DNA from: Flammeovirgaceae bacterium SG7u.111
GTDB lineage: Bacteria > Bacteroidota > Bacteroidia > Cytophagales > Flammeovirgaceae
Assembly (NCBI GenBank): GCA_034044135.1
Contig: CP139021.1
Coordinates: 6,796,001-6,860,000 of the forward strand
Direction: 5' to 3'
DNA: 64,000 bases
The position numbers and the translations under genes are program-made. This document shows, one piece after another, positions 1-64,000 of the stretch (position 1 is its first letter; every line of letters starts with the position of its first letter). The notes beneath the pieces were generated by a model. It was not told the origin of the DNA and did no database searches. It saw only the letters and a program-made list of their open reading frames with translations.

Positions 1-376
1 CTATAAAAATATGGCTCAAATACAGCTTGACAACGGGTTGTATCAAGAAGCTATTAGTTCAGCTGAAACTTACCTCAAGTCCGAGCCTAAAAACTACCAA
101 GTTTTGTTCATTAAGGGAATTGCTCAATATCACCTAAAAGATTTCAAGCAAGCTCTTGTAACTTTAGACAATGTAGCAAATACACCAGGTCTTGATGTAG
201 AATCTTCTTCAAAATTCTACTTTGCCTTAGGTCTTGCTTATTGGGATGTAAAAGATTTTAAAATGGCTAAAAATTGCTTAAAAAGAGCTCAATACGGACC
301 ATATAAGTCAGTTTCAACCATGCTCTATGAAGAGGTTGAAACTGAAGAAAAGAACAATACTAATAAGAAAAGCTAG
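1..376 (+). CDS. TPR-repeat protein, C-terminal fragment (5' end outside window)
   Basis: The reading frame is open from the first base of the window, so the first visible Met (position 11) is probably internal and the gene begins upstream. The visible 121 residues contain alternating helices with the tetratricopeptide spacing: an A/G-x-Y-x-A pattern around QYHLKDFKQAL and a second around LAYWDVKDFKMAKNCLKRA. They end in a charged, Asn/Lys-rich tail. TPR arrays are protein-interaction scaffolds, and the partner cannot be read from this fragment. The stop codon is followed 30 bases later by a strong intrinsic terminator, which marks this as the 3' end of its transcript. Confidence 0.7.
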   Translation, partial: YKNMAQIQLDNGLYQEAISSAETYLKSEPKNYQVLFIKGIAQYHLKDFKQALVTLDNVANTPGLDVESSSKFYFALGLAYWDVKDFKMAKNCLKRAQYGPYKSVSTMLYEEVETEEKNNTNKKS

Positions 377-403
377 TAAAGGCAGTCGATAGTTAAGATG
401 AGC

Positions 404-438
404 AAAAGCCCTGTGAGGACATACTCACAGGGCTTTTT
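404..438 (+). terminator. Intrinsic terminator after TPR gene
   Basis: A perfect 14-bp stem (404-417 with 424-437), with a 6-base loop and the right arm ending in a T-run. It lies between two converging genes. On the minus strand it is also followed by four T's, so it may also stop the heparinase-like transcript that ends at 455. Confidence 0.9.
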
Positions 439-454
439 GGCTATTAATGATCCC

Positions 455-2440
455 CTACAATGAAATTAAAAACTTCCAAGTACCACTCATACCTGTAGAT
501 TTATCTACTAATACTATTCTATTCAGTTTATCCCCCCATACTTTTTGGATTGCACCATCTTGTTCATCCTCTCCCAATTTTTTTTCTTCAACACTTACTT
601 TAAACCTTGAAAAATCGTAAATAATAAACAAGTTATAAGGTTTGTCATTTTTATCTCTGCCCCTCAACCTAATTTCTCCTGGCTCACTCAAAATCACATC
701 ACAAGGAGTTAGAAATACCTGAGAAGTTTGTCCGTTTGATTTTGTAAGCTTATACTTTTCAACCAAGGTTATATTTCGTTTTTGCCTATTCAGCTGTAAA
801 GTCCTCTTCCACGAAACTACTCCAGCTTCTTTTGGGTAAGCCTTAGCCATATCCAAAGAAAACCGTGCATAGCTATTTGATGCTTTATATTTCACATCTA
901 TTGCGGCAAACTCTCGCCCATCCTTTTGCATCATCCCATTTATCACAGGAACATTATGATATGCCGACTGATTATTCCAAATAGAATAACGCTCATCGCT
1001 GAATGTTTTAGCTGTATAAGTCCCTTTTCCAGCATCGACCAAAATAGGGTTTCCATTCACATACACAAGAAAATGCCCTATATCATTATGATTGTGGCTT
1101 TCTGCATTATGCCCTCCTTTTGCCGCCAAATAAAGCCCCTTGTCAGAGTCAGGCACTGAGCGAGCTGCCATTACTTGTGTATCTGGATACCAAGTATCTC
1201 TCAAAAAAGGAGTCCATCCATTTTCCTTAGCCATCTGCAGATCAGCATTATTAAAAATACCCGCCAACACTCTATCTAAACTCCAATCGACAACGAAGGA
1301 GTTATTACTACTTGCCAAATACCCTCCAAAGGCAATCATTTGAGCATCACCAATCCGTTCGCCATACCTATGAACTAGATCATGAGAAGGAGTAAATCGA
1401 GCTGGGGCATCAGCAAAATTCACAAAGTAATTTCCCGAGACATGTACCTTATAAATATAAGCGCCCATATCCTTGACTAACTGATTGCTATACAAATCAA
1501 TCTTTCCATCCGTTGCACTGTGAAGCAGTTCCAAACAATCGAATACGGAAGCCGCAGCCCTTCCCCAGTAACTTGGTCCTTCATCACAAGCCCCATCTTC
1601 AGGGTAAATATTTAAAAATTTATCTAGCACAGCAGTTGCCTTCGCAACTGACTGAATTCTCATTTTCTCATCTTTTTCAAGCAATAAGGTAGCTGAAAGC
1701 CAGCTAGAACATATCCACGGGTTCCAATTATTTACCGCTTTCTCTCCGTTCCCCATCCACCAAAAGTCATCTCTTTCCAACAGAGGAGTGAATACTCTCC
1801 GATTGGTTTCTACATATATTCTTTGGCGGATAAGCTTAGATACTTCATCTAGTTTATCACCTATCAAGTAATCTGTCCATGCAAGAGTACTTGCCGTTTG
1901 TGCTGCAAACAGGTCAACCGTTGGCTCTTCTATATTTGGCAAACCAAAACTATCTTTCTGAAGAAATAAATGCGCCGGTACTCCCCAATACGTTTCTTCA
2001 CAAATAGCCCACACGCCATTCATCACCTCATCTACAAACCTTCCTTTCCCTTCTATCACCTCGGCTATGACCAAGTCCCGTAATTTCTCCCTCCGTTCAA
2101 AATGTTCCGCTTCGTATTTTGAGCGATTTGATTCTCTTACAAATTGAAGTGTTAGCGTAGCAGAAAGCACTGGCCAAGTATAGCCAAGAGCCTCTTCTCC
2201 CTTTTTTATATAAAAAGTCTTCAAGCTATCGGGAAGCGATTCCCAACTATCCCGATCCCCATACTTGGGAAATGGAGTCCATTTTTCTTTGGGGATAAGT
2301 TGTGTTTCTAAACAAGCTGCCCCACACGAAGTCTGCAAAAAATTACGTGGTGCGTCTTGTGCAGACAAAGAATTGCCTGTCCAAAATAAGAGTAAAATGG
2401 AAAAAGTAAATTGCAAAGCTGGCGTTGTGATATTTTTCAT
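455..2440 (-). CDS. Heparinase II/III-family polysaccharide lyase-like secreted protein
   Basis: A 661-residue protein with an N-terminal signal peptide (hydrophobic FSILLLFW, cleavage near LSAQ-D). This is followed by a long alpha-helical toroid-type region (about residues 90-400) and a beta-rich C-terminal part. That part carries the heparinase II/III signature around HNHNDIGHFLVYVNG and VDAGKGTY. Family members cleave uronic-acid glycans such as heparin, heparan or alginate by beta-elimination in the periplasm or outside the cell. Substrate cannot be told from sequence here. There is no SusC/SusD pair or sulfatase next to it, so it is not in a recognisable polysaccharide utilisation locus. 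It lies 67 bases downstream of recF on the same strand and may be co-transcribed. The family is clear, the substrate is not. Confidence 0.85.
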   Translation of the reverse strand: MKNITTPALQFTFSILLLFWTGNSLSAQDAPRNFLQTSCGAACLETQLIPKEKWTPFPKYGDRDSWESLPDSLKTFYIKKGEEALGYTWPVLSATLTLQFVRESNRSKYEAEHFERREKLRDLVIAEVIEGKGRFVDEVMNGVWAICEETYWGVPAHLFLQKDSFGLPNIEEPTVDLFAAQTASTLAWTDYLIGDKLDEVSKLIRQRIYVETNRRVFTPLLERDDFWWMGNGEKAVNNWNPWICSSWLSATLLLEKDEKMRIQSVAKATAVLDKFLNIYPEDGACDEGPSYWGRAAASVFDCLELLHSATDGKIDLYSNQLVKDMGAYIYKVHVSGNYFVNFADAPARFTPSHDLVHRYGERIGDAQMIAFGGYLASSNNSFVVDWSLDRVLAGIFNNADLQMAKENGWTPFLRDTWYPDTQVMAARSVPDSDKGLYLAAKGGHNAESHNHNDIGHFLVYVNGNPILVDAGKGTYTAKTFSDERYSIWNNQSAYHNVPVINGMMQKDGREFAAIDVKYKASNSYARFSLDMAKAYPKEAGVVSWKRTLQLNRQKRNITLVEKYKLTKSNGQTSQVFLTPCDVILSEPGEIRLRGRDKNDKPYNLFIIYDFSRFKVSVEEKKLGEDEQDGAIQKVWGDKLNRIVLVDKSTGMSGTWKFLISL

Positions 2441-2507
2441 TTTCTTTAGAGCTAAGAATCTTAAAGGAATTCATGAAGTACAAAAAAGGAAGGCTTTTGA
2501 GCTATCT

Positions 2508-3602
2508 CTACTTAAATTCCTCAACCCTATAAAATTCAACTTCTTTTTCTAAAGATGCAAGCAATTGAGCAGACCTTTCTGGTCTGGCATCGGAAATGAA
2601 AATTTGCCCAAAACGATGGGCTTCTATCATGGAGAGGATTTTGGAGATTCTCAGGTCGTCTAGTTTGTCAAAAATATCATCGAGCAATAGAATTGGCGGG
2701 TCTTTATGCGCTTCCCTCGAAACCTCAAACTGGGAAAGCTTCAGAGCAATCACAAATGACTTTTTTTGCCCCTGCGAGCCAAATTTTTTAAGAGAATACC
2801 CTTCGCCTATTTCAAATACGAAATCATCTTTGTGTATTCCTTTTGAGGTTCTTTGTAAAAAAACATCTCTGTCCAAAGCTTTCTTAAAGACCGCTTCAAA
2901 ATCACCTTTTCCCCAGTCTGACTGATACACCAAACCTACTTCTTCATGGCTTTCGCTTATATCTTTATAAAACTCTTGGAAGCAACTAGTGAACTCTTCT
3001 AAAAATAATTTCCTACGCTCAAAAATAAGTTTCCCCATTTCTAGCAGCAACTGATCGTAAGGCTCAAGCAAGTCCAAATCAACCCGCTGAGTTTCAGAAA
3101 ATTGTTTCAAAAGTGCATTTCGCTGCCTCAAAGTGTGATTATACCGCATCAGATTTTGCATATAAACCTGATCTAGTTGAGAAATCATACTATCGAAATA
3201 CCTTCTCCTAAACTCACTCCCTTCTCGTACCAAATCGATATCATCTGGTGAAATCATCACACACGGATACCTGCCGATATGCTCACTTATTTTCTCATGC
3301 TCTTTCCGGTCAACCTTTACTACCTTCTTTTTCCCCTGCTGAAAACTACATTGAACCTCTGTCTTATTCTCCTGCTTGATAAAATTTCCTCTCACCACAA
3401 AAAGATACTCTTCATGCTTAATATTCAACTGCTCTACAGACTGGAAGGCACTTTTAGTCAGGCATAAATAGTGGATAGCATCAAGCAGGTTGGTTTTCCC
3501 CACTCCATTAGGACCCACCACACAGTTGATGTCTTTTGAAAAACTCAGTTTTAGTTCTTCGTAATTCTTAAAATTATATAGATAAATTTCTTCTAAAAAC
3601 AT
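2508..3602 (-). CDS. recF: DNA replication and repair protein RecF
   Basis: RecF is the SMC-like ATPase that helps RecO and RecR load RecA at single-stranded gaps. The Walker A motif GPNGVGKTN is near residue 30, the ABC-type signature region lies around FGSQGQKKSF, and Walker B is LLLDDIFDKLDD. The length of 364 residues is normal for the family. The start at 3602 (MFLEEIYLYNFKNY) is preferred over a Met 17 codons upstream, because the conserved N-terminus begins here and a purine-rich GCAGGAGC-AAGAGG stretch lies before it. As in many Bacteroidota the gene is not next to dnaA or gyrB. It is the first gene of a run with the heparinase-like gene. Confidence 0.95.
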   Translation of the reverse strand: MFLEEIYLYNFKNYEELKLSFSKDINCVVGPNGVGKTNLLDAIHYLCLTKSAFQSVEQLNIKHEEYLFVVRGNFIKQENKTEVQCSFQQGKKKVVKVDRKEHEKISEHIGRYPCVMISPDDIDLVREGSEFRRRYFDSMISQLDQVYMQNLMRYNHTLRQRNALLKQFSETQRVDLDLLEPYDQLLLEMGKLIFERRKLFLEEFTSCFQEFYKDISESHEEVGLVYQSDWGKGDFEAVFKKALDRDVFLQRTSKGIHKDDFVFEIGEGYSLKKFGSQGQKKSFVIALKLSQFEVSREAHKDPPILLLDDIFDKLDDLRISKILSMIEAHRFGQIFISDARPERSAQLLASLEKEVEFYRVEEFK

Positions 3603-3651
3603 GCTTAACCTCTTGCTCCTGCTCAAAATATAGAGCTTATCCGCAGTAAAC

Positions 3652-3690
3652 AAAAAAAAGCAGGACTATGATTTCACAAGCCCTGCTTTT
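3652..3690 (-). terminator. Intrinsic terminator of queA
   Basis: On the minus strand a 9-bp stem (3682-3690 with 3656-3664) is followed by a long T-run (A-run at 3652-3659 on the plus strand). It sits between the queA stop and recF, separating the two transcripts. Confidence 0.8.
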
Positions 3691-3723
3691 CTATTAAAAA
3701 TGCCTATTCGGCGAAATTACATA

Positions 3724-4770
3724 TTAAATCACCAACATCGCATCGCCATAGCTCAAGAAACGATATTTTTCTTTTATCGCTACCTGATAAGCCTCCATCA
3801 TCAAATCATAACCACCAAATGCAGCGGCCATCATCAATAAGGTAGACATTGGCTTGTGGAAGTTAGTCACCAACGACTTACATATTTTGAATTCGTAAGG
3901 AGGGAAAATAAACTTGTCAGTCCATCCTCCATTTTCCTTCAACCTTTCAGAAGCCGAAACCGAGGTTTCAAGAGCTCTCATGGCTGTAGTACCAATCGCA
4001 CATACATTCTTTTTGTTCTCCAAAGCTTTGTTCACCATGTCTACAGTTGCCTGTGGTACTTGGAAATTCTCTGAATCCATTTTGTGCTTGGTCAAATCTT
4101 CTACGTCTACTTCTCGGAACGTACCCAAACCTACGTGCAACGTGATAGGAACCATGTCAACACCCTTGATTTCCATCCTTTTGGTCACCTGCTGGGTAAA
4201 GTGCATTCCTGCAGTTGGTGCTGCAACCGCTCCTTTATTTTTAGCAAAAATTGTTTGGAAACGCTCTCTGTCCGAAGGCTCAGCAGCACGCTCTATATCT
4301 TTAGGAAGAGGCGTTTCTCCTAAAGAATCTACAGCTTTGTAAAACTCCTCATCTGTTCCGTCAAACAAGAAGCGGATAGTTCTTCCTCTTGAAGTAGTAT
4401 TGTCAATTACCTCGGCAACTAACTCGCCTTCACCAAAGTATAACTTGTTTCCAACACGGATTTTACGAGCAGGATCAACCAATACATCCCACAAGTGGGA
4501 CTCTTGGTTTAATTCTCTCAACAAGAAGACTTCAATCTTCGCTCCCGTTTTCTCTTTGTTTCCATAAAGACGTGCAGGGAATACCTTGGTATCGTTCATC
4601 ACCATAGTATCACCTTCTCCAAAGTAATCTACAATGTCTTTAAATACTTTATGTTCTATCTTGCCAGTATCTTTATGGATAACCATCAAACGAGACTCAT
4701 CTCGGTTATCTGTTGGATATTTAGCAACTAATTCTGGGGGTAAATCAAATTTAAACGCTGATAATTTCAT
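3724..4770 (-). CDS. queA: S-adenosylmethionine:tRNA ribosyltransferase-isomerase
   Basis: QueA transfers and isomerises the ribosyl moiety of SAM onto 7-aminomethyl-7-deazaguanine at tRNA position 34, giving epoxyqueuosine. The 348 residues from the start at 4770 ([16 protein letters not shown]) match the usual family length. The open frame extends 45 codons further upstream, but that extension is low-complexity and AT-rich and looks untranslated. Conserved family stretches seen are [12 protein letters not shown] near the N-terminus, [20 protein letters not shown], and [15 protein letters not shown] near the C-terminus. It is a single gene with its own terminator, divergent from the permease gene at 5030. 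Confidence 0.96.
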
Positions 4771-5029
4771 CTTGGGTGGGTTGAACAGTAATGTTATTAA
4801 CCTTTCATCTCTATTTATGGACAAACAAAACCGCTTATCCAAAATAGGCTGCAAAATTAATAATTTGTAGGTTATAATATTAATTTTACCAAGTGAATAT
4901 TCCATACTAATCCATTATCAATGAAAAAGTTATGGATAAATCCTTCAAAAACCTCAAACAAATCCGTACAAATACCCTGTTTGAATGATGTTCTTACCTA
5001 TTTTCAATAGCTGTGTAACTTAAAGAAAA

Positions 5030-6280
5030 ATGTTCATATATATCCGATTATTTCTAGAAAGTATCCGCTTTGCATTCAATGCTTTGCGTGAAAACCTCTT
5101 GCGAACTACGCTATCGCTACTTGGCGTTACCGTGGGCATCTTTGCCATCATATCGGTACTTACCGTGGTGGATACCTTGGAAAACAGTATAAAAAAGAGC
5201 TTATCTTTTTTGGGAAGTGAAGTGATATATATCGAAAAATGGCCCTGGCTGTTTGGACCCAACTATCCTTGGTGGGAATATGTAAATCGCCCAAACCCCA
5301 ATATGAAGGAGTTTGAGTTCCTCGATAAAAGAATGACCTGGGCAAAAGCAGCCGCCATTTTTGATAACAAAGGTGGCGTAAACCTCAAATACAAAAGCAA
5401 CAGCATAGGCGATGTAACTGTAATGGGAGTTAGCCACAATTACAATAATGTTGGTGAAATTGAAATTTCTGAGGGGAGGTTTTTTTCCAACCAAGAATCT
5501 TCAAAAGGGAAAAATATCGCCGTAATTGGCTCTACCATAGCCCAAGAATTATTTCAGGGAGGTAATGCCATTGGAAAAACCATCAAGATAAAAGGGATCA
5601 AATTCCAGATAATTGGCTTGCTAAAAAAACAAGGAGACAATCTACTGAATGCTCCAAGTAACGATGATACCTGCATTATCCCTTTTAACAGTATGACCAA
5701 AATTTATGCGTCCAAAAGCAGAGGACTTCAGCCTACTATTGCCGTGAAAGGCTTTGAAGAAGATGAAGGACTTATTGAACTGGAAAATGAAATAAGAGGG
5801 TTGATGAGAAATGTAAGAGGAATTAGACCCAAAGAAAATGATTCTTTTGCCCTCAACCGCCCCGAAGTATTTGCCGATTTCTTGGGAAATATCATTGGCG
5901 TACTCACCACTGCAGGCTGGATCATCGGTAGTTTTTCCATTTTGGTAGGAGGTTTTGGAATTGCCAATATCATGTTCGTATCGGTAAAAGAGCGAACCAA
6001 CCTCATTGGTATTCAAAAATCTTTAGGGGCAAAAAATTACTTCATCCTCCTACAGTTTCTTTTCGAATCTCTTTTTCTGAGCTTCCTTGGAGGGGTTGCT
6101 GGCTTGTTGTTGGTCAATGCCATTTCGGTATTTTCCACCGAGACATTTGTCATCTCCCTCAATTTCAAGAACATAGTAGTAGGGATCACCATTTCGCTAA
6201 TAATTGGCATCATTTCGGGAATTGTCCCAGCTATTTCTGCCTCCCGAATGGATCCAGTAATTGCCATCAGGTCCAAATAA
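5030..6280 (+). CDS. ABC transporter permease, MacB/FtsX type
   Basis: A 416-residue protein with the MacB topology. There is one N-terminal membrane helix (about 20-50, LLRTTLSLLGVTVGIFAIISVL), a large periplasmic MacB core (about 55-270), and three C-terminal helices of the FtsX domain (about 285-410) with the conserved GxxNIMFVSVKERTxxIGIQKSLGA stretch. Such permeases work with a LolD/MacB-type ATPase and do mechanotransmission or export of lipoproteins, peptides or antibiotics. No ATPase gene is adjacent, so its partner is elsewhere. It is followed by a strong terminator, suggesting a single-gene transcript. The cargo is unknown. Confidence 0.9.
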   Translation: MFIYIRLFLESIRFAFNALRENLLRTTLSLLGVTVGIFAIISVLTVVDTLENSIKKSLSFLGSEVIYIEKWPWLFGPNYPWWEYVNRPNPNMKEFEFLDKRMTWAKAAAIFDNKGGVNLKYKSNSIGDVTVMGVSHNYNNVGEIEISEGRFFSNQESSKGKNIAVIGSTIAQELFQGGNAIGKTIKIKGIKFQIIGLLKKQGDNLLNAPSNDDTCIIPFNSMTKIYASKSRGLQPTIAVKGFEEDEGLIELENEIRGLMRNVRGIRPKENDSFALNRPEVFADFLGNIIGVLTTAGWIIGSFSILVGGFGIANIMFVSVKERTNLIGIQKSLGAKNYFILLQFLFESLFLSFLGGVAGLLLVNAISVFSTETFVISLNFKNIVVGITISLIIGIISGIVPAISASRMDPVIAIRSK

Positions 6281-6293
6281 GATCATGAAATCC

Positions 6294-6327
6294 AAAAGGC
6301 TTCCCCAGCTACAGGGAAGCCTTTTTT
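6294..6327 (+). terminator. Intrinsic terminator after ABC permease
   Basis: A 12-bp stem (6294-6305 with 6314-6325), 8-base loop and six T's. It lies between converging genes. Confidence 0.9.
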
Positions 6328-6354
6328 ACCAATTCTATTCGTTAACCAAACTGC

Positions 6355-6861
6355 TTACATGATCGGCTCTAATTTATATTCATTCATGCTCATCATTAGT
6401 TGATTATCCATCTTTTCGAGCCTATATGTTTCTTTAAAACGAGGTTTTGTATGTGATAACTTAAAGCTCTCACCCCATTCCACACGCACTTTTTTCACTC
6501 CGTAAGTCTCCATATCAACCTGCTCTTCGTCTGTTAAGTTTACTTGAATATTATATCGAACTCCAGTTTCACTATTTCTTGCCAAGCAATCATATCTTTT
6601 CTTTAACACTTTTCCATTCCCAAGCATAATATCAATACGATTATCCATCAAATACTTTCCATAATAAAGGTATGAAGTGGGAGATGACGCTATCAAATCC
6701 AAGTTCGCTTCATTTTCTCCTAAAGTCATCACTCCATTTAATATTGCACTATCCACACCCACATTAGAGTACTTTACTGAAAGTGAATATTGATCTTGAG
6801 CAGAAACTACTAGGGTGATCATTGCCAAAAACGCTACTAAAATTACTTTTACCTGTTTCAT
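6355..6861 (-). CDS. Hypothetical secreted protein
   Basis: A 168-residue protein with a clean signal peptide (MKQVKVILVAFLAMITLVVSA-Q). The mature part is beta-rich without cysteines and gives no family I recognise. The pattern (a short N-terminal segment describing a state, then basic-rich strands ending in MNEYKLEP) resembles small periplasmic proteins common in Cytophagales. It lies between the permease terminator and mreD, with 146 bases upstream before the mreD stop. Function unknown. Confidence 0.6.
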   Translation of the reverse strand: MKQVKVILVAFLAMITLVVSAQDQYSLSVKYSNVGVDSAILNGVMTLGENEANLDLIASSPTSYLYYGKYLMDNRIDIMLGNGKVLKKRYDCLARNSETGVRYNIQVNLTDEEQVDMETYGVKKVRVEWGESFKLSHTKPRFKETYRLEKMDNQLMMSMNEYKLEPIM

Positions 6862-7007
6862 GATTTATTTCGGTTTTTAATGGTGTCGTTTAGTCTATCA
6901 ACACTGCTAAATTGCAGCGATTTCACCACATGGCACAACCAAAACCAATGAACAGGAATTTTAATCGTTGAGCAGGAATTTGAAGAGTTGGAGAATACAC
7001 AATAAGC

Positions 7008-7532
7008 TTAAAAACGCCTTTTGGGCTGCATATAAAAGAGGTATTGGATAATGACGATCACAAAAAGGGTAAATACTGCAGTAGCTACAGTCTTGGCCAG
7101 CAAATCCCAAAACTGCTGCAGCCCACTAGCCTCAATGATAAAAAACAACAAATGATGGATAACCAAAAGCGGAAAAGCATATAAAATATACCAAGTAAGC
7201 CCCATCTCCCGCACCGCTGGCTCCGAGTCCGATTCGTAATCTGTCCTAGGTTTCAAAAGCTTTATCCAAAAAGGACGTAGATAGGCTATCAGCGTACAGG
7301 CTGCTGCATGGATACCCAGCGTATCGTAAAAAATATCGACCGAAAGCCCGAGTACAAACGCAGCGACTAGCAAATAAACTTTTGGGGTTTCTATAGGAAG
7401 GCTCAATAAAAACGCAACATACAAATAGCAAAAAGCAACATTAAACATTACCAAATTTTTCAAGAAGATCACTTGAAAAAGGACATAAATGAAAAAGCTG
7501 ATTGTAAAAAGAATTATTTTTTTGTTGCTCAT
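7008..7532 (-). CDS. mreD: Rod shape-determining protein MreD-like membrane protein
   Basis: A 174-residue integral membrane protein with five to six hydrophobic helices and a basic C-terminus (MQPKRRF). The loop GLSVDIFYDTLGIHAAACTLIAYLRPF is the best identifier. Bacteroidota MreD proteins share this DxFxDTLGxHAAA...LRP segment. MreD belongs to the elongasome with MreB, MreC, PBP2 and RodA and helps control lateral wall synthesis. Those partners are normally in one operon, but here none is adjacent: the neighbours are a small secreted protein and a DsbA-like protein. Identity is fairly likely, with some chance of another small membrane protein. Confidence 0.7.
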   Translation of the reverse strand: MSNKKIILFTISFFIYVLFQVIFLKNLVMFNVAFCYLYVAFLLSLPIETPKVYLLVAAFVLGLSVDIFYDTLGIHAAACTLIAYLRPFWIKLLKPRTDYESDSEPAVREMGLTWYILYAFPLLVIHHLLFFIIEASGLQQFWDLLAKTVATAVFTLFVIVIIQYLFYMQPKRRF

Positions 7533-7630
7533 GCCAAGTCTTCATTTTTGTTTTGAAAACAAATATAACCGACTCATGGCAAAAAGCATCTTTCCCCCTC
7601 CCCATTGTGTTAGATTTATCCATCCTTAAG

Positions 7631-8269
7631 CTAAAGCTCAGCCAAAAAAGTCGATAGCTGCTCATCTAACGCATCAAAACCTTGGTAACCCCTACTCAGC
7701 GAATATAACTTCTCCCCTTGTTTCAAAATAAGAGAAGGGAAACCATTTATCCCAAAATCCCCCACCTTATTAAACTCCTCGTAAGTCAAGGTTCGGTATT
7801 CTTCGCTTCTCAGGCGTTTCAAAAACTCCTCTTTATCTATAGAAAAATCTTCTACCAATTGCCCATACACATCATCCCTATTCAGATTCTCACCATTAAA
7901 AAACAGGGCTTTTTGCAGCTTTCCAGCAAACTCCACCTGCCCCTTATCGCTCAACGACTTAAAAGCTGTCATCGCCACACCCGGCTTTTCCGAACTGTAC
8001 ATATAACTTCCCTCCTCCAAAATCCGCGTCAGAAACCCATTGCCAAACTTCACCCCAGACACATCTTCTACCTCCTTATATGCCCACTTTATGTAACCAG
8101 CCGTTTCCCCAACCGGCCCTACCCTTTCCCTCAGTACCATGCCACCACTCAGCGCCGTAAACTTGATCTGTTCCCCATACTTCTCACTCAGCTGCCTTAT
8201 TACCGGGCTAAACCCATAGCACCAGCCACACAAAGCGTCGTACACATACATTATTTCTATATCTGCCAT
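7631..8269 (-). CDS. DsbA-family thioredoxin-fold oxidoreductase (FrnE-like)
   Basis: A 212-residue cytosolic thioredoxin-fold protein with a CGWC active site near residue 15 (YVYDALCGWCYGFSP), an alpha-helical insertion in the middle and a cis-Pro loop at GINGFPSLIL. This layout fits the DsbA/FrnE group rather than periplasmic DsbA, since no signal peptide is present. It probably catalyses thiol-disulfide exchange, and members are linked to oxidative stress. The start at 8269 (MADIEIMY) is preferred, because AGGAAAGAAG lies just upstream. An alternative Met seven codons earlier is possible. Confidence 0.8.
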   Translation of the reverse strand: MADIEIMYVYDALCGWCYGFSPVIRQLSEKYGEQIKFTALSGGMVLRERVGPVGETAGYIKWAYKEVEDVSGVKFGNGFLTRILEEGSYMYSSEKPGVAMTAFKSLSDKGQVEFAGKLQKALFFNGENLNRDDVYGQLVEDFSIDKEEFLKRLRSEEYRTLTYEEFNKVGDFGINGFPSLILKQGEKLYSLSRGYQGFDALDEQLSTFLAEL

Positions 8270-8379
8270 AGTATCTTCTTTCCTTGTCAACTAATCCCTT
8301 CCAAGAATGGTTTTGAGTTTTGTGATGAAAAAAAGATACAAGGATAAATTAAGATCTTACCTAGATAAAGTACTTTTCC

Positions 8380-8410
8380 CTTGCCAAGTCAATGAAACGC
8401 ACTAAATTTG
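8380..8410 (+). promoter_or_regulatory. Bacteroidota-type promoter of the HTH-methyltransferase gene
   Basis: TTG at 8381-8383 and TAAATTTG at 8403-8410 are separated by 19 bases, matching the -33/-7 consensus TTG-N19-TAnnTTTG of the Bacteroidota primary sigma factor. Transcription would begin near 8417, about 40 bases before the ATG at 8456. Confidence 0.65.
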
Positions 8411-8447
8411 TAACCATTGAACAAGGTTTAACAAGATGGTTATACAA
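8407..8447. promoter_or_regulatory. Inverted repeat overlapping the methyltransferase promoter (candidate operator)
   Basis: TAACCAT (8411-8417) and ATGGTTA (8436-8442) are perfect inverted copies 18 bases apart. Flanking TTGT/ACAA bases extend the match with one two-base gap. The left arm abuts the -7 element. Between the arms AACAAG occurs twice at a 10-base spacing (8420-8425, 8430-8435). The spacing suits a MerR-like dimer, and the downstream gene encodes such a domain. Autoregulation is inference. Confidence 0.45.
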
Positions 8448-8455
8448 ACAACTTT

Positions 8456-9694
8456 ATGAAGGAATACTTAACATTATCAGAAACAGCCAAGCTCGTAGGC
8501 AAAAGCAAAGAAACGCTACGAAGATGGGACAAAGAAGGGATTTTAAATGCTGTCCGAGAACCTGTTTCAAATTACCGAGTTTATAAAAAATCGGATGTTC
8601 AAACACTTCTAGGCTCTTTGTTTGACGATGATGCCGAAGATGACGTTTCCAACTATGTCGAGCCTGAAAATCAATACACTGTCCTTGAACTTTTTGCAGG
8701 AGCTGGAGGCTTAGCTATCGGTCTGGAAAAAGCAGGATTGACATGCACCGCGCTGAACGAAATAGACAAATGGGCTTGCCAAACGCTCAGAACCAACAGA
8801 CCTCACTGGAATGTATTAGAAGGCGATATTAAAGACTTCGACTTTTCCGAATATCACAACAAAATAGATGTGGTCACTGGCGGGTTTCCTTGCCAAGCAT
8901 TTAGCTATGCAGGAAAAAAGCTGGGATTAAACGATGCCCGCGGAACCTTATTTTATGAATTCGCAAGAGTTGTCCAGCAAGTCAATCCCGCCATTTGTAT
9001 AGGGGAAAATGTACGAGGGTTGTTAAGCCACGAAAAAGGGAAAACCTTGCAAGGCATGATTTCCATCCTCGATGAAATCGGGTACAATGTCGTTCCCGTT
9101 CAAGTACTAAAAGCAATCCATTACCGAGTTCCTCAAAAACGTGAGCGTTTGATTTTAGTAGGGGTAAGAAAAGATATTGATATAGAATTCGAGTACCCCA
9201 CTCCTCACAAGAAAATATACAACCTTGCCGATGCCCTTAAAAAAGGTGAATTATTTGACTCGAATGTACCCACTTCGGCAGGAGCAAAATACCCAGAATA
9301 CAAGAAACAAGTCCTTGACCTAGTACCTCCAAAAGGCTACTGGAGAGATTTACCCCTCGACATCCAAAAGGAATACATGGGAAGAAGTTTTTATTTAGGA
9401 GGAGGAAAAACGGGAATGGCAAGAAGAATTGGTTGGGATGAGCCTTCACTCACACTTACATGCAGCCCAGCCCAAAAGCAAACCGAGCGCTGCCACCCAG
9501 ACGAAACCAGGCCCTTCACCGTACGGGAATATGCACGAATCCAAACCTTTCCAGATGAATGGCATTTTGAAGGCTCTGTAGCCCAACAGTACAAGCAAAT
9601 TGGCAATGCAGTCCCTGTTAACTTAGGACAGGAAGTTGGCTATGCCATCGTTAAGTTTTTGAATACTTATTATAGCTTGTCAAAGCCTAAATAG
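8456..9694 (+). CDS. MerR-type HTH / DNA (cytosine-5) methyltransferase fusion
   Basis: A 412-residue protein. Residues 1-52 form a MerR-like winged helix (LTLSETAKLVGKSKETLRRWDKEG), then an acidic linker, then a full C5-methyltransferase: motif I LELFAGAGG (78-85), catalytic Cys146 in GFPCQ, motif VI Glu184 in ENV, motif VIII around QKRERLILVG, a target-recognition region about 245-330, and motifs IX/X ending IGNAVPVN. It methylates C5 of cytosine in the sequence cut by its partner nuclease. That partner converges from the opposite strand and belongs to the Eco47II family, whose members cut GGNCC, so GGNCC or a variant is the likely target. N-terminal HTH domains in C5 methyltransferases are known to act as transcription regulators (for example M.EcoRII, M.SsoII). 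A MerR-type one suggests the same role here. Confidence 0.92.
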   Translation: MKEYLTLSETAKLVGKSKETLRRWDKEGILNAVREPVSNYRVYKKSDVQTLLGSLFDDDAEDDVSNYVEPENQYTVLELFAGAGGLAIGLEKAGLTCTALNEIDKWACQTLRTNRPHWNVLEGDIKDFDFSEYHNKIDVVTGGFPCQAFSYAGKKLGLNDARGTLFYEFARVVQQVNPAICIGENVRGLLSHEKGKTLQGMISILDEIGYNVVPVQVLKAIHYRVPQKRERLILVGVRKDIDIEFEYPTPHKKIYNLADALKKGELFDSNVPTSAGAKYPEYKKQVLDLVPPKGYWRDLPLDIQKEYMGRSFYLGGGKTGMARRIGWDEPSLTLTCSPAQKQTERCHPDETRPFTVREYARIQTFPDEWHFEGSVAQQYKQIGNAVPVNLGQEVGYAIVKFLNTYYSLSKPK

Positions 9695-10434
9695 TAACCA
9701 AAGTTTTCTACAGTGATTTGGTCAAAAACAGATCGTTTGCTCGTTTCGGTCATTTTCTTTATTTCAGCCAAAGCTGAGTTTTCAGTTTTGGCTTTTCCTT
9801 TTTCCATACTTTCCAAAAAATCAGAAATAGCCTTGGGCAATGCTCTATAGAGTTCAAAAAATGCTGTTTCTTTTCCAGTCAGGAGTGCATAAAATTGGTC
9901 ACCAGATATTTTAAAAACCCTACTATGGCTATACTCTTTCCCGTTGATCTCCCCCACCCAATTTTCGTTAAAGCTACCCTTGGCAAGAATCTGCACCCAA
10001 TAGCATTTGGCTTTTTTATAATCATCGGCATAGCGGGCAAGTTTTTGGAACAAACTTTCTGCCGCACTGCTATTCATCGTATTATGCTTATTTTTGATAT
10101 CGGCAAATAGCGTGTCGTCCGTAGCCTTAATGTCAAAACCACTTAACTTTCCCATTTCATAGCCATTTATCCCCCCGAGAATTTCCTCGTGGAACGTCCC
10201 AATCGAATTATTGATGGACTTGTCTATTTGCCTCAGTATCTCTGCTTCAATAACACTTTCTTCGTCGAGATTATCGAACTTCACATCAAAGGTGAGCTTG
10301 ACTGTATCAATTTTATTGCTGTAAAACTTCTTTTTGCTTATCCCTTCTTTAGCTCTCACATAAGCACCATAAAGATTACTAATACAATCGGTTAGATGCT
10401 CGTCTGTAATAAAATCGACATATTTATTCCCCAT
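9670..10434 (-). CDS. Type II restriction endonuclease, Eco47II family
   Basis: A 254-residue nuclease without membrane or signal segments. It shares the Eco47II-family core: DTVKLTFD, EILRQIDKSINNSIGTFH, then GFDIK and ADIKNKHNTMNSS. The last stretch holds the likely PD-(D/E)xK residues Asp101 and Asp112-x-Lys114. Family members cut GGNCC. It faces the methyltransferase gene tail to tail, and the two coding regions overlap by 25 bases (9670-9694). The recognition sequence is inferred from the family and not visible directly. With its own methyltransferase it forms a complete, apparently intact R-M system. Confidence 0.85.
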   Translation of the reverse strand: MGNKYVDFITDEHLTDCISNLYGAYVRAKEGISKKKFYSNKIDTVKLTFDVKFDNLDEESVIEAEILRQIDKSINNSIGTFHEEILGGINGYEMGKLSGFDIKATDDTLFADIKNKHNTMNSSAAESLFQKLARYADDYKKAKCYWVQILAKGSFNENWVGEINGKEYSHSRVFKISGDQFYALLTGKETAFFELYRALPKAISDFLESMEKGKAKTENSALAEIKKMTETSKRSVFDQITVENFGYYLGFDKL

Positions 10435-10584
10435 ATTCTACGTATTTGTTGACAATTTCAAAAGCCATTTATGTATTGACGGATAAATTACATCAAAAAC
10501 ACGCATCCTCAAAACAAGTAGCACATCAATCTAATTATCTCACCAATACTTATTATTTTGGCGGATCAAAATAAAGAAACAAAT

Positions 10585-11679
10585 ATGATCAAGATTCCCT
10601 CACATATAGATGCTTTGCAGAGTTACAAACCGGGCAAAGCCGTAAAAAATGTTTTTGAAGGAAAAGGCTTAAAAAAAACAGCTATCCTCAGCAGCAACGA
10701 GAACAACTTGGGCTGCTCGTCTAAGGCCATTGCAGCCATGCAGGCAGCTGCACAAAATATCTACCTCTATCCGGATCCAGGTAGTATGGACGTAAAAGAA
10801 ATATTGGCGAAGAAAATTAACCAAAAGCCTGAAAACATTGTCCTAGCCAATGGATCTGATGGAATCCTTTCACTCATTTTCAAGACCTTTTTCGAGCCAG
10901 GGGACGAAGTACTTTCTTCTGAGGCTACTTTTGTAGCGGTGGAAATGTACACTAAGCTCAACCAAATCCCATTCATTAAAGTACCGATGGCAGAAGGCTA
11001 CCGCTTCGATATGGAGACCTTGACTACGAAAATTACAGACAAGACCAAGGCGGTGTACCTAAGCAACCCAAACAACCCTACCGGGGCGATGATCACCAAA
11101 GCCGAGTTGGAAAGTTTTATGGCAAAAGTGCCTAAAAACGTGCTGGTGATCGTAGATGAGGCTTATTTTGAGTATTCGGGAATGCTTTCCGATGAATACC
11201 CAGATAGCTTAGGTTATGGTTGGGAAAACGTGCTCACGCTGCGCACATTCTCAAAAGCATATGGATTAGCCGGACTACGGGTTGGCTACGGCATAGGTAA
11301 TCCCCAGTTGATCGATGCCCTTTCGAAAGTCAAACTGACTTTCGACCCCAACTTTATGGCACAAGTTGCCGCTGCTGTTGCTCTGCAAGACGAAGCTTTT
11401 TTACAAAAAACAGTAGATCACAACCAAAAAGGGCTTGCTTATTTCTACAAAGAATTTGAAAAGCTTGGGTTGAACTATGTCCCCTCTTTCGGCAACTTCG
11501 TAATGATAGACTTTGGAACCGAAGAACGCGCCATGGAAATTTTCCAAACCCTTTTTGACAGAGGTGTATTCATTCGCCCATTGAAGTTCTTTGGCTTACC
11601 TCATTGTGTCCGCATTTCTGTTGGAACGATGGCAGAATGTGAATTGTGTGTGGAAAAACTAAAAGAAGTTTTGGGGTAG
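10585..11679 (+). CDS. hisC: Histidinol-phosphate aminotransferase (class I/II PLP enzyme)
   Basis: A 364-residue fold-type I aminotransferase that converts imidazole-acetol phosphate and glutamate to histidinol phosphate. Visible are SSNENNLG near the N-terminus, the NPNNPTG loop, IVDEAYFEY, and the PLP lysine in RTFSKAYGLAGLRVGYG (Lys224). The start at 10585 (MIKIPSHIDALQSYKPG) is preferred. A TTG nine codons upstream (10558) is also possible. Unlike the typical his operon no other his gene is nearby, so it could be a stand-alone paralogue acting on another substrate, such as aromatic amino acids. It ends in a strong terminator. Confidence 0.8.
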   Translation: MIKIPSHIDALQSYKPGKAVKNVFEGKGLKKTAILSSNENNLGCSSKAIAAMQAAAQNIYLYPDPGSMDVKEILAKKINQKPENIVLANGSDGILSLIFKTFFEPGDEVLSSEATFVAVEMYTKLNQIPFIKVPMAEGYRFDMETLTTKITDKTKAVYLSNPNNPTGAMITKAELESFMAKVPKNVLVIVDEAYFEYSGMLSDEYPDSLGYGWENVLTLRTFSKAYGLAGLRVGYGIGNPQLIDALSKVKLTFDPNFMAQVAAAVALQDEAFLQKTVDHNQKGLAYFYKEFEKLGLNYVPSFGNFVMIDFGTEERAMEIFQTLFDRGVFIRPLKFFGLPHCVRISVGTMAECELCVEKLKEVLG

Positions 11680-11688
11680 TATAGTCAA

Positions 11689-11727
11689 AACGTCGTGGTC
11701 GTTTCGGCCGCCCACGACGTTCTTTTT
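11689..11727 (+). terminator. Intrinsic terminator of hisC
   Basis: A 10-bp perfect stem (11689-11698 with 11712-11721) with a GC-rich loop, followed by a T-rich tract at 11721-11728. Confidence 0.85.
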
Positions 11728-11779
11728 CCTACCCATGGGCTGTGACACACAGCCCACTTCTACCAAAAATCCCTTTAAA

Positions 11780-14700
11780 TCACTCCTTCACCACCTTCCG
11801 CTGCACTTGAAAACTTCCGCTCTTCAGCAGCAAAATGTACGTGCCCGAGACAAATTTGGCAAGGTCAAAAGAGATTTCCTCCTCGCTTCCAAGTTGCTTA
11901 CTCAACAATAATTTGCCATTCAGGTCAATCAATTGAAACTCTACTTTTTTGTTGGAAACTGGCAAAGTAACACTCACCTTCAACTGGTCAGAAGTTGGGT
12001 TAGGCCAAACTTCCCAAGCTGCTTCCAGCAACGCCTCATCCAGGCCCGTGACCAGTTCCACCGGGGAAATGGAAGCACAGCCCGAGCTATTGAACACCTC
12101 TACTTGGTAGCCAGCCGTACCCTCGGAAAAATCCGTAAGCTGCGTTTCATATTCCCGTTGCGTAGCCCCAGAAATACTTTTTCCATCCAAGTACCACTGA
12201 TAAGCCGCACCCTCTATAGTCGAGCGCAATTGTACCATTTTCGCCTTCGCATCTTCTTTTACCAACACCTCAATTTGAGGCAAAGCAGGGGCTTCACTCA
12301 CCGCAAGCATCGAAGTAGCAACACTCGCCACACAACCGTTTTCATCTCGTACAAAGGCAGTCAAACTTGTTGCTCCTAAGTTTTCAAAAACACCATCCGT
12401 TTGGAATGTGCTGCTATCCACGCTAAACGAATAACCTCCCGAACCTCCTGTTGCTTCCAAAGCTAGCAGACCGGTTTGATCCCCTTCACAGGTTGGAGCA
12501 ACTTGCTCTTTAATGGTTAGTATCAGCTCATCAGGCCCTTCAATTCTCACCGCTTCCCTAGCCACATACCCAGTAGCCGAAATGCTTCGTACTGAAACCG
12601 TATAGGTTCCCGTATCTAGCATTTCGTACAGCGCTACATTGCTAAAGGGTTTTCCATCCAAACTAAACTCCAGATCGCCAGCGCCACCCGTTGCCGAAAC
12701 CTCAATAGTTCCATCAGCAGCACCGTGGCAGCTAACATCTGTTTTTTGGATTGAGATTTTTATTTCTTCAATCGATTTGAGCGAGGTTTCGGCTGAAAAC
12801 ACTCCACATGCTCCGCCATTTATCGCTGCTAAGGAATAAGAAACTAACGACTCCCCAAAAACTGACTTGGGAAGTACCAACTCAGCTTCAGTTTCTCCAA
12901 CCATCGCCAAACCATCTTTGTACCACTGCAAAGAATCGGCTGCAACCTCGCTTGAAAGCTTCAGTTCTTCGCTAATTCCTGGGATTCCTTCCACCAAAAC
13001 CACGGGTTGAGCAGGCATTTCAATCTTACTTTTTAGAGCAACGACAAGCCCCACTTCACAGCCGTTGCTATCTCTCACCACAAATAAATACTCACCCTCG
13101 GTCAGGTTTAGAAAAGCAGGATCTTCCTGAAAATCACTTCCATTTTTGCTGAAAAGATAAGGTTCAGTTCCGCCCGTAGCGGCCAAGCTCACCTCACCAT
13201 CAGTATTTCCTTCACATTGCAAACCGCTAGTTTCTGCTGAAAGCAAAAGCGGCTCGGGCTGGGAAATGGTTACAGAAACCGAATCGACATATTGAGGAAC
13301 TTCGGAGCTTCGCACATAGATTTTATAACTTCCCGAATCGAGCTGTTCAAACAAATTTATATTGGAAAAAGCTTCTTCATCCAAACCAAACTCCAGCTCA
13401 CCTTCCCCGCCCGTAGCCAAAACCTCGACGGTTCCATCTACAGCACCGTGACAACTCACGTCTGTGTGTTGGGTTGAAATTTTTATTTCTTCAATTGCTT
13501 TGAGCGAAACGTTCTCTGAAAATACTCCACAAGCTCCGCCATTTATCGCTTCCAAGTAGTAAGAAGAAAGTATATCGGTAAAAGCGGATTTGGGGAGAAT
13601 CAACTCATTCGTTGTTTCATTTACTATCGCTATGCCATCCTTATACCACTGCAAAGCATCTGCTACCACCCCACTGTAAAGCTTCGTTTCCGCGCTGATT
13701 CCGGGAACTCCTTCTACCGAAACTGTGGGCTGTTCAGGAATCTTGAATTGATTGGAAAGCTGTACTTCAAGTTCAATTTCGCAATTATATGCATCGCTTA
13801 CGGTTACAAAATAAGTGCCTTCAGCCAGCCCTTCAAAGCTCGAATTTTCCGTTGGCGAGTCCGTACCCATTTTGAACAAGTAAGAACCTCCTCCTCCATT
13901 TGCTTCTACTTCAAAGCTTCCGTTTGTTTCACCTTCGCAAGTCGGATCTGTTTTGGATATGAGGGACACATTCAGCTCAACCGTGTTAGGATCACAGTCG
14001 TTGTCCAAGCCATCGCAAATCTCCGGTGCGCCCGGATAAACCGTAGCATTTTCATCATTGCAATCCGTATCATCAGACACAAACCCTTCTGGCTGGGAAC
14101 AAGCAAGGGTGTCCGCTGAAGGATCACCAAAGCCATCGCCATCCAGATCGGCAAACCAACGAGGGGCATCAGTTGCACTTTCATCTACTTGTCCATCGCA
14201 ATCATTATCTTTTCCATCGCAAATTTCTACAGCTCCGGGGTAAGTAGCCCCATCGGCATCGTCACAATCACCCGCTTGGGAGACATAACCTACCGGTTGC
14301 GCACATGCTTTTGTAGTTTGGAGCGAGTCCCCAAATCCATCGCCGTCTGAGTCCAAGTACCAAGTGGCCAAAAATTCTTCCCCCACGGCTACCTTGAAGC
14401 TTTTCATTTCTGCTTTATTTCCCGAAGGGTCGGTGGCAAAAACCATCACGGTTGTTTCGCCAAGGGGGAAATCATACGGAGATGAAATACTTATCGTATC
14501 GTCGCTTTCCTGTTTTATTTTGTATTGAAGAGGAATTGAATTTCCATCGCAAGCATCTGTAATCGATGCAAAAAAGCTCAAGGGCACCTTACACAAGCCT
14601 TCCGCATTTTGAGCAAAAACATCGGTGGGAACAGAAATGACAGGAGCAGTCGTATCTTTCACCGTTACAGAAAAGGACTTTATATCTGCCTCGTTTCCAG

Positions 14701-17059
14701 CCAAATCGGCTGCATGCACCGTCACTTCAGTAGTGCCCAAGGGAAATTCATGGGGTGAAGTGATCACGATATTTTCACTGCCACTCGCTGACTTTATGGT
14801 GAAATAAGATGCAGCCAAAGCATCACAATTATCTGTTGCAGTTGCAACAAATGCGACTTGTGCTCCACACAAACCCTCAGAGTTTGTAGTATTTATATCG
14901 GATGGAAAATCAGTTATTACAGGTTTTATATCATCTGTGTAAGAAAAAGTGAAACTAGCGGTCAAGGTTTCAGCGCCCACTTTTGCTTCTACCTTCAGGT
15001 TTTTATCACAACCAGAAGGTAAATCTATGGCAACTTCAGTTCCTTCTGCATTTACAACCACGTTGGTGTATTCAGTCGCCCCGATGGTTACAGAGGTTAG
15101 TTCTTGTAGGCTTTGCCCTTTTAACACTACCTCTCCTCCTACTGAGGAAACGGTAGAAATTGAGGTGAGTTGAGGTGTACTATAAACACATTTCACCACT
15201 GCCTCCCAACCTTCTGCTTCCCAACTACTTGTCGTTTCAAACCTTAGTGTTAATTGCCCCGCAGGATTGGTAGCAGTCATTACCCCAGGTGAACTACTTT
15301 TTGTATAAGAGCCTATCAATGGTGAATTAATATCAGCCCCATCATATATGTAAAGCTTGTCTTCTTTAACAGTTGCGCTCGAGTTATAAGTTGGATCAAG
15401 GTAAAACCTACTAAAATCTAATTGGATTTTGCCCCCTGGATATTCTGGGGAAAGGGTTTGGGTCATATCAATTCCCGCAGGGTATTTAAAATGGTTTCCA
15501 CTAGGATCAAACAACGTATAATCACAACCCGTAATATCTTCACCCATATCTGCCACTCCACTTTCTATGGTATAAGTCCCCAAAGATCCATAATCTGAAT
15601 CTGCCCCCAAATCCCCTTTTGTACCAGATACATACAGGTAGTAAGTTCCTTCATCAAAAGAATGGCCAATACTTGCTGACCATCCTACAGGGTTGGCTGT
15701 TTTTACTATATTACCGTCCGAATCTCTCAGTTCAAGATACACATCCAAATTCGGCTTCCACTGATTTGGACGAACAGTAAGCACTTCAAACCCTCCTGAA
15801 GATGTAAAGGCAAACACATCTACGTCTGATCGATTATGAATAACTCCACTGTTATCTTGTGGACTTATTTTTCCTTCACTATTGTACAGTAACTGAGTAG
15901 CATTTAGGTAAGACTCTCCATGGTCATCGGGCTTAAAACCGATGTACGTATAGCCACTTGTATTTGAGATCAAGCCAAGGTCATCTTCTTGTCTATTTGC
16001 CGATGGATATTCTCCTTTACTCCATTGGACTACATTGGTATAATATCCAGCTCCCATAATAGTACCCCAATCATCGTGACCATAATAATATTCCTCTGAA
16101 GGGCTTACCCTTCCATCATGGTGAACCCCAAAAGTATGCCCAAGCTCATGGGATGCCGCATCAGCAGCATACCTATAATATTGATTAAAAACCCAGCATG
16201 GCGTATCGTCTACTGATGGATAATAAGGAGGAGCTCCTGTATTCCAGGCAAATGAGTAATAGTAGGCTATTCCACCATAATTACCTACCCAATCTCTAGT
16301 CGGTGTAAATATCACCCTCATTCGTTTGTTATTAGGCGCACTGAAAAACACCGCCTCACTAGTAGTGATGTTGATATTGAACGGAGCAAAGTCTTCACTC
16401 ACCCTTCTCCATATATCAACCATTTCTTCTGTAGTGTAATTAGTAGATGCCGCTACTATGGGATTTCCACTATTATAGGAAGTGTTCCAAAAAGTACCAG
16501 TCACTGTTTGACCATCAAAATCCAAAAATGCTACTGCTTCTGCCCCTGGCATACTTTGAAGATCGGGAATTGCCCCTAATATTCCCCCTATCTGAGGTTT
16601 CCCTTGTACCAAGTCCTCCCTGTCATCCGCCCTTTCTAACCCAACACATATTACATCATGAATATCCTTTTCTTGCAGATAAACATTCGTACCCTCTGTT
16701 ACAAAATCGAACAATTGCTCTTTATCCATCAAATAAATGCTACCATGAAGCCCCCCCTCATTGGACTCCAAAAATACTTTACTATTGCCTTCTCCTTTCA
16801 CAGAACCAAAAAACTGCTCACCCCCATCTTCTTTTTTAGAAGAATGAATGAGAATATCCAACTCATTCCCTTGCGCTGAAAGAGAAACCATGCCGTTAGA
16901 GGAGGAAGTTGAATTAGTCTTAAGCACAACTTTATTGCCCCTAAAAGACTCTACCACCTCTCCTATAGGTCCTAAGTAGGACTTTCCAAAATCTTGTCCA
17001 CTTGTTAAATGAGCGAACAACAATCCAAATAGTAACAAGTACAGTAATTTTATCTTCAT
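11780..17059 (-). CDS. Giant secreted multidomain metalloprotease, type IX secretion substrate
   Basis: A 1759-residue protein. In order: signal peptide (1-21); a zincin-type metallopeptidase with HELGHTFGVHH (His304, His308, His314; Glu305) and Met-turn IMGAGY near 334; a PPC-like domain (about 375-505); a CUB-like domain (about 513-626); an IPT-like Ig domain (about 626-706); two HYR domains (about 708-890); two MopE-type calcium/metal-binding repeats (DxDGDGFGD...CDGxDNDC, about 893-1018); then SprB-type and Ig-like repeats (DVSCHGA-DGT, CEG-xxG) to about 1660; and a type A sorting domain (WPNPTSDQLKV to the end). It should be exported by Sec, cross the outer membrane by T9SS and be surface-anchored or released, digesting protein outside the cell. 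The repeat section contains a recent-looking duplication of about 240 residues. Confidence 0.9.
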   Translation of the reverse strand: MKIKLLYLLLFGLLFAHLTSGQDFGKSYLGPIGEVVESFRGNKVVLKTNSTSSSNGMVSLSAQGNELDILIHSSKKEDGGEQFFGSVKGEGNSKVFLESNEGGLHGSIYLMDKEQLFDFVTEGTNVYLQEKDIHDVICVGLERADDREDLVQGKPQIGGILGAIPDLQSMPGAEAVAFLDFDGQTVTGTFWNTSYNSGNPIVAASTNYTTEEMVDIWRRVSEDFAPFNINITTSEAVFFSAPNNKRMRVIFTPTRDWVGNYGGIAYYYSFAWNTGAPPYYPSVDDTPCWVFNQYYRYAADAASHELGHTFGVHHDGRVSPSEEYYYGHDDWGTIMGAGYYTNVVQWSKGEYPSANRQEDDLGLISNTSGYTYIGFKPDDHGESYLNATQLLYNSEGKISPQDNSGVIHNRSDVDVFAFTSSGGFEVLTVRPNQWKPNLDVYLELRDSDGNIVKTANPVGWSASIGHSFDEGTYYLYVSGTKGDLGADSDYGSLGTYTIESGVADMGEDITGCDYTLFDPSGNHFKYPAGIDMTQTLSPEYPGGKIQLDFSRFYLDPTYNSSATVKEDKLYIYDGADINSPLIGSYTKSSSPGVMTATNPAGQLTLRFETTSSWEAEGWEAVVKCVYSTPQLTSISTVSSVGGEVVLKGQSLQELTSVTIGATEYTNVVVNAEGTEVAIDLPSGCDKNLKVEAKVGAETLTASFTFSYTDDIKPVITDFPSDINTTNSEGLCGAQVAFVATATDNCDALAASYFTIKSASGSENIVITSPHEFPLGTTEVTVHAADLAGNEADIKSFSVTVKDTTAPVISVPTDVFAQNAEGLCKVPLSFFASITDACDGNSIPLQYKIKQESDDTISISSPYDFPLGETTVMVFATDPSGNKAEMKSFKVAVGEEFLATWYLDSDGDGFGDSLQTTKACAQPVGYVSQAGDCDDADGATYPGAVEICDGKDNDCDGQVDESATDAPRWFADLDGDGFGDPSADTLACSQPEGFVSDDTDCNDENATVYPGAPEICDGLDNDCDPNTVELNVSLISKTDPTCEGETNGSFEVEANGGGGSYLFKMGTDSPTENSSFEGLAEGTYFVTVSDAYNCEIELEVQLSNQFKIPEQPTVSVEGVPGISAETKLYSGVVADALQWYKDGIAIVNETTNELILPKSAFTDILSSYYLEAINGGACGVFSENVSLKAIEEIKISTQHTDVSCHGAVDGTVEVLATGGEGELEFGLDEEAFSNINLFEQLDSGSYKIYVRSSEVPQYVDSVSVTISQPEPLLLSAETSGLQCEGNTDGEVSLAATGGTEPYLFSKNGSDFQEDPAFLNLTEGEYLFVVRDSNGCEVGLVVALKSKIEMPAQPVVLVEGIPGISEELKLSSEVAADSLQWYKDGLAMVGETEAELVLPKSVFGESLVSYSLAAINGGACGVFSAETSLKSIEEIKISIQKTDVSCHGAADGTIEVSATGGAGDLEFSLDGKPFSNVALYEMLDTGTYTVSVRSISATGYVAREAVRIEGPDELILTIKEQVAPTCEGDQTGLLALEATGGSGGYSFSVDSSTFQTDGVFENLGATSLTAFVRDENGCVASVATSMLAVSEAPALPQIEVLVKEDAKAKMVQLRSTIEGAAYQWYLDGKSISGATQREYETQLTDFSEGTAGYQVEVFNSSGCASISPVELVTGLDEALLEAAWEVWPNPTSDQLKVSVTLPVSNKKVEFQLIDLNGKLLLSKQLGSEEEISFDLAKFVSGTYILLLKSGSFQVQRKVVKE
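12095..13970 (-). repeat. Internal tandem duplication in the T9SS protease gene
   Basis: Two consecutive units of about 720 bases (roughly 13250-13970 and 12530-13250) each encode a CEG-type SprB repeat, an Ig-like segment containing EG-PGIS and LQWYKDG, the phrase AINGGACGVFS, and a VSCHGA-DGT SprB repeat. A third, diverged partial unit lies at about 12095-12530. Boundaries are approximate and read from the protein. Confidence 0.75.
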
Positions 17060-17626
17060 TAGAAAAGCGTATTAATGGGTGTAAAAAAATACTGAGAAGT
17101 GAAGTGTGGATCCTGATAGCTAGGGTGTCACCTAATCAAAGGTAAATGTGAAATAGAAGACAAATGGTACTAATAGAAATTAGCCATTCATAGCTATTTA
17201 GTGTAGGTTGAGGAATGAATGTCACCAAAGCTATATTCATTACAAACATAAAACAAAGTTCCTATGTATTATTAAGGTTTGTTAACCATGAACCCAAAAT
17301 ATACCTCCCATTTGGAAGTTGATGTCAATTTGCTAGATGTATTTGTAAGTTTAGGCAATTCGCCCTCTGAATTGAAAACCCAGAAGTAGTGGTTACTAAC
17401 CCTGTAAGACGTATAGATGCAGGATTTGGTAGCTAGTAAAATTTACTGGAAAGTTGCTCCTAAATGAGATTTTGGAGTACAGTGTAGAAGTATTATAAAA
17501 ATAACACTTTCGCTTTCTTCTCCCAAGAAGAACCAATCAGGCGTTAACTGTTATTCACAATTCCTTTTCCCATTACAGAAAAAAAGCTCCTAATGCATTT
17601 ATACCCTAGGAGTTGCTAAATTTCCC
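17060..17626. other. Intergenic space between protease and mutS
   Basis: This AT-rich stretch has no convincing coding frame, tRNA or long repeat. It must contain the promoter of the minus-strand protease gene in its left part and the mutS terminator at its right end. I see no strong consensus promoter in it. Confidence 0.5.
17579..17613 (-). terminator. Likely terminator of mutS
   Basis: Read on the minus strand, a 6-bp stem CTCCTA/TAGGAG (17607-17612 with 17587-17592) with a 14-base loop is followed by a seven-base T-run. The stem is short, so the call is tentative. Confidence 0.5.
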
Positions 17627-20242
17627 CTACTCCGAATCTCCCAGCAAGTTCTTAATCTCATTAAGTTTGAGCAAGGCTTCTACTGGGGAAATTGTGTTGA
17701 TATCCAAGGCTTTGAGTAGCTCTTTCACTTGGGTGTAATGTGGATCGCTAGGCTCAAAAAGATTGAGTTGATAATTGACCTTTGGTACTTCTTTGAAGCG
17801 CTTTCGGTTTTTGCTGGAGATTTTATCCTTTTCCAAATGCTGCAAAATCTCGCTTGCCCGTATCACTACATTATTGGGCATACCCGCCATTTGGGCAACG
17901 TGGATACCGAAGCTATGCTCGCTGCCCCCTGGCTTTAGTTTCCTCATAAACATCACCTTGTTCCCCATTTCTTTCACCGATACGTTGAAGTTTTTGATGC
18001 GGGGAAAGTCCGATGCCAGCTCGTTGAGCTCGTGGTAATGGGTAGCAAAAAGCGTTTTGGGCGAGCTATCAGGATGGTTGTGCAAATGCTCCACAATGGA
18101 CCAAGCAATGGAAATACCATCGTAGGTACTTGTTCCCCGCCCAATCTCATCCATCAATACCAAGCTTCTATCACTCAGGTTGTTCAAGATGCTGGCTGTT
18201 TCGGTCATTTCTACCATAAAAGTAGACTCCCCCTTGGAAAGGTTGTCCGATGCGCCCACTCTGGTAAAAATCTTATCTACCAAACCGATGTGCGCTTCTT
18301 TGGCGGGGACAAACGAACCCATTTGCGCCATCATCACTATCAGGGCTGTTTGCCTCAGCAATGCCGATTTACCCGACATATTCGGTCCAGTAATAATCAT
18401 GATCTGCTGCTCCGAATCGTCCAAACGGATATCGTTAGGCACATATTCTTCGCCCAAAGGCAGTTGTTGTTCTATCACAGGATGGCGACCGGCTTTTATC
18501 GCCAAGGCTTTTCCCTCACTAATTTCTGGGCAGCAATAATTGTTTTCAATAGCTTTAGAAGCAAAAGAAACTAAGCAATCGAGCGTAGCCAAGGTCACCG
18601 CATTTTGCTGAATTTGCGTCACAAATTCCGAAGCAGTCACTACCAGCTCTTGGAAAATCCGTTGCTCTATCACGCCCAAGCCAGATTCTGCATGAAGGAT
18701 TTTTTCCTCGTATTCCTTCAGCTCTTGGGTAATGTACCGCTCGGCATTTACCAACGTCTGCTTCCTTATCCACTCCTCAGGTACTTTATCTTTGTGCACA
18801 TTTCTTACTTCCAAATAATAACCAAACACTTTGTTGTAGGCTATCTTCAAGGAAGAAATCCCTGTACGTTCAATTTCCCGCTGCTGGATTTGGTGCAGGT
18901 AATCTTTCCCCGAAAAGGCAAGCTTCCTGAATTCGTCTAGCTCCTTATCTACTCCGTCTTTTATCACTCCACCTTGGTGCAGGTTCATCGGAGCGTCTTC
19001 GCTCAGTTCTTTATCAATTTTTTCGATCAAAAATTCGCAAGCATGTAGCTTGGAAGCCAACTTTTGCATTTGCGGAAGCTCAATGCTCTTGAGCAAGTCT
19101 CGGATAGGAAGGGTATTTACCAAAGCCCTTTTGAGGTGGTTCAATTCCCTCGGGTTTATCCTCCCAACAGCTACTTTGGAAATCAACCGTTCCACATCGC
19201 CAATCTGCTGCAAGGGTTGTAGCAGCTCGCCAATGCGGTCTTCCTTTTCCACCAAATGTGCCACTACCGCCAGCCTGTCTTCTATTACCAACTTGTTTTT
19301 GAGCGGAAGCACAATCCACTTTTTCATCATCCGAGCGCCCATAGGCGTCACGCAACTATCCAAAATCTGGATAAGCGGAACACCGCCTTCGTGCTGCGGA
19401 TATACCAATTCCAAGTTGCGGATCGTGAACCTGTCCAGCCACACATATTGCTCCTCTTCTATCCTCGAAATGGACGAAATATGGCTGATCTGATTGTGCT
19501 CCGTTGCTTCTAGGTAAAATAGAATTGCTCCAGCTGCAATAATGCCCGCTCGCATTTCCTCAATGCCAAAGCCCTTTAAGTTTGTAGTCCCAAAGTGCTT
19601 GGTCAGCTTTTCGTAGCCATATTCTTGGGTATAGACCCAATCTTCTAGGCGGTAGGTATTGTATTCATCGGCAAATTGGTCTTTGAACGCTTCCGACTGG
19701 TTTTTGCAATAAATCACCTCCGAAGGACGGAAGCTTTGCAACAATTTATCAACGTATTTTATAGGTCCTTGTGCCGTCAAAAATTCCCCCGTGGAAATAT
19801 CCAAAAAGGCAACACCCGAAATATTTTTATCTAAAAAAACAGAAGCGAGATAATTATTCCGCTTCACGCTCAGCACATTATCGTTGAACGAAACTCCAGG
19901 CGTCACTAACTCTGTCACCCCTCTTTTCACAATTCCCTTCGCCTGTTTCGGGTCTTCCAACTGGTCGCAAATAGCCACCCTTTGCCCCGCCCTCACTAGC
20001 TTGGGCAGGTACGTATCCAGCGAATGGTGGGGAAAGCCAGCCAGCTCCATTTCCGAAGCCGAACCGTTCGAACGCTTCGTGAGCACAATATCCAAAATCC
20101 GGCTCGCCGTTACCGCATCTTCCCCAAAAGTTTCGTAAAAATCGCCAACTCTAAACAGCAACATCGCACCCGGATGCGATACCTTAATTGCATTGTACTG
20201 CTTCATGAGTGGGGTCTCTTGCCCTGCCTTACCTTTCGCCAA
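17627..20242 (-). CDS. mutS: DNA mismatch repair protein MutS
   Basis: An 871-residue MutS1, full length. The N-terminal mismatch-binding domain has the conserved Phe-Glu wedge (LLFRVGDFYETFGEDA, about residues 28-43). The connector, lever and clamp follow, then the ATPase with Walker A GPNMSGKSALLRQ, Walker B LVLMDEIGRGTSTYDG and the FATHYHEL segment. It recognises base mismatches and small loops and recruits MutL. It stands alone, with divergent and unrelated neighbours. The start is taken at MAKGKAGQETPLMKQYN. The conserved TPLMKQY core begins about ten residues in. Confidence 0.97.
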   Translation of the reverse strand: MAKGKAGQETPLMKQYNAIKVSHPGAMLLFRVGDFYETFGEDAVTASRILDIVLTKRSNGSASEMELAGFPHHSLDTYLPKLVRAGQRVAICDQLEDPKQAKGIVKRGVTELVTPGVSFNDNVLSVKRNNYLASVFLDKNISGVAFLDISTGEFLTAQGPIKYVDKLLQSFRPSEVIYCKNQSEAFKDQFADEYNTYRLEDWVYTQEYGYEKLTKHFGTTNLKGFGIEEMRAGIIAAGAILFYLEATEHNQISHISSISRIEEEQYVWLDRFTIRNLELVYPQHEGGVPLIQILDSCVTPMGARMMKKWIVLPLKNKLVIEDRLAVVAHLVEKEDRIGELLQPLQQIGDVERLISKVAVGRINPRELNHLKRALVNTLPIRDLLKSIELPQMQKLASKLHACEFLIEKIDKELSEDAPMNLHQGGVIKDGVDKELDEFRKLAFSGKDYLHQIQQREIERTGISSLKIAYNKVFGYYLEVRNVHKDKVPEEWIRKQTLVNAERYITQELKEYEEKILHAESGLGVIEQRIFQELVVTASEFVTQIQQNAVTLATLDCLVSFASKAIENNYCCPEISEGKALAIKAGRHPVIEQQLPLGEEYVPNDIRLDDSEQQIMIITGPNMSGKSALLRQTALIVMMAQMGSFVPAKEAHIGLVDKIFTRVGASDNLSKGESTFMVEMTETASILNNLSDRSLVLMDEIGRGTSTYDGISIAWSIVEHLHNHPDSSPKTLFATHYHELNELASDFPRIKNFNVSVKEMGNKVMFMRKLKPGGSEHSFGIHVAQMAGMPNNVVIRASEILQHLEKDKISSKNRKRFKEVPKVNYQLNLFEPSDPHYTQVKELLKALDINTISPVEALLKLNEIKNLLGDSE

Positions 20243-20549
20243 TTTTCTAGAATATTGTTGTGTGAGATAAATTCAATTTGTGAAGTTGTTCCACCCTTTC
20301 ATCAACACAAAATGACCTGTTTTAGGCAGGCCATTCGCAGATTGGAGGCTGGAAAACAATTCCATCTCAAAGCTATAAAAATTGGTAGGTAATTAAAACG
20401 TAGAGACGTAAGATCTTCTATTCTCTACCAGAATTATTTCATTTTTTCGAAAAATCAGCTAATGCTAAAACTTTGTAGTCACTGATACATTTATTTGTAA
20501 CAACTCACTAATTTTGAATCAATTTAAACCGAATATTCTATCTAGTCTT
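20243..20549. other. Divergent intergenic space with a degenerate TAGAGACG element
   Basis: This is the region between mutS and the lipoprotein gene. At 20402-20428 it contains GTAGAGACGT followed, 13 bases on, by CTCTAC. It looks like a decayed copy of the palindrome found intact at 24052 and 41563. Promoters for both flanking genes must lie here, but none matches the consensus well. Confidence 0.4.
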
Positions 20550-20996
20550 ATGAAAAACATCATTTTCCTTTTACTCATGGCTTTCACTTTTTCATGTGTT
20601 GAAGACCAAAATAAGAAAATCACAATTTCTATGTCGGTAGATGAGAATGAATTACTACCGTCTGAGTATGAGCAAGACTTTAAAATCAGGTATTTACTGT
20701 CAAATTCTGATACTATTGAGATTTTTTCCACAGATGGGTTTTTAGCACTGCCTTCTTACGACTCTAGTATGGTATATCTTGAAATAGTATATAAAGAGCA
20801 TAAAGTTAAACTTACTAATGATTTTCTAGAAAATGTTCTACTTGATTTAAGAAATGAGCAAGTCACTAATTGGAAAGTAGAAATAGATACACCTCCATTT
20901 GTTCATGATTATGGTGAAAAGTCTGATAGTTTAAAATCCACCATTATGATCAAACATGAGTTAGGTGATTACTTCTGGTTATGCTTTGATGAATAA
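20550..20996 (+). CDS. Hypothetical lipoprotein
   Basis: 148 residues from the Met at 20550, starting MKNIIFLLLMAFTFSC with a clear lipobox (TFS-Cys). It should be a lipid-anchored periplasmic or surface protein. An in-frame Met 12 codons earlier is less likely because it would push the lipobox too far in. The mature part is acidic, contains no domain I recognise, and ends WLCFDE. Its composition is more AT-rich than the flanking mutS gene, as for other orphan lipoproteins in this window. Function unknown. Confidence 0.6.
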   Translation: MKNIIFLLLMAFTFSCVEDQNKKITISMSVDENELLPSEYEQDFKIRYLLSNSDTIEIFSTDGFLALPSYDSSMVYLEIVYKEHKVKLTNDFLENVLLDLRNEQVTNWKVEIDTPPFVHDYGEKSDSLKSTIMIKHELGDYFWLCFDE

Positions 20997-21204
20997 GCTT
21001 AACTTCCAAGTAATTGATATCAAAACTTAAAATAGCACGACCAACCCTTCTATATGAGAAAAAAACTACATCCTCGTTCTGTGATACACAGAACGAATTA
21101 AGATGGATCAATACTAAATGATTTACAATGTTATACACAGAGGACAGCATTTAAAAAAGACAGTCGAGCTACGAATTAATTTTACACTTTTTCCTAGAAA
21201 TAGC

Positions 21205-21240
21205 AATGTCGTAGGCATCTAAAAAGGCTACGACATTTTT
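21205..21240 (+). terminator. Intrinsic terminator between converging genes
   Basis: A 10-bp perfect stem (21205-21214 with 21228-21237), with T's at 21236-21240. It lies 200 bases after the lipoprotein gene and before the thioredoxin-like gene that converges on it. Confidence 0.75.
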
Positions 21241-21286
21241 AAATCATCTATCTTCTCAATCAGCACATTAGCATATCATCGCATCA

Positions 21287-21898
21287 TTAAATCATCTTCC
21301 CCATCAACTCTACCATTTCTTTCTGCAAAGAAAGCGTCTTGTCCGTGGCGTACCACTTATGGATTTGGGTAGAATATTCATGGTAAGGCGTGCCTTTTTC
21401 CCTGTTTTCATTCACTATTGCCTGAACTGGTTCTGGGCGAGGTCCCCACGTGCCCAGTTCTTCCAAGGTTTCCGCATCCAAAGCGATTAGCTTGGGGATA
21501 GACCTGCCACCGTTGGTGAGGTAAGCATCCATTATTTCCAAGTTCTCGTCTCTCAGAATGAGGCGAAGCTCGATGTTTGAAGAAGCTTCGGCTATTTTAT
21601 TGATAATTGGAAGATTTTGTGCAGCATCGCCACACCAGCCTTCGGTAAGTACCAACCAGACAACTTTCTTTTCCAACTGCTGCACGGCTGCCAAAACTTC
21701 TTCGCTGAGCTTGGTGGTTTTATCGAGACGCTTCATCCGCTGCTGATTGATTTTTGCATATTCCAGCATTGCCTCACTTTGGTTTGGCCCTGTCGTTTTT
21801 CCCTCTTCAAAAAGCTGGTCGAGCAAGTTGCGATATTGCTGGTAAGTAAAAGCTTGCTCGATTGTTTCTTTCGAAATCACTGATTGTTGCGTAATCAT
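21287..21898 (-). CDS. Thioredoxin-family protein (WCGD active site)
   Basis: A 203-residue cytosolic protein with the thioredoxin fold core VVWLVLTEGWCGDAAQNLPIINKIAEA and a later GGRSIPKLIALD cis-Pro loop. The usual CxxC is reduced to WCGDA, so there is only one active-site Cys and it is unlikely to be a normal disulfide reductase. Proteins of this sort (a thioredoxin-like group widespread in Bacteroidota) have no firm function. It lies between a terminator and cinA, with 57 bases before the cinA stop, and may be read from the cinA transcript. Confidence 0.75.
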   Translation of the reverse strand: MITQQSVISKETIEQAFTYQQYRNLLDQLFEEGKTTGPNQSEAMLEYAKINQQRMKRLDKTTKLSEEVLAAVQQLEKKVVWLVLTEGWCGDAAQNLPIINKIAEASSNIELRLILRDENLEIMDAYLTNGGRSIPKLIALDAETLEELGTWGPRPEPVQAIVNENREKGTPYHEYSTQIHKWYATDKTLSLQKEMVELMGKMI

Positions 21899-21955
21899 CT
21901 GGTTGAAAATTTTGTATTATTAAGTTGATCAGTTTTTTATGCAAATTTTATTATC

Positions 21956-23209
21956 TCATCCACTAATCAGTTTTTGCCACAAAAGGTTCAAAAGTTTGAT
22001 GCAAGTCAGTTCCGTATTTAGTTTTCTATCCGTAGAAAGTTGCAGACGAATGGCAAAAGTCTCGTGTTTATCGGAATAGCCGATGTACACCGTACCTACA
22101 GGTTTTCCCGGTACGCCTCCTGTCGGCCCGGCAATTCCCGTGGTGGAAATACCGTAGTCTGCTCCGTATTTGAACCGAGCATTTTCCGCCATTTCACAAG
22201 CCGTTTCTTCGCTCACCGCCCCGTGAGCCTCCAAGGTTTCAATTTTCACACCCAATTGCCCTGCTTTCACTGCATTGCTGTACGAAACTATTCCGCCCTC
22301 ATAATAAGCCGAGCAGCCCGCTATGTCGGTAATTTTGCTGGCCAGCAAACCTCCCGTGCAGCTTTCGGCAGTTGCCAACTTTTCACCCTTACTTATCAAC
22401 AGTTTTCCAATAGCTGCTTCAATTTCCTCATCTTCCAAAGAGTACACAAACTCGCTGGCTATTTTCTGGATTTGCTCCGTAGCGGTTTGCAACAAATTTT
22501 CTAGCTCTATATTTCCTTCACCAAAAGCCGAGAGTCGCAAGCGCACCTGGCCTGGAGAGGGCAAATAAGCCAACTTCAAATTCGAAGGAAATCCATTTTC
22601 CACCTCTTCCAGCATATCCGCTAACTTAACTTCTGGGATCCCCGAAGTGCGAATAAACTGGTGCCTAACTAGGCCTACTTTGAAATGGGCTAGCGCCTTA
22701 GGCAGCACTTCTTCTGCAAAAATTATTTTCATTTCATGAGGCACGCCCGGCATCGCCACAAATACGGTTTTGCCCTTTTCCATCCACAAGCCCGGAGCTG
22801 TTCCAGTCCTATTATTCAACACCGTTGCTTTGGCAGGCACCATTGCTTGTGAGCGGTTGAGGCCCAACAGTTCTTTCCCTTTTTGGAAATAAAGATTTTG
22901 GATGTTGTGGAAAATAGATTCGTTAAAAACCGATTCGGTACTAAAAAACTCAAGCAACACTTTATGGGTCACATCGTCTTTGGTAGGCCCCAAGCCACCC
23001 GTAACCAACACAAAATCTGCTCGGCTAGCAGCGGCCTCAAATGCTTCTAAAATTTTAGGACGATCGTCGCCCACGGTAATTTGCCTTTCTACATCAAAGC
23101 CATGTTTGGTAAGTTGTTCACCGAGCCATTGCACGTTAGTATTGGTGATATTTCCCAATAAAATCTCATCTCCAATGGTGATGATCTCCACAACTATTTT
23201 TTTCCTCAT
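21956..23209 (-). CDS. cinA: CinA-like competence/damage-inducible protein
   Basis: A 417-residue two-domain CinA. The N-terminal half (1-170) is the MoCF-like fold (VEIITIGDEILLGNITNTN, VTGGLGPTKDD). The C-terminal third (about 255-415) is the nicotinamide-nucleotide amidohydrolase domain (LATAESCTGGLLASKITDIAG...YSNAVK). The protein recycles pyridine nucleotides by deamidating NMN, and the N-terminal domain may have ADP-ribose pyrophosphatase activity. The length is normal. Confidence 0.93.
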   Translation of the reverse strand: MRKKIVVEIITIGDEILLGNITNTNVQWLGEQLTKHGFDVERQITVGDDRPKILEAFEAAASRADFVLVTGGLGPTKDDVTHKVLLEFFSTESVFNESIFHNIQNLYFQKGKELLGLNRSQAMVPAKATVLNNRTGTAPGLWMEKGKTVFVAMPGVPHEMKIIFAEEVLPKALAHFKVGLVRHQFIRTSGIPEVKLADMLEEVENGFPSNLKLAYLPSPGQVRLRLSAFGEGNIELENLLQTATEQIQKIASEFVYSLEDEEIEAAIGKLLISKGEKLATAESCTGGLLASKITDIAGCSAYYEGGIVSYSNAVKAGQLGVKIETLEAHGAVSEETACEMAENARFKYGADYGISTTGIAGPTGGVPGKPVGTVYIGYSDKHETFAIRLQLSTDRKLNTELTCIKLLNLLWQKLISG

Positions 23210-23375
23210 GTTTTTAAGGTTTTATGTTGGTTTAAGGTCATTTCTTTTCAACCACTCTCCTCCAGAACGTAAGACTTGAAACTCGTTACAATTAAAGTGA
23301 TGTTACAATATACGATGTCATCCTCTTAGCAAACACAAACTTCTAGTGCTAAAAATCAAAGCAACACATTTTTAC

Positions 23376-23383
23376 TAACTTTG
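23376..23383 (+). promoter_or_regulatory. Possible -7 element (TAACTTTG) before the NifU-like gene
   Basis: This matches TAnnTTTG about 90 bases before the ATG at 23474. No TTG lies at the ideal upstream distance, so the call is tentative. Confidence 0.35.
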
Positions 23384-23473
23384 CCCTATAAAAATTGAGT
23401 TTTCAAGCTTAGTTAAGGAACAAAGCAAGGGCAATCAAAGTTAGAAAAGCATCTATAATTAATCAGAAGAAAA

Positions 23474-24046
23474 ATGCAAAACATCACCATATACACCGAG
23501 GCAAACCCCAATCCAGCTTCCATGAAATTCATGTTGAATTTTATGCTGATAGAAAATGGAGAAAGCAAAGATTTCCCAACCCCAGAAAGTGCGGCCAGCT
23601 CGCCTTTGGCACAAGAGCTTTTTGAATATGATTTTGTGACGAGGGTATTTTACATGAGCAGTTTCATCACCGTTACTAAATCGGAGGATAAAGACTGGCC
23701 AGAAATTATTCCAATACTCAAAAAGCATATAAAGGAATATTTTGAGGCTGAAAAACCAGTTTTTACCGAAGCGCAGCCAGAGGTGATCGTTGAAGCCAAC
23801 AACGACTCAGAAGCAGTGAAAAAGATCAAGGGAATATTGGACGAATACATAAAGCCGGCAGTAGAAATGGACGGTGGCGCTATCCAGTTTCATTCGTACG
23901 ATGAAATCACTGGAGTGCTAAAAGTGCATTTGCAAGGCTCGTGCAGCGGTTGTCCATCGTCAACGGTTACGCTCAAAGCTGGTATCCAGAACCTTGTGCA
24001 GCGCATGGTTCCTTCGGTTACAGAAGTGATTGCGGAAGGAGTTTAA
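23474..24046 (+). CDS. NifU-family Fe-S scaffold/carrier protein
   Basis: 190 residues in two parts. The N-terminal Nfu domain (about 1-90) begins ITIYTEANPNPASMKF. The C-terminal NifU domain (about 112-190) has the cluster-binding CxxC at Cys157 and Cys160 (GSCSGCPSST). Such proteins receive [4Fe-4S] clusters from SUF or ISC and hand them to apoproteins. No suf genes are adjacent. The product ends 6 bases before a perfect 26-base palindrome at 24052. Confidence 0.92.
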   Translation: MQNITIYTEANPNPASMKFMLNFMLIENGESKDFPTPESAASSPLAQELFEYDFVTRVFYMSSFITVTKSEDKDWPEIIPILKKHIKEYFEAEKPVFTEAQPEVIVEANNDSEAVKKIKGILDEYIKPAVEMDGGAIQFHSYDEITGVLKVHLQGSCSGCPSSTVTLKAGIQNLVQRMVPSVTEVIAEGV

Positions 24047-24051
24047 AAATG

Positions 24052-24077
24052 TAGAGACGCGATTAATCGCGTCTCTA
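24052..24077. repeat. 26-bp perfect palindrome of the TAGAGACGC family; supplies a stop codon
   Basis: The 13-base left half TAGAGACGCGATT is followed by its exact complement. The minus-strand TAG stop of the phosphatase gene (24075-24077) is the first three bases of the palindrome read on that strand. A related hairpin at 41563-41587 does the same for another gene. It lies between converging genes and could act as a weak bidirectional terminator, though it has no T-run. Confidence 0.85.
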
Positions 24078-24977
24078 GCTTAATAACATTTCTTTTAACA
24101 TTTCCACCTCCTTTTCCCCAATTCCCAGCACGGAATTTTGGTAATTTTCAAAAGAGCCGTGCAGTTGGTCTATAAGTTGAAAAGCATGTTTGAGGTACTC
24201 TTGCCGAACTTCCAAAAGCGGCAGGAGTGCCTCTTTTTTTACAAAAAGGCTAGCTTTTTTGGCGAGGGTCAGGTTCGCCTGCTTCCGGTACAGATTTGTA
24301 AGGATGTATTCAACCAAAATTTGCTCCGTTGAAAAGCCCAACATTTTCATGAGCAGGGCAGCAGCAAAACCCGTTCGGTCTTTACCTGCCGTGCAGTGGA
24401 AAAGGATGGGGTAATTTTTTTCTTCGAGCAAAAGCTGGAAAAACTGCTTTAGGCTATCCGCCCCGCTTTCCACAAAATAGCGATACACATCCCGCATCAT
24501 CTGCTCCGATTCCTCAAAACTAATTTCCCCAGAAAGCAACTTGGCTTTTACTTTCCTAACCTCCCCTTGGTTAAAAATGGGCAAGGCATGTACTTGCATT
24601 CCCTCTTCGGCTAAGTTCCCTCTCCTTCGCTTGGAAACCTCTGCTTCGCTCCTAAAATCGGCGATGGTTTTGATGCCCAATCCTTTCATTACAGCCATTC
24701 CTGCGCTGGAAATGCTATCGGCATGCCCTGAGCGGAACAGCAGTCCTTTTTTAAGCTTCCGGCCATCGGCAAGCTGATGCCCTCCCAGCTCTCGGAAATT
24801 ATCGACCCCCGCAACTATTATTTCCCGACCTTTCAGTAATTCCTCTAAATTTTCAACCTGCAAGCCTTCCAAACGAAACTCTCCGGAAATATCCATAGGG
24901 TTTCGTTCGGCATCCCAATCGACGTAATTTGCCCAAAAAGGGTAAAGCAACAGTTTGGCGGGGATGAGAATTTTCAT
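24075..24977 (-). CDS. Tyrosine/serine protein phosphatase (DSP-like)
   Basis: A 300-residue cysteine phosphatase. The P-loop HCTAGKDRTGF gives catalytic Cys195 and Arg201 (HCx5R). The upstream segment VDNFRELGG and LLFRSGHADSI are typical of the bacterial tyrosine-phosphatase group related to lipid/phosphoinositide phosphatases. It hydrolyses phosphotyrosine or phosphoinositides, and the substrate is unknown. No signal peptide is evident. The C-terminus is set by the TAG in a repeat element, so its tail may have been altered when the element arrived. It is the only gene on its strand here. Confidence 0.88.
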   Translation of the reverse strand: MKILIPAKLLLYPFWANYVDWDAERNPMDISGEFRLEGLQVENLEELLKGREIIVAGVDNFRELGGHQLADGRKLKKGLLFRSGHADSISSAGMAVMKGLGIKTIADFRSEAEVSKRRRGNLAEEGMQVHALPIFNQGEVRKVKAKLLSGEISFEESEQMMRDVYRYFVESGADSLKQFFQLLLEEKNYPILFHCTAGKDRTGFAAALLMKMLGFSTEQILVEYILTNLYRKQANLTLAKKASLFVKKEALLPLLEVRQEYLKHAFQLIDQLHGSFENYQNSVLGIGEKEVEMLKEMLLS

Positions 24978-25071
24978 AAGCTGTGTTTAATCTATTTGTA
25001 TCTATTGGCAATTACCACATTATACAAGTGCAATTGAATTACATTTCTGTTTAACACATTAATACACCATC

Positions 25072-25887
25072 ATGTTATCAAACAAATTTATCAGAATTTT
25101 GGTAGTAGCCAATGGGCTTATTTTTTTAATCGTAGGTAGCATTGCCCTATTTCGCCTATTCCCAGAATTTATTCGTGACCTCTCACGCAATAGTTTAGAC
25201 GAGCCAGCAGGGGTAATTGTAGGAGAAGATTTGAATGAGGCAAAAAAGAATAATTTAGCTTTGCAAGGGATAGAATATGAATCACCTGAAAGAGTCTTTA
25301 ATTCCACCAATTTTTATTTACGTGTCAGTGTGAAAAGTTATGACGAGGCAAAGAAAATTGATACAGGTGAAATGCTACTTTTAGAAGTACCACCCACTCA
25401 ACAAGTTCCACCGGGAGGCTATCCTTTTTATGGATATGAAACACATGATATGAATATAGTTTTTCTTGATGAAAACCATGAATTGATCACTTACCTATTA
25501 AATAAAAAGGGGGTTGTCACTAAAATGAATATGCCAGTAAATTACTTCGAAAGTAAACCCGATACCACAATTAAAAACATTACTTATAAAATTGTATTTG
25601 AAGACTCTAACAAGGATGGAAAGCTCGATTACGAAGACGACCAAAACTTATACATTTCCAACCTTTCGGGACAAGATTTAACTCAAATCACCAAAGGAAT
25701 TGAAATCGAATCCCATCATTTTCAAAATGACCACAAGGAGATTTTTGTTGAGTACTACGAGCAAGGAGATGATTCTGAATACCGAAGAAAGAAGTTTTTG
25801 ATTTACAACATCGCCACCAAAACCTCTCGTAAGCTGGAATCGTTAGAAAAAGCCCTTGATAAAATTGAAGCACAGTTAGTGAATTGA
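25072..25887 (+). CDS. Membrane-anchored protein with Asp-rich EF-hand-like loop, paralogue 1
   Basis: 271 residues with an N-terminal membrane anchor (about residues 8-30, IRILVVANGLIFLIVGSIAL), an extracytoplasmic domain and, near residue 185, the loop DSNKDGKLDYEDDQ. The spacing of its acidic residues resembles a calcium-binding EF-hand/dockerin loop. Downstream YISNLSGQDLTQ and IATKTSRKLESLEKALD suggest a beta-sheet ending in a helix. It is followed, 113 bases later, by a homologue of similar length. No known family is recognised. A surface or periplasmic calcium-responsive role is a guess. Confidence 0.65.
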   Translation: MLSNKFIRILVVANGLIFLIVGSIALFRLFPEFIRDLSRNSLDEPAGVIVGEDLNEAKKNNLALQGIEYESPERVFNSTNFYLRVSVKSYDEAKKIDTGEMLLLEVPPTQQVPPGGYPFYGYETHDMNIVFLDENHELITYLLNKKGVVTKMNMPVNYFESKPDTTIKNITYKIVFEDSNKDGKLDYEDDQNLYISNLSGQDLTQITKGIEIESHHFQNDHKEIFVEYYEQGDDSEYRRKKFLIYNIATKTSRKLESLEKALDKIEAQLVN

Positions 25888-26000
25888 TTGTAGAGAGCTC
25901 TATTCATATGATTTATTCGTAACGCCATTACTTCCTAATTGGAGAATTTTTGTTCATTTTTAAGCTACTTCAATTCTTTTCTAACCAATTTGGAACAATC

Positions 26001-26813
26001 ATGTTATCAAACAAATTTATCAAGTTCCTCGTCATAGCCAACGGGCTGATTATTTTGACCATTGCTGTAATCGCACTTCTCTTTATGGTTTCAGAGTTTG
26101 CGAGAGATTTTTTTGGGGGAAGTCGCTACGATGAGCCAGCAGGAGTGATAGTTGGAAATGAATTGGATAAGGCAAAAGAGAAGAACTTGGCTTTGCAGGG
26201 TATAATATACGACTCACCTCAAGAGATTTATAATTCAACAAATTTCTTTGTCACTGTAAATGTAAAAAACTACAAAGAAGCTAGGGAGTTAGTTGATAGC
26301 CATCACCAAAGGGATGAAGTATCTCTAGGACTATCTAAAAGCAGCTACTACAATTACTTTCCAGGATATATAAACATTGTTTTCTTAGATGAAAATTACC
26401 AGCCGATTATAAAGCTTTTAAACAAAAAGGGAGTTATAACAGAATACAACATTCCACAAAAGAGCGGAAACCTTTTCAATGAAATTGACACCACAGTGAA
26501 AAACATTGCCTACAAACTAGCTTTCGAAGACACAAACAAAGATGGCAAGCTTGACTCTGAAGACGACCAAGATTTGTACATTTCCGATCTTTCGGGCAAG
26601 AACCTTACGCAAGTAACCGAAAACATAGATATCGAGAGGTACAACTTCCAAAATGAGCACAAAGAGATTTTTATCGAATACTACGAACGAGGTGATGATT
26701 CGGAATACAAGCGGAAGAAATTTTTGATTTACGACATCGCCACTAAAACCTCTCGCAAGCTGGAATCGTTAGAAAAAGCCCTTGATGAAATTGAGGCGCA
26801 GTTGGTAAATTGA
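26001..26813 (+). CDS. Membrane-anchored protein with Asp-rich EF-hand-like loop, paralogue 2
   Basis: 270 residues from the Met at 26001. An upstream in-frame Met at 25950 is less likely, because the 26001 start aligns with paralogue 1 (both begin MLSNKFI). It shares with paralogue 1 the anchor, the DEPAGVIVG segment, the DTNKDGKLDSEDDQDLYIS loop and the C-terminal KTSRKLESLEKALDEIEAQLVN. Central residues about 95-150 are the most diverged part, with an insertion and deletion there. The conservation at both ends with a variable middle suggests duplication followed by divergence of a ligand-facing region. The two are in the same direction and may be one transcript. Confidence 0.65.
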   Translation: MLSNKFIKFLVIANGLIILTIAVIALLFMVSEFARDFFGGSRYDEPAGVIVGNELDKAKEKNLALQGIIYDSPQEIYNSTNFFVTVNVKNYKEARELVDSHHQRDEVSLGLSKSSYYNYFPGYINIVFLDENYQPIIKLLNKKGVITEYNIPQKSGNLFNEIDTTVKNIAYKLAFEDTNKDGKLDSEDDQDLYISDLSGKNLTQVTENIDIERYNFQNEHKEIFIEYYERGDDSEYKRKKFLIYDIATKTSRKLESLEKALDEIEAQLVN

Positions 26814-26867
26814 GAGAGATACCAGCATTATTAAAAGCCTTAATAGACTGATTAACATAAATTAAAT

Positions 26868-27356
26868 ATGCCAAAAAAGATAAACCTGAACATTTCCGTA
26901 ACAGAACTAGACAGCGAAAACGAACTTTCGGAAAAAGAACAAGAATTACTTCGGGCAGCGAGAAAGGCGACCGAGAATGCCTATGCGCCCTACTCCAATT
27001 TTTTGGTAGGTGCAGCTATTTTGCTAGAAAGCGGTGAAATAATTACGGGCACAAACCAAGAAAATGCTGCCTACCCATCAGGCCTTTGCGCCGAGCGAAC
27101 CGCCATTTATTGGGCGGGGGCAAACCGTCCCAATCAGCAGATCATCAGTATTGCCGTGACAGCCCGAAAAGCCGAGAGTAATGAATTCCTACCCGTCTCC
27201 CCTTGTGGAGGCTGCCGCCAAGCCATGCTCGAATATGAGCACAAACAGCAGAAAAGCATCAACATGATTTTGGAAGGAGGTAATGGGAAAATCGTCCTCG
27301 TAGAATCTATCGCTAGCCTTCTCCCATTATCTTTTACCGCTAAATCCCTCAAATGA
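26868..27356 (+). CDS. cdd: Cytidine deaminase
   Basis: 162 residues, a normal tetrameric-type cytidine deaminase. The zinc site is Cys74-Ala-Glu76 (SGLCAERTA) with Cys113 and Cys116 (SPCGGCRQ). Glu76 is the proton shuttle. It deaminates cytidine and deoxycytidine to uridine and deoxyuridine in pyrimidine salvage. It has an N-terminal extension of about 25 charged residues before the conserved start of the domain. Confidence 0.95.
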   Translation: MPKKINLNISVTELDSENELSEKEQELLRAARKATENAYAPYSNFLVGAAILLESGEIITGTNQENAAYPSGLCAERTAIYWAGANRPNQQIISIAVTARKAESNEFLPVSPCGGCRQAMLEYEHKQQKSINMILEGGNGKIVLVESIASLLPLSFTAKSLK

Positions 27357-27498
27357 TACGCTTATAAAGTTGAGATAACTTTTACCCCCAAGCTCTTGTT
27401 AGGTTTGCTGTATCAGTTGGTTTGATAAACCAGGCTGTCGCAATAGCCGATATTACGGCAGCTTTGTTCAAGAAAGCCTAAGTCATAAAAAACACCCT

Positions 27499-28752
27499 AT
27501 GCTCAATAGAATCATTTTCTTATTACTCGCAGCATTCCTAATGGTATTGCTGGATTTTTATGTTTTCCAAGCTGTAAAAACCGTTACCAGAAACTGGAAC
27601 AATACAGCTACCCGCAGTATCCATATTCTTTATTGGACCATTAACATCTTGGCTGTTAGTAGTTTTTTGTTCTTGCTCCTTGGCAACCCCGAACTATTGA
27701 ACAGGCAAGTTCGCACCTTCATTGGCGTGGGGATTTTCATGGTTTTCTTTTCCAAAATTATGGTGGCACTTTTTCTTGTCATCGACGATGTCCGACGGTT
27801 TGGGCAATGGGCTTTTCAACAGGTAAAACCCAGTAGTGAACCCAAAGGGGAAAGCGAAGGCATTTCCCGTTCTGAGTTTTTGGCAAAAACGGGCTTGCTC
27901 ATGGGTGGGCTTCCTATGGGGGCTATGCTCTACGGAATTATCTCTGGAGCGCACGACTACCGCATCAGGCGACTGAGCGTATCGTTGCCCAACTTACCTT
28001 CGGAATTCGACGGGCTAAAGATCTGTCAAATTTCCGATATCCATTCGGGGAGTTTTTATAAAAAAGATCCCGTGAACCGAGGCGTCGATATGCTGCTCAA
28101 CGAAAAACCCGATGTAGTTTTTTTCACAGGTGACTTAGTGAACAATGTAGCCTCGGAAATAGAAAACCATCAAGAGATTTTTGAACGAATTTCTGCTCCT
28201 ATGGGTGTGTATTCGGTGCTGGGCAATCACGATTATGGTGACTATGTCCGCTGGGACAGCCAAGAAGAAAAGCGTGCAAACCTAGAGCGGCTCAAGGAAA
28301 TTCACAAAGAAATGGGCTGGCGATTGCTGATGAACGAGCACGAGGTGTTGGAACGAAACGGGCAACAAATAGCGGTGCTAGGAATAGAAAATTGGAGCGC
28401 AAAAGGTCGTTTCCCCAAACACGGCGACTTGGCTAAAGCACATCAGGGCACAGAAAATATTCCTGTTAAATTATTGCTTTCCCATGATCCTAGCCACTGG
28501 GACGCACAAGTACGAAGCGATTACAAAGATATTGATATCATGTTTGCGGGGCATACGCACGGAGCGCAGTTTGGCGTGGAAATACCGGGACTAAAATGGA
28601 GTCCTGTAAAATACATGTATGAAAAATGGGCAGGGCTTTACCAGGAAGGAAGCCAATATTTGTATGTGAACCGAGGGTTCGGATATTTGGGATTTCCGGG
28701 CAGAATAGGCATTCTCCCAGAAATCACCATCCTTGAATTGAAAACAGCTTAG
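27499..28752 (+). CDS. Membrane-anchored metallophosphoesterase
   Basis: 417 residues. The first 100 or so hold several hydrophobic helices, then a linker with a further hydrophobic stretch (GLLMGGLPMGAMLYGII, about 130-146). The calcineurin-like catalytic domain follows, with SDIHSG, TGDLVNN, GNHDYGD and GHTHG (His352 and His354). This is the YaeI/LpxH-like architecture seen in bacterial phosphodiesterases facing the periplasm or cytoplasm near the membrane. The substrate is unknown. Two metal ions, probably Mn or Fe, are expected. It converges with the small membrane protein gene, with one base between the stop codons. Confidence 0.9.
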   Translation: MLNRIIFLLLAAFLMVLLDFYVFQAVKTVTRNWNNTATRSIHILYWTINILAVSSFLFLLLGNPELLNRQVRTFIGVGIFMVFFSKIMVALFLVIDDVRRFGQWAFQQVKPSSEPKGESEGISRSEFLAKTGLLMGGLPMGAMLYGIISGAHDYRIRRLSVSLPNLPSEFDGLKICQISDIHSGSFYKKDPVNRGVDMLLNEKPDVVFFTGDLVNNVASEIENHQEIFERISAPMGVYSVLGNHDYGDYVRWDSQEEKRANLERLKEIHKEMGWRLLMNEHEVLERNGQQIAVLGIENWSAKGRFPKHGDLAKAHQGTENIPVKLLLSHDPSHWDAQVRSDYKDIDIMFAGHTHGAQFGVEIPGLKWSPVKYMYEKWAGLYQEGSQYLYVNRGFGYLGFPGRIGILPEITILELKTA

Positions 28753-28753
28753 G

Positions 28754-28978
28754 CTATACGGGACGATCGTCTTTGATGCCTCTTGGGGCATCTACAGGCC
28801 ATGAAATCCCTGGAGGCAAATCTATTACGGGAGGAGTTTCCCCTCTTCCCCAATCACCGCCACCATTGTCACTTCCACTGTTCCCATCAGTAGCGGCATC
28901 TTCCTTCAATGCCTTAATGATGATATAAATCACCACCACAAAGGACAGGATGAATATGATTAGGTAATCAGTTATCAT
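28754..28978 (-). CDS. Small single-pass membrane protein
   Basis: 74 residues: one N-terminal helix (YLIIFILSFVVVIYIIIKAL), then a low-complexity hydrophilic tail rich in Gly, Asp and Pro (SGSDNGGGDWGRG). Its stop converges closely on the metallophosphoesterase gene. It has a reasonable length and hydrophobicity for a real small protein, but no family and no clear ribosome site support it, so it could be chance. Function unknown. Confidence 0.45.
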   Translation of the reverse strand: MITDYLIIFILSFVVVIYIIIKALKEDAATDGNSGSDNGGGDWGRGETPPVIDLPPGISWPVDAPRGIKDDRPV

Positions 28979-29215
28979 AATTGAAATGGTTTAAATTATT
29001 GGTAGTCTGTTTTTTAGATAAAGCGTATTTTTCGGGAAAATGTTGACTAGAAGCCGATTTTTTTTTTGAATTCGAGAAAAACATCTAATTATCCTATTCA
29101 ATCGGGGATCAGTAATATCGTTCTATATAATTTTCCTTAAAACCTCTTTTTTTTCTAACTCCTAAGCTTCAGTTTCTTGTACCTAATTTCCTAAAATTTA
29201 ACCCTAAATTCAACT

Positions 29216-29223
29216 TACCTTTG
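29216..29223 (+). promoter_or_regulatory. Possible -7 element (TACCTTTG) of the M20 amidohydrolase gene
   Basis: This matches TAnnTTTG 39 bases before the ATG at 29262. The expected TTG about 19 bases upstream is not seen. Confidence 0.35.
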
Positions 29224-29261
29224 CTAATTTGGCAGCTTGAACAAATACAGAACTGAATAAG

Positions 29262-30458
29262 ATGGAACTTAGCAATAGGATCAAACAAGTAGTATCGGAG
29301 AATATTGGGGAAATAATAGCAAACAGAAGGCATATCCACAGCCATCCTGAATTATCGTTTGAAGAAGTTGAGACGGCAAAGTTCATTGCAGAGAAGTTGA
29401 GGTCTTATGGGCTAGAGCCACAAGAAGGCGTAGCTGGTACGGGTGTAGTCGCTCTGGTAAAAGGGAAAAACCCTGACAAAAAAACTGTTGCTTTAAGGGC
29501 AGATATCGATGCTCTTCCTATAAAAGAAGCCAACGATATAAGTTATAAATCAAAAAAAGAGGGCGTGATGCATGCCTGCGGGCACGATGTACACAGCTCA
29601 TCGCTATTGGGCGTAGCCAAGGTGCTAAGCGAAGTAAAGGATGATTTTGAAGGAACGGTAAAGCTCATTTTCCAACCTGGGGAAGAAAAAGCACCGGGCG
29701 GGGCTTCAATGATGATAAAAGAAGGTGTATTGGAAAACCCAGCACCCAAAAGAATATTAGGACAGCACGTAATGCCACTTATTCCCGTAGGAAAAGTTGG
29801 TTTCAGAGAAGGAATTTACATGGCTAGTGCCGATGAGATTTACCTTACGGTGAAAGGAAAAGGCGGCCACGCAGCCATGCCCGATAAATTGATCGACCCA
29901 GTATTGACCACTGCCTACATCATCGTTGCTTTACAGCAGGTAGTGAGCCGAAATGCCGACCCAAAAATCCCCTCAGTGCTTTCTTTTGGAAGAATCATAG
30001 CTGATGGAGCTACCAACGTAATCCCTAACACGGTAGAAGTAGCTGGTACTTTCCGAACCCTAGATGAAGAATGGAGAGCCGAGGCAAAAAAGCGCATCAA
30101 AAAAATAGCCGGGAGCATTGCCGAATCGATGGGCGCTGAGGTAGATGTGAATATCGTTCATGGCTATCCTTTTTTGAGCAACCACCCTGAATTTTCCCAC
30201 AAAATGAGAAAAGCTGCCGAGGAATACATGGGCGAAGAAAACGTGGTAGATTTAGATATCTGGATGGCAGCAGAAGACTTTTCTTTCTATTCTCAGGAAA
30301 TTGACGCTTGCTTTTATAGGTTAGGGACAAGGAACGAAGAGAAGGGAATAGTTTCGGGAGTTCATACCCCTACCTTCAATATTGATGAAGATGCCCTTGA
30401 AGTTGGGGCGGGGCTTATGGCTTGGCTAGCTATTTCGGAACTTCACAGCGAAGACTAA
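29262..30458 (+). CDS. M20-family amidohydrolase (N-acyl-amino-acid hydrolase type)
   Basis: 398 residues, single domain plus dimerisation lid. Zinc-site motifs visible are HACGHDVHSS (Cys106, His108) and PGEEKAPGG, followed by GQHVMP and, near the C-terminus, AAEDFSFY. This is the pattern of amidohydrolases such as hippurate hydrolase, N-acetyl-cysteine or IAA-amino-acid hydrolase, as opposed to the Cys-lacking dipeptidases. It likely releases an amino acid from an N-acyl derivative in the cytosol. There is no signal peptide, and the exact substrate is unknown. It has its own terminator. Confidence 0.9.
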   Translation: MELSNRIKQVVSENIGEIIANRRHIHSHPELSFEEVETAKFIAEKLRSYGLEPQEGVAGTGVVALVKGKNPDKKTVALRADIDALPIKEANDISYKSKKEGVMHACGHDVHSSSLLGVAKVLSEVKDDFEGTVKLIFQPGEEKAPGGASMMIKEGVLENPAPKRILGQHVMPLIPVGKVGFREGIYMASADEIYLTVKGKGGHAAMPDKLIDPVLTTAYIIVALQQVVSRNADPKIPSVLSFGRIIADGATNVIPNTVEVAGTFRTLDEEWRAEAKKRIKKIAGSIAESMGAEVDVNIVHGYPFLSNHPEFSHKMRKAAEEYMGEENVVDLDIWMAAEDFSFYSQEIDACFYRLGTRNEEKGIVSGVHTPTFNIDEDALEVGAGLMAWLAISELHSED

Positions 30459-30475
30459 AGCTCAAAATATGAAAC

Positions 30476-30535
30476 AAATGCGGACTCAATTGGAAAAGCA
30501 ATAAACATAAATTTCAATTTCCGCATTTTTTCACT
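30476..30535 (+). terminator. Intrinsic terminator of amidohydrolase gene
   Basis: A 9-bp outer stem (30476-30484 with 30520-30528), with an imperfect inner stem (ATTGGAAA/TTTCAAT), followed by a T-run. Confidence 0.7.
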
Positions 30536-30956
30536 TTTTTTGCCAAGCCAATAAATAAAAAAACACTTACATAGAGAGAGCTATTTCCTTGTGTTCTAAA
30601 GTCCATATTGACTTCAAAACATTCACTAAAACCTCTTAAACAAAGTAAGCTGTTACTAGTTATCGCGACTCAGAAACTCTATCCTCCAAAGGCTTAGTTT
30701 TTCTCATCATCATAAACTCACATACGTAGTATCCGATAATTTAGTAAACCCTACACATAGTAGCTATTAATTCCATCCACAATCAATGCTATAAAATTTC
30801 TTCTTTCATAGATTTTTGTAGGTTTGTGTTTGTTATCTACTTAAGTAGAAGAATCGGATTTATTTCGCTTTGATAAGGGTGCATTACAACATGCACTAAG
30901 AACAAGAGACACTTTGTATCAAAATCAATTTTGGTTAGTTATAAAATTTAAAACCA
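30536..30956. other. Long leader region before pfkA with two palindromes
   Basis: No coding frame is convincing. At 30819-30826 TAGGTTTG matches the -7 element, so the transcript may start near 30833. A 14-bp palindrome (TCTACTTAAGTAGA, 30836-30849) lies at that point, and GTGCAT/ATGCAC (30879-30896) makes a short hairpin further down. Confidence 0.4.
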
Positions 30957-31931
30957 GTGAAAAAAATAGCAGTATTCACATCAGGTGGGGACGCCCCCGG
31001 CATGAACGCAGCCATTAGGGCAGCAGTAAGAGGAGCCGTTTATAACCACCTCGAAGTTTACGGAATCATAAGAGGTTACAAAGGGATGATCGAAGATGAC
31101 TTCATTCCCCTTGGCACCAAAGACGTTGGCAATATTATCCAAAGAGGCGGTACCATGCTCAAATCAGCAAGATCTGAGGAGTTTCGTACCAAAATGGGCA
31201 GAAAAAAAGCCTACGAAAACATCAAGAAAAGAGGAATAGAAGGCATTGTGGCTATTGGAGGCAACGGTACATTCACTGGGGCAGAGATTTTTCATAGAGA
31301 ATTTGGGATTCCTACTGTCGGCGTTCCGGGAACGATTGATAATGACCTGTACGGTACTGATTATACCGTAGGCTTCGATACTGCGGTAAATACAGCCCTC
31401 GATGCTATTGATAAAATCAGGGATACGGCCGACTCGCACGACCGAGTGTTCTTTGTAGAAGTAATGGGTCGCGACTCTGGCTACATAGCCATCCAAACGG
31501 GTATTGGTGGAGGTGCTGAGCTGGTAATGATCCCTGAAAACCCAACCGATAGCCTTGACGGCGTGATAGAAACCTTAAAAAATAGAGGCGGTCACCACAA
31601 ATCTTCTTCTATAGTGATAGTAGCAGAAGGAGAAGAAATTGGCGATGCGCACTACATCTCGGTAAAGGCAAAAGAAATGCTGCCTAATATGGATATCCGT
31701 ATGACTTCACTGGGTCATGTACAGCGTGGTGGAGCGCCTACTGCCATCGACAGAATTTTGGCTAGTCGCTTGGGGCTTGCCGCGGTAGAAGGGCTTATGG
31801 AAGGAAGGTCAAACGTGATGGCAGGTATCATTAACGACAAGATAGAATATACTACCTTCCATGACAGCATCAACAAGAAAAAAGCCTTGAACCACGACCT
31901 GATCAAGATGGTGAACATCTTGAGTATTTAG
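30957..31931 (+). CDS. pfkA: ATP-dependent 6-phosphofructokinase
   Basis: 324 residues, the usual single-domain PfkA, phosphorylating fructose 6-phosphate. It begins with GTG (KKIAVFTSGGDAPGMNA), the standard N-terminus for the family. Visible are the PGTIDND catalytic loop, VEVMGRDSGYIA, the effector-site segments and LGHVQRGG. The ATP/Mg loop normally reading GGDGS/T is here GGNGT (near residue 104), so Asp is replaced by Asn at the residue usually bound to magnesium. No fba or tpi genes are adjacent. Confidence 0.95.
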   Translation: MKKIAVFTSGGDAPGMNAAIRAAVRGAVYNHLEVYGIIRGYKGMIEDDFIPLGTKDVGNIIQRGGTMLKSARSEEFRTKMGRKKAYENIKKRGIEGIVAIGGNGTFTGAEIFHREFGIPTVGVPGTIDNDLYGTDYTVGFDTAVNTALDAIDKIRDTADSHDRVFFVEVMGRDSGYIAIQTGIGGGAELVMIPENPTDSLDGVIETLKNRGGHHKSSSIVIVAEGEEIGDAHYISVKAKEMLPNMDIRMTSLGHVQRGGAPTAIDRILASRLGLAAVEGLMEGRSNVMAGIINDKIEYTTFHDSINKKKALNHDLIKMVNILSI

Positions 31932-31957
31932 GTTCTAAAAAAAGAGACTGGAGGTTG

Positions 31958-32004
31958 GATGTTAGAAAAAAGTAAAACTCCAAAAAACATTTTTTTCTAA
32001 CATC
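31958..32004. repeat. 14-bp AT-rich inverted repeat after pfkA
   Basis: GATGTTAGAAAAAA (31958-31971) and its exact complement (31991-32004) with a 19-base loop. It could fold in RNA and help end the pfkA transcript, though no T-run follows. Confidence 0.6.
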
Positions 32005-32065
32005 TATTCTGAATTGATACACTAACTCGGGGGCAATTCAAGCGGATGCTTGAAATTATGGTTTC

Positions 32066-32097
32066 GGCACGAGCGAGACGCTCGCGCCAGCTTTTTT
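32066..32097 (+). terminator. GC-rich hairpin with T-run, likely pfkA terminator
   Basis: GGC/GCC outer and CGAGCG/CGCTCG inner pairs (32066-32088, one mismatch), a 3-base loop, then six T's at 32092-32097. The sequence looks like the GC-rich repeat words scattered in intergenic spaces of Bacteroidota and may be a dispersed repeat that also terminates. Confidence 0.6.
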
Positions 32098-32237
32098 CTT
32101 TTTTTGGAAAACCTATTTTTGATCCTAAGATACTGTGTCAGTTCATCTATTCTCTAGCTTCTCTTAATCTCCATAAACTAGTTTTCTGGGGCATTAAGTT
32201 ATTCCTTGCCTTGCTCCTAATTTATACATTCTACTAA

Positions 32238-33068
32238 TCAAGACTTCACCTTTATACTCGTACAATTTTCCGAATAGATATCTTCTTCTAAGATGATCTT
32301 GATTACCTCGTCGTGGTCGAGCGTTGTACCCAGCATTTCCATCTTTACCCCCTCTTCTTCTTGCTTAAATACTTTCCCAGACTTGTCCCATTTGTAAATA
32401 CTGTGCCCAGTCCTCACCATTTTGCCATCGGCTACGGTTCGGAACACAAAATTATCGAGCGTGGTGGCATAGTTACTTCCCCTTGGCAAAGTTGTTTTCG
32501 ATACATATTCCGCTTCTTTCCCCATACTTTCAAATAGCTCGCAAAGGCAAATTCCTTTGATTTTCTCATCTTCTATCTCTATGATGGAATAATGGATGCA
32601 TTTCCACTCACCTGCTATTTTCTTACAAATAATATTGACCAACTGCGTACCCTTCACCAGCATACTCCCCGACTGGGAAATAGAATAATGGTCTACATAA
32701 GAAGCTATCCCGATATCATCTCTCACGATGGTGTTTAAAATATCACCTACCTTGTGCGAAATTGAGATCCCTTCATCTCGCACCATATTATCGAGGTGGT
32801 CTGCAAAGTTTTCATACCCTCCTCGCATCACATTAGTTCGGTTGGCTATGTTCACAAAAGTGATATCTACCGTAGATTTTTTGTGAAAGTATTGGAGTAC
32901 TGTTTCCTTCTTCTTGGTTTTTGCCAAATCGGAATATGCCTTCGAAAAACCATAAATAAAGCTTTCTAAGCTCTTATTGGTCGACTTTACTTGTGCATTT
33001 AGCTGGTTGGAAAAAGTAAAAAGGAGAAAAAAACTAATAATAGCGAAGTAGTAACTATTTTTTATCAT
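32238..33068 (-). CDS. Hypothetical secreted protein with NTF2-like region
   Basis: 276 residues from the Met at 33068, with a signal peptide cleaved near LNAQ-V. The first mature half (AYSDLAKTKKKETVLQYFHKKSTVDITFVNIANRTNVMRGGYENFADHLDNMVRDEGISISHKV...) has the helix-strand layout of SnoaL/NTF2-like proteins, in which a fixed fold is used for binding or catalysis. The C-terminal part is unrelated and has paired cysteines (ICLCELF). Fourteen codons upstream of the start would need an alternative frame with no signal, so the 33068 start is preferred. No function assigned. Confidence 0.6.
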   Translation of the reverse strand: MIKNSYYFAIISFFLLFTFSNQLNAQVKSTNKSLESFIYGFSKAYSDLAKTKKKETVLQYFHKKSTVDITFVNIANRTNVMRGGYENFADHLDNMVRDEGISISHKVGDILNTIVRDDIGIASYVDHYSISQSGSMLVKGTQLVNIICKKIAGEWKCIHYSIIEIEDEKIKGICLCELFESMGKEAEYVSKTTLPRGSNYATTLDNFVFRTVADGKMVRTGHSIYKWDKSGKVFKQEEEGVKMEMLGTTLDHDEVIKIILEEDIYSENCTSIKVKS

Positions 33069-33280
33069 GTTGCTAGCTTTAAGGTTAGAGAAAAAAGGAT
33101 GGTAGAGCAATTAAAGGGGCTTAGTTTAAATCTACTAATTTTTTGAGAAAAACCTGACCTTCAGCCCTTCTAGCACACAGCCTTTATTTATTTGTACGTA
33201 GTATTAGTCGCCCAAAGCCAAACATCCTCCCAAAATACTTAAAAACATCTTTACCCTCTCCAAGGTAATTTGCTTATCCT

Positions 33281-33288
33281 TACATTTG
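33281..33288 (+). promoter_or_regulatory. Possible -7 element (TACATTTG) of pyrF
   Basis: This matches TAnnTTTG 49 bases before the ATG at 33337. The expected TTG at the ideal distance is absent. Confidence 0.4.
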
Positions 33289-33336
33289 CAGCAAAGCAAA
33301 AAAACTGTATTCTATTCGATCAAAAAACAAGTACTC

Positions 33337-34149
33337 ATGGATAAGCAAACCTTATTTTCCAACATACTTAGAAAAAAATCCTACCTCTGTGTTGGGCTAG
33401 ATTCCGACCTTAGCAAGATCCCCCCACATTTGCTCAAGGAAAAAGACCCTATTTTCGAATTTAACAAACAAATAATAGATGCCACTGCCGATTACTGCGT
33501 GGCCTACAAACCAAATATTGCCTTCTACGAATCTATGGGAACAAAGGGCTGGGAAACCTTGGAAAAAACTTTAGAATACATCCCAAAAGATCAGTTCACC
33601 ATAGCCGATGCGAAGCGTGGGGACATTGGAAACACTTCTAAAATGTATGCAAAGGCATTTTTTGAGCAAATGGACTTCGACTCCATCACGGTTTCCCCCT
33701 ACATGGGCAGCGATTCGGTTACTCCTTTTCTAGAGTTTGATGGCAAGTGGGTAATCTTACTGGCCTTGACTTCTAACATTGGCAGCAGGGATTTCCAAAA
33801 TCTCGAAACGGGCGATTACCAACTTTACCAAAACGTGCTCGACACCAGCAAGCATTGGGGAACAGCTAACCAGCTTATGTATGTGATTGGGGCAACCCGA
33901 GCCGAATATCTGAAAGATGTGAGGGAAATTGTGCCCGATCATTTTTTCTTAGTACCAGGCGTAGGCGCACAGGGCGGTAGCCTAGAGGATGTCTCAAAAT
34001 ATGGAATGAATAGTTCTTGTGGCCTACTAGTCAACTCTTCTCGTGGAATTATCTATGCCTCAAACGGAGAAGACTTTGCGCAGGAGGCAGGCAAAGCAGC
34101 CAAAGCACTACAAGAAGAAATGGCCGTGTATTTAGAGAAGTATTTGTAA
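33337..34149 (+). CDS. pyrF: Orotidine 5'-phosphate decarboxylase (type 2)
   Basis: 270 residues from the Met at 33337. This is the longer PyrF2 form, with the catalytic cluster Asp91, Lys93 and Asp96 in [12 protein letters not shown]. It makes UMP from orotidine 5'-phosphate in the last step of de novo pyrimidine synthesis. The Met 17 codons upstream is poorly conserved. No other pyr genes are adjacent. It is followed by an inverted repeat of short related words. Confidence 0.95.
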
Positions 34150-34227
34150 AACTGGTTACTAGTTGCTTGTTTCTAGTTGCTGGTTAAAAAAAGAAAATCT
34201 AGCAACTAGTAACAAGCAACCAGAAAC
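34150..34227. repeat. Inverted repeat built of related short words after pyrF
   Basis: The left part holds TTGCTTGTTTCTAGTTGCT and the right part its complement with one mismatch. Within each arm, words such as CTAGTTGC and GGTTGC/GGTTAC recur. A similar stretch without the inverse arm lies at 42247-42281. It could terminate the pyrF transcript, but no clear T-run follows. Confidence 0.6.
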
Positions 34228-34306
34228 TGCCACCTACTTATAAGCAAGCTTAGCTGAACCAAGTAAAACTAAATTATTCAAGATTCTTACCAGTTGAAGA
34301 AAACCC

Positions 34307-35314
34307 ATGTTCATAGATTTTAGAAGCGATACAGTTACCAAGCCCACCGAAGGCATGTTGCAGGCAATGATGACCGCCGAAGTGGGCGACGATGTGTTTG
34401 GCGAAGACCCGACCATTCAGAAGCTGGAACAAAGGCTGGCAGAGATGTTTGGGATGGAAAAAGGGCTTTACTGCCCCTCGGGCACTATGACCAACCAAAT
34501 TGCTATTAAGCTGCTCACCAACCCTATGGAAGAGCTTATTTGCGATAGGCTTGCCCATATTTACAACTATGAAGGCGGGGGCATTGCTTTCAATTCTTCG
34601 GTGAGCACACGCCTAGTCCATGGAAAAAAGGGGATTATGACGGCAGATATGGTCTTGGAAAATATCAACCCCAATGATATCCACCAACCAAGCACCACCC
34701 TTGTAGCCCTAGAAAATACGATGAACAAAGGAGGGGGTAGTTATTATACACTGCCCCAAATTGCGGCGATTAGTAAGGTTTGCAAAGAAAACAACTTGTA
34801 TCTCCACCTCGATGGCGCACGAGTTTTCAATGCGCTAGTAGAGACAGGAGAAGACCCGAAGGAATACGGAAAATACTTCGATACTATTTCTATCTGCCTT
34901 TCCAAAGGCTTGGGAGCACCTGCTGCTTCTGTTTTGCTTATGAGTGAAGCTAATTATCCAAAAGCACTTCGAATCCGAAAAGTGATGGGAGGAGGAATGC
35001 GGCAAGGAGGCTATTTGGCAGCGGCAGGTATCTACGCCCTCGACCATCATATTGAACGATTGAAGGAAGACCATGAACGGGCAAAAACCTTGGGCGAGAC
35101 GTTGAAGATGCTTCATTTTGTTCGCTCTGTGTATCCTATAGATACCAACATTGTAATTTTTGAGGTGGACGATGCCAAGGAAATGGTTCAGCAACTCAAA
35201 GAGATGGGGATAGGCTCGGTAACTTTTGGCCCTACCCTAGTCAGGTTTGTAACCCACTTAGATATTGACGATGAAAAACTGGAAAAGGCTATTAATATTT
35301 TAAGGGGAATGTAG
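34307..35314 (+). CDS. ltaE: Low-specificity L-threonine aldolase
   Basis: 335 residues, PLP fold-type I. FIDFRSDTVTKPTEGM opens the family, SGTMTNQIA and HLDGARVFNA bind PLP and substrate, and the PLP lysine is Lys200 (SICLSKGLGAP). It cleaves L-threonine or L-allo-threonine into glycine and acetaldehyde. It is probably its own transcript, with an intergenic region full of small palindromes after it. Confidence 0.94.
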   Translation: MFIDFRSDTVTKPTEGMLQAMMTAEVGDDVFGEDPTIQKLEQRLAEMFGMEKGLYCPSGTMTNQIAIKLLTNPMEELICDRLAHIYNYEGGGIAFNSSVSTRLVHGKKGIMTADMVLENINPNDIHQPSTTLVALENTMNKGGGSYYTLPQIAAISKVCKENNLYLHLDGARVFNALVETGEDPKEYGKYFDTISICLSKGLGAPAASVLLMSEANYPKALRIRKVMGGGMRQGGYLAAAGIYALDHHIERLKEDHERAKTLGETLKMLHFVRSVYPIDTNIVIFEVDDAKEMVQQLKEMGIGSVTFGPTLVRFVTHLDIDDEKLEKAINILRGM

Positions 35315-35795
35315 GATTTGTTTTAAGCGACATAATTATTATGTCTAATAGTAGCTTGTGGCCCATCTGCAACATTGCAAGCTATCCCGTTTGGAGATTT
35401 TATTAGATGTAAAAGAACCTCGTAGAGGTTCCATTATTGTAGATTTGGCCAAGCAGATGAAAACAACGCCGTAGAGCCTGTCCCGCATTTCGGCGGTATG
35501 TTGCAGAATTTGTGTAAAATGTAGGTTTCTGCAACCCCTCACGGGGTTGATAGAATGTTTATGCTAATTACTACAATTATGAAACCCCTACAGGGTTTTC
35601 TCTAAACATCTTTACAAAAATGACGGTTAATTAGTCAATCTTAATTAAGCCTCGTTCAAAAGAAAACGATTTGGCTTTAGCCTAAACTAGGCTCTGTAAA
35701 TAAGCACCTAATCACTGCATTACATCTATAACCAGTGAAAAAGTTTAAATGATTTCTATTCTGAAACAACTTTTTTAAACTAACTACCTTTAGAC
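35315..35795. other. Repeat-bearing intergenic space after ltaE
   Basis: No coding frame. Three small perfect hairpins: GAACCTC-GTA-GAGGTTC (35415-35431), AACCCC-TCAC-GGGGTT (35534-35549) and AAACCC-CTACA-GGGTTT (35582-35598). At 35651-35690 lies one copy of a roughly 40-base repeat (TTTGGCTTTAGCCTAAACTA at its end), with another at 42336-42377. Confidence 0.6.
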
Positions 35796-36254
35796 ATGAG
35801 CCTTAAAGACAACCTAGAAAAGTATCAGCTTTCATTGCCCAATGTTTCAACTCCTGGGGGTAGTTATACCTCTGTAAATGTCAGAGGGAATATCGCATAT
35901 ATCGCTATCCAATTCCCCATACTAAATGAGGAGTTTTTGTACACAGGGCGATTAGGAGATGAGCTTACAACAGAGCAAGGCTATAAGGCAATGGAATTAT
36001 GCGCACTCAATGTTTTGGCACAGGTTGAAAACAAAATTGGGTTTGACAATATAGTAGGCCTCAACCATATTGATGCATATTTCCAATCGGGTAAGGATTG
36101 GGATGATTCGCCTAAAGTAGTCAATGGAGCCTCCGACTTATTCGTAAAAGTATTGGAAGAGAAAGGGCAACATTCGAGGGCTATTTTTGGTGTAGAAAAG
36201 CTACCAAGAAATTTTAGTGTTGGGCTTACTACTTCATTTACTACAATAGGCTAA
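35796..36254 (+). CDS. RidA/YjgF-family protein
   Basis: 152 residues, one YjgF/RidA (chorismate mutase-like) domain of the longer, endoribonuclease-like subgroup. It has SLPNVSTPGGSYTSVNVRGNIAYIA near the N-terminus and the conserved GVEKLPRNFSVGL near the C-terminus, where RidA enzymes place Arg. RidA proteins deaminate reactive enamine/imine intermediates, but this subgroup is often of unknown role. It is followed immediately by the 21-bp tandem repeat array. Confidence 0.85.
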   Translation: MSLKDNLEKYQLSLPNVSTPGGSYTSVNVRGNIAYIAIQFPILNEEFLYTGRLGDELTTEQGYKAMELCALNVLAQVENKIGFDNIVGLNHIDAYFQSGKDWDDSPKVVNGASDLFVKVLEEKGQHSRAIFGVEKLPRNFSVGLTTSFTTIG

Positions 36255-36259
36255 CGGTT

Positions 36260-36552
36260 TTACAGAAGGAGAGTAAAGACCTACAAAGTAAGTCCTCGGA
36301 CATACAGACTGAGCCAATAGAAGTACAGACTGAGTCCTTGGACGTACAGACCGAGTGAAAAGAAGTACAGACCGAGTCCTTGGACACACAGACCGAGTGA
36401 AAAGAAGTACAGACCGAGTCCTTGGACACACAGACCGAGTGAAAAGAAGTACAAACCGAGTCCTTGGACGCACAGACCGAGTGAAAAGAAGTACAAACCG
36501 AGCCGATGAACGAATAGACTGAGTGTAAAGACGTTTAGACGAGCAAAAAGAC
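36260..36552. repeat. Array of fourteen 21-bp tandem repeats
   Basis: Fourteen units of 21 bases (the last 20) run without gaps from 6 bases after the RidA-like stop. Even and odd units alternate: one variant is GTACAGACCGAGTCCTTGGAC, the other differs in the last eight bases (GAAAAGAA). This gives a 42-base higher-order period. Units at both ends are the most diverged and the middle ones nearly identical, as expected from slippage or unequal crossing over. No spacers, so not CRISPR. All minus-strand frames are open across it, which follows from the unit having no minus-strand stops and is not evidence of coding. Confidence 0.95.
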
Positions 36553-36794
36553 ATCAGTCATTACTGAATTTACAAAATAATCTTCTACATAGGATAACAA
36601 ACAGAGAATATGTTCCAAAATATAGCTTGGGCAATTTTCACATTATGTTAAATAGAAGCGTGGACTTATCTATCTTAATCTGGCAATTCAACGCATACCA
36701 CCCTTTGGAATTTCTAGTTTTGTCCCTACCTTCAAGATTTTATAATAGACCTATCTTAAAAGAAACATTACTTCAATACAAACCCAACAATAAC

Positions 36795-37334
36795 ATGTCA
36801 GAACTAAAACAACTAAGCTCCAAAGTAGTCTATAAAAATCGCTGGATGTCGGTGAGAGAAGATAAAGTTCAACGCCCAAGCGGTTTAGAAGGAATTTTTG
36901 GTGTAGTGGACAAGCCAGATTTCGTTGTGATCATCCCCTACCAAGATGGTTATGTCCATTTGGTAGAGCAATACAGGTATCCTGTGGAAAAGAGATTTTG
37001 GGAATTTCCCCAAGGCTCTTGGGAATTGGAAACTGATAAAAGACCAGAAGAAATAGCCATTGGAGAACTGAAAGAGGAAACGGGACTTACGTCAAGCAAC
37101 ATGAAGTACGTTGGGCATCAATATTTGGCTTACGGATATTCTAGCCAAGGTTATCATATTTTTTTGGCAACTGATTTGACTCAAAACGAGACCGAATTGG
37201 AATCGGAAGAAGAGGATTTGATCACTTCTAAGTTCAGCATAGAGGAATTTGAAAAGATGCTTACCGATGGAACCATAAAAGATGCAACCACGCTCTGTGC
37301 CTATAGCTTAGCCAAAATGAAAGGAGTGCTTTGA
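36795..37334 (+). CDS. NUDIX hydrolase
   Basis: 179 residues from the Met at 36795 (MSELKQLSSKVVYKNRWMSV). Upstream in-frame Met codons give a tail that looks untranslated. The Nudix region is EFPQGSWE...RPEEIAIGELKEETGL, with two extra residues in the loop and Gly replacing the usual Arg of REL. This variant is shared by a group of putative ADP-ribose or nucleoside-sugar diphosphatases. It hydrolyses a nucleoside diphosphate linked to X, substrate unknown. The long region before it holds the repeat array. Confidence 0.85.
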   Translation: MSELKQLSSKVVYKNRWMSVREDKVQRPSGLEGIFGVVDKPDFVVIIPYQDGYVHLVEQYRYPVEKRFWEFPQGSWELETDKRPEEIAIGELKEETGLTSSNMKYVGHQYLAYGYSSQGYHIFLATDLTQNETELESEEEDLITSKFSIEEFEKMLTDGTIKDATTLCAYSLAKMKGVL

Positions 37335-37396
37335 TATGAAGTTGATTCTCTAAAATAATTAACTAATTTACCTCAATAACAAACTGACCCTCTGCT

Positions 37397-37795
37397 ATGA
37401 ACACCAAAATTCTAATGATCTCAAGTGCCTTCACCTTAGGCATGGTGGGAATTGCCTTATCATTTTTACCCGCTGAAATTGCCCAGTACCTAAATATCGG
37501 ATCAGACGCCATATCTGCGCTTCCCTTACAGCTTCTTAGCTCCTTATATTTGGGATTTGCCATATTAAACTGGATGGCTAAGGACAACCTGATCGGCGGA
37601 ATTTACAGCAGGCCAGTTGCCATTGGAAATATGACGCACTTCATCGTAGGCGCACTTGCCTTGATCAAAATGGTTACTAACATCCAATCACATCGCGAAA
37701 TCGTCATCGCACTCACAGTAATATATGCTATTTTTGGCATTTGCTACGGTTATGTTTTTATGACCACCCCAAGTCAAGTAGGAAGCAAAAAATAA
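37397..37795 (+). CDS. Small four-helix membrane protein
   Basis: 132 residues with four predicted membrane helices (about 5-27, 40-60, 74-92 and 102-124) and short loops. It resembles small inner-membrane proteins found beside stress or transport genes in Bacteroidota, but I recognise no named family. It lies 18 bases before the VanX-like gene and is probably co-transcribed with it. Confidence 0.6.
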   Translation: MNTKILMISSAFTLGMVGIALSFLPAEIAQYLNIGSDAISALPLQLLSSLYLGFAILNWMAKDNLIGGIYSRPVAIGNMTHFIVGALALIKMVTNIQSHREIVIALTVIYAIFGICYGYVFMTTPSQVGSKK

Positions 37796-37813
37796 TTTTA
37801 CCCAACCACAACT

Positions 37814-38551
37814 ATGAAAAAGACTCTCTCTCTCTCATTGTTCATGTCCATTCTTTTTCTTTTCTCTTGTAAGAAAGAAGAAAAAGCAGGCTTGGTAGAA
37901 GAAACAAAGACAATAGAAATTGATTCAGCCCAAGTGCAGGAAACCGAAACTGCTTCGGAACTCAACCAAGATTCCCTCGCCTATTGGAAGTCCATCGAAC
38001 TACTTTCAGACACGGCATTGGTGGATTTGAAAAAGCTACATCCTGCCTTTATTCTCGATGTGAAATATGCCACTACCGATAACTTCACCAAGCAGGTATT
38101 GTACGAATGTGAGAAATGTTTGCTTCGCAAAAAACCAGCCCTTGCCCTTATAGAAGCGGCGAAATTTTTCGAAGGAGAAGGCTACAAGGTAAAGCTCTTT
38201 GATACGTACCGACCAAACTTTATCCAGTGGAAAATGTGGGAGATCGTATCCGATCCACGCTATGTGGCTGATCCCGCCAAAGGCTCCATGCACAACCGTG
38301 GTGCTGCCGTAGACCTAAGCCTGACCGACACAGAAGGAAACGAACTGGAAATGGGCTCGCCTTACGATTTCTTCGGGCAAGTCTCCCACCACGCCTACCA
38401 AGACCTGCCCAAAGAGGTGTTGGAAAGGAGAATCTATCTCAAAGAAAGTCTAGCAAAATTCGGCTTCGACCCCATCACCTCCGAATGGTGGCACTACTCC
38501 TACCGAGATGGGCATTACAATATTTTGAATGAATCTTTTGAGTGTGAGTAG
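37814..38551 (+). CDS. D-alanyl-D-alanine dipeptidase, VanX/DdpX family, lipoprotein
   Basis: 245 residues. A lipoprotein signal (SILFLFSCKKEE) is followed by the M15D peptidase. Zinc ligands lie in SMHNRGAAVDL and SEWWHYSYRD, and the catalytic/base Glu is in the latter. It cleaves D-Ala-D-Ala, releasing D-Ala for reuse, and sits outside the cytoplasm, unlike VanX of the glycopeptide-resistance operon. No vanA/vanH genes are nearby, so it probably serves peptidoglycan turnover rather than resistance. It is followed by repeat copy 1. Confidence 0.9.
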   Translation: MKKTLSLSLFMSILFLFSCKKEEKAGLVEETKTIEIDSAQVQETETASELNQDSLAYWKSIELLSDTALVDLKKLHPAFILDVKYATTDNFTKQVLYECEKCLLRKKPALALIEAAKFFEGEGYKVKLFDTYRPNFIQWKMWEIVSDPRYVADPAKGSMHNRGAAVDLSLTDTEGNELEMGSPYDFFGQVSHHAYQDLPKEVLERRIYLKESLAKFGFDPITSEWWHYSYRDGHYNILNESFECE

Positions 38552-38595
38552 TTCAGGTTGCGAGTTTCAGGTTACGAGTTACAGGTTTAACTTAA

Positions 38596-38696
38596 CTCTC
38601 GCTCGGCTCTGTCGAGTGAGGAATATTTTCGGGCGTCCTCGCCCAAGGTAGCCAGAGGCTACCAAAATAGTTGCCACTCGGCTGGAGCCGAGCGGC
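38596..38696 (+). repeat. 101-bp structured direct repeat, copy 1
   Basis: Copy 2 is at 39962-40062, the same length and direction with about six substitutions. It contains three hairpins in a row: GGGCG-TCCT-CGCCC, GGTAGCC-AGA-GGCTACC, and CTCGGC-TGGA-GCCGAG. The substitution in the second hairpin falls in the loop. It lies between the VanX-like gene and the lipoprotein gene. Confidence 0.9.
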
Positions 38697-38714
38697 TTGT
38701 AAATAATTTTAATT

Positions 38715-39920
38715 ATGAAAACCCATTTTTTAATATTTCTATTTTTAGCGATAACCCTTACAGGCTGTAAAAACGACTTTTACGGTAAGACTTGGATTCC
38801 TGTTTTTGTGGAGGAGGATGGAGAAAGCCTTGAACCCAAACTACTTGATGGGTACAACATTGGTTTCAATTTTAAAAATGATACAACTGCTGAATATCAT
38901 AATTTCAGAGGGAACTGGTTAGAGGAAGAGTCAATTGAATTCACTTCTGAAAAACAATTCAAACATATAAGCAAAAAGAATAAAGTCTACCTACATGATA
39001 TTCTTTTTCAGTCAAAAGATAGCTTAGTTATTCAATATCATTCTTCTACTTCTGATAGCAGTAATAGTTTCTTCATAAGATATATCCCTATCCCTCAATC
39101 AAAAATTTATTCTTCTACCGATGAAATGAAGTTTTTCTTACTGAACAATTATTGGATATATGAAATCGATAGCATGCATTATGAAGTAGAATTTAGTTTT
39201 AATAAAAGCATTAGTAAAGGCTATATAGATGCTTACGACACAGAGTATCAATGTACAGTCCATCAATATACAAATGGAAAATACCAAGAAACAATGAACT
39301 GGAATTGGAACTTAGTTCAAAATGGTGATACCTTCATTTTGCAAATAGGAGATATTTATAATCACTATTATACCTATGAAACGTTTTATATTACCTCAAT
39401 GACTGATAGTTCTTTAACTACTAGTGCTTGGTATAAGGGGAAAAAAGCAAATGTGACTTTCAAGCAGAAAACTTATCAATCAGACTATTGGAATAGCGTA
39501 CGGCTTATTCTAACTTCAAAGAGATGGAATATTTCAGAAGCTAAAATCATAGAAAATGAATTGGACCTTGGAACGATGTATGGACTCACTTCAATAAACC
39601 CTGATTTAACTTTAAAGGAGGATGATTTACATAGCAATATTTTAAGCTATAGATTTGACTCCAATAAAAGTTTTCAACTGTTAAAAGGAGGAACAATTAT
39701 TCAAGAGGGTTCTTGGCATTTATACCCTAACGGTACAATATTATCACTTTACAACCATCGCAAGGTTGATAATGAGTACTTTTACTCCATTCCAAATACA
39801 CATATCAATATTTTGAGCATTGAGGATAGTATTCTTAAGATTCGCAAATGGGAAGAGTTTTATTTAAACAACCAAGATTACTCCTTTATTTCTAAAGAAA
39901 CCATCCAAGTCTGGAAGTAA
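38715..39920 (+). CDS. AT-rich hypothetical lipoprotein flanked by 101-bp direct repeats
   Basis: 401 residues with a lipobox (LFLAITLTGC) and a mature part rich in Asn, Ser, Tyr and Thr. It has duplicated-looking segments beginning with NYWIYEIDSMHYEVEF and RWNISEAKIIENELDL, in which Trp/Gly-rich strand pairs suggest lipocalin-like or tandem beta modules. No named family. Its codons are clearly more AT-rich than those of the VanX-like gene before it, and a 101-bp repeat lies at each end. It may have been acquired or moved as a unit with these repeats. Confidence 0.6.
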   Translation: MKTHFLIFLFLAITLTGCKNDFYGKTWIPVFVEEDGESLEPKLLDGYNIGFNFKNDTTAEYHNFRGNWLEEESIEFTSEKQFKHISKKNKVYLHDILFQSKDSLVIQYHSSTSDSSNSFFIRYIPIPQSKIYSSTDEMKFFLLNNYWIYEIDSMHYEVEFSFNKSISKGYIDAYDTEYQCTVHQYTNGKYQETMNWNWNLVQNGDTFILQIGDIYNHYYTYETFYITSMTDSSLTTSAWYKGKKANVTFKQKTYQSDYWNSVRLILTSKRWNISEAKIIENELDLGTMYGLTSINPDLTLKEDDLHSNILSYRFDSNKSFQLLKGGTIIQEGSWHLYPNGTILSLYNHRKVDNEYFYSIPNTHINILSIEDSILKIRKWEEFYLNNQDYSFISKETIQVWK

Positions 39921-39961
39921 TCAAATCACGCTTTGCCCCCAAGCTTGGACTTAAGAATCAT

Positions 39962-40062
39962 CTCTCGCTCGACCCTGCCAAGTGAGGAATATTTTCGGGC
40001 GTCCTCGCCCAAGGTAGCCTGAGGCTACCGAAATAGTTGCCACTCGGCTGGAGCCGAGCGGC
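39962..40062 (+). repeat. 101-bp structured direct repeat, copy 2
   Basis: It matches copy 1 at 38596-38696, with six or so differences clustered in the first 20 bases. All three hairpins remain intact. It ends 20 bases before the stop codon of the convergent MFS gene. Confidence 0.9.
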
Positions 40063-40081
40063 ATGAATGCGGCTAAAAAAA

Positions 40082-41416
40082 TCACACAACTGCTTTTGCC
40101 CCCTTCCTCATAAAGCCCATGTTGGCTGTTGCCAAGAAGGCTGCCCCGAGGATAAAGAAGATGATCATGGCTAAGAGGCTGTTACGCATGCTGCCTGTGA
40201 GTTGTTCTATGAAGCCGTAGGAGAAGGTACCGATGACGATGGCTACTTTTTCGGTGATGTCGTAGAAGCTAAAGAAAGAGGCGGTGTCTTTGGAGGTTTC
40301 GGGGATAAGCTTGGAGTAGGTGGAGCGGGAAAGTGATTGTACCCCTCCCATCACAAAACCTAGCACAGCTGCCAATATGAAAAATTGGTATTCCTCTTGG
40401 AGTAGATATCCTCCTACACAAACGCCCATCCAAATCAACACGGCGAGCATCAGGGAAAATTTGTTGCCTTTTTTCTCAGAAATAAAAGCAAAAACATACG
40501 CCCCTAGCACGGCTACTATTTGCAAGAGCAAGACCACCATAATGAGCTTGTCACTTTGCATATTTATTTCGGCTTCGGCAAAAAGTGGAGCGAGCAACAT
40601 AACGGTTTGTACACCCATGCTGTAGAAGAAAAAGGCGGTAAGAAAACGGATGGAAACATGTCGGCTTCTGAGCTGAGCCAGTACTTCTGTAAGCTCTTCA
40701 AAGCCTTTGCCTATTACTTTTTTGGAAAGTTTATTCCCCGTTGGTCTGTCTTTCAGATACTTAAAAGCAATGTGGGAAAACAAAAACCACCAAATGCCTA
40801 CTTGTAAGAAAGCCAAGCGAGTAGCCTCACCCGTACTCGCTATCCCAAACGCTTCATAATTCATGATCAAGACCAAATTGGCTACCAACAAAATTACGCT
40901 ACCGATGTAGCCCATGGAAAAGCCCTTGGCACTAACCCTATCAAGTCGATCTGGAGTAGCTATTTCAGGCAGAAAGGCATTGTAGAACACCAATGCACCG
41001 GCATAGCCCACACTAGCAAGCACAGCACAGGTGATACCATATTCGATATTCCCCCCGTGGAAAAAATAAAGCGCCAAGCAAGCCAATGAACCTGTGTAGG
41101 TAAAAAGCCGCATGAAAAACTTTTTCCTTCCACTATAATCGGCTATGCCCGAAAGAATGGGCGATAAGAAAACGATGATGAGGAAGGAGAAAGAAATGGC
41201 ATAGGTATAGAGCACCGTGTTTTTAATCTCCAAACCAAAGAAATTGAGCATATCCCCACCAAAGGCTTCCCTGGTAGTTGCGCTATAATAAACGGGGAAG
41301 ATTGCCGCGGTGATAGTAAGGTTGTATACCGAATTGGACCAATCGTAAGAACACCACGCGTTTATGGTTTTCTTATCGTTGAGTGGCATTGCCGCAGTTT
41401 CAGAGGGTTGGTTCAC
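40082..41416 (-). CDS. MFS transporter, UMF1 family
   Basis: 444 residues with about 12 membrane helices. The N-terminal INAWCSYDWSNSVYNLTITAAIFPVYY is the UMF1 (Atg22-like) signature, and the later YAGALVFYNAFLPEIA and GGVQSLSRSTYSKLIP are characteristic of bacterial members. It exports an unknown solute, perhaps amino acids. It is on the same strand as the adenosyltransferase but separated by a hairpin terminator. Confidence 0.88.
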   Translation of the reverse strand: MNQPSETAAMPLNDKKTINAWCSYDWSNSVYNLTITAAIFPVYYSATTREAFGGDMLNFFGLEIKNTVLYTYAISFSFLIIVFLSPILSGIADYSGRKKFFMRLFTYTGSLACLALYFFHGGNIEYGITCAVLASVGYAGALVFYNAFLPEIATPDRLDRVSAKGFSMGYIGSVILLVANLVLIMNYEAFGIASTGEATRLAFLQVGIWWFLFSHIAFKYLKDRPTGNKLSKKVIGKGFEELTEVLAQLRSRHVSIRFLTAFFFYSMGVQTVMLLAPLFAEAEINMQSDKLIMVVLLLQIVAVLGAYVFAFISEKKGNKFSLMLAVLIWMGVCVGGYLLQEEYQFFILAAVLGFVMGGVQSLSRSTYSKLIPETSKDTASFFSFYDITEKVAIVIGTFSYGFIEQLTGSMRNSLLAMIIFFILGAAFLATANMGFMRKGAKAVV

Positions 41417-41499
41417 GTTTTAAAAGGTTTTGTTTGGATTAACCCCCGAAATATAGGAAGAAAGTTACGGGTTTCAAGTTTCGGGTAGCGGGTTGGGCG

Positions 41500-41537
41500 A
41501 AAAAATTAACGACGTTACTTGAAGTAACGTCGTTAAT
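41500..41537 (-). terminator. Terminator after the cobalamin adenosyltransferase gene
   Basis: A perfect 15-bp stem (41505-41519 with 41523-41537) with a 3-base loop, followed on the minus strand by a T-run. It lies about 50-80 bases downstream of the adenosyltransferase stop. Confidence 0.85.
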
Positions 41538-41562
41538 ATGGGATTTTACCTATACCTTATTT

Positions 41563-41587
41563 GAGACGCCCAGATTGGGCGTCTCTA
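41563..41587. repeat. GAGACGC-family hairpin that supplies the adenosyltransferase stop
   Basis: GAGACGCCCA (41563-41572) and TGGGCGTCTC form a hairpin with a 3-base loop. Read on the minus strand it begins TAGAGACGC, and that TAG is the stop codon of the adenosyltransferase (41585-41587). This is the same arrangement as the palindrome at 24052. Confidence 0.8.
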
Positions 41588-42172
41588 CGCCTTGCTGTTC
41601 CTAAATCGCTTGTAAAGGAAGAGTTTCCATTTTTCTTCGGCTACGCCCACTTTGTCCATTTCCGCCCTTGCCATGATGAAAAACAAATCTGAAAGTCGGT
41701 TGACATACGCAACAATGTATTCTTCTACGCAGTCGGGATCTTCGAAAGCGAGGGTCACCAACCTTCGTTCTCCACGCCTGATCTGGGTGCGGCAAAGGTG
41801 GCACAAGGCTGAAACTTCATTGCCCCCAGGTAAAATAAAATAATCGGAAGGTTCGCCCATGCCTGCTTCTAGCTCGTCTATCCATTTCTCACAAAACTCA
41901 GGACCATCTACTGGCTTGTCGTTTTTGTTTTCTTTGTTTGAGTCGGAAGGCCTGGCGAGGTGGGACATCATGTCCATCAGATCTTTTTGGATTTTGTGCA
42001 AGCCGGTTTGCCACTCATGGTCAGGGCCAAGCTTTGCCCTCAACATCCCTATGGTGCAGTTTGCCTCGTCGAGTGTACCATTACATTCTATGCGGGCAGA
42101 ATCTTTTCTTTCCCTTTTACCGCCAAAAACACCGGTCATGCCTTTGTCGCCTTTTCTTGTATATACTTTCAT
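41585..42172 (-). CDS. pduO: Cob(I)alamin adenosyltransferase, PduO type
   Basis: 195 residues, five-helix bundle enzyme. The N-terminal MKVYTRKGDKGMTGVFGGKR holds the ATP-binding TRxGDxGxT, and the C-terminal VAYVNRLSDLFFIMAR is the conserved helix. It transfers the 5'-deoxyadenosyl of ATP to cob(I)alamin, making coenzyme B12. It has no B12 riboswitch of its own in the 395 bases before it, but lies just downstream of a B12-controlled uptake operon whose terminator separates them. Its TAG stop is provided by a repeat element. Confidence 0.93.
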   Translation of the reverse strand: MKVYTRKGDKGMTGVFGGKRERKDSARIECNGTLDEANCTIGMLRAKLGPDHEWQTGLHKIQKDLMDMMSHLARPSDSNKENKNDKPVDGPEFCEKWIDELEAGMGEPSDYFILPGGNEVSALCHLCRTQIRRGERRLVTLAFEDPDCVEEYIVAYVNRLSDLFFIMARAEMDKVGVAEEKWKLFLYKRFRNSKA

Positions 42173-42566
42173 TGGTTTATGGTTTTTTCTTTTCTAATTC
42201 TTATTTCAAGAAACTGCAACTCACAAAATTTCTTTAAGCTTTACGAATGGTTGCTGGTTTCTAGTTCCTTGTTACTAGTTTTTTAAAAATTTTAAAACGG
42301 CTTATAGTTTATGGATAAAACCCATTGCTAGAAGTCCCGTTCAAGTGCAAAATAATTTTGGCTTTAGCCCAAACTACTTGAAGAAGTTTCCTAAAGTAAC
42401 TGGTTTCACCTGCGAAGTATTCTTTTCTTAAAACAAGCATTTTTTCAAATCGAAAAAACTCCTGAGCTGCAGAGCGACCCAGGAGTAAATTTGGATATAA
42501 ATTATTTATAAAATCGTTAGAAGCTGTTTGAGCTTTTAGTTTCTGTTAAAGTGACTTCTTATTCTT
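42173..42566. other. Intergenic space between adenosyltransferase and TonB receptor
   Basis: It contains short-word repeats (42247-42281) resembling those after pyrF, one copy of the 40-base repeat at 42336-42377 ending TTTGGCTTTAGCCCAAACTA, and the terminator at 42452-42486. No coding frame is supported. Confidence 0.6.
42452..42486 (-). terminator. Terminator of the B12-uptake operon
   Basis: On the minus strand a 7-bp stem (42480-42486 with 42458-42464) is followed by a T-run, about 80 bases after the TonB receptor stop. Confidence 0.7.
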
Positions 42567-45023
42567 TTAGAACCTAAAACGATATTTTGCCATGAAATTC
42601 CTTCCCATTAGGTTGTAGCCACGTTTCTCGTAATAGTTCTCATCGGTAAGATTAGCTACTTGTAGCACTACTTCGTGAGAAGGTGTGAAACGGTAGCCTG
42701 CTCTTAAATCGAGAGTCATAAATGGAGGATATTCAATCTCTATGTATTGGCTGTAGCTACTCCAATCACGGTCGTAGCGGTTGCCCACATAGCGCCCCGT
42801 TAAGCCTACTGATATCTTCTTCAGATTATCGAACTCTATCCCAAAGTTGATGTTCTCTTTGGCTACGTTGTGCATGTTTGTCTCAATTGGTTCGCTCACG
42901 CCATAGTGGTCGGCAATCTCTTTCGATTCAAGGATAAATACTGGGTTGGCAAATACTCTCAAAGAATAGCTATTTGCCGCCAACGAACCAAAGTCAAATG
43001 CGATGTTCATTTCCAATCCGCTCAAGGTACTTTTATCTGCATTGATGTAAGAAGTAACCGATGCAATAGTGTCGCCCGCTGGGGTCAATTCTATTCCAGT
43101 TGGGTAAGTCACTTCTTCCAAAGCATTGTTTTTGAACTTCGTGTTGAAATAAGTAGCGCTTAATAGGAATCCATTTTTGGCAGAACCGTCATAGGTAAAG
43201 CCAAGGTCAACGGTGGCGCTTTCTGGATTTTTCAAATCGGGATTTCCTTTTGTGATATTTACATTACCCGGCTTGCCCCATACACTGCTTTCGCTGTAGC
43301 CAGCTACATTGAATACCGAAGCAGGTGTGAAGCCTTTTCCATAAGTAGCTTTTAGGCTAAGATCAGGTAGTAGTTTGTAATTCAAGCCCAAACTTGGGTT
43401 AAACATGTTGATATCCTGATTCCTATCTTCATTCTCTATCAGGTCTGTCTTCTTGAAATCGTATTGCACCATTTCGTAGCGCGCACCCAGTTGGGCAATC
43501 AGTTTATCATTTAGCAAATTGAATTGTGCCTGTGCATAAACGCCTGTTGAGATATAAGCATAATTTGGATTGTAAGGGGCAATACCCGTTCCGTCTTCGG
43601 CAAATCTTTCTGAAGTGTAGCTAGCATTGTTGTGATCCAATCCTACCGTGAGCAAGTGCTTGCCAAAAGTAGTCCTGTTTTTCACCTGAAAACCTTTCCA
43701 ATCGTTGGTATTATCTGCCGATTTGTATGGATCTATCGCATCAACTTCGCCTGTAGTCCAGTTCGATTCATAAACCTCGTACCGAGCTGAAGATTCCGTA
43801 CCAATAAACCCTGTGATGCTCAGTTCATTATTTTGATTTAGCTTACCCGTTACATTCACGTCGTAAGAATTTCTTGCAACATCTTTCAAGCCGGGGTATT
43901 TATCTTCATCGGCAATGTCACCAGGGCTGTTCACATCATTGGCTATCAACATATCTCCCTTTACATCTATCCTCCAGTTGCTGTTCAACCGATAACCAAG
44001 GCGAAGTGCTCCAGCAATTTTATTATAGTTCGTATGTGCTCTTGTTTCTCCATCTCCACGGTTATCCATCACTGTTGCAGTAGAATCATTTGCTCTGAAA
44101 TGCTGTGTTGCTTCATCCCAGCCAAAAGCATCTCTGAACACATTTCCTCCACCCATTTTGAAATCATCATTTTGGTTGAAATAATTCATACTCGCATCAA
44201 AATCGAGTTTTTCAGTAATATTTCCCCCAACACTTCCTCCAAAGTTGAAGGTATTGTACGAACCGTACCCTCCATAGGCGTTACCACTAATTTTACCTCG
44301 CGTTTTTTTGGTAATAAGGTTGATAACACCTCCCATTGCTTGTGCGCCGTAAAGCGCCGAAGCTGGTCCTTTCAAGACTTCTACTCGCTCTACATTGTTC
44401 ATGTCTACAAGGGCTAGGTTGGTTGCTGCGGCAGGTCTTCCGTCTATCAAGAGTAAGGTGCGCTGGTTCAACCCGCTAAACTGAGGACGGAAACCACGGA
44501 TACCTACGCCAGAAAGCATACCAGGGTACTGTACCACATCTACTCCTGCATTTTTCTTTAGCACATCGGTAAGGTCAGCTGCTACTGTATTTTCAATGGT
44601 TTTGGCAGAAATAACTTCTACACGCTGGGGAACATCTTTGATATACGCTCCCGTTCTGTTGGCTGTTACCACAACCCCATCTAATAATTGCCCGCCTTCT
44701 TTGAGGGTGATCTGCAAATCATCACCCAGTTCTACTTCTTGGCTGGTAAAGCCTACATGGCTAATCACCAATATCGTTGACCCTTGAGGCACGTTGATGG
44801 CAAATTTTCCATCTGCATTGGTAATTACACCAATGGTGGTGCTCTTTACCAATACATTTACACCTGGAATAGGCAAATTGTCTTCCGACATCACCGTTCC
44901 ATTGACTAACCTGCTCTGAGCCGATACTGAACTGGGAAAGAGACTAACCAAACCAGTCAGTAACAGGCCCAAAAACAAGTTGGTAAATTTCTTATAACCT
45001 AATAGTAGATTTTCAGTCTTCAT
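42567..45023 (-). CDS. TonB-dependent outer-membrane receptor, probably for cobalamin
   Basis: 818 residues: signal peptide, then a carboxypeptidase-regulatory-like domain (about 36-120, VNGTVMSEDNLPIPGVNVLVK), plug domain (about 125-240, RVEVISAKTIEN, with VLKGPASALYGAQAMGGVINLITKK), and a 22-strand-type barrel ending in a C-terminal Phe (KYRFRF). It imports a large nutrient using TonB energy. The ligand is inferred as cobalamin, because it follows the B12 riboswitch and a binding-protein gene 74 bases downstream of that gene. Confidence 0.92.
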   Translation of the reverse strand: MKTENLLLGYKKFTNLFLGLLLTGLVSLFPSSVSAQSRLVNGTVMSEDNLPIPGVNVLVKSTTIGVITNADGKFAINVPQGSTILVISHVGFTSQEVELGDDLQITLKEGGQLLDGVVVTANRTGAYIKDVPQRVEVISAKTIENTVAADLTDVLKKNAGVDVVQYPGMLSGVGIRGFRPQFSGLNQRTLLLIDGRPAAATNLALVDMNNVERVEVLKGPASALYGAQAMGGVINLITKKTRGKISGNAYGGYGSYNTFNFGGSVGGNITEKLDFDASMNYFNQNDDFKMGGGNVFRDAFGWDEATQHFRANDSTATVMDNRGDGETRAHTNYNKIAGALRLGYRLNSNWRIDVKGDMLIANDVNSPGDIADEDKYPGLKDVARNSYDVNVTGKLNQNNELSITGFIGTESSARYEVYESNWTTGEVDAIDPYKSADNTNDWKGFQVKNRTTFGKHLLTVGLDHNNASYTSERFAEDGTGIAPYNPNYAYISTGVYAQAQFNLLNDKLIAQLGARYEMVQYDFKKTDLIENEDRNQDINMFNPSLGLNYKLLPDLSLKATYGKGFTPASVFNVAGYSESSVWGKPGNVNITKGNPDLKNPESATVDLGFTYDGSAKNGFLLSATYFNTKFKNNALEEVTYPTGIELTPAGDTIASVTSYINADKSTLSGLEMNIAFDFGSLAANSYSLRVFANPVFILESKEIADHYGVSEPIETNMHNVAKENINFGIEFDNLKKISVGLTGRYVGNRYDRDWSSYSQYIEIEYPPFMTLDLRAGYRFTPSHEVVLQVANLTDENYYEKRGYNLMGRNFMAKYRFRF

Positions 45024-45097
45024 CTAAAATGAGTATTTAATTAAATTGAAAAAAGTAAGGATAGTTTGCTCGCAACATGTGCGGCTTGAGTAAAAAC

Positions 45098-46315
45098 TTA
45101 TTGAAGTTTCTTGTAGTAGTACAATTCGTAATCGGGCAGTAATTCTGGGTGGAAAATCTTGATCATATCGCTGAGTACCAAGTGAGGGTTGAGCGTTCCA
45201 GACTCCCAATAATCATTGCCTTCATTGTAGGGACTGATGCGTTTACGGTTGTTATACAAATTACCGTTTTTTACAGGTTTGAACTCTGCAAACCTTGAAT
45301 CTACATCCATTGCTTCCTTCTTAGATCCCATATAGCCAATATTTATCCAGTAATCGGCCTCAAGACCGTGAGGATAAACCGCTTCTATATCGAGCCTTAA
45401 GCTCACACCCGAAGTATCGCTAGCCCAAGGCCAGTCCGCACCCGCATCTTTCAGCAACTTTCCTGCATAGGTATTGCCAGCACCAACATACCATACTCCT
45501 TTGAAAGGCAAACCTGAAATCACTTTAGGTCTATAATCTACGTCAGCAGCAAGTGCAACCAGGTCTTTATACTTCTTTTCGATCTTGTCAAACTTTTGAT
45601 TGGCCAGCTCTTCCTTATCGAATAAGGCTGCAACCATTTTCACCCATTCGGCACGGGCAAGCATACTGCTTTCCATCCAGCCCGATTGGTAAACCACGGG
45701 TGTTCCGTTTTGCATTATGTTTTCAAAGTGATCAAATTCTGATGATGAGGTACCAGAAGCCATGATAAAATCTGCTTCTAACGACAAGACTATTTCAGCA
45801 TTGAGCGAGCCAGAATTATTCACCTCAGCTATTTTCCCCTCAGCTATCATTTTTCTCACCTTCTCGTTCACTAAGTATTTGGCACTTGAAATACCTACCA
45901 ATGCAGAAGTTTCATTTACAAAATCTACTTGAGCTACATGGGGGCTATAAAGCGTAATGATTCGTTTGGCGGGAGTTTGAATACTTGGAACCCCTTCAAA
46001 ACCAACAGGTTTTTCTGTTCCTCGAGGGTATAGCAAATAAGTAACTGTATCGTTTTTGTGGCGATACGGGCGGAAAACATGCAAAAGCTTATAGCCCTCA
46101 AAATATTCTACACCAAAACCTGTAGCATACTTGACCTCCATTTTTGGAGTAACTTTTTTAGCTTCTAATTTTTCTTGAACAACAGTTTTGTCCTTTTGGC
46201 AAGAAAATGTGATGAGTGCTAAGAAAAGAATCAAAAACACAGCCTTGGCACACCCTGCACCAATCATCTGTTCGGACTTTTTTGTCCTGAGTTTTGTTGA
46301 ATGAATTAATTTCAT
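45098..46315 (-). CDS. Periplasmic-binding lipoprotein of a cobalamin-type ABC importer (BtuF-like)
   Basis: 405 residues from the Met at 46315. It has a lipoprotein signal (FLALITFSCQKD), then a class III periplasmic-binding fold (RIITLYSPHVAQVDFVNETSALVGI, AEIVLSLEADFIMASG, DYWINIGYMG). Open frame continues upstream for 31 codons, but those codons lie inside the B12 riboswitch, so the upstream start is rejected. It likely receives cobalamin from the adjacent TonB receptor and hands it to BtuCD, which is not in this window. Confidence 0.87.
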   Translation of the reverse strand: MKLIHSTKLRTKKSEQMIGAGCAKAVFLILFLALITFSCQKDKTVVQEKLEAKKVTPKMEVKYATGFGVEYFEGYKLLHVFRPYRHKNDTVTYLLYPRGTEKPVGFEGVPSIQTPAKRIITLYSPHVAQVDFVNETSALVGISSAKYLVNEKVRKMIAEGKIAEVNNSGSLNAEIVLSLEADFIMASGTSSSEFDHFENIMQNGTPVVYQSGWMESSMLARAEWVKMVAALFDKEELANQKFDKIEKKYKDLVALAADVDYRPKVISGLPFKGVWYVGAGNTYAGKLLKDAGADWPWASDTSGVSLRLDIEAVYPHGLEADYWINIGYMGSKKEAMDVDSRFAEFKPVKNGNLYNNRKRISPYNEGNDYWESGTLNPHLVLSDMIKIFHPELLPDYELYYYKKLQ

Positions 46316-46349
46316 AATTTCCCTGCCTTCCACCCCGAAAGCAATAAAC

Positions 46350-46545
46350 ATGAAGTGCTGGGTAGGTCTTCTGGCTTCTCCTAAAATTGGCAGGTCTTCC
46401 CATCCCATTGCTTAAAATTGGAACAGTGACTTGGGTCTTTGCCAACTCCTTTTGGTGGAGTTACAGCAGCGGGGGCTGCACCGGAATCTAACCGGTTTCC
46501 CTTTTTAAGCTTTCTCTTGTGTTTGAAGAGAAAGCCACCGCAACA
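46350..46545 (-). ncRNA. Cobalamin (B12) riboswitch
   Basis: On the minus strand, in order: the start near 46545, GGTGGC, GGGAAACCGGT and ATTCCGGTGCAG (about 46480-46503), then CCCCCGCTGCTGTAA, AAGACC..GTCACTG, and the B12 box AGCCAGAAGACCTACC (46361-46376). These are the conserved segments of the adenosylcobalamin class. High B12 should repress the binding protein and TonB receptor. The box ends 45 bases before the ATG, suggesting control of translation or early termination. Confidence 0.95.
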
Positions 46546-46551
46546 CAGGGG

Positions 46552-46581
46552 CAAATGTAGATATCCTTTTGGATTATTCAA
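46552..46581 (-). promoter_or_regulatory. Promoter of the riboswitch-controlled B12 operon
   Basis: On the minus strand TTG (46579-46581) and TACATTTG (46552-46559) are separated by exactly 19 bases. This is an excellent Bacteroidota promoter, just before the riboswitch. Confidence 0.75.
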
Positions 46582-46710
46582 CTCTACCTCGCTCAAAAAA
46601 TAAGATGATTGTTGTCATTTTTTATAAAAACAAGAAGCAAATCAATCCTCAATATACTGAAAAACAATCAATTACATTTCAATAAAAAATATACCAAAAT
46701 AGCAGATATT

Positions 46711-47193
46711 TTATATTCTTGACCAAATTTCAAAAGTAAAAGGATAAGGGTTCAGCTCATCTGGCTCGCAGTGCTTCGCTGAAGTGAGTGTCCATTCGGC
46801 TTCGTCAAACTTGGGGAAAAAGGAATCTCCCTCAAAGCTATGATGGATGCGGGTGAGGTACAGCCTATCTGCCAAAGGGAGTGCTAAGCGGTAAATTTGT
46901 TCACCTCCAGTGATGAACACTTCTTCCTCCTTACAACTATCAACGGCTTCTTTCAGGTCGCCAAAAGTCTCAAAACCTTCCTTTTCATAGTTTACATCAC
47001 GAGTAATAAGGATATTTCTCACACTTGAAAAAAACATATCTGACGATTCGGCAGTTTTCCTACCCATGATTATGGTATGGTTTTCGACAGTTTTCTTATA
47101 ATACTCTTGGTCGGTCGGCATAGACCAAACCAATTTGTTGTCTTTACCCAAAACATAATTTTCCGAAATAGCTGCTATAAGTGAAATAATCAT
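46711..47193 (-). CDS. folA: Dihydrofolate reductase
   Basis: 160 residues from the Met at 47193 (MIISLIAAISENYVLGKDNKLVWSMPTD). Active-site features include the W-x-M/L-P segment and the later VFITGGEQIYRLALP. It reduces dihydrofolate with NADPH. Upstream in-frame codons (to 47337) are AT-rich and unlike the family. No thyA is adjacent here, though the two genes are often paired. Confidence 0.95.
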   Translation of the reverse strand: MIISLIAAISENYVLGKDNKLVWSMPTDQEYYKKTVENHTIIMGRKTAESSDMFFSSVRNILITRDVNYEKEGFETFGDLKEAVDSCKEEEVFITGGEQIYRLALPLADRLYLTRIHHSFEGDSFFPKFDEAEWTLTSAKHCEPDELNPYPFTFEIWSRI

Positions 47194-47707
47194 TTGCTTA
47201 CCAATTAAGATTTTTTGTAGTGGTGAATAAATTAAAAAATTGAAACTGACCTCCAAATCTTTTTTATCATACAAAAAAAGATTTTTCACTACCAAAAAAA
47301 CACCTTTCTTTAACATTAAAAACCTCATATTTTGCACAAGGTTTTAGGAAGAAGAATAGTATTTGATTGATTCAACTTATTCTTTGAATAATACCACATT
47401 TTTGAGCTTACTCAGCCATATATCAGGGTGATTTACTAAAAGATTAATAGTTGGCAAATTACCAAGTAACTGGTTTAAAATTTGGCAAAGTAGCTAAGTT
47501 CAATAATTAACAATTGAAAGAAAACAAAAAATAAATTTATAATGTTAAATCAATATTGCAAAAGATGTAAATTATATGAATAGTTAAAAAAAGCGGTTTT
47601 CATAACGATATTTTTCGTTTAAAAACTTGCTTTATAGAATATAATTTCATTATCTTGCAAAGAGGCAAATAAAAATTAGTTGCACTTTAATCAAAAATGA
47701 AGCTAAG
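47194..47707. other. Divergent intergenic space between folA and lrp-like gene
   Basis: The region is very AT-rich, with no coding frame supported beyond the discarded folA extension. TATCTTG near 47652 is a weak match to a -7 element for the lrp-like gene. Lrp-type regulators commonly bind their own promoters, so sites may be here, but I cannot point to one. Confidence 0.4.
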
Positions 47708-48178
47708 ATGAGTTCACCTATTAAGCTAGATCAAACTGACAGAAAAATACTCACAATTCTGCAGAAACATGCCAAGATAACGAATGCCCAGTTATCGAAA
47801 GATATTGATCTTTCTCCAGCCCCAACTCTTGAGCGCGTCAAGAAACTGGAGAACTCTGGGATCATCGAAAGCTATCATGCAAAATTGAATTCCCACTTAC
47901 TTGGCCTTGGGATTTCTGCTTTTGTAAAAGTTAGTTTGAAAAACTACAACAAGCAGAACAATGATTCTTTTTTAAAAAGAATTGACTTGGTTGATGAAGT
48001 AGTAGAATGCCATAGCATTACTGGAGAAGCCAACTTCCTTATAAAGGTAGTAGCTCGGGACATTACTTCTTATGAAGCAATTTTGAGAGACAAAGTAAGC
48101 TCTATTGAGGAAATTGGAAAACTGGACTCAATGGTGATCATGTCTACGGTAAAAGACAGCAAAGTAGTTCCTGTTTAA
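47708..48178 (+). CDS. Lrp/AsnC-family transcriptional regulator
   Basis: 156 residues. The N-terminal HTH is about 1-60 (LDQTDRKILTILQKHAKITNAQLSKDIDLSPAPTLERVKKLE) and the C-terminal RAM ligand domain about 68-150 (FVKVSLK, VVECHSITGEANFLIKVV). It forms octamers, wraps DNA, and usually senses an amino acid. It stands alone, followed by a good terminator. The ligand is not determinable. Full length, no defects. Confidence 0.93.
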   Translation: MSSPIKLDQTDRKILTILQKHAKITNAQLSKDIDLSPAPTLERVKKLENSGIIESYHAKLNSHLLGLGISAFVKVSLKNYNKQNNDSFLKRIDLVDEVVECHSITGEANFLIKVVARDITSYEAILRDKVSSIEEIGKLDSMVIMSTVKDSKVVPV

Positions 48179-48213
48179 GGTATCAACATACTTAATACAT
48201 ACAAAATATCTCC

Positions 48214-48243
48214 AGCTTGTTATCATTGGTAACAAGCTTTTTT
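48214..48243 (+). terminator. Intrinsic terminator of the lrp-like gene
   Basis: A 9-bp perfect stem (48214-48222 with 48230-48238) with a 7-base loop, then six T's (48238-48243). Confidence 0.9.
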
Positions 48244-48805
48244 ATTTTCACCCTTGCACTGTATTATATTTTTCGTTACCTTGTTACTACAAACATAACG
48301 CTACTATTTTCTAGTAAACTTTCACTTGCCCCTCCAAACTACCATTTGGATGAAAATGAAAACCCCAACCACCTTCAATTGTTTTTACTAGCACTCTCGC
48401 TTAACTACTGCAAATTTGCCTTAGTTATTCTTGCCAGTATTGACCCACATCAGGATAAATTAACACCTTTACAACTACCCTAACTAATGAAGAACCTATA
48501 ATTGACAATAAACTACTCTTCTACAGCTTAAAAAAATTGGTTCTCCAGCGAAAGAATCACACCTCAGTATTACTACCAGTAACACTTATTAGGTTATCAA
48601 TACTGCTTTATAAACTACACCAGTTTAGGCATGCCGGTATAAAGATTATCATTAGCGCAGCAGAGCCTTTTTAACCAAGATGCAACCATAGAACTGTGAT
48701 CAAAACGGTGTTTGCTCTTTTAGGAGCTGAACAGATGAAATCAGGCTATTAAACAAACCAAGTGGCGTAAATCATGTAAGACATTCTCAATCAAAAACTT
48801 ATGAC
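48244..48805. other. Intergenic space before the HNH-AP2 gene
   Basis: An 88-codon open frame starts inside the terminator hairpin, with no ribosome site or family, and is probably not a gene. I see no tRNA, repeat or promoter of note in the rest. Confidence 0.5.
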
Positions 48806-49312
48806 ATGCATATTTCTCTCATCAACTCGAAGAAGAAAGTAAAACTCTGTCGCAGTGGGTTTAGCCATCTGAAAAGAAATGGATTGGCTAATGGATGGAG
48901 GTTGCACTCGGCTGGTTATGCCGTTTATCAATTCACCCAATTTGGACGTGTACACACACTTTATATGCACAAGCTTTTTGCAGACTTGTTTTTGGAAAAA
49001 CCTGCTACGGAAAAGAAACTATTTGTAAGAGTATTGAACGGTAACAAACTTGACTGTCGTGTGGAAAACCTCGAGTGGACAACTATGTCTGAACTTAGGA
49101 GGCAACAAGACAGCTCAGTAAGTTATCGAGGGGTATCGAAGGATGGGCGGAAATTCCGTGCTGTTCTTTACGATGGAGGAGAGCGAATCTACTTAGGAGT
49201 ATTTGAAACAGCCGAAGCTGCAGCCAAAGCTTATGACGAAGAGTCTTTTGCTAGGTTTGGCCTTACCAATAGTCTTAATTTCTTGGAAGAATATGCTCAA
49301 GGACATGTTTGA
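48806..49312 (+). CDS. HNH-AP2 protein with degraded nuclease motif
   Basis: 168 residues. The first half resembles an HNH_3-type homing nuclease: LYMHKLFADLFLEKP, then VRVLNGNKLDCRVENLEWTT. In active relatives the second block usually reads V-N-H-x-D/N-G-N-K-x-D-N-R-x-x-N-L-E-W. Here the catalytic His is Val and a later Asn is Cys. The second half is an AP2-type DNA-binding domain (about 112-160, SYRGVSKDGRKFRAVLYDGGERIYLGVFETAEAAAKAYDE). Together these suggest a former mobile endonuclease turned into a DNA-binding protein. Confidence 0.8.
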   Translation: MHISLINSKKKVKLCRSGFSHLKRNGLANGWRLHSAGYAVYQFTQFGRVHTLYMHKLFADLFLEKPATEKKLFVRVLNGNKLDCRVENLEWTTMSELRRQQDSSVSYRGVSKDGRKFRAVLYDGGERIYLGVFETAEAAAKAYDEESFARFGLTNSLNFLEEYAQGHV

Positions 49313-49331
49313 CCCCACTCTTTGTTGAAAA

Positions 49332-49360
49332 TAAAAAGGGCAACGGAAACCCGCTGCCCT
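49332..49360 (-). terminator. Intrinsic terminator of trpB
   Basis: On the minus strand AGGGCA (49355-49360 complement) and its complement (49337-49342), with additional CGG/CCG pairs and one mismatch, are followed by TTTTTATTTT. Confidence 0.8.
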
Positions 49361-49385
49361 CTAACTTATTTGTAATAAAATGTGC

Positions 49386-50570
49386 TTATTTTTCTTTTGA
49401 AAGCCATTCAATATAGGTTTTCATGTCTTTATCTCCCCTACCCGAAAGGTTGACTACAACTACATCATCCTTTTTGGCTTGGAGCTTGGCAAGGTATGCC
49501 AAAGCGTGGCTTGTCTCTACTGCCGGAATGATACCCTCCATTCGGGTACATAAAAACCCAGCTTCCATTGCTTCTTTATCGGTAATGGGGAAATACTTCG
49601 CCATGCCCGATGCATAAAGATAAGCATGTACAGGACCGATACCCGGATAATCGAGCCCTGCGGAAATAGAATATGGCTCAATTACTTGCCCATCATCATC
49701 TTGCATCACTAACGAACGACTTCCATGCAATACTCCTTCTTTGCCCAGCATAGTCGTAGCTGCTGACTCCCCACTATCCACGCCAAGTCCTGCAGCTTCC
49801 AGCCCTATGAGCTGAACTCTTTCATCTTCCGTAAAATGATAAAATGCACCTGCTGCGTTACTTCCACCTCCTACACAAGCCAATACATAGTCAGGATAAT
49901 CCCTGCCTGTTTTCTCTAATAGCTGGCTTTTCATTTCTTCACTGATAACAGAATGAAAACGAGCTACCATGTCGGGAAATGGATGAGGACCTACTACTGA
50001 GCCAATGATGTAGTGTGTATCTACAGGGTTACTTATCCAGTCACGAAGGGCATCGTTAGTAGCATCTTTCAATGTCATGCTCCCACTTACCGACTCTATC
50101 ACTTCTGCACCTAGCATCTTCATTCTCTCCACATTAGGCTTTTGCCTTTCCACGTCAATTTTGCCCATGTACACCGCACATTTGATCCCCATAAGGGCAC
50201 AAACTGTAGCAGTGGCAACTCCATGCTGACCAGCACCTGTTTCAGCTATTATACGCGTCTTACCCAACTTTTTGGCAAGTAAAATTTGCCCAACGGTGTT
50301 ATTTATTTTGTGTGCACCTGTATGGCAGAGGTCTTCTCTTTTGAAGTAAATATTATATCCAAAGTGCTCGGAAAGCCTTTTGGCAAAATAAAGAGGTGTA
50401 GGCCTGCCAACATAATCCTTTAGCAAACTTTCAAACTCTTCTTTAAACTCAGGAGCATTGATGATTTCGAGATATTTTGCTTGAAGCTCTTCGATGTTCG
50501 GATGAAGCATCTCAGGAATATAAGCCCCTCCAAAATCCCCATAAAACCCTCTTTCTGAAACCTCTATCAT
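49386..50570 (-). CDS. trpB: Tryptophan synthase beta chain
   Basis: 394 residues, full TrpB. PLP-lysine Lys88 in [20 protein letters not shown], and the PLP phosphate loop GGGSNAAG. It joins indole and serine to give tryptophan, normally with TrpA. trpF lies 19 bases upstream, so the two are co-transcribed, but trpA, which usually follows trpB, is missing. The next gene downstream is unrelated and on the other strand. Confidence 0.97.
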
Positions 50571-50589
50571 ATTTTCTATTCTTTAATAA

Positions 50590-51228
50590 TCAATACAAAA
50601 CCTTATCAAATTGGGCTAAATCCTCTATATTTTTAAGCCCAGGAGCAATTTCAAATTTACTATTTATATCTACAGCATGTATCTGTGGTAAGGATATTTC
50701 CTTGATCGAACCTGCATGCTCTAGACCTATTCCCCCGCTTAAGAAAAATGGCTTATCGTATGGATACTCTTTTAGCAAACTCCAATCGAATATCACCCCG
50801 TTACCACCAGGGTGCTTTCCTTTGGTATCAAACAAAAAGAAATCGCAACATGGCAAATAGGGTGACAGCGATGAAAAGTCAAAGGTATCGCCCATGCTGA
50901 AAGCTTTAATTAATTCGGTTTGTGGAGGGAGAATGTTTTTTAATTCTTCGCAAAAAGATGGAGTTTCTGTTCCATGAAGCTGGATAGCTTTTAGACCATA
51001 CCCAATTGTTTTAGTCTTAATAAAATCTGATGAAGCATTTACAAAAACACCTGTTCTCTTGATTGAAGCAGGTAATGAGCGTGCAAACTCGGGGGAAAGG
51101 TTTCCTACAAAACGTGACGATTTCTCGTAAAATATAAAGCCAATATAATCAGGAGCCAATGCTACTACTTTTGAGAGGTTTTCCTCGATTTTTAGCCCAC
51201 AAACTTTAAGTTTAATTCTTCTTTCCAC
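50590..51228 (-). CDS. trpF: Phosphoribosylanthranilate isomerase
   Basis: 212 residues, TIM barrel. IKLKVCGLK near the N-terminus places the catalytic Cys, and YIGFIFYEKSSRFV and IQLHGTE follow the normal pattern. FDTKGKHPGGNGVIFDWSLL contains the catalytic Asp and FLSGGIGLEHA the phosphate-binding segment. It isomerises PRA to CdRP in tryptophan synthesis. It is the first gene before trpB, with no trpC/trpD before it. Confidence 0.95.
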   Translation of the reverse strand: MERRIKLKVCGLKIEENLSKVVALAPDYIGFIFYEKSSRFVGNLSPEFARSLPASIKRTGVFVNASSDFIKTKTIGYGLKAIQLHGTETPSFCEELKNILPPQTELIKAFSMGDTFDFSSLSPYLPCCDFFLFDTKGKHPGGNGVIFDWSLLKEYPYDKPFFLSGGIGLEHAGSIKEISLPQIHAVDINSKFEIAPGLKNIEDLAQFDKVLY

Positions 51229-51409
51229 AATGTATCCTTTCTAAAAACTACCATTAAGGTTTCCGTTTCCAAATTTAGAAAACCTTTTGTAGGAAAATGA
51301 AAGTTGTGGCTAAAAGAAAAGTAGTTGCTAAGCAGAAGTGGGGGATTAGCAAAAAAAATGACCAGACGTTGATCTAGAAAAACAGCAATATCATAAACAC
51401 GTAACTTAG

Positions 51410-53914
51410 TTAGGCATTCTCAGAAATAGCGAGCGGAAGGTGAATGATAAACTCACTCCCCTTTCCTTCTTGGCTATTTACGACTATTTTCCCTTTGTGT
51501 TTTTGGATGATTCCATAAGAAATAGACATGCCTAAGCCTGTACCTTCCCCTACATCTTTTGTAGTAAAAAATGGTTCAAAAATCTTTTCTACCACCTCTT
51601 TTGACATCCCTTCGCCATCGTCTTTTATCGAAATCAGTGTCTCTTGATCTTGCTCATAGGTAGAAATCCAAATATTACCTTCGGTCTCTACAGCCTGAAT
51701 GGCATTCGTAAGAATGTTCATAAAGACCTGGTTCAGCTGACCAGGATAACAATTTAACTCATGTATATTTCCATATTTTTTATGTACCTGAACTTTGTTT
51801 TTAATTTGATTTTTAAGCAAAATCAATGTAGAATCTAGTCCTTCATGAATATTGGCAAGTTTCATATTGTGCTCGTCCAGCCTTGAAAAGTTTCTTAAGC
51901 CTTTTACTATTTCCGAAGTTCGTACCGCACCAATCATAATATCTTCGATCAGCCCAAAAATATCTTCCTTAAGCTCTCCAAACTCAAACTCTTCCTTAAG
52001 CTCTTTAATTTCTTGAAGTACCGCTTCAGTATTTTCTGTCTTATCTAGCTCACAGTATTTATCCATGATTTGCATGAAATCTTCCATGCTAAACTTCAGT
52101 GTTTCCGTCCCTGCAAAAACAAAATTGATCGGGTTGTTTATTTCGTGGGCTATACCCGCAGAAAGCTGACCTAACGAAGCCATTTTCTCTGACTGAACCA
52201 ATTGGCTTTGTGCCGATTGCAAGTCACTCAAAGTTGATTTCAGTTTTTGCTCAGTTTCTTTTCTGTGAGTGATATCGGACTCTAGCGCAATGTATTTTTC
52301 AATTTGCCCATATTCATTCAAAATAGGTGTCACGCTGATTTCTGCCCAATATGTCTCCCCGCTTTTACGGTAGTTCAGCATCTCTGTAGTGAATCCATCT
52401 TTCGACTTCAACTTTCTCAGCAGACCCCAAGAATCTTTCCTTACTTTTTCAGATGCATTTAAAAACTCAAAAGGCTTCTTGCCCATCACTTCTTCTAATG
52501 AGTAGCCTGTTATTTTGGTAAAAGAGTTATTCACCCACTGGATCTTACCCTTACAGTTGGTAATCATTACCGAATTGTTCGTCTTACTGGCAACTAAAGA
52601 AAGAAGGCTGATCCTTTCTGCCACCCTTTTCTTTTCAGTAATATCACGCTGTACAGTTGCATAACAAATAGGCTCATAGGTGTGCCTGTCGTACACTGTA
52701 AATACGGCTGCATCCATAGTAAGCTCCGAACCATCTTTCTGGTTAACAAGCACTAATTCACCTGACCATCTTCCATTTTTCTCCAACTCAAATGGAATTT
52801 CATCTTTCAGAATACTACTTTGTTTTTTAGTAATAAAATTTGATATACGCTGGCTAGTACAACTAATATCTGGAGCCACACCTAGCAACTTCCTACCGTT
52901 GACATTTACATATAAGAAATCTCCTTCAAAATCGAATAGGGCAATAAGATCCGAGCTGTTTTCCACCATAGCAGAAAACTTATGGTGCTCATTTATTGCT
53001 TCTTTTACTTGTTCGTTGGTATGTTTCTGAATGTCAATATTCGCCTTTATAACATCTTCTTGCGCTTGGAAAATCTCATTGTTCAAATGCGCCTCTTCCA
53101 TCAATAGCCCAACTTGTTCGTGTATTTGCTCCGACTCAAGCATTGCTTTTTTCAGCGCCTCTTTTGTCCTTTCCAGTTCATCCATCGTCTTCCTGAGCTC
53201 AATTTCCTTTTGCACAAGCAAGTCGTTCTGCTCGTTATTCTCTTCCATTAACATATACTTTTCTGCTTCCACTCTTTGCAAAGCACCTCTTTCAGCAGGA
53301 GGATTGCCATGTTTAAATTGTGGCTTAGCAAACTTTTGTAGCCATATGTTTTTTTCAGCTTTCTGTTGTTTGAACAAGATAAACAGCGTACCTACATTAG
53401 ATATCATCAGGATAATATAGCTGATATTTAGGTCGCCCATTTGAGGAAAAACAGAGGCATTAGCCATAGAAGAGGAAGAGCTCCCATCGCCATAAAGGAA
53501 AAAGAAGGCAAAGATAAAAGGGAAGGCAATCGTCGCCTTCCAGCTCGGATTCAAGTTTTTCACCAACAAATATTGAAGAACGGCTAAGTTGAAAACTATG
53601 GAAAGCGTAACAGCAGGGTCATCACAAATCATGGCTATACCTATACCTAGAATTTGGTAGAGAATAATGAGAAGTAAAGTGCTTAACTTCTCCAGAAGTG
53701 TATTCACCTGAAAGATAAGGACAGCAACCGATCCTGATAAAACGGCAAGGAAGAGTAGGCTCAATGATGAATTTACCATTAGCGTAAGCACAAAAAGCAA
53801 GGAGGATAATATAATGCCAACAAAAGCCATAAGCTTACCCATGTGACACTCTTCCTCACCACTTATAAACCCACAACCTACCCACATCTTAAAAGAGTGG
53901 TAGAAGTTTTTCAT
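51410..53914 (-). CDS. Membrane PAS-sensor histidine kinase
   Basis: 834 residues. Five to six N-terminal membrane helices (about 25-205), a coiled coil (about 215-315), two PAS domains (about 318-430 and 440-560; the second with [27 protein letters not shown]), HisKA with His590 ([11 protein letters not shown]), and HATPase with [22 protein letters not shown] and [12 protein letters not shown]. The His environment HEINNPINF marks the group close to PAS kinases with broad sensing. It lies 197 bases downstream of the response regulator and probably shares its transcript. The signal is unknown. Confidence 0.92.
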
Positions 53915-54111
53915 GTGTTTGTTAGTATTGTTAGTTTATCAAAATTCGGCGACGTAGTTTCATTCTTTACCCTATTAAATTTCCCTACATCCCGAAAACG
54001 ATCACCGTAATTAGTATTTACGTAATCTCAAACAGTTTATTTATTAGTATTGAAAAAAGGTGGTTCAAACTTACCACCTATTCTTTGTGTTAGTTTTAGT
54101 TGTTTATTTGA

Positions 54112-54612
54112 TTACGATACTCCATGATATTTCGAAGTATCTTTATTTGAAAGCTTATCTTGTAATGATTTAACTTGGGCTAGAAGCTTCTCATTATCCG
54201 TTTGCAAACTTCTCACAAAGTCTTTCTTACTTTCTTGCATCTGATATTGTTCACAAGCTTCGTCCAATATTTCTTTTAAAGTACCTATTTCCCAAGGTTT
54301 TGTAATATACCTATGTACCCCACCATCATTGATCGCATCTATAATGGCTTTTACATCACTAAAACCTGTTAATATCATCCTTCCCACATCAGGGTACTTT
54401 ACCCTAGTTTTAGTAAGAAACTCAACCCCAGTCATTTGAGGCATACGCTGATCCGAAATGATAAGATGAATATCATTTGACTCTAAAATCTCGAAAGCTT
54501 TATCAACCAATGAGGCAGTATAAACCTTATAATAGCGCTTAAAGGCCGTCCGGAAAATCCGAAGGTTGCTTTCTTCATCATCGAGGTATAATATGTTGAA
54601 CTTAATTGACAT
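54112..54612 (-). CDS. Response regulator, REC domain plus coiled-coil tail
   Basis: 166 residues. REC is about 4-125 with the acid pair Asp11 and Asp12, phosphoacceptor Asp54 (LIISDQRMP), Thr82 and Lys105 (YITKPWEI). A C-terminal helix follows (about 128-155, QESKKDFVRSLQTDNEKLLAQVKSLQDKLS), with no DNA-binding or enzymatic output domain. It may act by protein contacts, possibly with the downstream kinase's coiled coil or another output partner. It comes before the histidine kinase gene in the same direction. Confidence 0.92.
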   Translation of the reverse strand: MSIKFNILYLDDEESNLRIFRTAFKRYYKVYTASLVDKAFEILESNDIHLIISDQRMPQMTGVEFLTKTRVKYPDVGRMILTGFSDVKAIIDAINDGGVHRYITKPWEIGTLKEILDEACEQYQMQESKKDFVRSLQTDNEKLLAQVKSLQDKLSNKDTSKYHGVS

Positions 54613-54972
54613 ATATTCAATTTCTACTGGATATAATACACCTACATAGATAACTTAATATCTGTTAATAAATTGGATCGGACGGAAATTTTAAACGCAT
54701 TTTCTACTGAATCCAAATAAGATTTTAGCGTAGCATGCGCATCTAACCCGTTATTCACAGATACTCTACTCCATTCTTGTAGCTTACATCTAATTGAGAA
54801 ATCACTATCCTTACTTTTCTTTTCAAAGAAAAGATACTAATACACTAAGTATAAATTTTCCTTATATAGATATAAGTTTTTTCAAATCTAACTAGACTTA
54901 CTTGTACATAATATTAAGTAGTTTTGCCGCTTCTAAAGAAATTTTTTTATTCAATAAGAAACAAAAAACTTT
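54613..54972. other. Divergent control region between response regulator and peroxiredoxin
   Basis: At 54919-54926 TAGTTTTG matches the -7 element. TTG at 54902-54904 lies 14 bases upstream, shorter than ideal. No coding frame. Both the two-component pair and the peroxiredoxin gene should be expressed from here. Confidence 0.45.
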
Positions 54973-55602
54973 ATGTCATTAGTAAACAAGCCAGCACCGA
55001 AATTTACAGCAGGAGCCGTTATAAACGGAGACGAGATCGTTGAAAACTTCTCACTCGATCAGTTCATTGGAAAGAAAGAAGTTATCTTCTTCTTTTACCC
55101 AAAAGATTTCACATTTGTATGTCCTACGGAAATCCACGCTTTCCAAGAGAAACTCGCTGAGTTTGAAAAAAGAGGCGTTGCCGTAGTAGGTTGCTCTACC
55201 GACACTGAAGAAACTCACTTGGCGTGGTTGATGACTCCAAAAGACCAAGGTGGTATTGAAGGCGTAACATACCCTCTAGTAGCTGACGTTAGCAAAACTG
55301 TTGCTTACAACTTTGGCGTTCTTGATGGTGAGTACGAATACACTGAAGCTGGAGGTCTTTCATTCCAAGGAGCTGGTATTGCTTACCGTGGTACATTCTT
55401 GATAGACAAAGAGGGCATCGTAAGACATGAATATGTAAACTTCTTCCCACTAGGAAGGAATATCGACGATACGTTGAGAGTAGTAGATGCATGGCAATAT
55501 TTCCAGAAACATGGCGAAGTTTGCCCTGCTAACTGGGAAGAAGGCAAAGAAGCAATGAGCGCAACTAGAGAAGGCGTAGCTGAGTACCTTGCCGCTCATT
55601 AA
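54973..55602 (+). CDS. Peroxiredoxin (typical 2-Cys, AhpC/TSA family)
   Basis: 209 residues. Peroxidatic Cys50 in FYPKDFTFVCPTEIHAF and resolving Cys184 in HGEVCPANWEEG. The C-terminal 1-cysPrx-type domain is present. It reduces hydrogen peroxide or alkyl hydroperoxides and is recycled by a thioredoxin or AhpF-type reductase, not encoded here. A strong terminator follows, indicating a single-gene transcript. Adjacent to, but divergent from, the sensor kinase pair. Confidence 0.95.
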   Translation: MSLVNKPAPKFTAGAVINGDEIVENFSLDQFIGKKEVIFFFYPKDFTFVCPTEIHAFQEKLAEFEKRGVAVVGCSTDTEETHLAWLMTPKDQGGIEGVTYPLVADVSKTVAYNFGVLDGEYEYTEAGGLSFQGAGIAYRGTFLIDKEGIVRHEYVNFFPLGRNIDDTLRVVDAWQYFQKHGEVCPANWEEGKEAMSATREGVAEYLAAH

Positions 55603-55620
55603 AATCTTATTTTAAATTAC

Positions 55621-55663
55621 AAAACGGGCTGCTTCTGAAGAAAAGCAGTCCGTTTTATTTTTA
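55621..55663 (+). terminator. Intrinsic terminator after peroxiredoxin
   Basis: A 14-bp stem (55621-55634 with 55643-55656) with one G-T pair, then a T-rich tract. It lies just before a converging gene and can act on both strands, because the A-run on the left gives T's on the minus strand. Confidence 0.85.
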
Positions 55664-55664
55664 C

Positions 55665-56549
55665 TTAGCTCAACTTCTTTTTCCAATATCTCATTAAACC
55701 TGCTACGCTCATCCAAGCAGGGTTTGCTGCTTCGTATTGATTTATGGCATGCTCATCCAAGCCAAACTCCCTCAATCCTTCCGCTACATAATCTTTGAAC
55801 TCCTCGGTCACTTTTTCTTTATCTTCTCCACTTTCAAACCTCGGTTTCATCCAATTTGCCCATTCCATCAGGCTCTTTTCCAACTGTCCCAAATGCTTTT
55901 CTACTTCGAAAATTTCTCCATAGTGGGTAAGCATGAGCTTGGTAGGGGAAATTTTTCTGATGATATCTAATGAATTCATCCAAGCTTCAATGTCGATATC
56001 GGGAGGAGGACAAGGAGCCTGAACCACGCCATTTTCTATCTTAACCCCACCAACATCTCCTGTGAACAGCATATCAACTAGCTGCCAAGCAATATGATGT
56101 GAGGCATGCCCAGGCGTATGTTGAGCGACCAACTTTTTATCCCCCAAATCAATCTCTTCTTCATGCTCTACAGAAATGAGTTGATCCTCTGGAATACTAT
56201 GCATTTGTCCCCAAAGCAAATCCATCTTATCCTGATAAATACGCTTTGCCGAGTTCATCAGCTTTGATGGATCAGCCATATGAGGCTTTCCAAAAGGGTG
56301 TAGATAAATCTTTGCCCCATGTTCGGCAAATGCCCAAGCAGCCCCAGCATGATCTAAGTGGATATGAGTAAGAAACACTTTCTGGATATCTTCTACAGCA
56401 TAGCCTGCATTTTCAATACCCCTTTTGAGGTGCGGGTAAGTGGAATGTGGACCTGTTTCAATCAAAATAGGACCTTCCGCTGTCTCTATTAGATATGAGG
56501 CAATGACTTTTGGTATGCCTAAAAAATTCAAATCTATAGTTTTGACCAT
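55665..56549 (-). CDS. MBL-fold metallo-hydrolase
   Basis: 294 residues. The zinc motif THIHLDHAG (HxHxDH) is near residue 63, followed by HTPGHASHHIAW and the TGDVGG region. The N-terminal LGIPKVIASYLIETAEGPILIETGPHS is the usual start of the hydroxyacylglutathione hydrolase/arylsulfatase-like family. The C-terminal helices (about 220-290) match the extended subgroup. The substrate is unknown. It is a single gene converging on the peroxiredoxin terminator. Confidence 0.88.
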   Translation of the reverse strand: MVKTIDLNFLGIPKVIASYLIETAEGPILIETGPHSTYPHLKRGIENAGYAVEDIQKVFLTHIHLDHAGAAWAFAEHGAKIYLHPFGKPHMADPSKLMNSAKRIYQDKMDLLWGQMHSIPEDQLISVEHEEEIDLGDKKLVAQHTPGHASHHIAWQLVDMLFTGDVGGVKIENGVVQAPCPPPDIDIEAWMNSLDIIRKISPTKLMLTHYGEIFEVEKHLGQLEKSLMEWANWMKPRFESGEDKEKVTEEFKDYVAEGLREFGLDEHAINQYEAANPAWMSVAGLMRYWKKKLS

Positions 56550-57105
56550 TTCATGTGTGTTTTGGGTGCTTCAACTTATTTTATATCAAATATACGTAGG
56601 CGAGAAATGAGTAAAAAGAGAATAGTACGAAAAGAAACAGAGGGGCACACATCCTTGTCGAAATAACATTTCCCCACTTCCAAAGGACAAAGTGGGGAAT
56701 TAAACCACACTTTGGACATATTTCACACCTTGCTTTCACCACTTCTGAGCCTTGAAAACAAATTGGCAAAAGAAAAAAGTGCTTTTTTAATCATTTTGGG
56801 CACTTTGGCAAGAATACCTGCTTTCTGGCACTTTTTTTCCTAATACAGTATTCGAAAGGTTGTTAATAAAATTTAAATCTTTCATCAAAATACAATTGAA
56901 ACTATATTGATCTTTTGGCTAATGATATAATGAATTGGGCGTCATGACAAAAGATTATAAAGATAATGCAGGCTCAACTGGAAAGTAGAAGTTGTAATGG
57001 TTGTAATATGAAGACAGACTCCATGTACAATCATTCAGGAAAACAGTAGATCATTTGATTTACTGTTTTTTTTATTTTCAAGAGTTTGAAAAAACACTGT
57101 TTCTT
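56550..57105. other. Intergenic space with a 10-bp inverted repeat
   Basis: At 56670-56679 and 56690-56699 TTCCCCACTT and its exact complement form a hairpin. Similar words (CCACACTTTGG) follow, so alternative pairing is possible. A 62-codon minus-strand frame here has no supporting feature. No tRNA or promoter is clear. Confidence 0.5.
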
Positions 57106-57795
57106 CTACACAAACCCTCTGCTTTTGAGCCACTTCAAGCCCTCCCTCTTGCTTAGCCCTGACAATTCCTCTTCATGGTTATCAATAAACTCTATCACCA
57201 AAGCCCCTTCTAATTTAGAATATTCTCGCAAAGCCCAACCTATTGCTTTTCTTATAAAAAACTCCTTTTCGTGGGCACAGGCTTCACAATAGCGAAATAA
57301 ACGGCCAACATCTGTATTCTTTTTGAATTTGAGTTGATGGATAATAGCCGTTCGCCTCAGCCACATATTTTCATCAGTTATCCATTCATCCATCGTTTCC
57401 ACTAGTTCTGGAAATCTTTTCACCAAGCTTCCCGCATGCCAAGTCGCTATCCAGTCCACCGAGTCCCACCAAGACTTGTTGGTCACCATAAACTCCACGG
57501 TGTCTATAAATTCTTTGGGAAGCTTTTTTACATATTTTGTCACTACTTCCAAGGCAAGGTACTGCATATCACGCTTAGGAAGAGCATAGGCTTCTCTCAC
57601 AAATTTATCCAGTTCTTCGAGCTTAGGCAATCCATACGTTTTGAACAACTCCTTATTGGCTTCTTTCCGAGCGGGAGATTTTATGCCGTATAACTCAAAT
57701 TTATTTTTTAGGTAGCTTTCCATCGCCTCTGCATTAATTGGGTCGGCAATGGTTTCATAAGTTGCTATGGCATTTTCTAGGAGTTCGAATGGCAT
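57106..57795 (-). CDS. DNA alkylation repair protein (AlkD-like HEAT-repeat glycosylase)
   Basis: 229 residues of HEAT-like repeats. It contains YGIKSPARKE, MQYLALEVVTKYVKKL, and the conserved stretch NKSWWDSVDWIATWHAGSLVK with the catalytic-site Trp/Asp. The C-terminal RKAIGWALREYSK is typical. AlkD-type enzymes remove bulky N3- and N7-alkylated purines without base flipping. No other alkylation-repair genes are nearby. Confidence 0.9.
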   Translation of the reverse strand: MPFELLENAIATYETIADPINAEAMESYLKNKFELYGIKSPARKEANKELFKTYGLPKLEELDKFVREAYALPKRDMQYLALEVVTKYVKKLPKEFIDTVEFMVTNKSWWDSVDWIATWHAGSLVKRFPELVETMDEWITDENMWLRRTAIIHQLKFKKNTDVGRLFRYCEACAHEKEFFIRKAIGWALREYSKLEGALVIEFIDNHEEELSGLSKREGLKWLKSRGFV

Positions 57796-57831
57796 GGGCT
57801 CGTCCTTTTACATTTGACATTCCTAATTTAC

Positions 57832-57863
57832 AAAAAAAGCCTTCCCGAAGAGTTCGAAAAGGC
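57832..57863 (-). terminator. Terminator of the rluA-like gene
   Basis: On the minus strand a stem GCCTT/AAGGC with inner CGAA/TTCG pairs (57839-57863) is followed by seven T's. Confidence 0.75.
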
Positions 57864-57886
57864 ATCTTATATTTAGACAACATTAC

Positions 57887-58579
57887 TTATACATCTCTTG
57901 CCAACTGCACATATTCTCTCCAAACCTGGTCTTTAGGCAAAGCAGCTTGAATACGAACAGGCTCTTTTTTTACGGGGTGGATAAAATCCAATTTAAAAGC
58001 ATGTAAATGGATTCTACCATCTTTATTTTTCTCTGGGTAACCATATTTTATATCCCCCTTTATAGGGCAACCAATTTTTGCCAACTGAGCCCTAATTTGA
58101 TGAGAACGCCCTGTTTTAGGATGAATCTCAAGTAAATAATACCTGTTCACTTTCCCCAGAATCTTGTAGCGCAGCGTGGAAGGTTTACTTCCTTTCACCT
58201 GCCTTGTATAAGCTTTGGTAATGTTCTTTTCAGGATCTTTCACCAAGTAATTCATGATCTCGTCCTCGTCTTCTGGAGGGCGGTTCGATACCAGCGCCAA
58301 ATAGGTTTTATCCAAGTCTTTATTTTGGAAAAGCGCATTCATCCGTTCCAATCCCTTGGATGTACGGGCAAAAACCACAACGCCACTCACGGGCCTGTCC
58401 AACCTATGGATCACGCCACAAAATACCTGCCCTGGCTTATTATATTTTTTCCTTATATATTCTTTTACGATATCAGCAAGATGCTCATCACCTGTTTTAT
58501 CTCCCTGCACCAATACCCTTGCTGGCTTGTTAACCGCTATCAGGTGGTTATCTTCATACAATACATTCAACTCTTCCAT
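57887..58579 (-). CDS. RluA-family 23S rRNA/tRNA pseudouridine synthase
   Basis: 230 residues from the ATG at 58579 (the codon before it in frame is GTG). The N-terminus LYEDNHLIAVNKPARVLVQ and the catalytic site HRLDRPVSGVVVFA (Asp of RLD) mark the RluA/RsuA-like group. It isomerises uridine to pseudouridine in rRNA or tRNA. It lies 39 bases downstream of the panB stop and is likely co-transcribed. The specific modified base is not predictable. Confidence 0.92.
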   Translation of the reverse strand: MEELNVLYEDNHLIAVNKPARVLVQGDKTGDEHLADIVKEYIRKKYNKPGQVFCGVIHRLDRPVSGVVVFARTSKGLERMNALFQNKDLDKTYLALVSNRPPEDEDEIMNYLVKDPEKNITKAYTRQVKGSKPSTLRYKILGKVNRYYLLEIHPKTGRSHQIRAQLAKIGCPIKGDIKYGYPEKNKDGRIHLHAFKLDFIHPVKKEPVRIQAALPKDQVWREYVQLARDV

Positions 58580-58618
58580 CACAAATTATTTTTTTTCAGG
58601 TAATGACAATCTATAAAA

Positions 58619-59440
58619 TTAATAACACTCATTCTCATTGGGGAAGTCGTTGCTTTTTACATCGGCAATGTAATCTTGCACCGCTTTAGTAATTACCCCG
58701 TGCAGGTCGGCATACCTCCTCAAAAAACGAGGGTTGAAATCTTGGTTTACCCCTAACAGATCATGGCTCACTAACACTTGCCCATCTACATGCGGCCCTG
58801 CTCCAATCCCAATTACAGGAATAGTCAACTCAGAAGCAACCCTCTTGGCAAGCGAAGCGGGAATTTTTTCCAGCACCAACCCAAAACAACCGCATTCCTC
58901 TAACATGTGCGCATCTTCTATCAACTTTTGAGCTTCCTCTTCTTCCTTAGCCCTTACTGTATAAGTCCCAAATTTATAAATAGACTGTGGAGTAAGCCCT
59001 AAGTGACCCATCACAGGTACGCCTGCACTCAATGTTCGGAGTACCGAATCTTTGATCTCGCTTCCGCCTTCCATCTTCACTGCATGTGCCCCCGATTCTT
59101 TCATAATCCTGATAGCCGAACGCAAAGCCTCCGAAGAGCTTCCTTGGTAACTACCAAAAGGAATATCCACCACTACCAGCGAGCGCCTGACTCCTTTTAC
59201 TACCGACGTAGCATGATAAATCATTTGGTCGAGCGTAATTGGCAAGGTAGTTTCATTGCCCGCCATCACGTTGGATGCCGAATCGCCTACCAGCAAAATA
59301 TCGATTCCCGTGGCATCTAATATTTTAGCCATGGAAAAATCGTAAGCGGTAAGCATCGAAATTTTTTCTCCTCGCTCTTTCATTTCGCGAAGGATGTGGG
59401 TCGTAATGCGTTTGATATTGGTTTTACTTTGCGTTGACAT
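58619..59440 (-). CDS. panB: 3-methyl-2-oxobutanoate hydroxymethyltransferase
   Basis: 273 residues, PanB TIM barrel. Metal ligand segment [13 protein letters not shown], then [19 protein letters not shown] and [16 protein letters not shown]. It makes ketopantoate from ketoisovalerate and methylenetetrahydrofolate on the way to pantothenate and CoA. panC/panD are not adjacent. Divergent from the DUF922 gene. Confidence 0.96.
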
Positions 59441-59528
59441 AACCTTTTTTCATCGGTTTTATAAAAAAATGGGCGAGCAATTAGCGTCCGTATTAAATTC
59501 AGTGCGAAGGTCAGCATATTTGTCTGAA

Positions 59529-59552
59529 ATGGCAAATATTGTATTTTGCCAT
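59529..59552. promoter_or_regulatory. Inverted repeat in the panB/DUF922 divergent region
   Basis: ATGGCAAA (59529-59536) and TTTGCCAT (59545-59552) are perfect inverted copies 8 bases apart. The position between two divergent genes suits an operator. No regulator gene is adjacent. Confidence 0.4.
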
Positions 59553-59611
59553 GAGACAACTTATTTTTTGGTTTAGAAGTCTTTACCTTAGAAAAGATAA
59601 CAGATAGACAG

Positions 59612-60181
59612 ATGCCAAGACCTTTATATTTCCATATCAAATCAATACTTTTTATAGCCCTTGCCAACTTAGCTACAAACGCTACTCTTGCACAAACAGA
59701 AAAAATCTATTGGGACGAAGCCCGAACCCTTCAGTGGGAAGATTACAAAGGGCAACCCGAAGCGCTGGAACACGAGTCGGCACTCACCACGTGCAACATA
59801 GAAGTTGGTTACAAAGCCAAGTTGGAAAATGAAAAACTGGTGATAACTCCCAAGGTAAAGGCATTTTTCAACCCTCAACGCTCTTGGGTAAATGAAACCC
59901 ACAAAAACGAGCAAACCCTCCGGCATGAAAGAGTATATTTTACGATAACCGAGCTTTTTGCCCGCAAAATCCGCCAAGCCTTTGCCGAAACCAACTTCGA
60001 CACAGAAACCTATAAAACAGAAATAAAAAAAATAACGAAGGAAAACCTTGATGCCATGTGGGAATACCGTGATAAATACGGGATAGAAACCTTCTTTGGC
60101 AGTAAAAAAGTAGAGCAAGCCCAATGGGAAAAAAACATCCAACTAGAAATGATGGAGCTGGGGGAGTATACAGGTAATTAG
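59612..60181 (+). CDS. DUF922-type secreted protein with altered zinc motif
   Basis: 189 residues with a signal peptide (ATNATLAQ-T). LQWEDYKGQPE near the start is a DUF922 hallmark, as is the EQTLRHERVYFTITELFARKIRQ helix. In DUF922 the helix normally reads HEQxHFDI, an HExxH zinc site. Here it is HERVY, so the second zinc His is Tyr and protease activity is doubtful. Family members are predicted secreted zinc proteases. Confidence 0.75.
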   Translation: MPRPLYFHIKSILFIALANLATNATLAQTEKIYWDEARTLQWEDYKGQPEALEHESALTTCNIEVGYKAKLENEKLVITPKVKAFFNPQRSWVNETHKNEQTLRHERVYFTITELFARKIRQAFAETNFDTETYKTEIKKITKENLDAMWEYRDKYGIETFFGSKKVEQAQWEKNIQLEMMELGEYTGN

Positions 60182-60245
60182 CAATAAGCAAGTTGTTTTT
60201 AATATATTTCTGTTTACTTTTAATGGCAAACAAAGCCCTATTAAA

Positions 60246-60932
60246 ATGAAACTTACCGCCAGTCAATTATTTGATAAACTTGTCAACGAGTATAAAATCA
60301 TAGGAGAGCAAGGCGTAATCAACTTCACCCTAAAAGACCTAACCATATCTATTGAAACCAAGGACACCATTGGCAACTTACTTCAGGAATGGCTAAAAGC
60401 TTGGTTCGCCAAAATGGAAATTGATTTTGAAGAAAATACCAATACTCAAAAGTTTCCCGACTTTTATTTGGATACAGAAAACAAACAAAAAGGGCTTTTA
60501 GAAGTAAAATCATTTGATTGGGATAGAGGACCGGGTTTTGATCTCGCCAATTTTGACTCTTATTGCAATTCGTTACTAACCGATGCTTACCGAATCGATT
60601 CGGATTATTTGATTCTTGCCTACCAAATGAAAGGCAGCACATTGAGCATCAAGAATGTTTGGCTGAAAAAAATATGGGAGCTTGCTTGCCCAAGTGGTAC
60701 CTATCCTATAAAAGTGCAGGAGAAAAAAAGCATCATCTATAACCTTCGTCCTGCAACTTGGTATTCGACTCGAAGCACATTCAAACCATTTTCTTCAAAA
60801 GAGGAATTCCTCAAAGCCCTCAATGAAACCCGATACCAATATCCACAAACACGGCACTCAAATGGACATTGGCTCAGGAATATACTAAAATGCTATTCTT
60901 CTCAAACTGGAGTAGAACTCAATGTAAAATGA
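60246..60932 (+). CDS. Type II restriction endonuclease, NgoBV-like
   Basis: 228 residues. The PD-ExK catalytic site is Asp72 (KFPDFYLD) with Glu86-x-Lys88 (LLEVKSFDWD). The N-terminal LFDKLVNEYKIIGEQGVINFTL resembles NgoBV/NlaIV-family nucleases, which cut GGNNCC. The companion methyltransferase converges on it and overlaps by 31 bases. The family call is from memory of the family pattern and is less secure than for the first nuclease. The gene looks intact. Confidence 0.75.
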   Translation: MKLTASQLFDKLVNEYKIIGEQGVINFTLKDLTISIETKDTIGNLLQEWLKAWFAKMEIDFEENTNTQKFPDFYLDTENKQKGLLEVKSFDWDRGPGFDLANFDSYCNSLLTDAYRIDSDYLILAYQMKGSTLSIKNVWLKKIWELACPSGTYPIKVQEKKSIIYNLRPATWYSTRSTFKPFSSKEEFLKALNETRYQYPQTRHSNGHWLRNILKCYSSQTGVELNVK

Positions 60933-62266
60933 CTTGATTCCAAGCATTTTTCTGCTACCCTACCTGCTATTGCTCTTACTACAGGAACAGCTACGGTATT
61001 TCCAAGTAGGTCAAACGCTTCATTTTGTTTTGTTGGAATCTCATATGTTTCAGGGTAACCGAACAAACGAAGGCCCTCACGAATAGTAAATCTCCGGAGC
61101 CCATCTCCGTCTGGAACAGCAAGCCTTGACATATCTGTGGCGACCAAAGTAGGCGCAATATCATCAGGAGAAATAACCTTATTGATCTCAAAACTTAGTT
61201 TTCCTGTCACTATATTATACCCTTTAGGCTTGGTATAGTCATAGCCCCGGTATGTTTTTACCCCCTCTAAGGTAAGTTCTTCCAACAGACCTTTTGGATG
61301 TTCAAATTTCAAATACCCTTTTTTTACCAAATCATCAAGCTGCTCCTTTAGGTCATCTGCTTGATGGAATGTCGCAATTTGATTTAATGTCAAAGGCATT
61401 CCATCCATCCATTTTATTCCAATTTCCTCTGCCCACTTTTTTTGACGACGAGCTTTGAATAATTTGCTCAACAATAATTTTTGCTCATCAGAAACAGCCC
61501 CTTTCAATTCAATATCCCACGAATGGATATTGTTTTTCCCTCCCCTCTTATCCTTTATACTTTTCCCGTACAGCTCTTCAATAGAGTAATGGCTTAAAAG
61601 TTTTTGAGAAAAATCGGTATCCATTGTAGGCAACCCCGTTTCCATCACATCTTGGAATGCCGCTCTCCTTTTTTCAAAATGCGTCAGGCTAATATCTGCA
61701 TCCTTTGTCCCCACTATAAACACACGCTTTCGTGACTGTGGCAACCCAAAGTCAACCGAATCTAACACCTGCCACGAAACATTATAACCAAGTTCATCCA
61801 ATACATGAAGGATTGTTTTTAAAGTTTGACCAACCTCGTCATTTTTATGCTCCAAGTCGTGCTTCACCAAGCCCTCCACATTTTCTAAGATAAACCCATA
61901 TGGCTTCTTTGCTCTCAAAATTCTTTCAATTTCAAAAAACAAAGTCCCCCTTGTATCTAAAAAACCAAGGCGTTTTCCTCCAGCACTAAAGGGTTGGCAC
62001 GGAAAACCTGCGAGCAAAAAATCAAAATCGGGAATTATTTTGGTTTCTACTTTAAAAATATCTCCTACAAAAAAATCATGTTCAAAATTATGCTCCAACG
62101 CCCGTACTGCATGAGGCTTAATCTCAGAAGTCATCACACACTCTGTTTCAATCCCTTTTTCTTCGAAAGCTTTTTGAAAACCTATTCTTATTCCACCAAG
62201 CCCTGCAAAAAGGTCTATGAATTTTATTGTTTTTTTATCTGAATAATCTTTTGAAGGCATATTCAC
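60902..62266 (-). CDS. DNA (cytosine-5) methyltransferase of the second R-M system
   Basis: 454 residues. Motif I FIDLFAGLGG (near 16-25), catalytic Cys90 in GFPCQPFSAGG, ENV with Glu128, motif VIII PQSRKRVFIVG, a long target-recognition region (about 205-345), and motif X LLGNTVAVPVV. It protects the sequence cut by the nuclease that meets it tail to tail, probably GGNNCC if the NgoBV assignment is right. A small HTH gene starts 107 bases upstream on the same strand and is likely in the same transcript. There is no extra N-terminal HTH, unlike the first system. Confidence 0.92.
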   Translation of the reverse strand: MNMPSKDYSDKKTIKFIDLFAGLGGIRIGFQKAFEEKGIETECVMTSEIKPHAVRALEHNFEHDFFVGDIFKVETKIIPDFDFLLAGFPCQPFSAGGKRLGFLDTRGTLFFEIERILRAKKPYGFILENVEGLVKHDLEHKNDEVGQTLKTILHVLDELGYNVSWQVLDSVDFGLPQSRKRVFIVGTKDADISLTHFEKRRAAFQDVMETGLPTMDTDFSQKLLSHYSIEELYGKSIKDKRGGKNNIHSWDIELKGAVSDEQKLLLSKLFKARRQKKWAEEIGIKWMDGMPLTLNQIATFHQADDLKEQLDDLVKKGYLKFEHPKGLLEELTLEGVKTYRGYDYTKPKGYNIVTGKLSFEINKVISPDDIAPTLVATDMSRLAVPDGDGLRRFTIREGLRLFGYPETYEIPTKQNEAFDLLGNTVAVPVVRAIAGRVAEKCLESSHFTLSSTPV

Positions 62267-62373
62267 TCTCGTTTAAATACAAGCTCAAAATCAATTTGGG
62301 CATTTTACTTTTTATCATACAAAATAAACCACTAACTCCGTAAGCTATTTACGTACCTATAAGTTTGTGTAAC

Positions 62374-62646
62374 CTATTTTGATTTTTTATAACTTACCCT
62401 AGGCTCGGCTGCTACTAACAACTCACTTTCAACAATAAATTGATGGCATCCTATCACATGTAGGCACTGTAATAAAAAAGCTGCACTAAAAGTCCCCCGG
62501 CTGATTTTACTATCAATACTTGACTTGGTCTCATTAATCCCAACTTCCTTTAGCCTAAAAGCCAATTCCTCATGAGAAATTCCACGTTTTACCAATTCAG
62601 ACTTTAATAGTCGTTTAGAAAGTTCATTCCAGTTTTGAGTAATCAT
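62374..62646 (-). CDS. DUF6471-like small HTH protein, possible R-M regulator
   Basis: 90 residues from the Met at 62646. The core WNELSKRLLKSELVKRGISHEELAFRLKEVGI, followed by SSIDSKISRGTFSAAFLLQCLHVIG, matches the DUF6471 pattern, a compact helix-turn-helix-like domain. It precedes the methyltransferase with 107 bases between. A perfect 16-bp palindrome lies 12 bases before its start codon. Its place resembles a control (C) protein, but C proteins normally precede the nuclease gene. Confidence 0.75.
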   Translation of the reverse strand: MITQNWNELSKRLLKSELVKRGISHEELAFRLKEVGINETKSSIDSKISRGTFSAAFLLQCLHVIGCHQFIVESELLVAAEPRVSYKKSK

Positions 62647-62658
62647 AGCACTTAATGT

Positions 62659-62674
62659 TTTGCATATATGCAAA
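62659..62674. promoter_or_regulatory. 16-bp palindrome before the DUF6471-like gene
   Basis: TTTGCATATATGCAAA is a perfect palindrome ending 12 bases before the ATG at 62646 (minus strand). It is a good candidate for binding by the HTH protein encoded next to it. Confidence 0.5.
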
Positions 62675-62710
62675 TAAACTCATTAATATACAAACAAAGT
62701 AGCATATTCA

Positions 62711-62742
62711 ATAAAAAAAAGCAAGGCATCTCTGCCTTGCTT
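62711..62742 (-). terminator. Intrinsic terminator of icd
   Basis: A 10-bp perfect stem (62719-62728 with 62733-62742) with a 4-base loop, followed on the minus strand by eight T's. Confidence 0.9.
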
Positions 62743-62769
62743 CATACCTTTATAAAAAGCTTTTTGCGA

Positions 62770-64000
<1,231 letters not shown>

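Follow-up and report, generated by a model that had tools for sequence, protein, structure and literature searches.

An AT-rich lipoprotein-like gene between two copies of a dispersed palindromic repeat resembling REP doublets in Flammeovirgaceae bacterium SG7u.111

The lipoprotein locus

The window analysed here is a stretch of 64,000 nucleotides from Flammeovirgaceae bacterium SG7u.111 (contig CP139021.1, positions 6,796,001 to 6,860,000). Two copies of a 101-nt palindromic element lie on its + strand, copy 1 at 38596..38696 and copy 2 at 39962..40062. The copies are 94% identical, with 95 of 101 bases the same and 6 different (94.06%). The start-to-start distance is 1366, and the repeat comparison gave 93% identity over 104 nt. 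An earlier note on this DNA had described two direct 101-bp repeats of equal length and about 94% identity. This description was borne out, and the repeats fold beyond their shuffles.

Between the copies, a single ORF has 70 aa or more, at 38715..39920 (+). It encodes 401 aa, has a GC content of 31.4%, and was named a lipoprotein by eye on account of a signal stretch and the motif LTGC. The protein had no match in Pfam or NCBIfam. The upstream neighbour (37814..38551, +) matches Pfam Peptidase_M15 (D-Ala-D-Ala dipeptidase), and the convergent downstream neighbour (40082..41416, −) matches Pfam ATG22/MFS_1. Both neighbours have a GC content of 45.3%, which confirms that the sole gene between the repeats is AT-rich and unlike those around it. 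Of the 50 ORFs in the window with 150 aa or more, 2 had a GC content below 33%. At about 36234-36554 of the window, a short motif is repeated in the reverse-strand translations, likely a tandem repeat after a gene.

Homologues of the lipoprotein were detected in 3 of 57 relatives (G011, G003, and G009), and the gene is single-copy in the host. None of the three loci adjoins homologues of the window neighbours, and no flanking repeat of at least 30 nt was found there besides the tandem genes of G011. These two tandem homologues (L116:4754-7173) are 32% and 25% identical to the window protein and have no element nearby. The vicinity of the transporter gene was compared at five family loci and at 23 named loci, some ending at contig ends, and no other window gene was found. 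Because the transporter was the only window gene present at those loci, they offered no empty site for comparison.

Hairpin structure of the element

Four local hairpins were found in the folds of each repeat, rather than the three counted in the earlier note. In a full copy, they follow the order H1, AT-rich spacer, H2, H3, AT-rich spacer, H4. By hand-counted coordinates, H1 of copy 1 (38598..38620) has a CTC foot, a G.T pair, and a CTCGG stem, and is the inverted counterpart of H4. H2 (38631..38644) pairs GGGCG with CGCCC, H3 (38647..38663) reads GGTAGCC AGA GGCTACC, and H4 (38673..38696) has a GCC foot, an A.C mismatch, and a CTCGG stem. In copy 2, also counted by hand, H1 (39964..39986) carries four substitutions, H3 (40013..40029) has a single loop change from A to T, and H2 (39997..40010) and H4 (40039..40062) have the same letters as in copy 1.

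H1 and H4 are thus inverted copies of one hairpin type, which enclose the smaller H2 and H3. The type consists of a 3-bp foot, a mismatch, and a CTCGG/CCGAG stem. The mismatch is A.C in H4 and G.T in H1, the latter being A.C on the opposite strand. Because H1 and H4 are inverted copies, an alternative fold of the whole element is a single long arm from which H2 and H3 project. The folding analysis covered six copies.

As DNA, copy 1 had a folding z of −8.1 against shuffles. The RNA folding z values against shuffles were −7.0 and −4.5 for the + strand and −5.7 and −4.9 for the − strand. The RNA energy was −59.8 kcal/mol for copy 1 and −50.1 kcal/mol for copy 2. Four of the six differences between the copies fall in H1, at element positions 11, 13, 17, and 19, and by hand pairing they cost copy 2 one Watson-Crick pair and one G.T pair. 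The claim that the differences leave the stems intact therefore holds for H2, H3, and H4 and fails for H1, which is weakened in copy 2.

The structure was compared across the 25 copies found in the genome. The A.C mismatch was present in 19/19 parsed H4 (5 copies were unparsed and 1 misparse was dropped), and the mirror G.T was present in 15/17 parsed H1 (6 unparsed, 2 misparses dropped). A single conserved A.C mismatch can also be explained by plain common descent. The 3-bp foot of H4, read off by eye, was fully Watson-Crick in 10/19 parsed copies. H2 was parsed in 19 copies (6 unparsed) and occurs as GGGCG/CGCCC or GAGCG/CGCTC; the second pair is G-C in 10 copies, whereas 9 have A-T. Elsewhere in H2, pairing is lost in some copies, such as those at 2655729 and 7116583 and all three of locus L045. 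Since the H4 feet are often imperfect and H2 pairs are broken, the structure is not strictly kept.

Distribution in the genome and in relatives

BLAST of the 7.7-Mb host genome placed the element family at 25 positions (E ≤ 0.001; 37/37 candidates scored), so the suggestion of a dispersed repeat is supported. By model extents, 20 of the 25 places are at least 85 nt long. The covariance model gave at least 33 matches on both strands at 21 of the BLAST places, and no place beyond them among the 150 of 3103 candidates scored. A DNA search of the 57 relatives returned a single match of 29 bases at 90% identity in G046, which belongs to the same order. Exact pattern scans found 0 matches in genome contigs, where the pattern fits only 9/25 of the family's own copies, and 0 in viral contigs, where it fits only 10/25; near-host records were possibly left out of these scans. 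Our literature search, which was not aimed at sequences, found no account of the 101-nt family or of the integron-like sites described below. Judged from these sequence searches, the family is small and restricted to the host lineage.

The copies are mostly extragenic. Fourteen of the 25 are clear of any ORF of at least 60 aa, 2 overlap a long ORF at its edge, 6 are within ORFs of 60–79 aa, and 3 are within ORFs of 146–217 aa that we judged spurious. Genes assigned to a family contain no copy, apart from the edge overlaps with the 2 long ORFs. Inspection of the copies by eye revealed neither a target-site duplication nor a fixed target.

The earlier note had also considered the repeats as RNA elements placed after genes. 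In that case, the copies would be transcribed, and their hairpins would end, stabilise, or process transcripts. The placement allows it: the flanking genes (mechanical ORFs of at least 130 aa) are unidirectional at 12 copies, convergent at 10, and divergent at 3, so 22/25 intervals would suit such a role. The stable RNA folds and the second pair of H2, which swaps between G-C and A-T without breaking in the 19 parsed copies, point the same way. Both terminator-like sites near the lipoprotein gene fall in copy 1, but two sites are no clear excess over the shuffle mean of 1.0 (sd 0.9), and the intrinsic terminator was rejected on these numbers. Moreover, the copies occur on both strands relative to genes. 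They match no Rfam family at the gathering score, which also led us to reject a known structured RNA. From sequence and predicted folding, a function as RNA after genes seems doubtful. The window's only Rfam match is a cobalamin riboswitch (RF00174, 89.6 bits) at 46344-46558 (−).

Clustered copies and the genes between them

Eight adjacent gaps were shorter than 3 kb, against a mean of 0.23 under random placement; 0/20,000 random sets reached 8, and the maximum was 4. The neighbours are on the same strand at 7/8 of these short gaps. Altogether, 14 copies form six groups, and 11/25 are solitary. The nearest relative of a clustered copy was in its own group for 8/11 copies, compared with a shuffle mean of 0.75 (0/5000 shuffles reached 8). 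This test covered 11 near-full-length copies of five groups; it omitted the sixth group, in which one partner is a 48-nt fragment, and the 60-nt third copy of L043. As the clustered copies are mostly sisters, local duplication or conversion is indicated rather than independent arrival.

Five genes were found between clustered copies. The lipoprotein gene (31.4% GC) lies in the window group. Group L043 holds a SUKH_6-like gene (31.6% GC; Pfam 23.2 bits, below the cut-off of 27) and a DUF2310 gene (30.4% GC), and L045 holds a DUF6119/TIGR04141 'sporadically distributed' gene (32.5% GC). At L044:7063-11305, an XrtN-system VIT protein gene (45.2% GC) stands beside exosortase N, with an element on each side of the VIT gene. 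Groups L046 and L047 have no convincing gene between copies; a 146-aa ORF in L046 and a 217-aa ORF spanning two copies in L045 were set aside as bracketed genes. Larger repeated non-coding blocks, seen by eye, carry the element and extra hairpins around the DUF6119 gene (L045, about 8850-9400 and 11830-12240).

The GC content was below 33% in 4/5 bracketed genes and in 6/182 other ORFs of at least 150 aa in the copy regions (Fisher P = 2e-5), a local test in which the cut was picked post hoc and the regions were picked around copies. With AT-rich genes this frequent between sister copies, one may ask whether the repeats just mark permissive spots or help foreign genes in and out. The XrtN-system VIT gene is the natural partner of the adjoining exosortase N. 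Of the stretches from three relatives, two have both genes side by side, and the third is cut off by a contig end. Because the repeats of L044 enclose this resident gene of normal GC content, a bracket alone is no proof of a mobile cassette.

The sister copies and the AT-rich character of 4/5 genes agree with the earlier suggestion that the lipoprotein gene was caught by recombination, whereas the VIT gene, the 11/25 unclustered copies, and the lack of an empty site tell against it. Capture of the gene is compatible with the data and plausible, and it is unproven. The further proposal of a cassette that can be excised or exchanged is possible and not established, as the analysis turned up neither an empty site nor an excision product nor a dedicated recombinase. 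The earlier note had named two findings that would speak against a cassette, many copies with no gene pairs between them and the same lipoprotein at this place in all relatives. Many copies are indeed solitary, but homologues of the lipoprotein occur in only 3/57 relatives and in other contexts.

Integron-like insertion sites

At L043:8550-10830 (G000:C1:1788550-1790830), a conserved stretch of about 180 bases comes after each element and occurs three times with 91% identity. The stretch ends with ATGTT or ATATT, and a different gene starts beyond it. Such integron-like sites were found at L043, L143-L149, and L153-L155. Related sites occur without the 101-nt element, and the site at L043 is a sequence separate from it. 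The genes after the sites are single and mostly AT-rich-looking. At 7/13 sites, the 11 bases from GTT onwards recur as their reverse complement, with up to 2 mismatches, close to where the next gene stops, while the control gave matching ends in 3/156 mismatched site-gene pairings; 6/13 true sites had no match. The controlled count leaves out the L153 site for lack of an ORF (uncontrolled 8/14). Recurring reverse-complement ends are the pattern of integron cassettes.

The sites at L154 and L155 lie just past pieces of a tyrosine recombinase ORF, and the L153 site faces an intact recombinase. The L153 recombinase scored 237.7 bits with NF040815 ('site-specific tyrosine recombinase/integron integrase'; cut-off 220). 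With TIGR02249, it matched only profile positions 2-180 and 235-315, without positions 181-234. True integron integrases are defined by an IntI-specific additional domain, according to PMC9668308, and we infer that the missing stretch corresponds to this domain. Nothing was found when one integron-like site was used as the query against 17 family relatives.

We also weighed whether the 101-nt repeats themselves are attC-like sites, that is, recombination sites folded from single-stranded DNA, with the lipoprotein gene as a gene cassette. The long imperfect hairpin fold suits such a site, and the array-like L043 locus, where single accessory genes (SUKH-like, DUF2310) lie between folded repeats, resembles integron cassette arrays. 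Unlike in such arrays, the element does not have attC ends: by eye, the 25 copies share no common RYYYAAC/GTTRRRY ends, and in a few just the 3′ end is GTTGRGC-like. All 14 matches to the integron-integrase profile TIGR02249 stayed below its cut-off of 265; the intact one scored 231.3. The gene boundaries at L043 fall about 180 bases past the element, at the other site, and a pattern scan of the window for integron-like sites gave one unrelated match and none at the lipoprotein gene. The ends and the absence of IntI led us to reject the element as an integron attC, and the broader attC-like reading is very improbable. The integron-like system is separate from the 101-nt repeat, yet two of the four AT-rich genes between copies are attributable to it. 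These sites may be a more unusual lead than the repeats.

Comparison with REP sequences and Y1 transposases

In PMC3733652, REPs are mostly, though not all, sorted by GTAG or CGTC tags, and they form inverted dimers with structured spacers at mainly unidirectional or convergent positions. The same text reports CGTC repeats from five phyla including Bacteroidetes, and REP-like palindromes mainly from Proteobacteria. PMC6006769 describes transposase subclasses of Bacteroidetes, one with atypical flanking structures, and PMC2817692 reports two inverted REPs around transposase genes in every case.

Measured against BIMEs and REPINs as described in PMC3733652 and PMC6006769, the 101-nt family likewise consists of dispersed extragenic palindromes, paired in inverted orientation and able to fold as one larger hairpin. 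A structured spacer, present in some BIMEs and REPINs, and the preference for unidirectional and convergent intervals are also shared. In contrast, the outer hairpins carry no unpaired GTAG or CGTC tag at their ends. Their feet are CTC/GAG and GCC/GGC, and GTAG and CGTC are present only inside H3 and H2. The element also differs in its two extra inner hairpins, its low copy number, and the lack of an adjoining transposase. The host genome has 17 matches to PF01797 (Y1 transposase), and 0 copies were found within 1.5 kb of them (element model R1). Copies flanking a Y1 gene, as in RAYT-mobilised REPINs, were therefore absent from the 1.5-kb flanks of all 17 loci. Because no Y1 gene is nearby and no end tag is present, we filed the family under dispersed extragenic palindromes and claim no cognate transposase.

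Two Y1 proteins were tested with NCBIfam. The one at L042 (G000:C1:770819-771511) is a REP-associated tyrosine transposase (NF047646, 101.8 bits, cut-off 80), and the one at L038 is IS200-like. Just downstream of the L042 transposase lies a hairpin, GGC-A-stem-C-GCC, that shares its foot and its A.C mismatch with H4. A search of the genome for the palindrome AGCGAGACGCT gave 24 exact matches, and the reversed control gave 0. Three matches lie beside the L042 transposase, and six lie in element-family copies, where one falls 5 bases outside the extent matched by BLAST. The L042 unit thus resembles the window bracket in its single gene amid hairpin repeats, its foot-plus-A.C design, and the shared AGCGAGACGCT core. 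It differs in that the window bracket holds a lipoprotein gene and in the main stem, which is CTCGG in the element and CGAGCG/CAAGCG at L042. The small four-hairpin family shares its genome with a true REP-associated transposase bearing similarly designed hairpins.

Near-identical direct hairpin repeats were present on both sides of 4/5 examined Y1 genes and absent at L037. The flanking repeats measured 110 nt with 85% identity at L036, 93 nt with 94% identity and a spacing of 788 at L038, 34–53 nt with 87–94% identity at L039, and 54 nt with 89% identity at L042, where the upstream repeat overlaps the predicted N-terminus. This arrangement resembles the lipoprotein bracket, with a transposase inside instead.

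Paired elements might also be the ends of a composite passenger unit, in which a Y1 transposase or a host recombinase would move element-gene-element or a circle with one element and the gene, and AT-rich genes would be captured and exchanged as cassettes. Same-strand sister pairs and the GC content of 30–33% in 4/5 bracketed genes, against 6/182 other ORFs, speak for such a unit, as do the repeats around 4/5 Y1 genes. However, the bracketed XrtN-VIT gene is GC-normal and stands beside exosortase N in relatives too, the separate integron-like site explains two of the four AT-rich genes, the lipoprotein gene is single-copy in the host, and 2/6 clusters lack a convincing gene. A passenger unit seems unlikely.

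Proposed origin of the bracket

We consider it probable that the 101-nt repeats are small, lineage-restricted dispersed extragenic palindromes that work like a REP doublet (BIME/REPIN), with the lipoprotein gene probably acquired. The copies would have spread as non-autonomous elements by means of a Y1 transposase, REP-associated or IS200-like, acting on hairpins in single-stranded DNA, and they may now be decaying. The sister relationship suggests local duplication, short-range hopping, or gene conversion as the source of the local pairs. The lipoprotein gene, probably an accessory gene, may have entered between or with the local pair by homologous recombination at the repeats. The bracket would also permit its loss or exchange by homologous recombination, whereas no result obtained here supports a dedicated excision mechanism. 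A further observation counts against the REP reading, since AT-richness in 4/5 bracketed genes is not predicted by a plain REP model. A combined model, in which REP-like doublets serve as passenger-unit ends around AT-rich genes and form, with the integron-like site, a gene-exchange platform without a canonical integrase, is quite unlikely.

A second palindrome family

Eight of the 24 matches of the palindrome core lie inside the exact 23-mer GGCACGAGCGAGACGCTCGCGCC, which represents a second palindrome family. Its copies were found at loci L181, L191, L193, L194, L197-L199, and L201, and the window copy is located at 32066-32088. A close variant of GGCACGAGCGAGACGCTCGCGCC lies just downstream of the L042 transposase gene (G000:C1:770649-770813).
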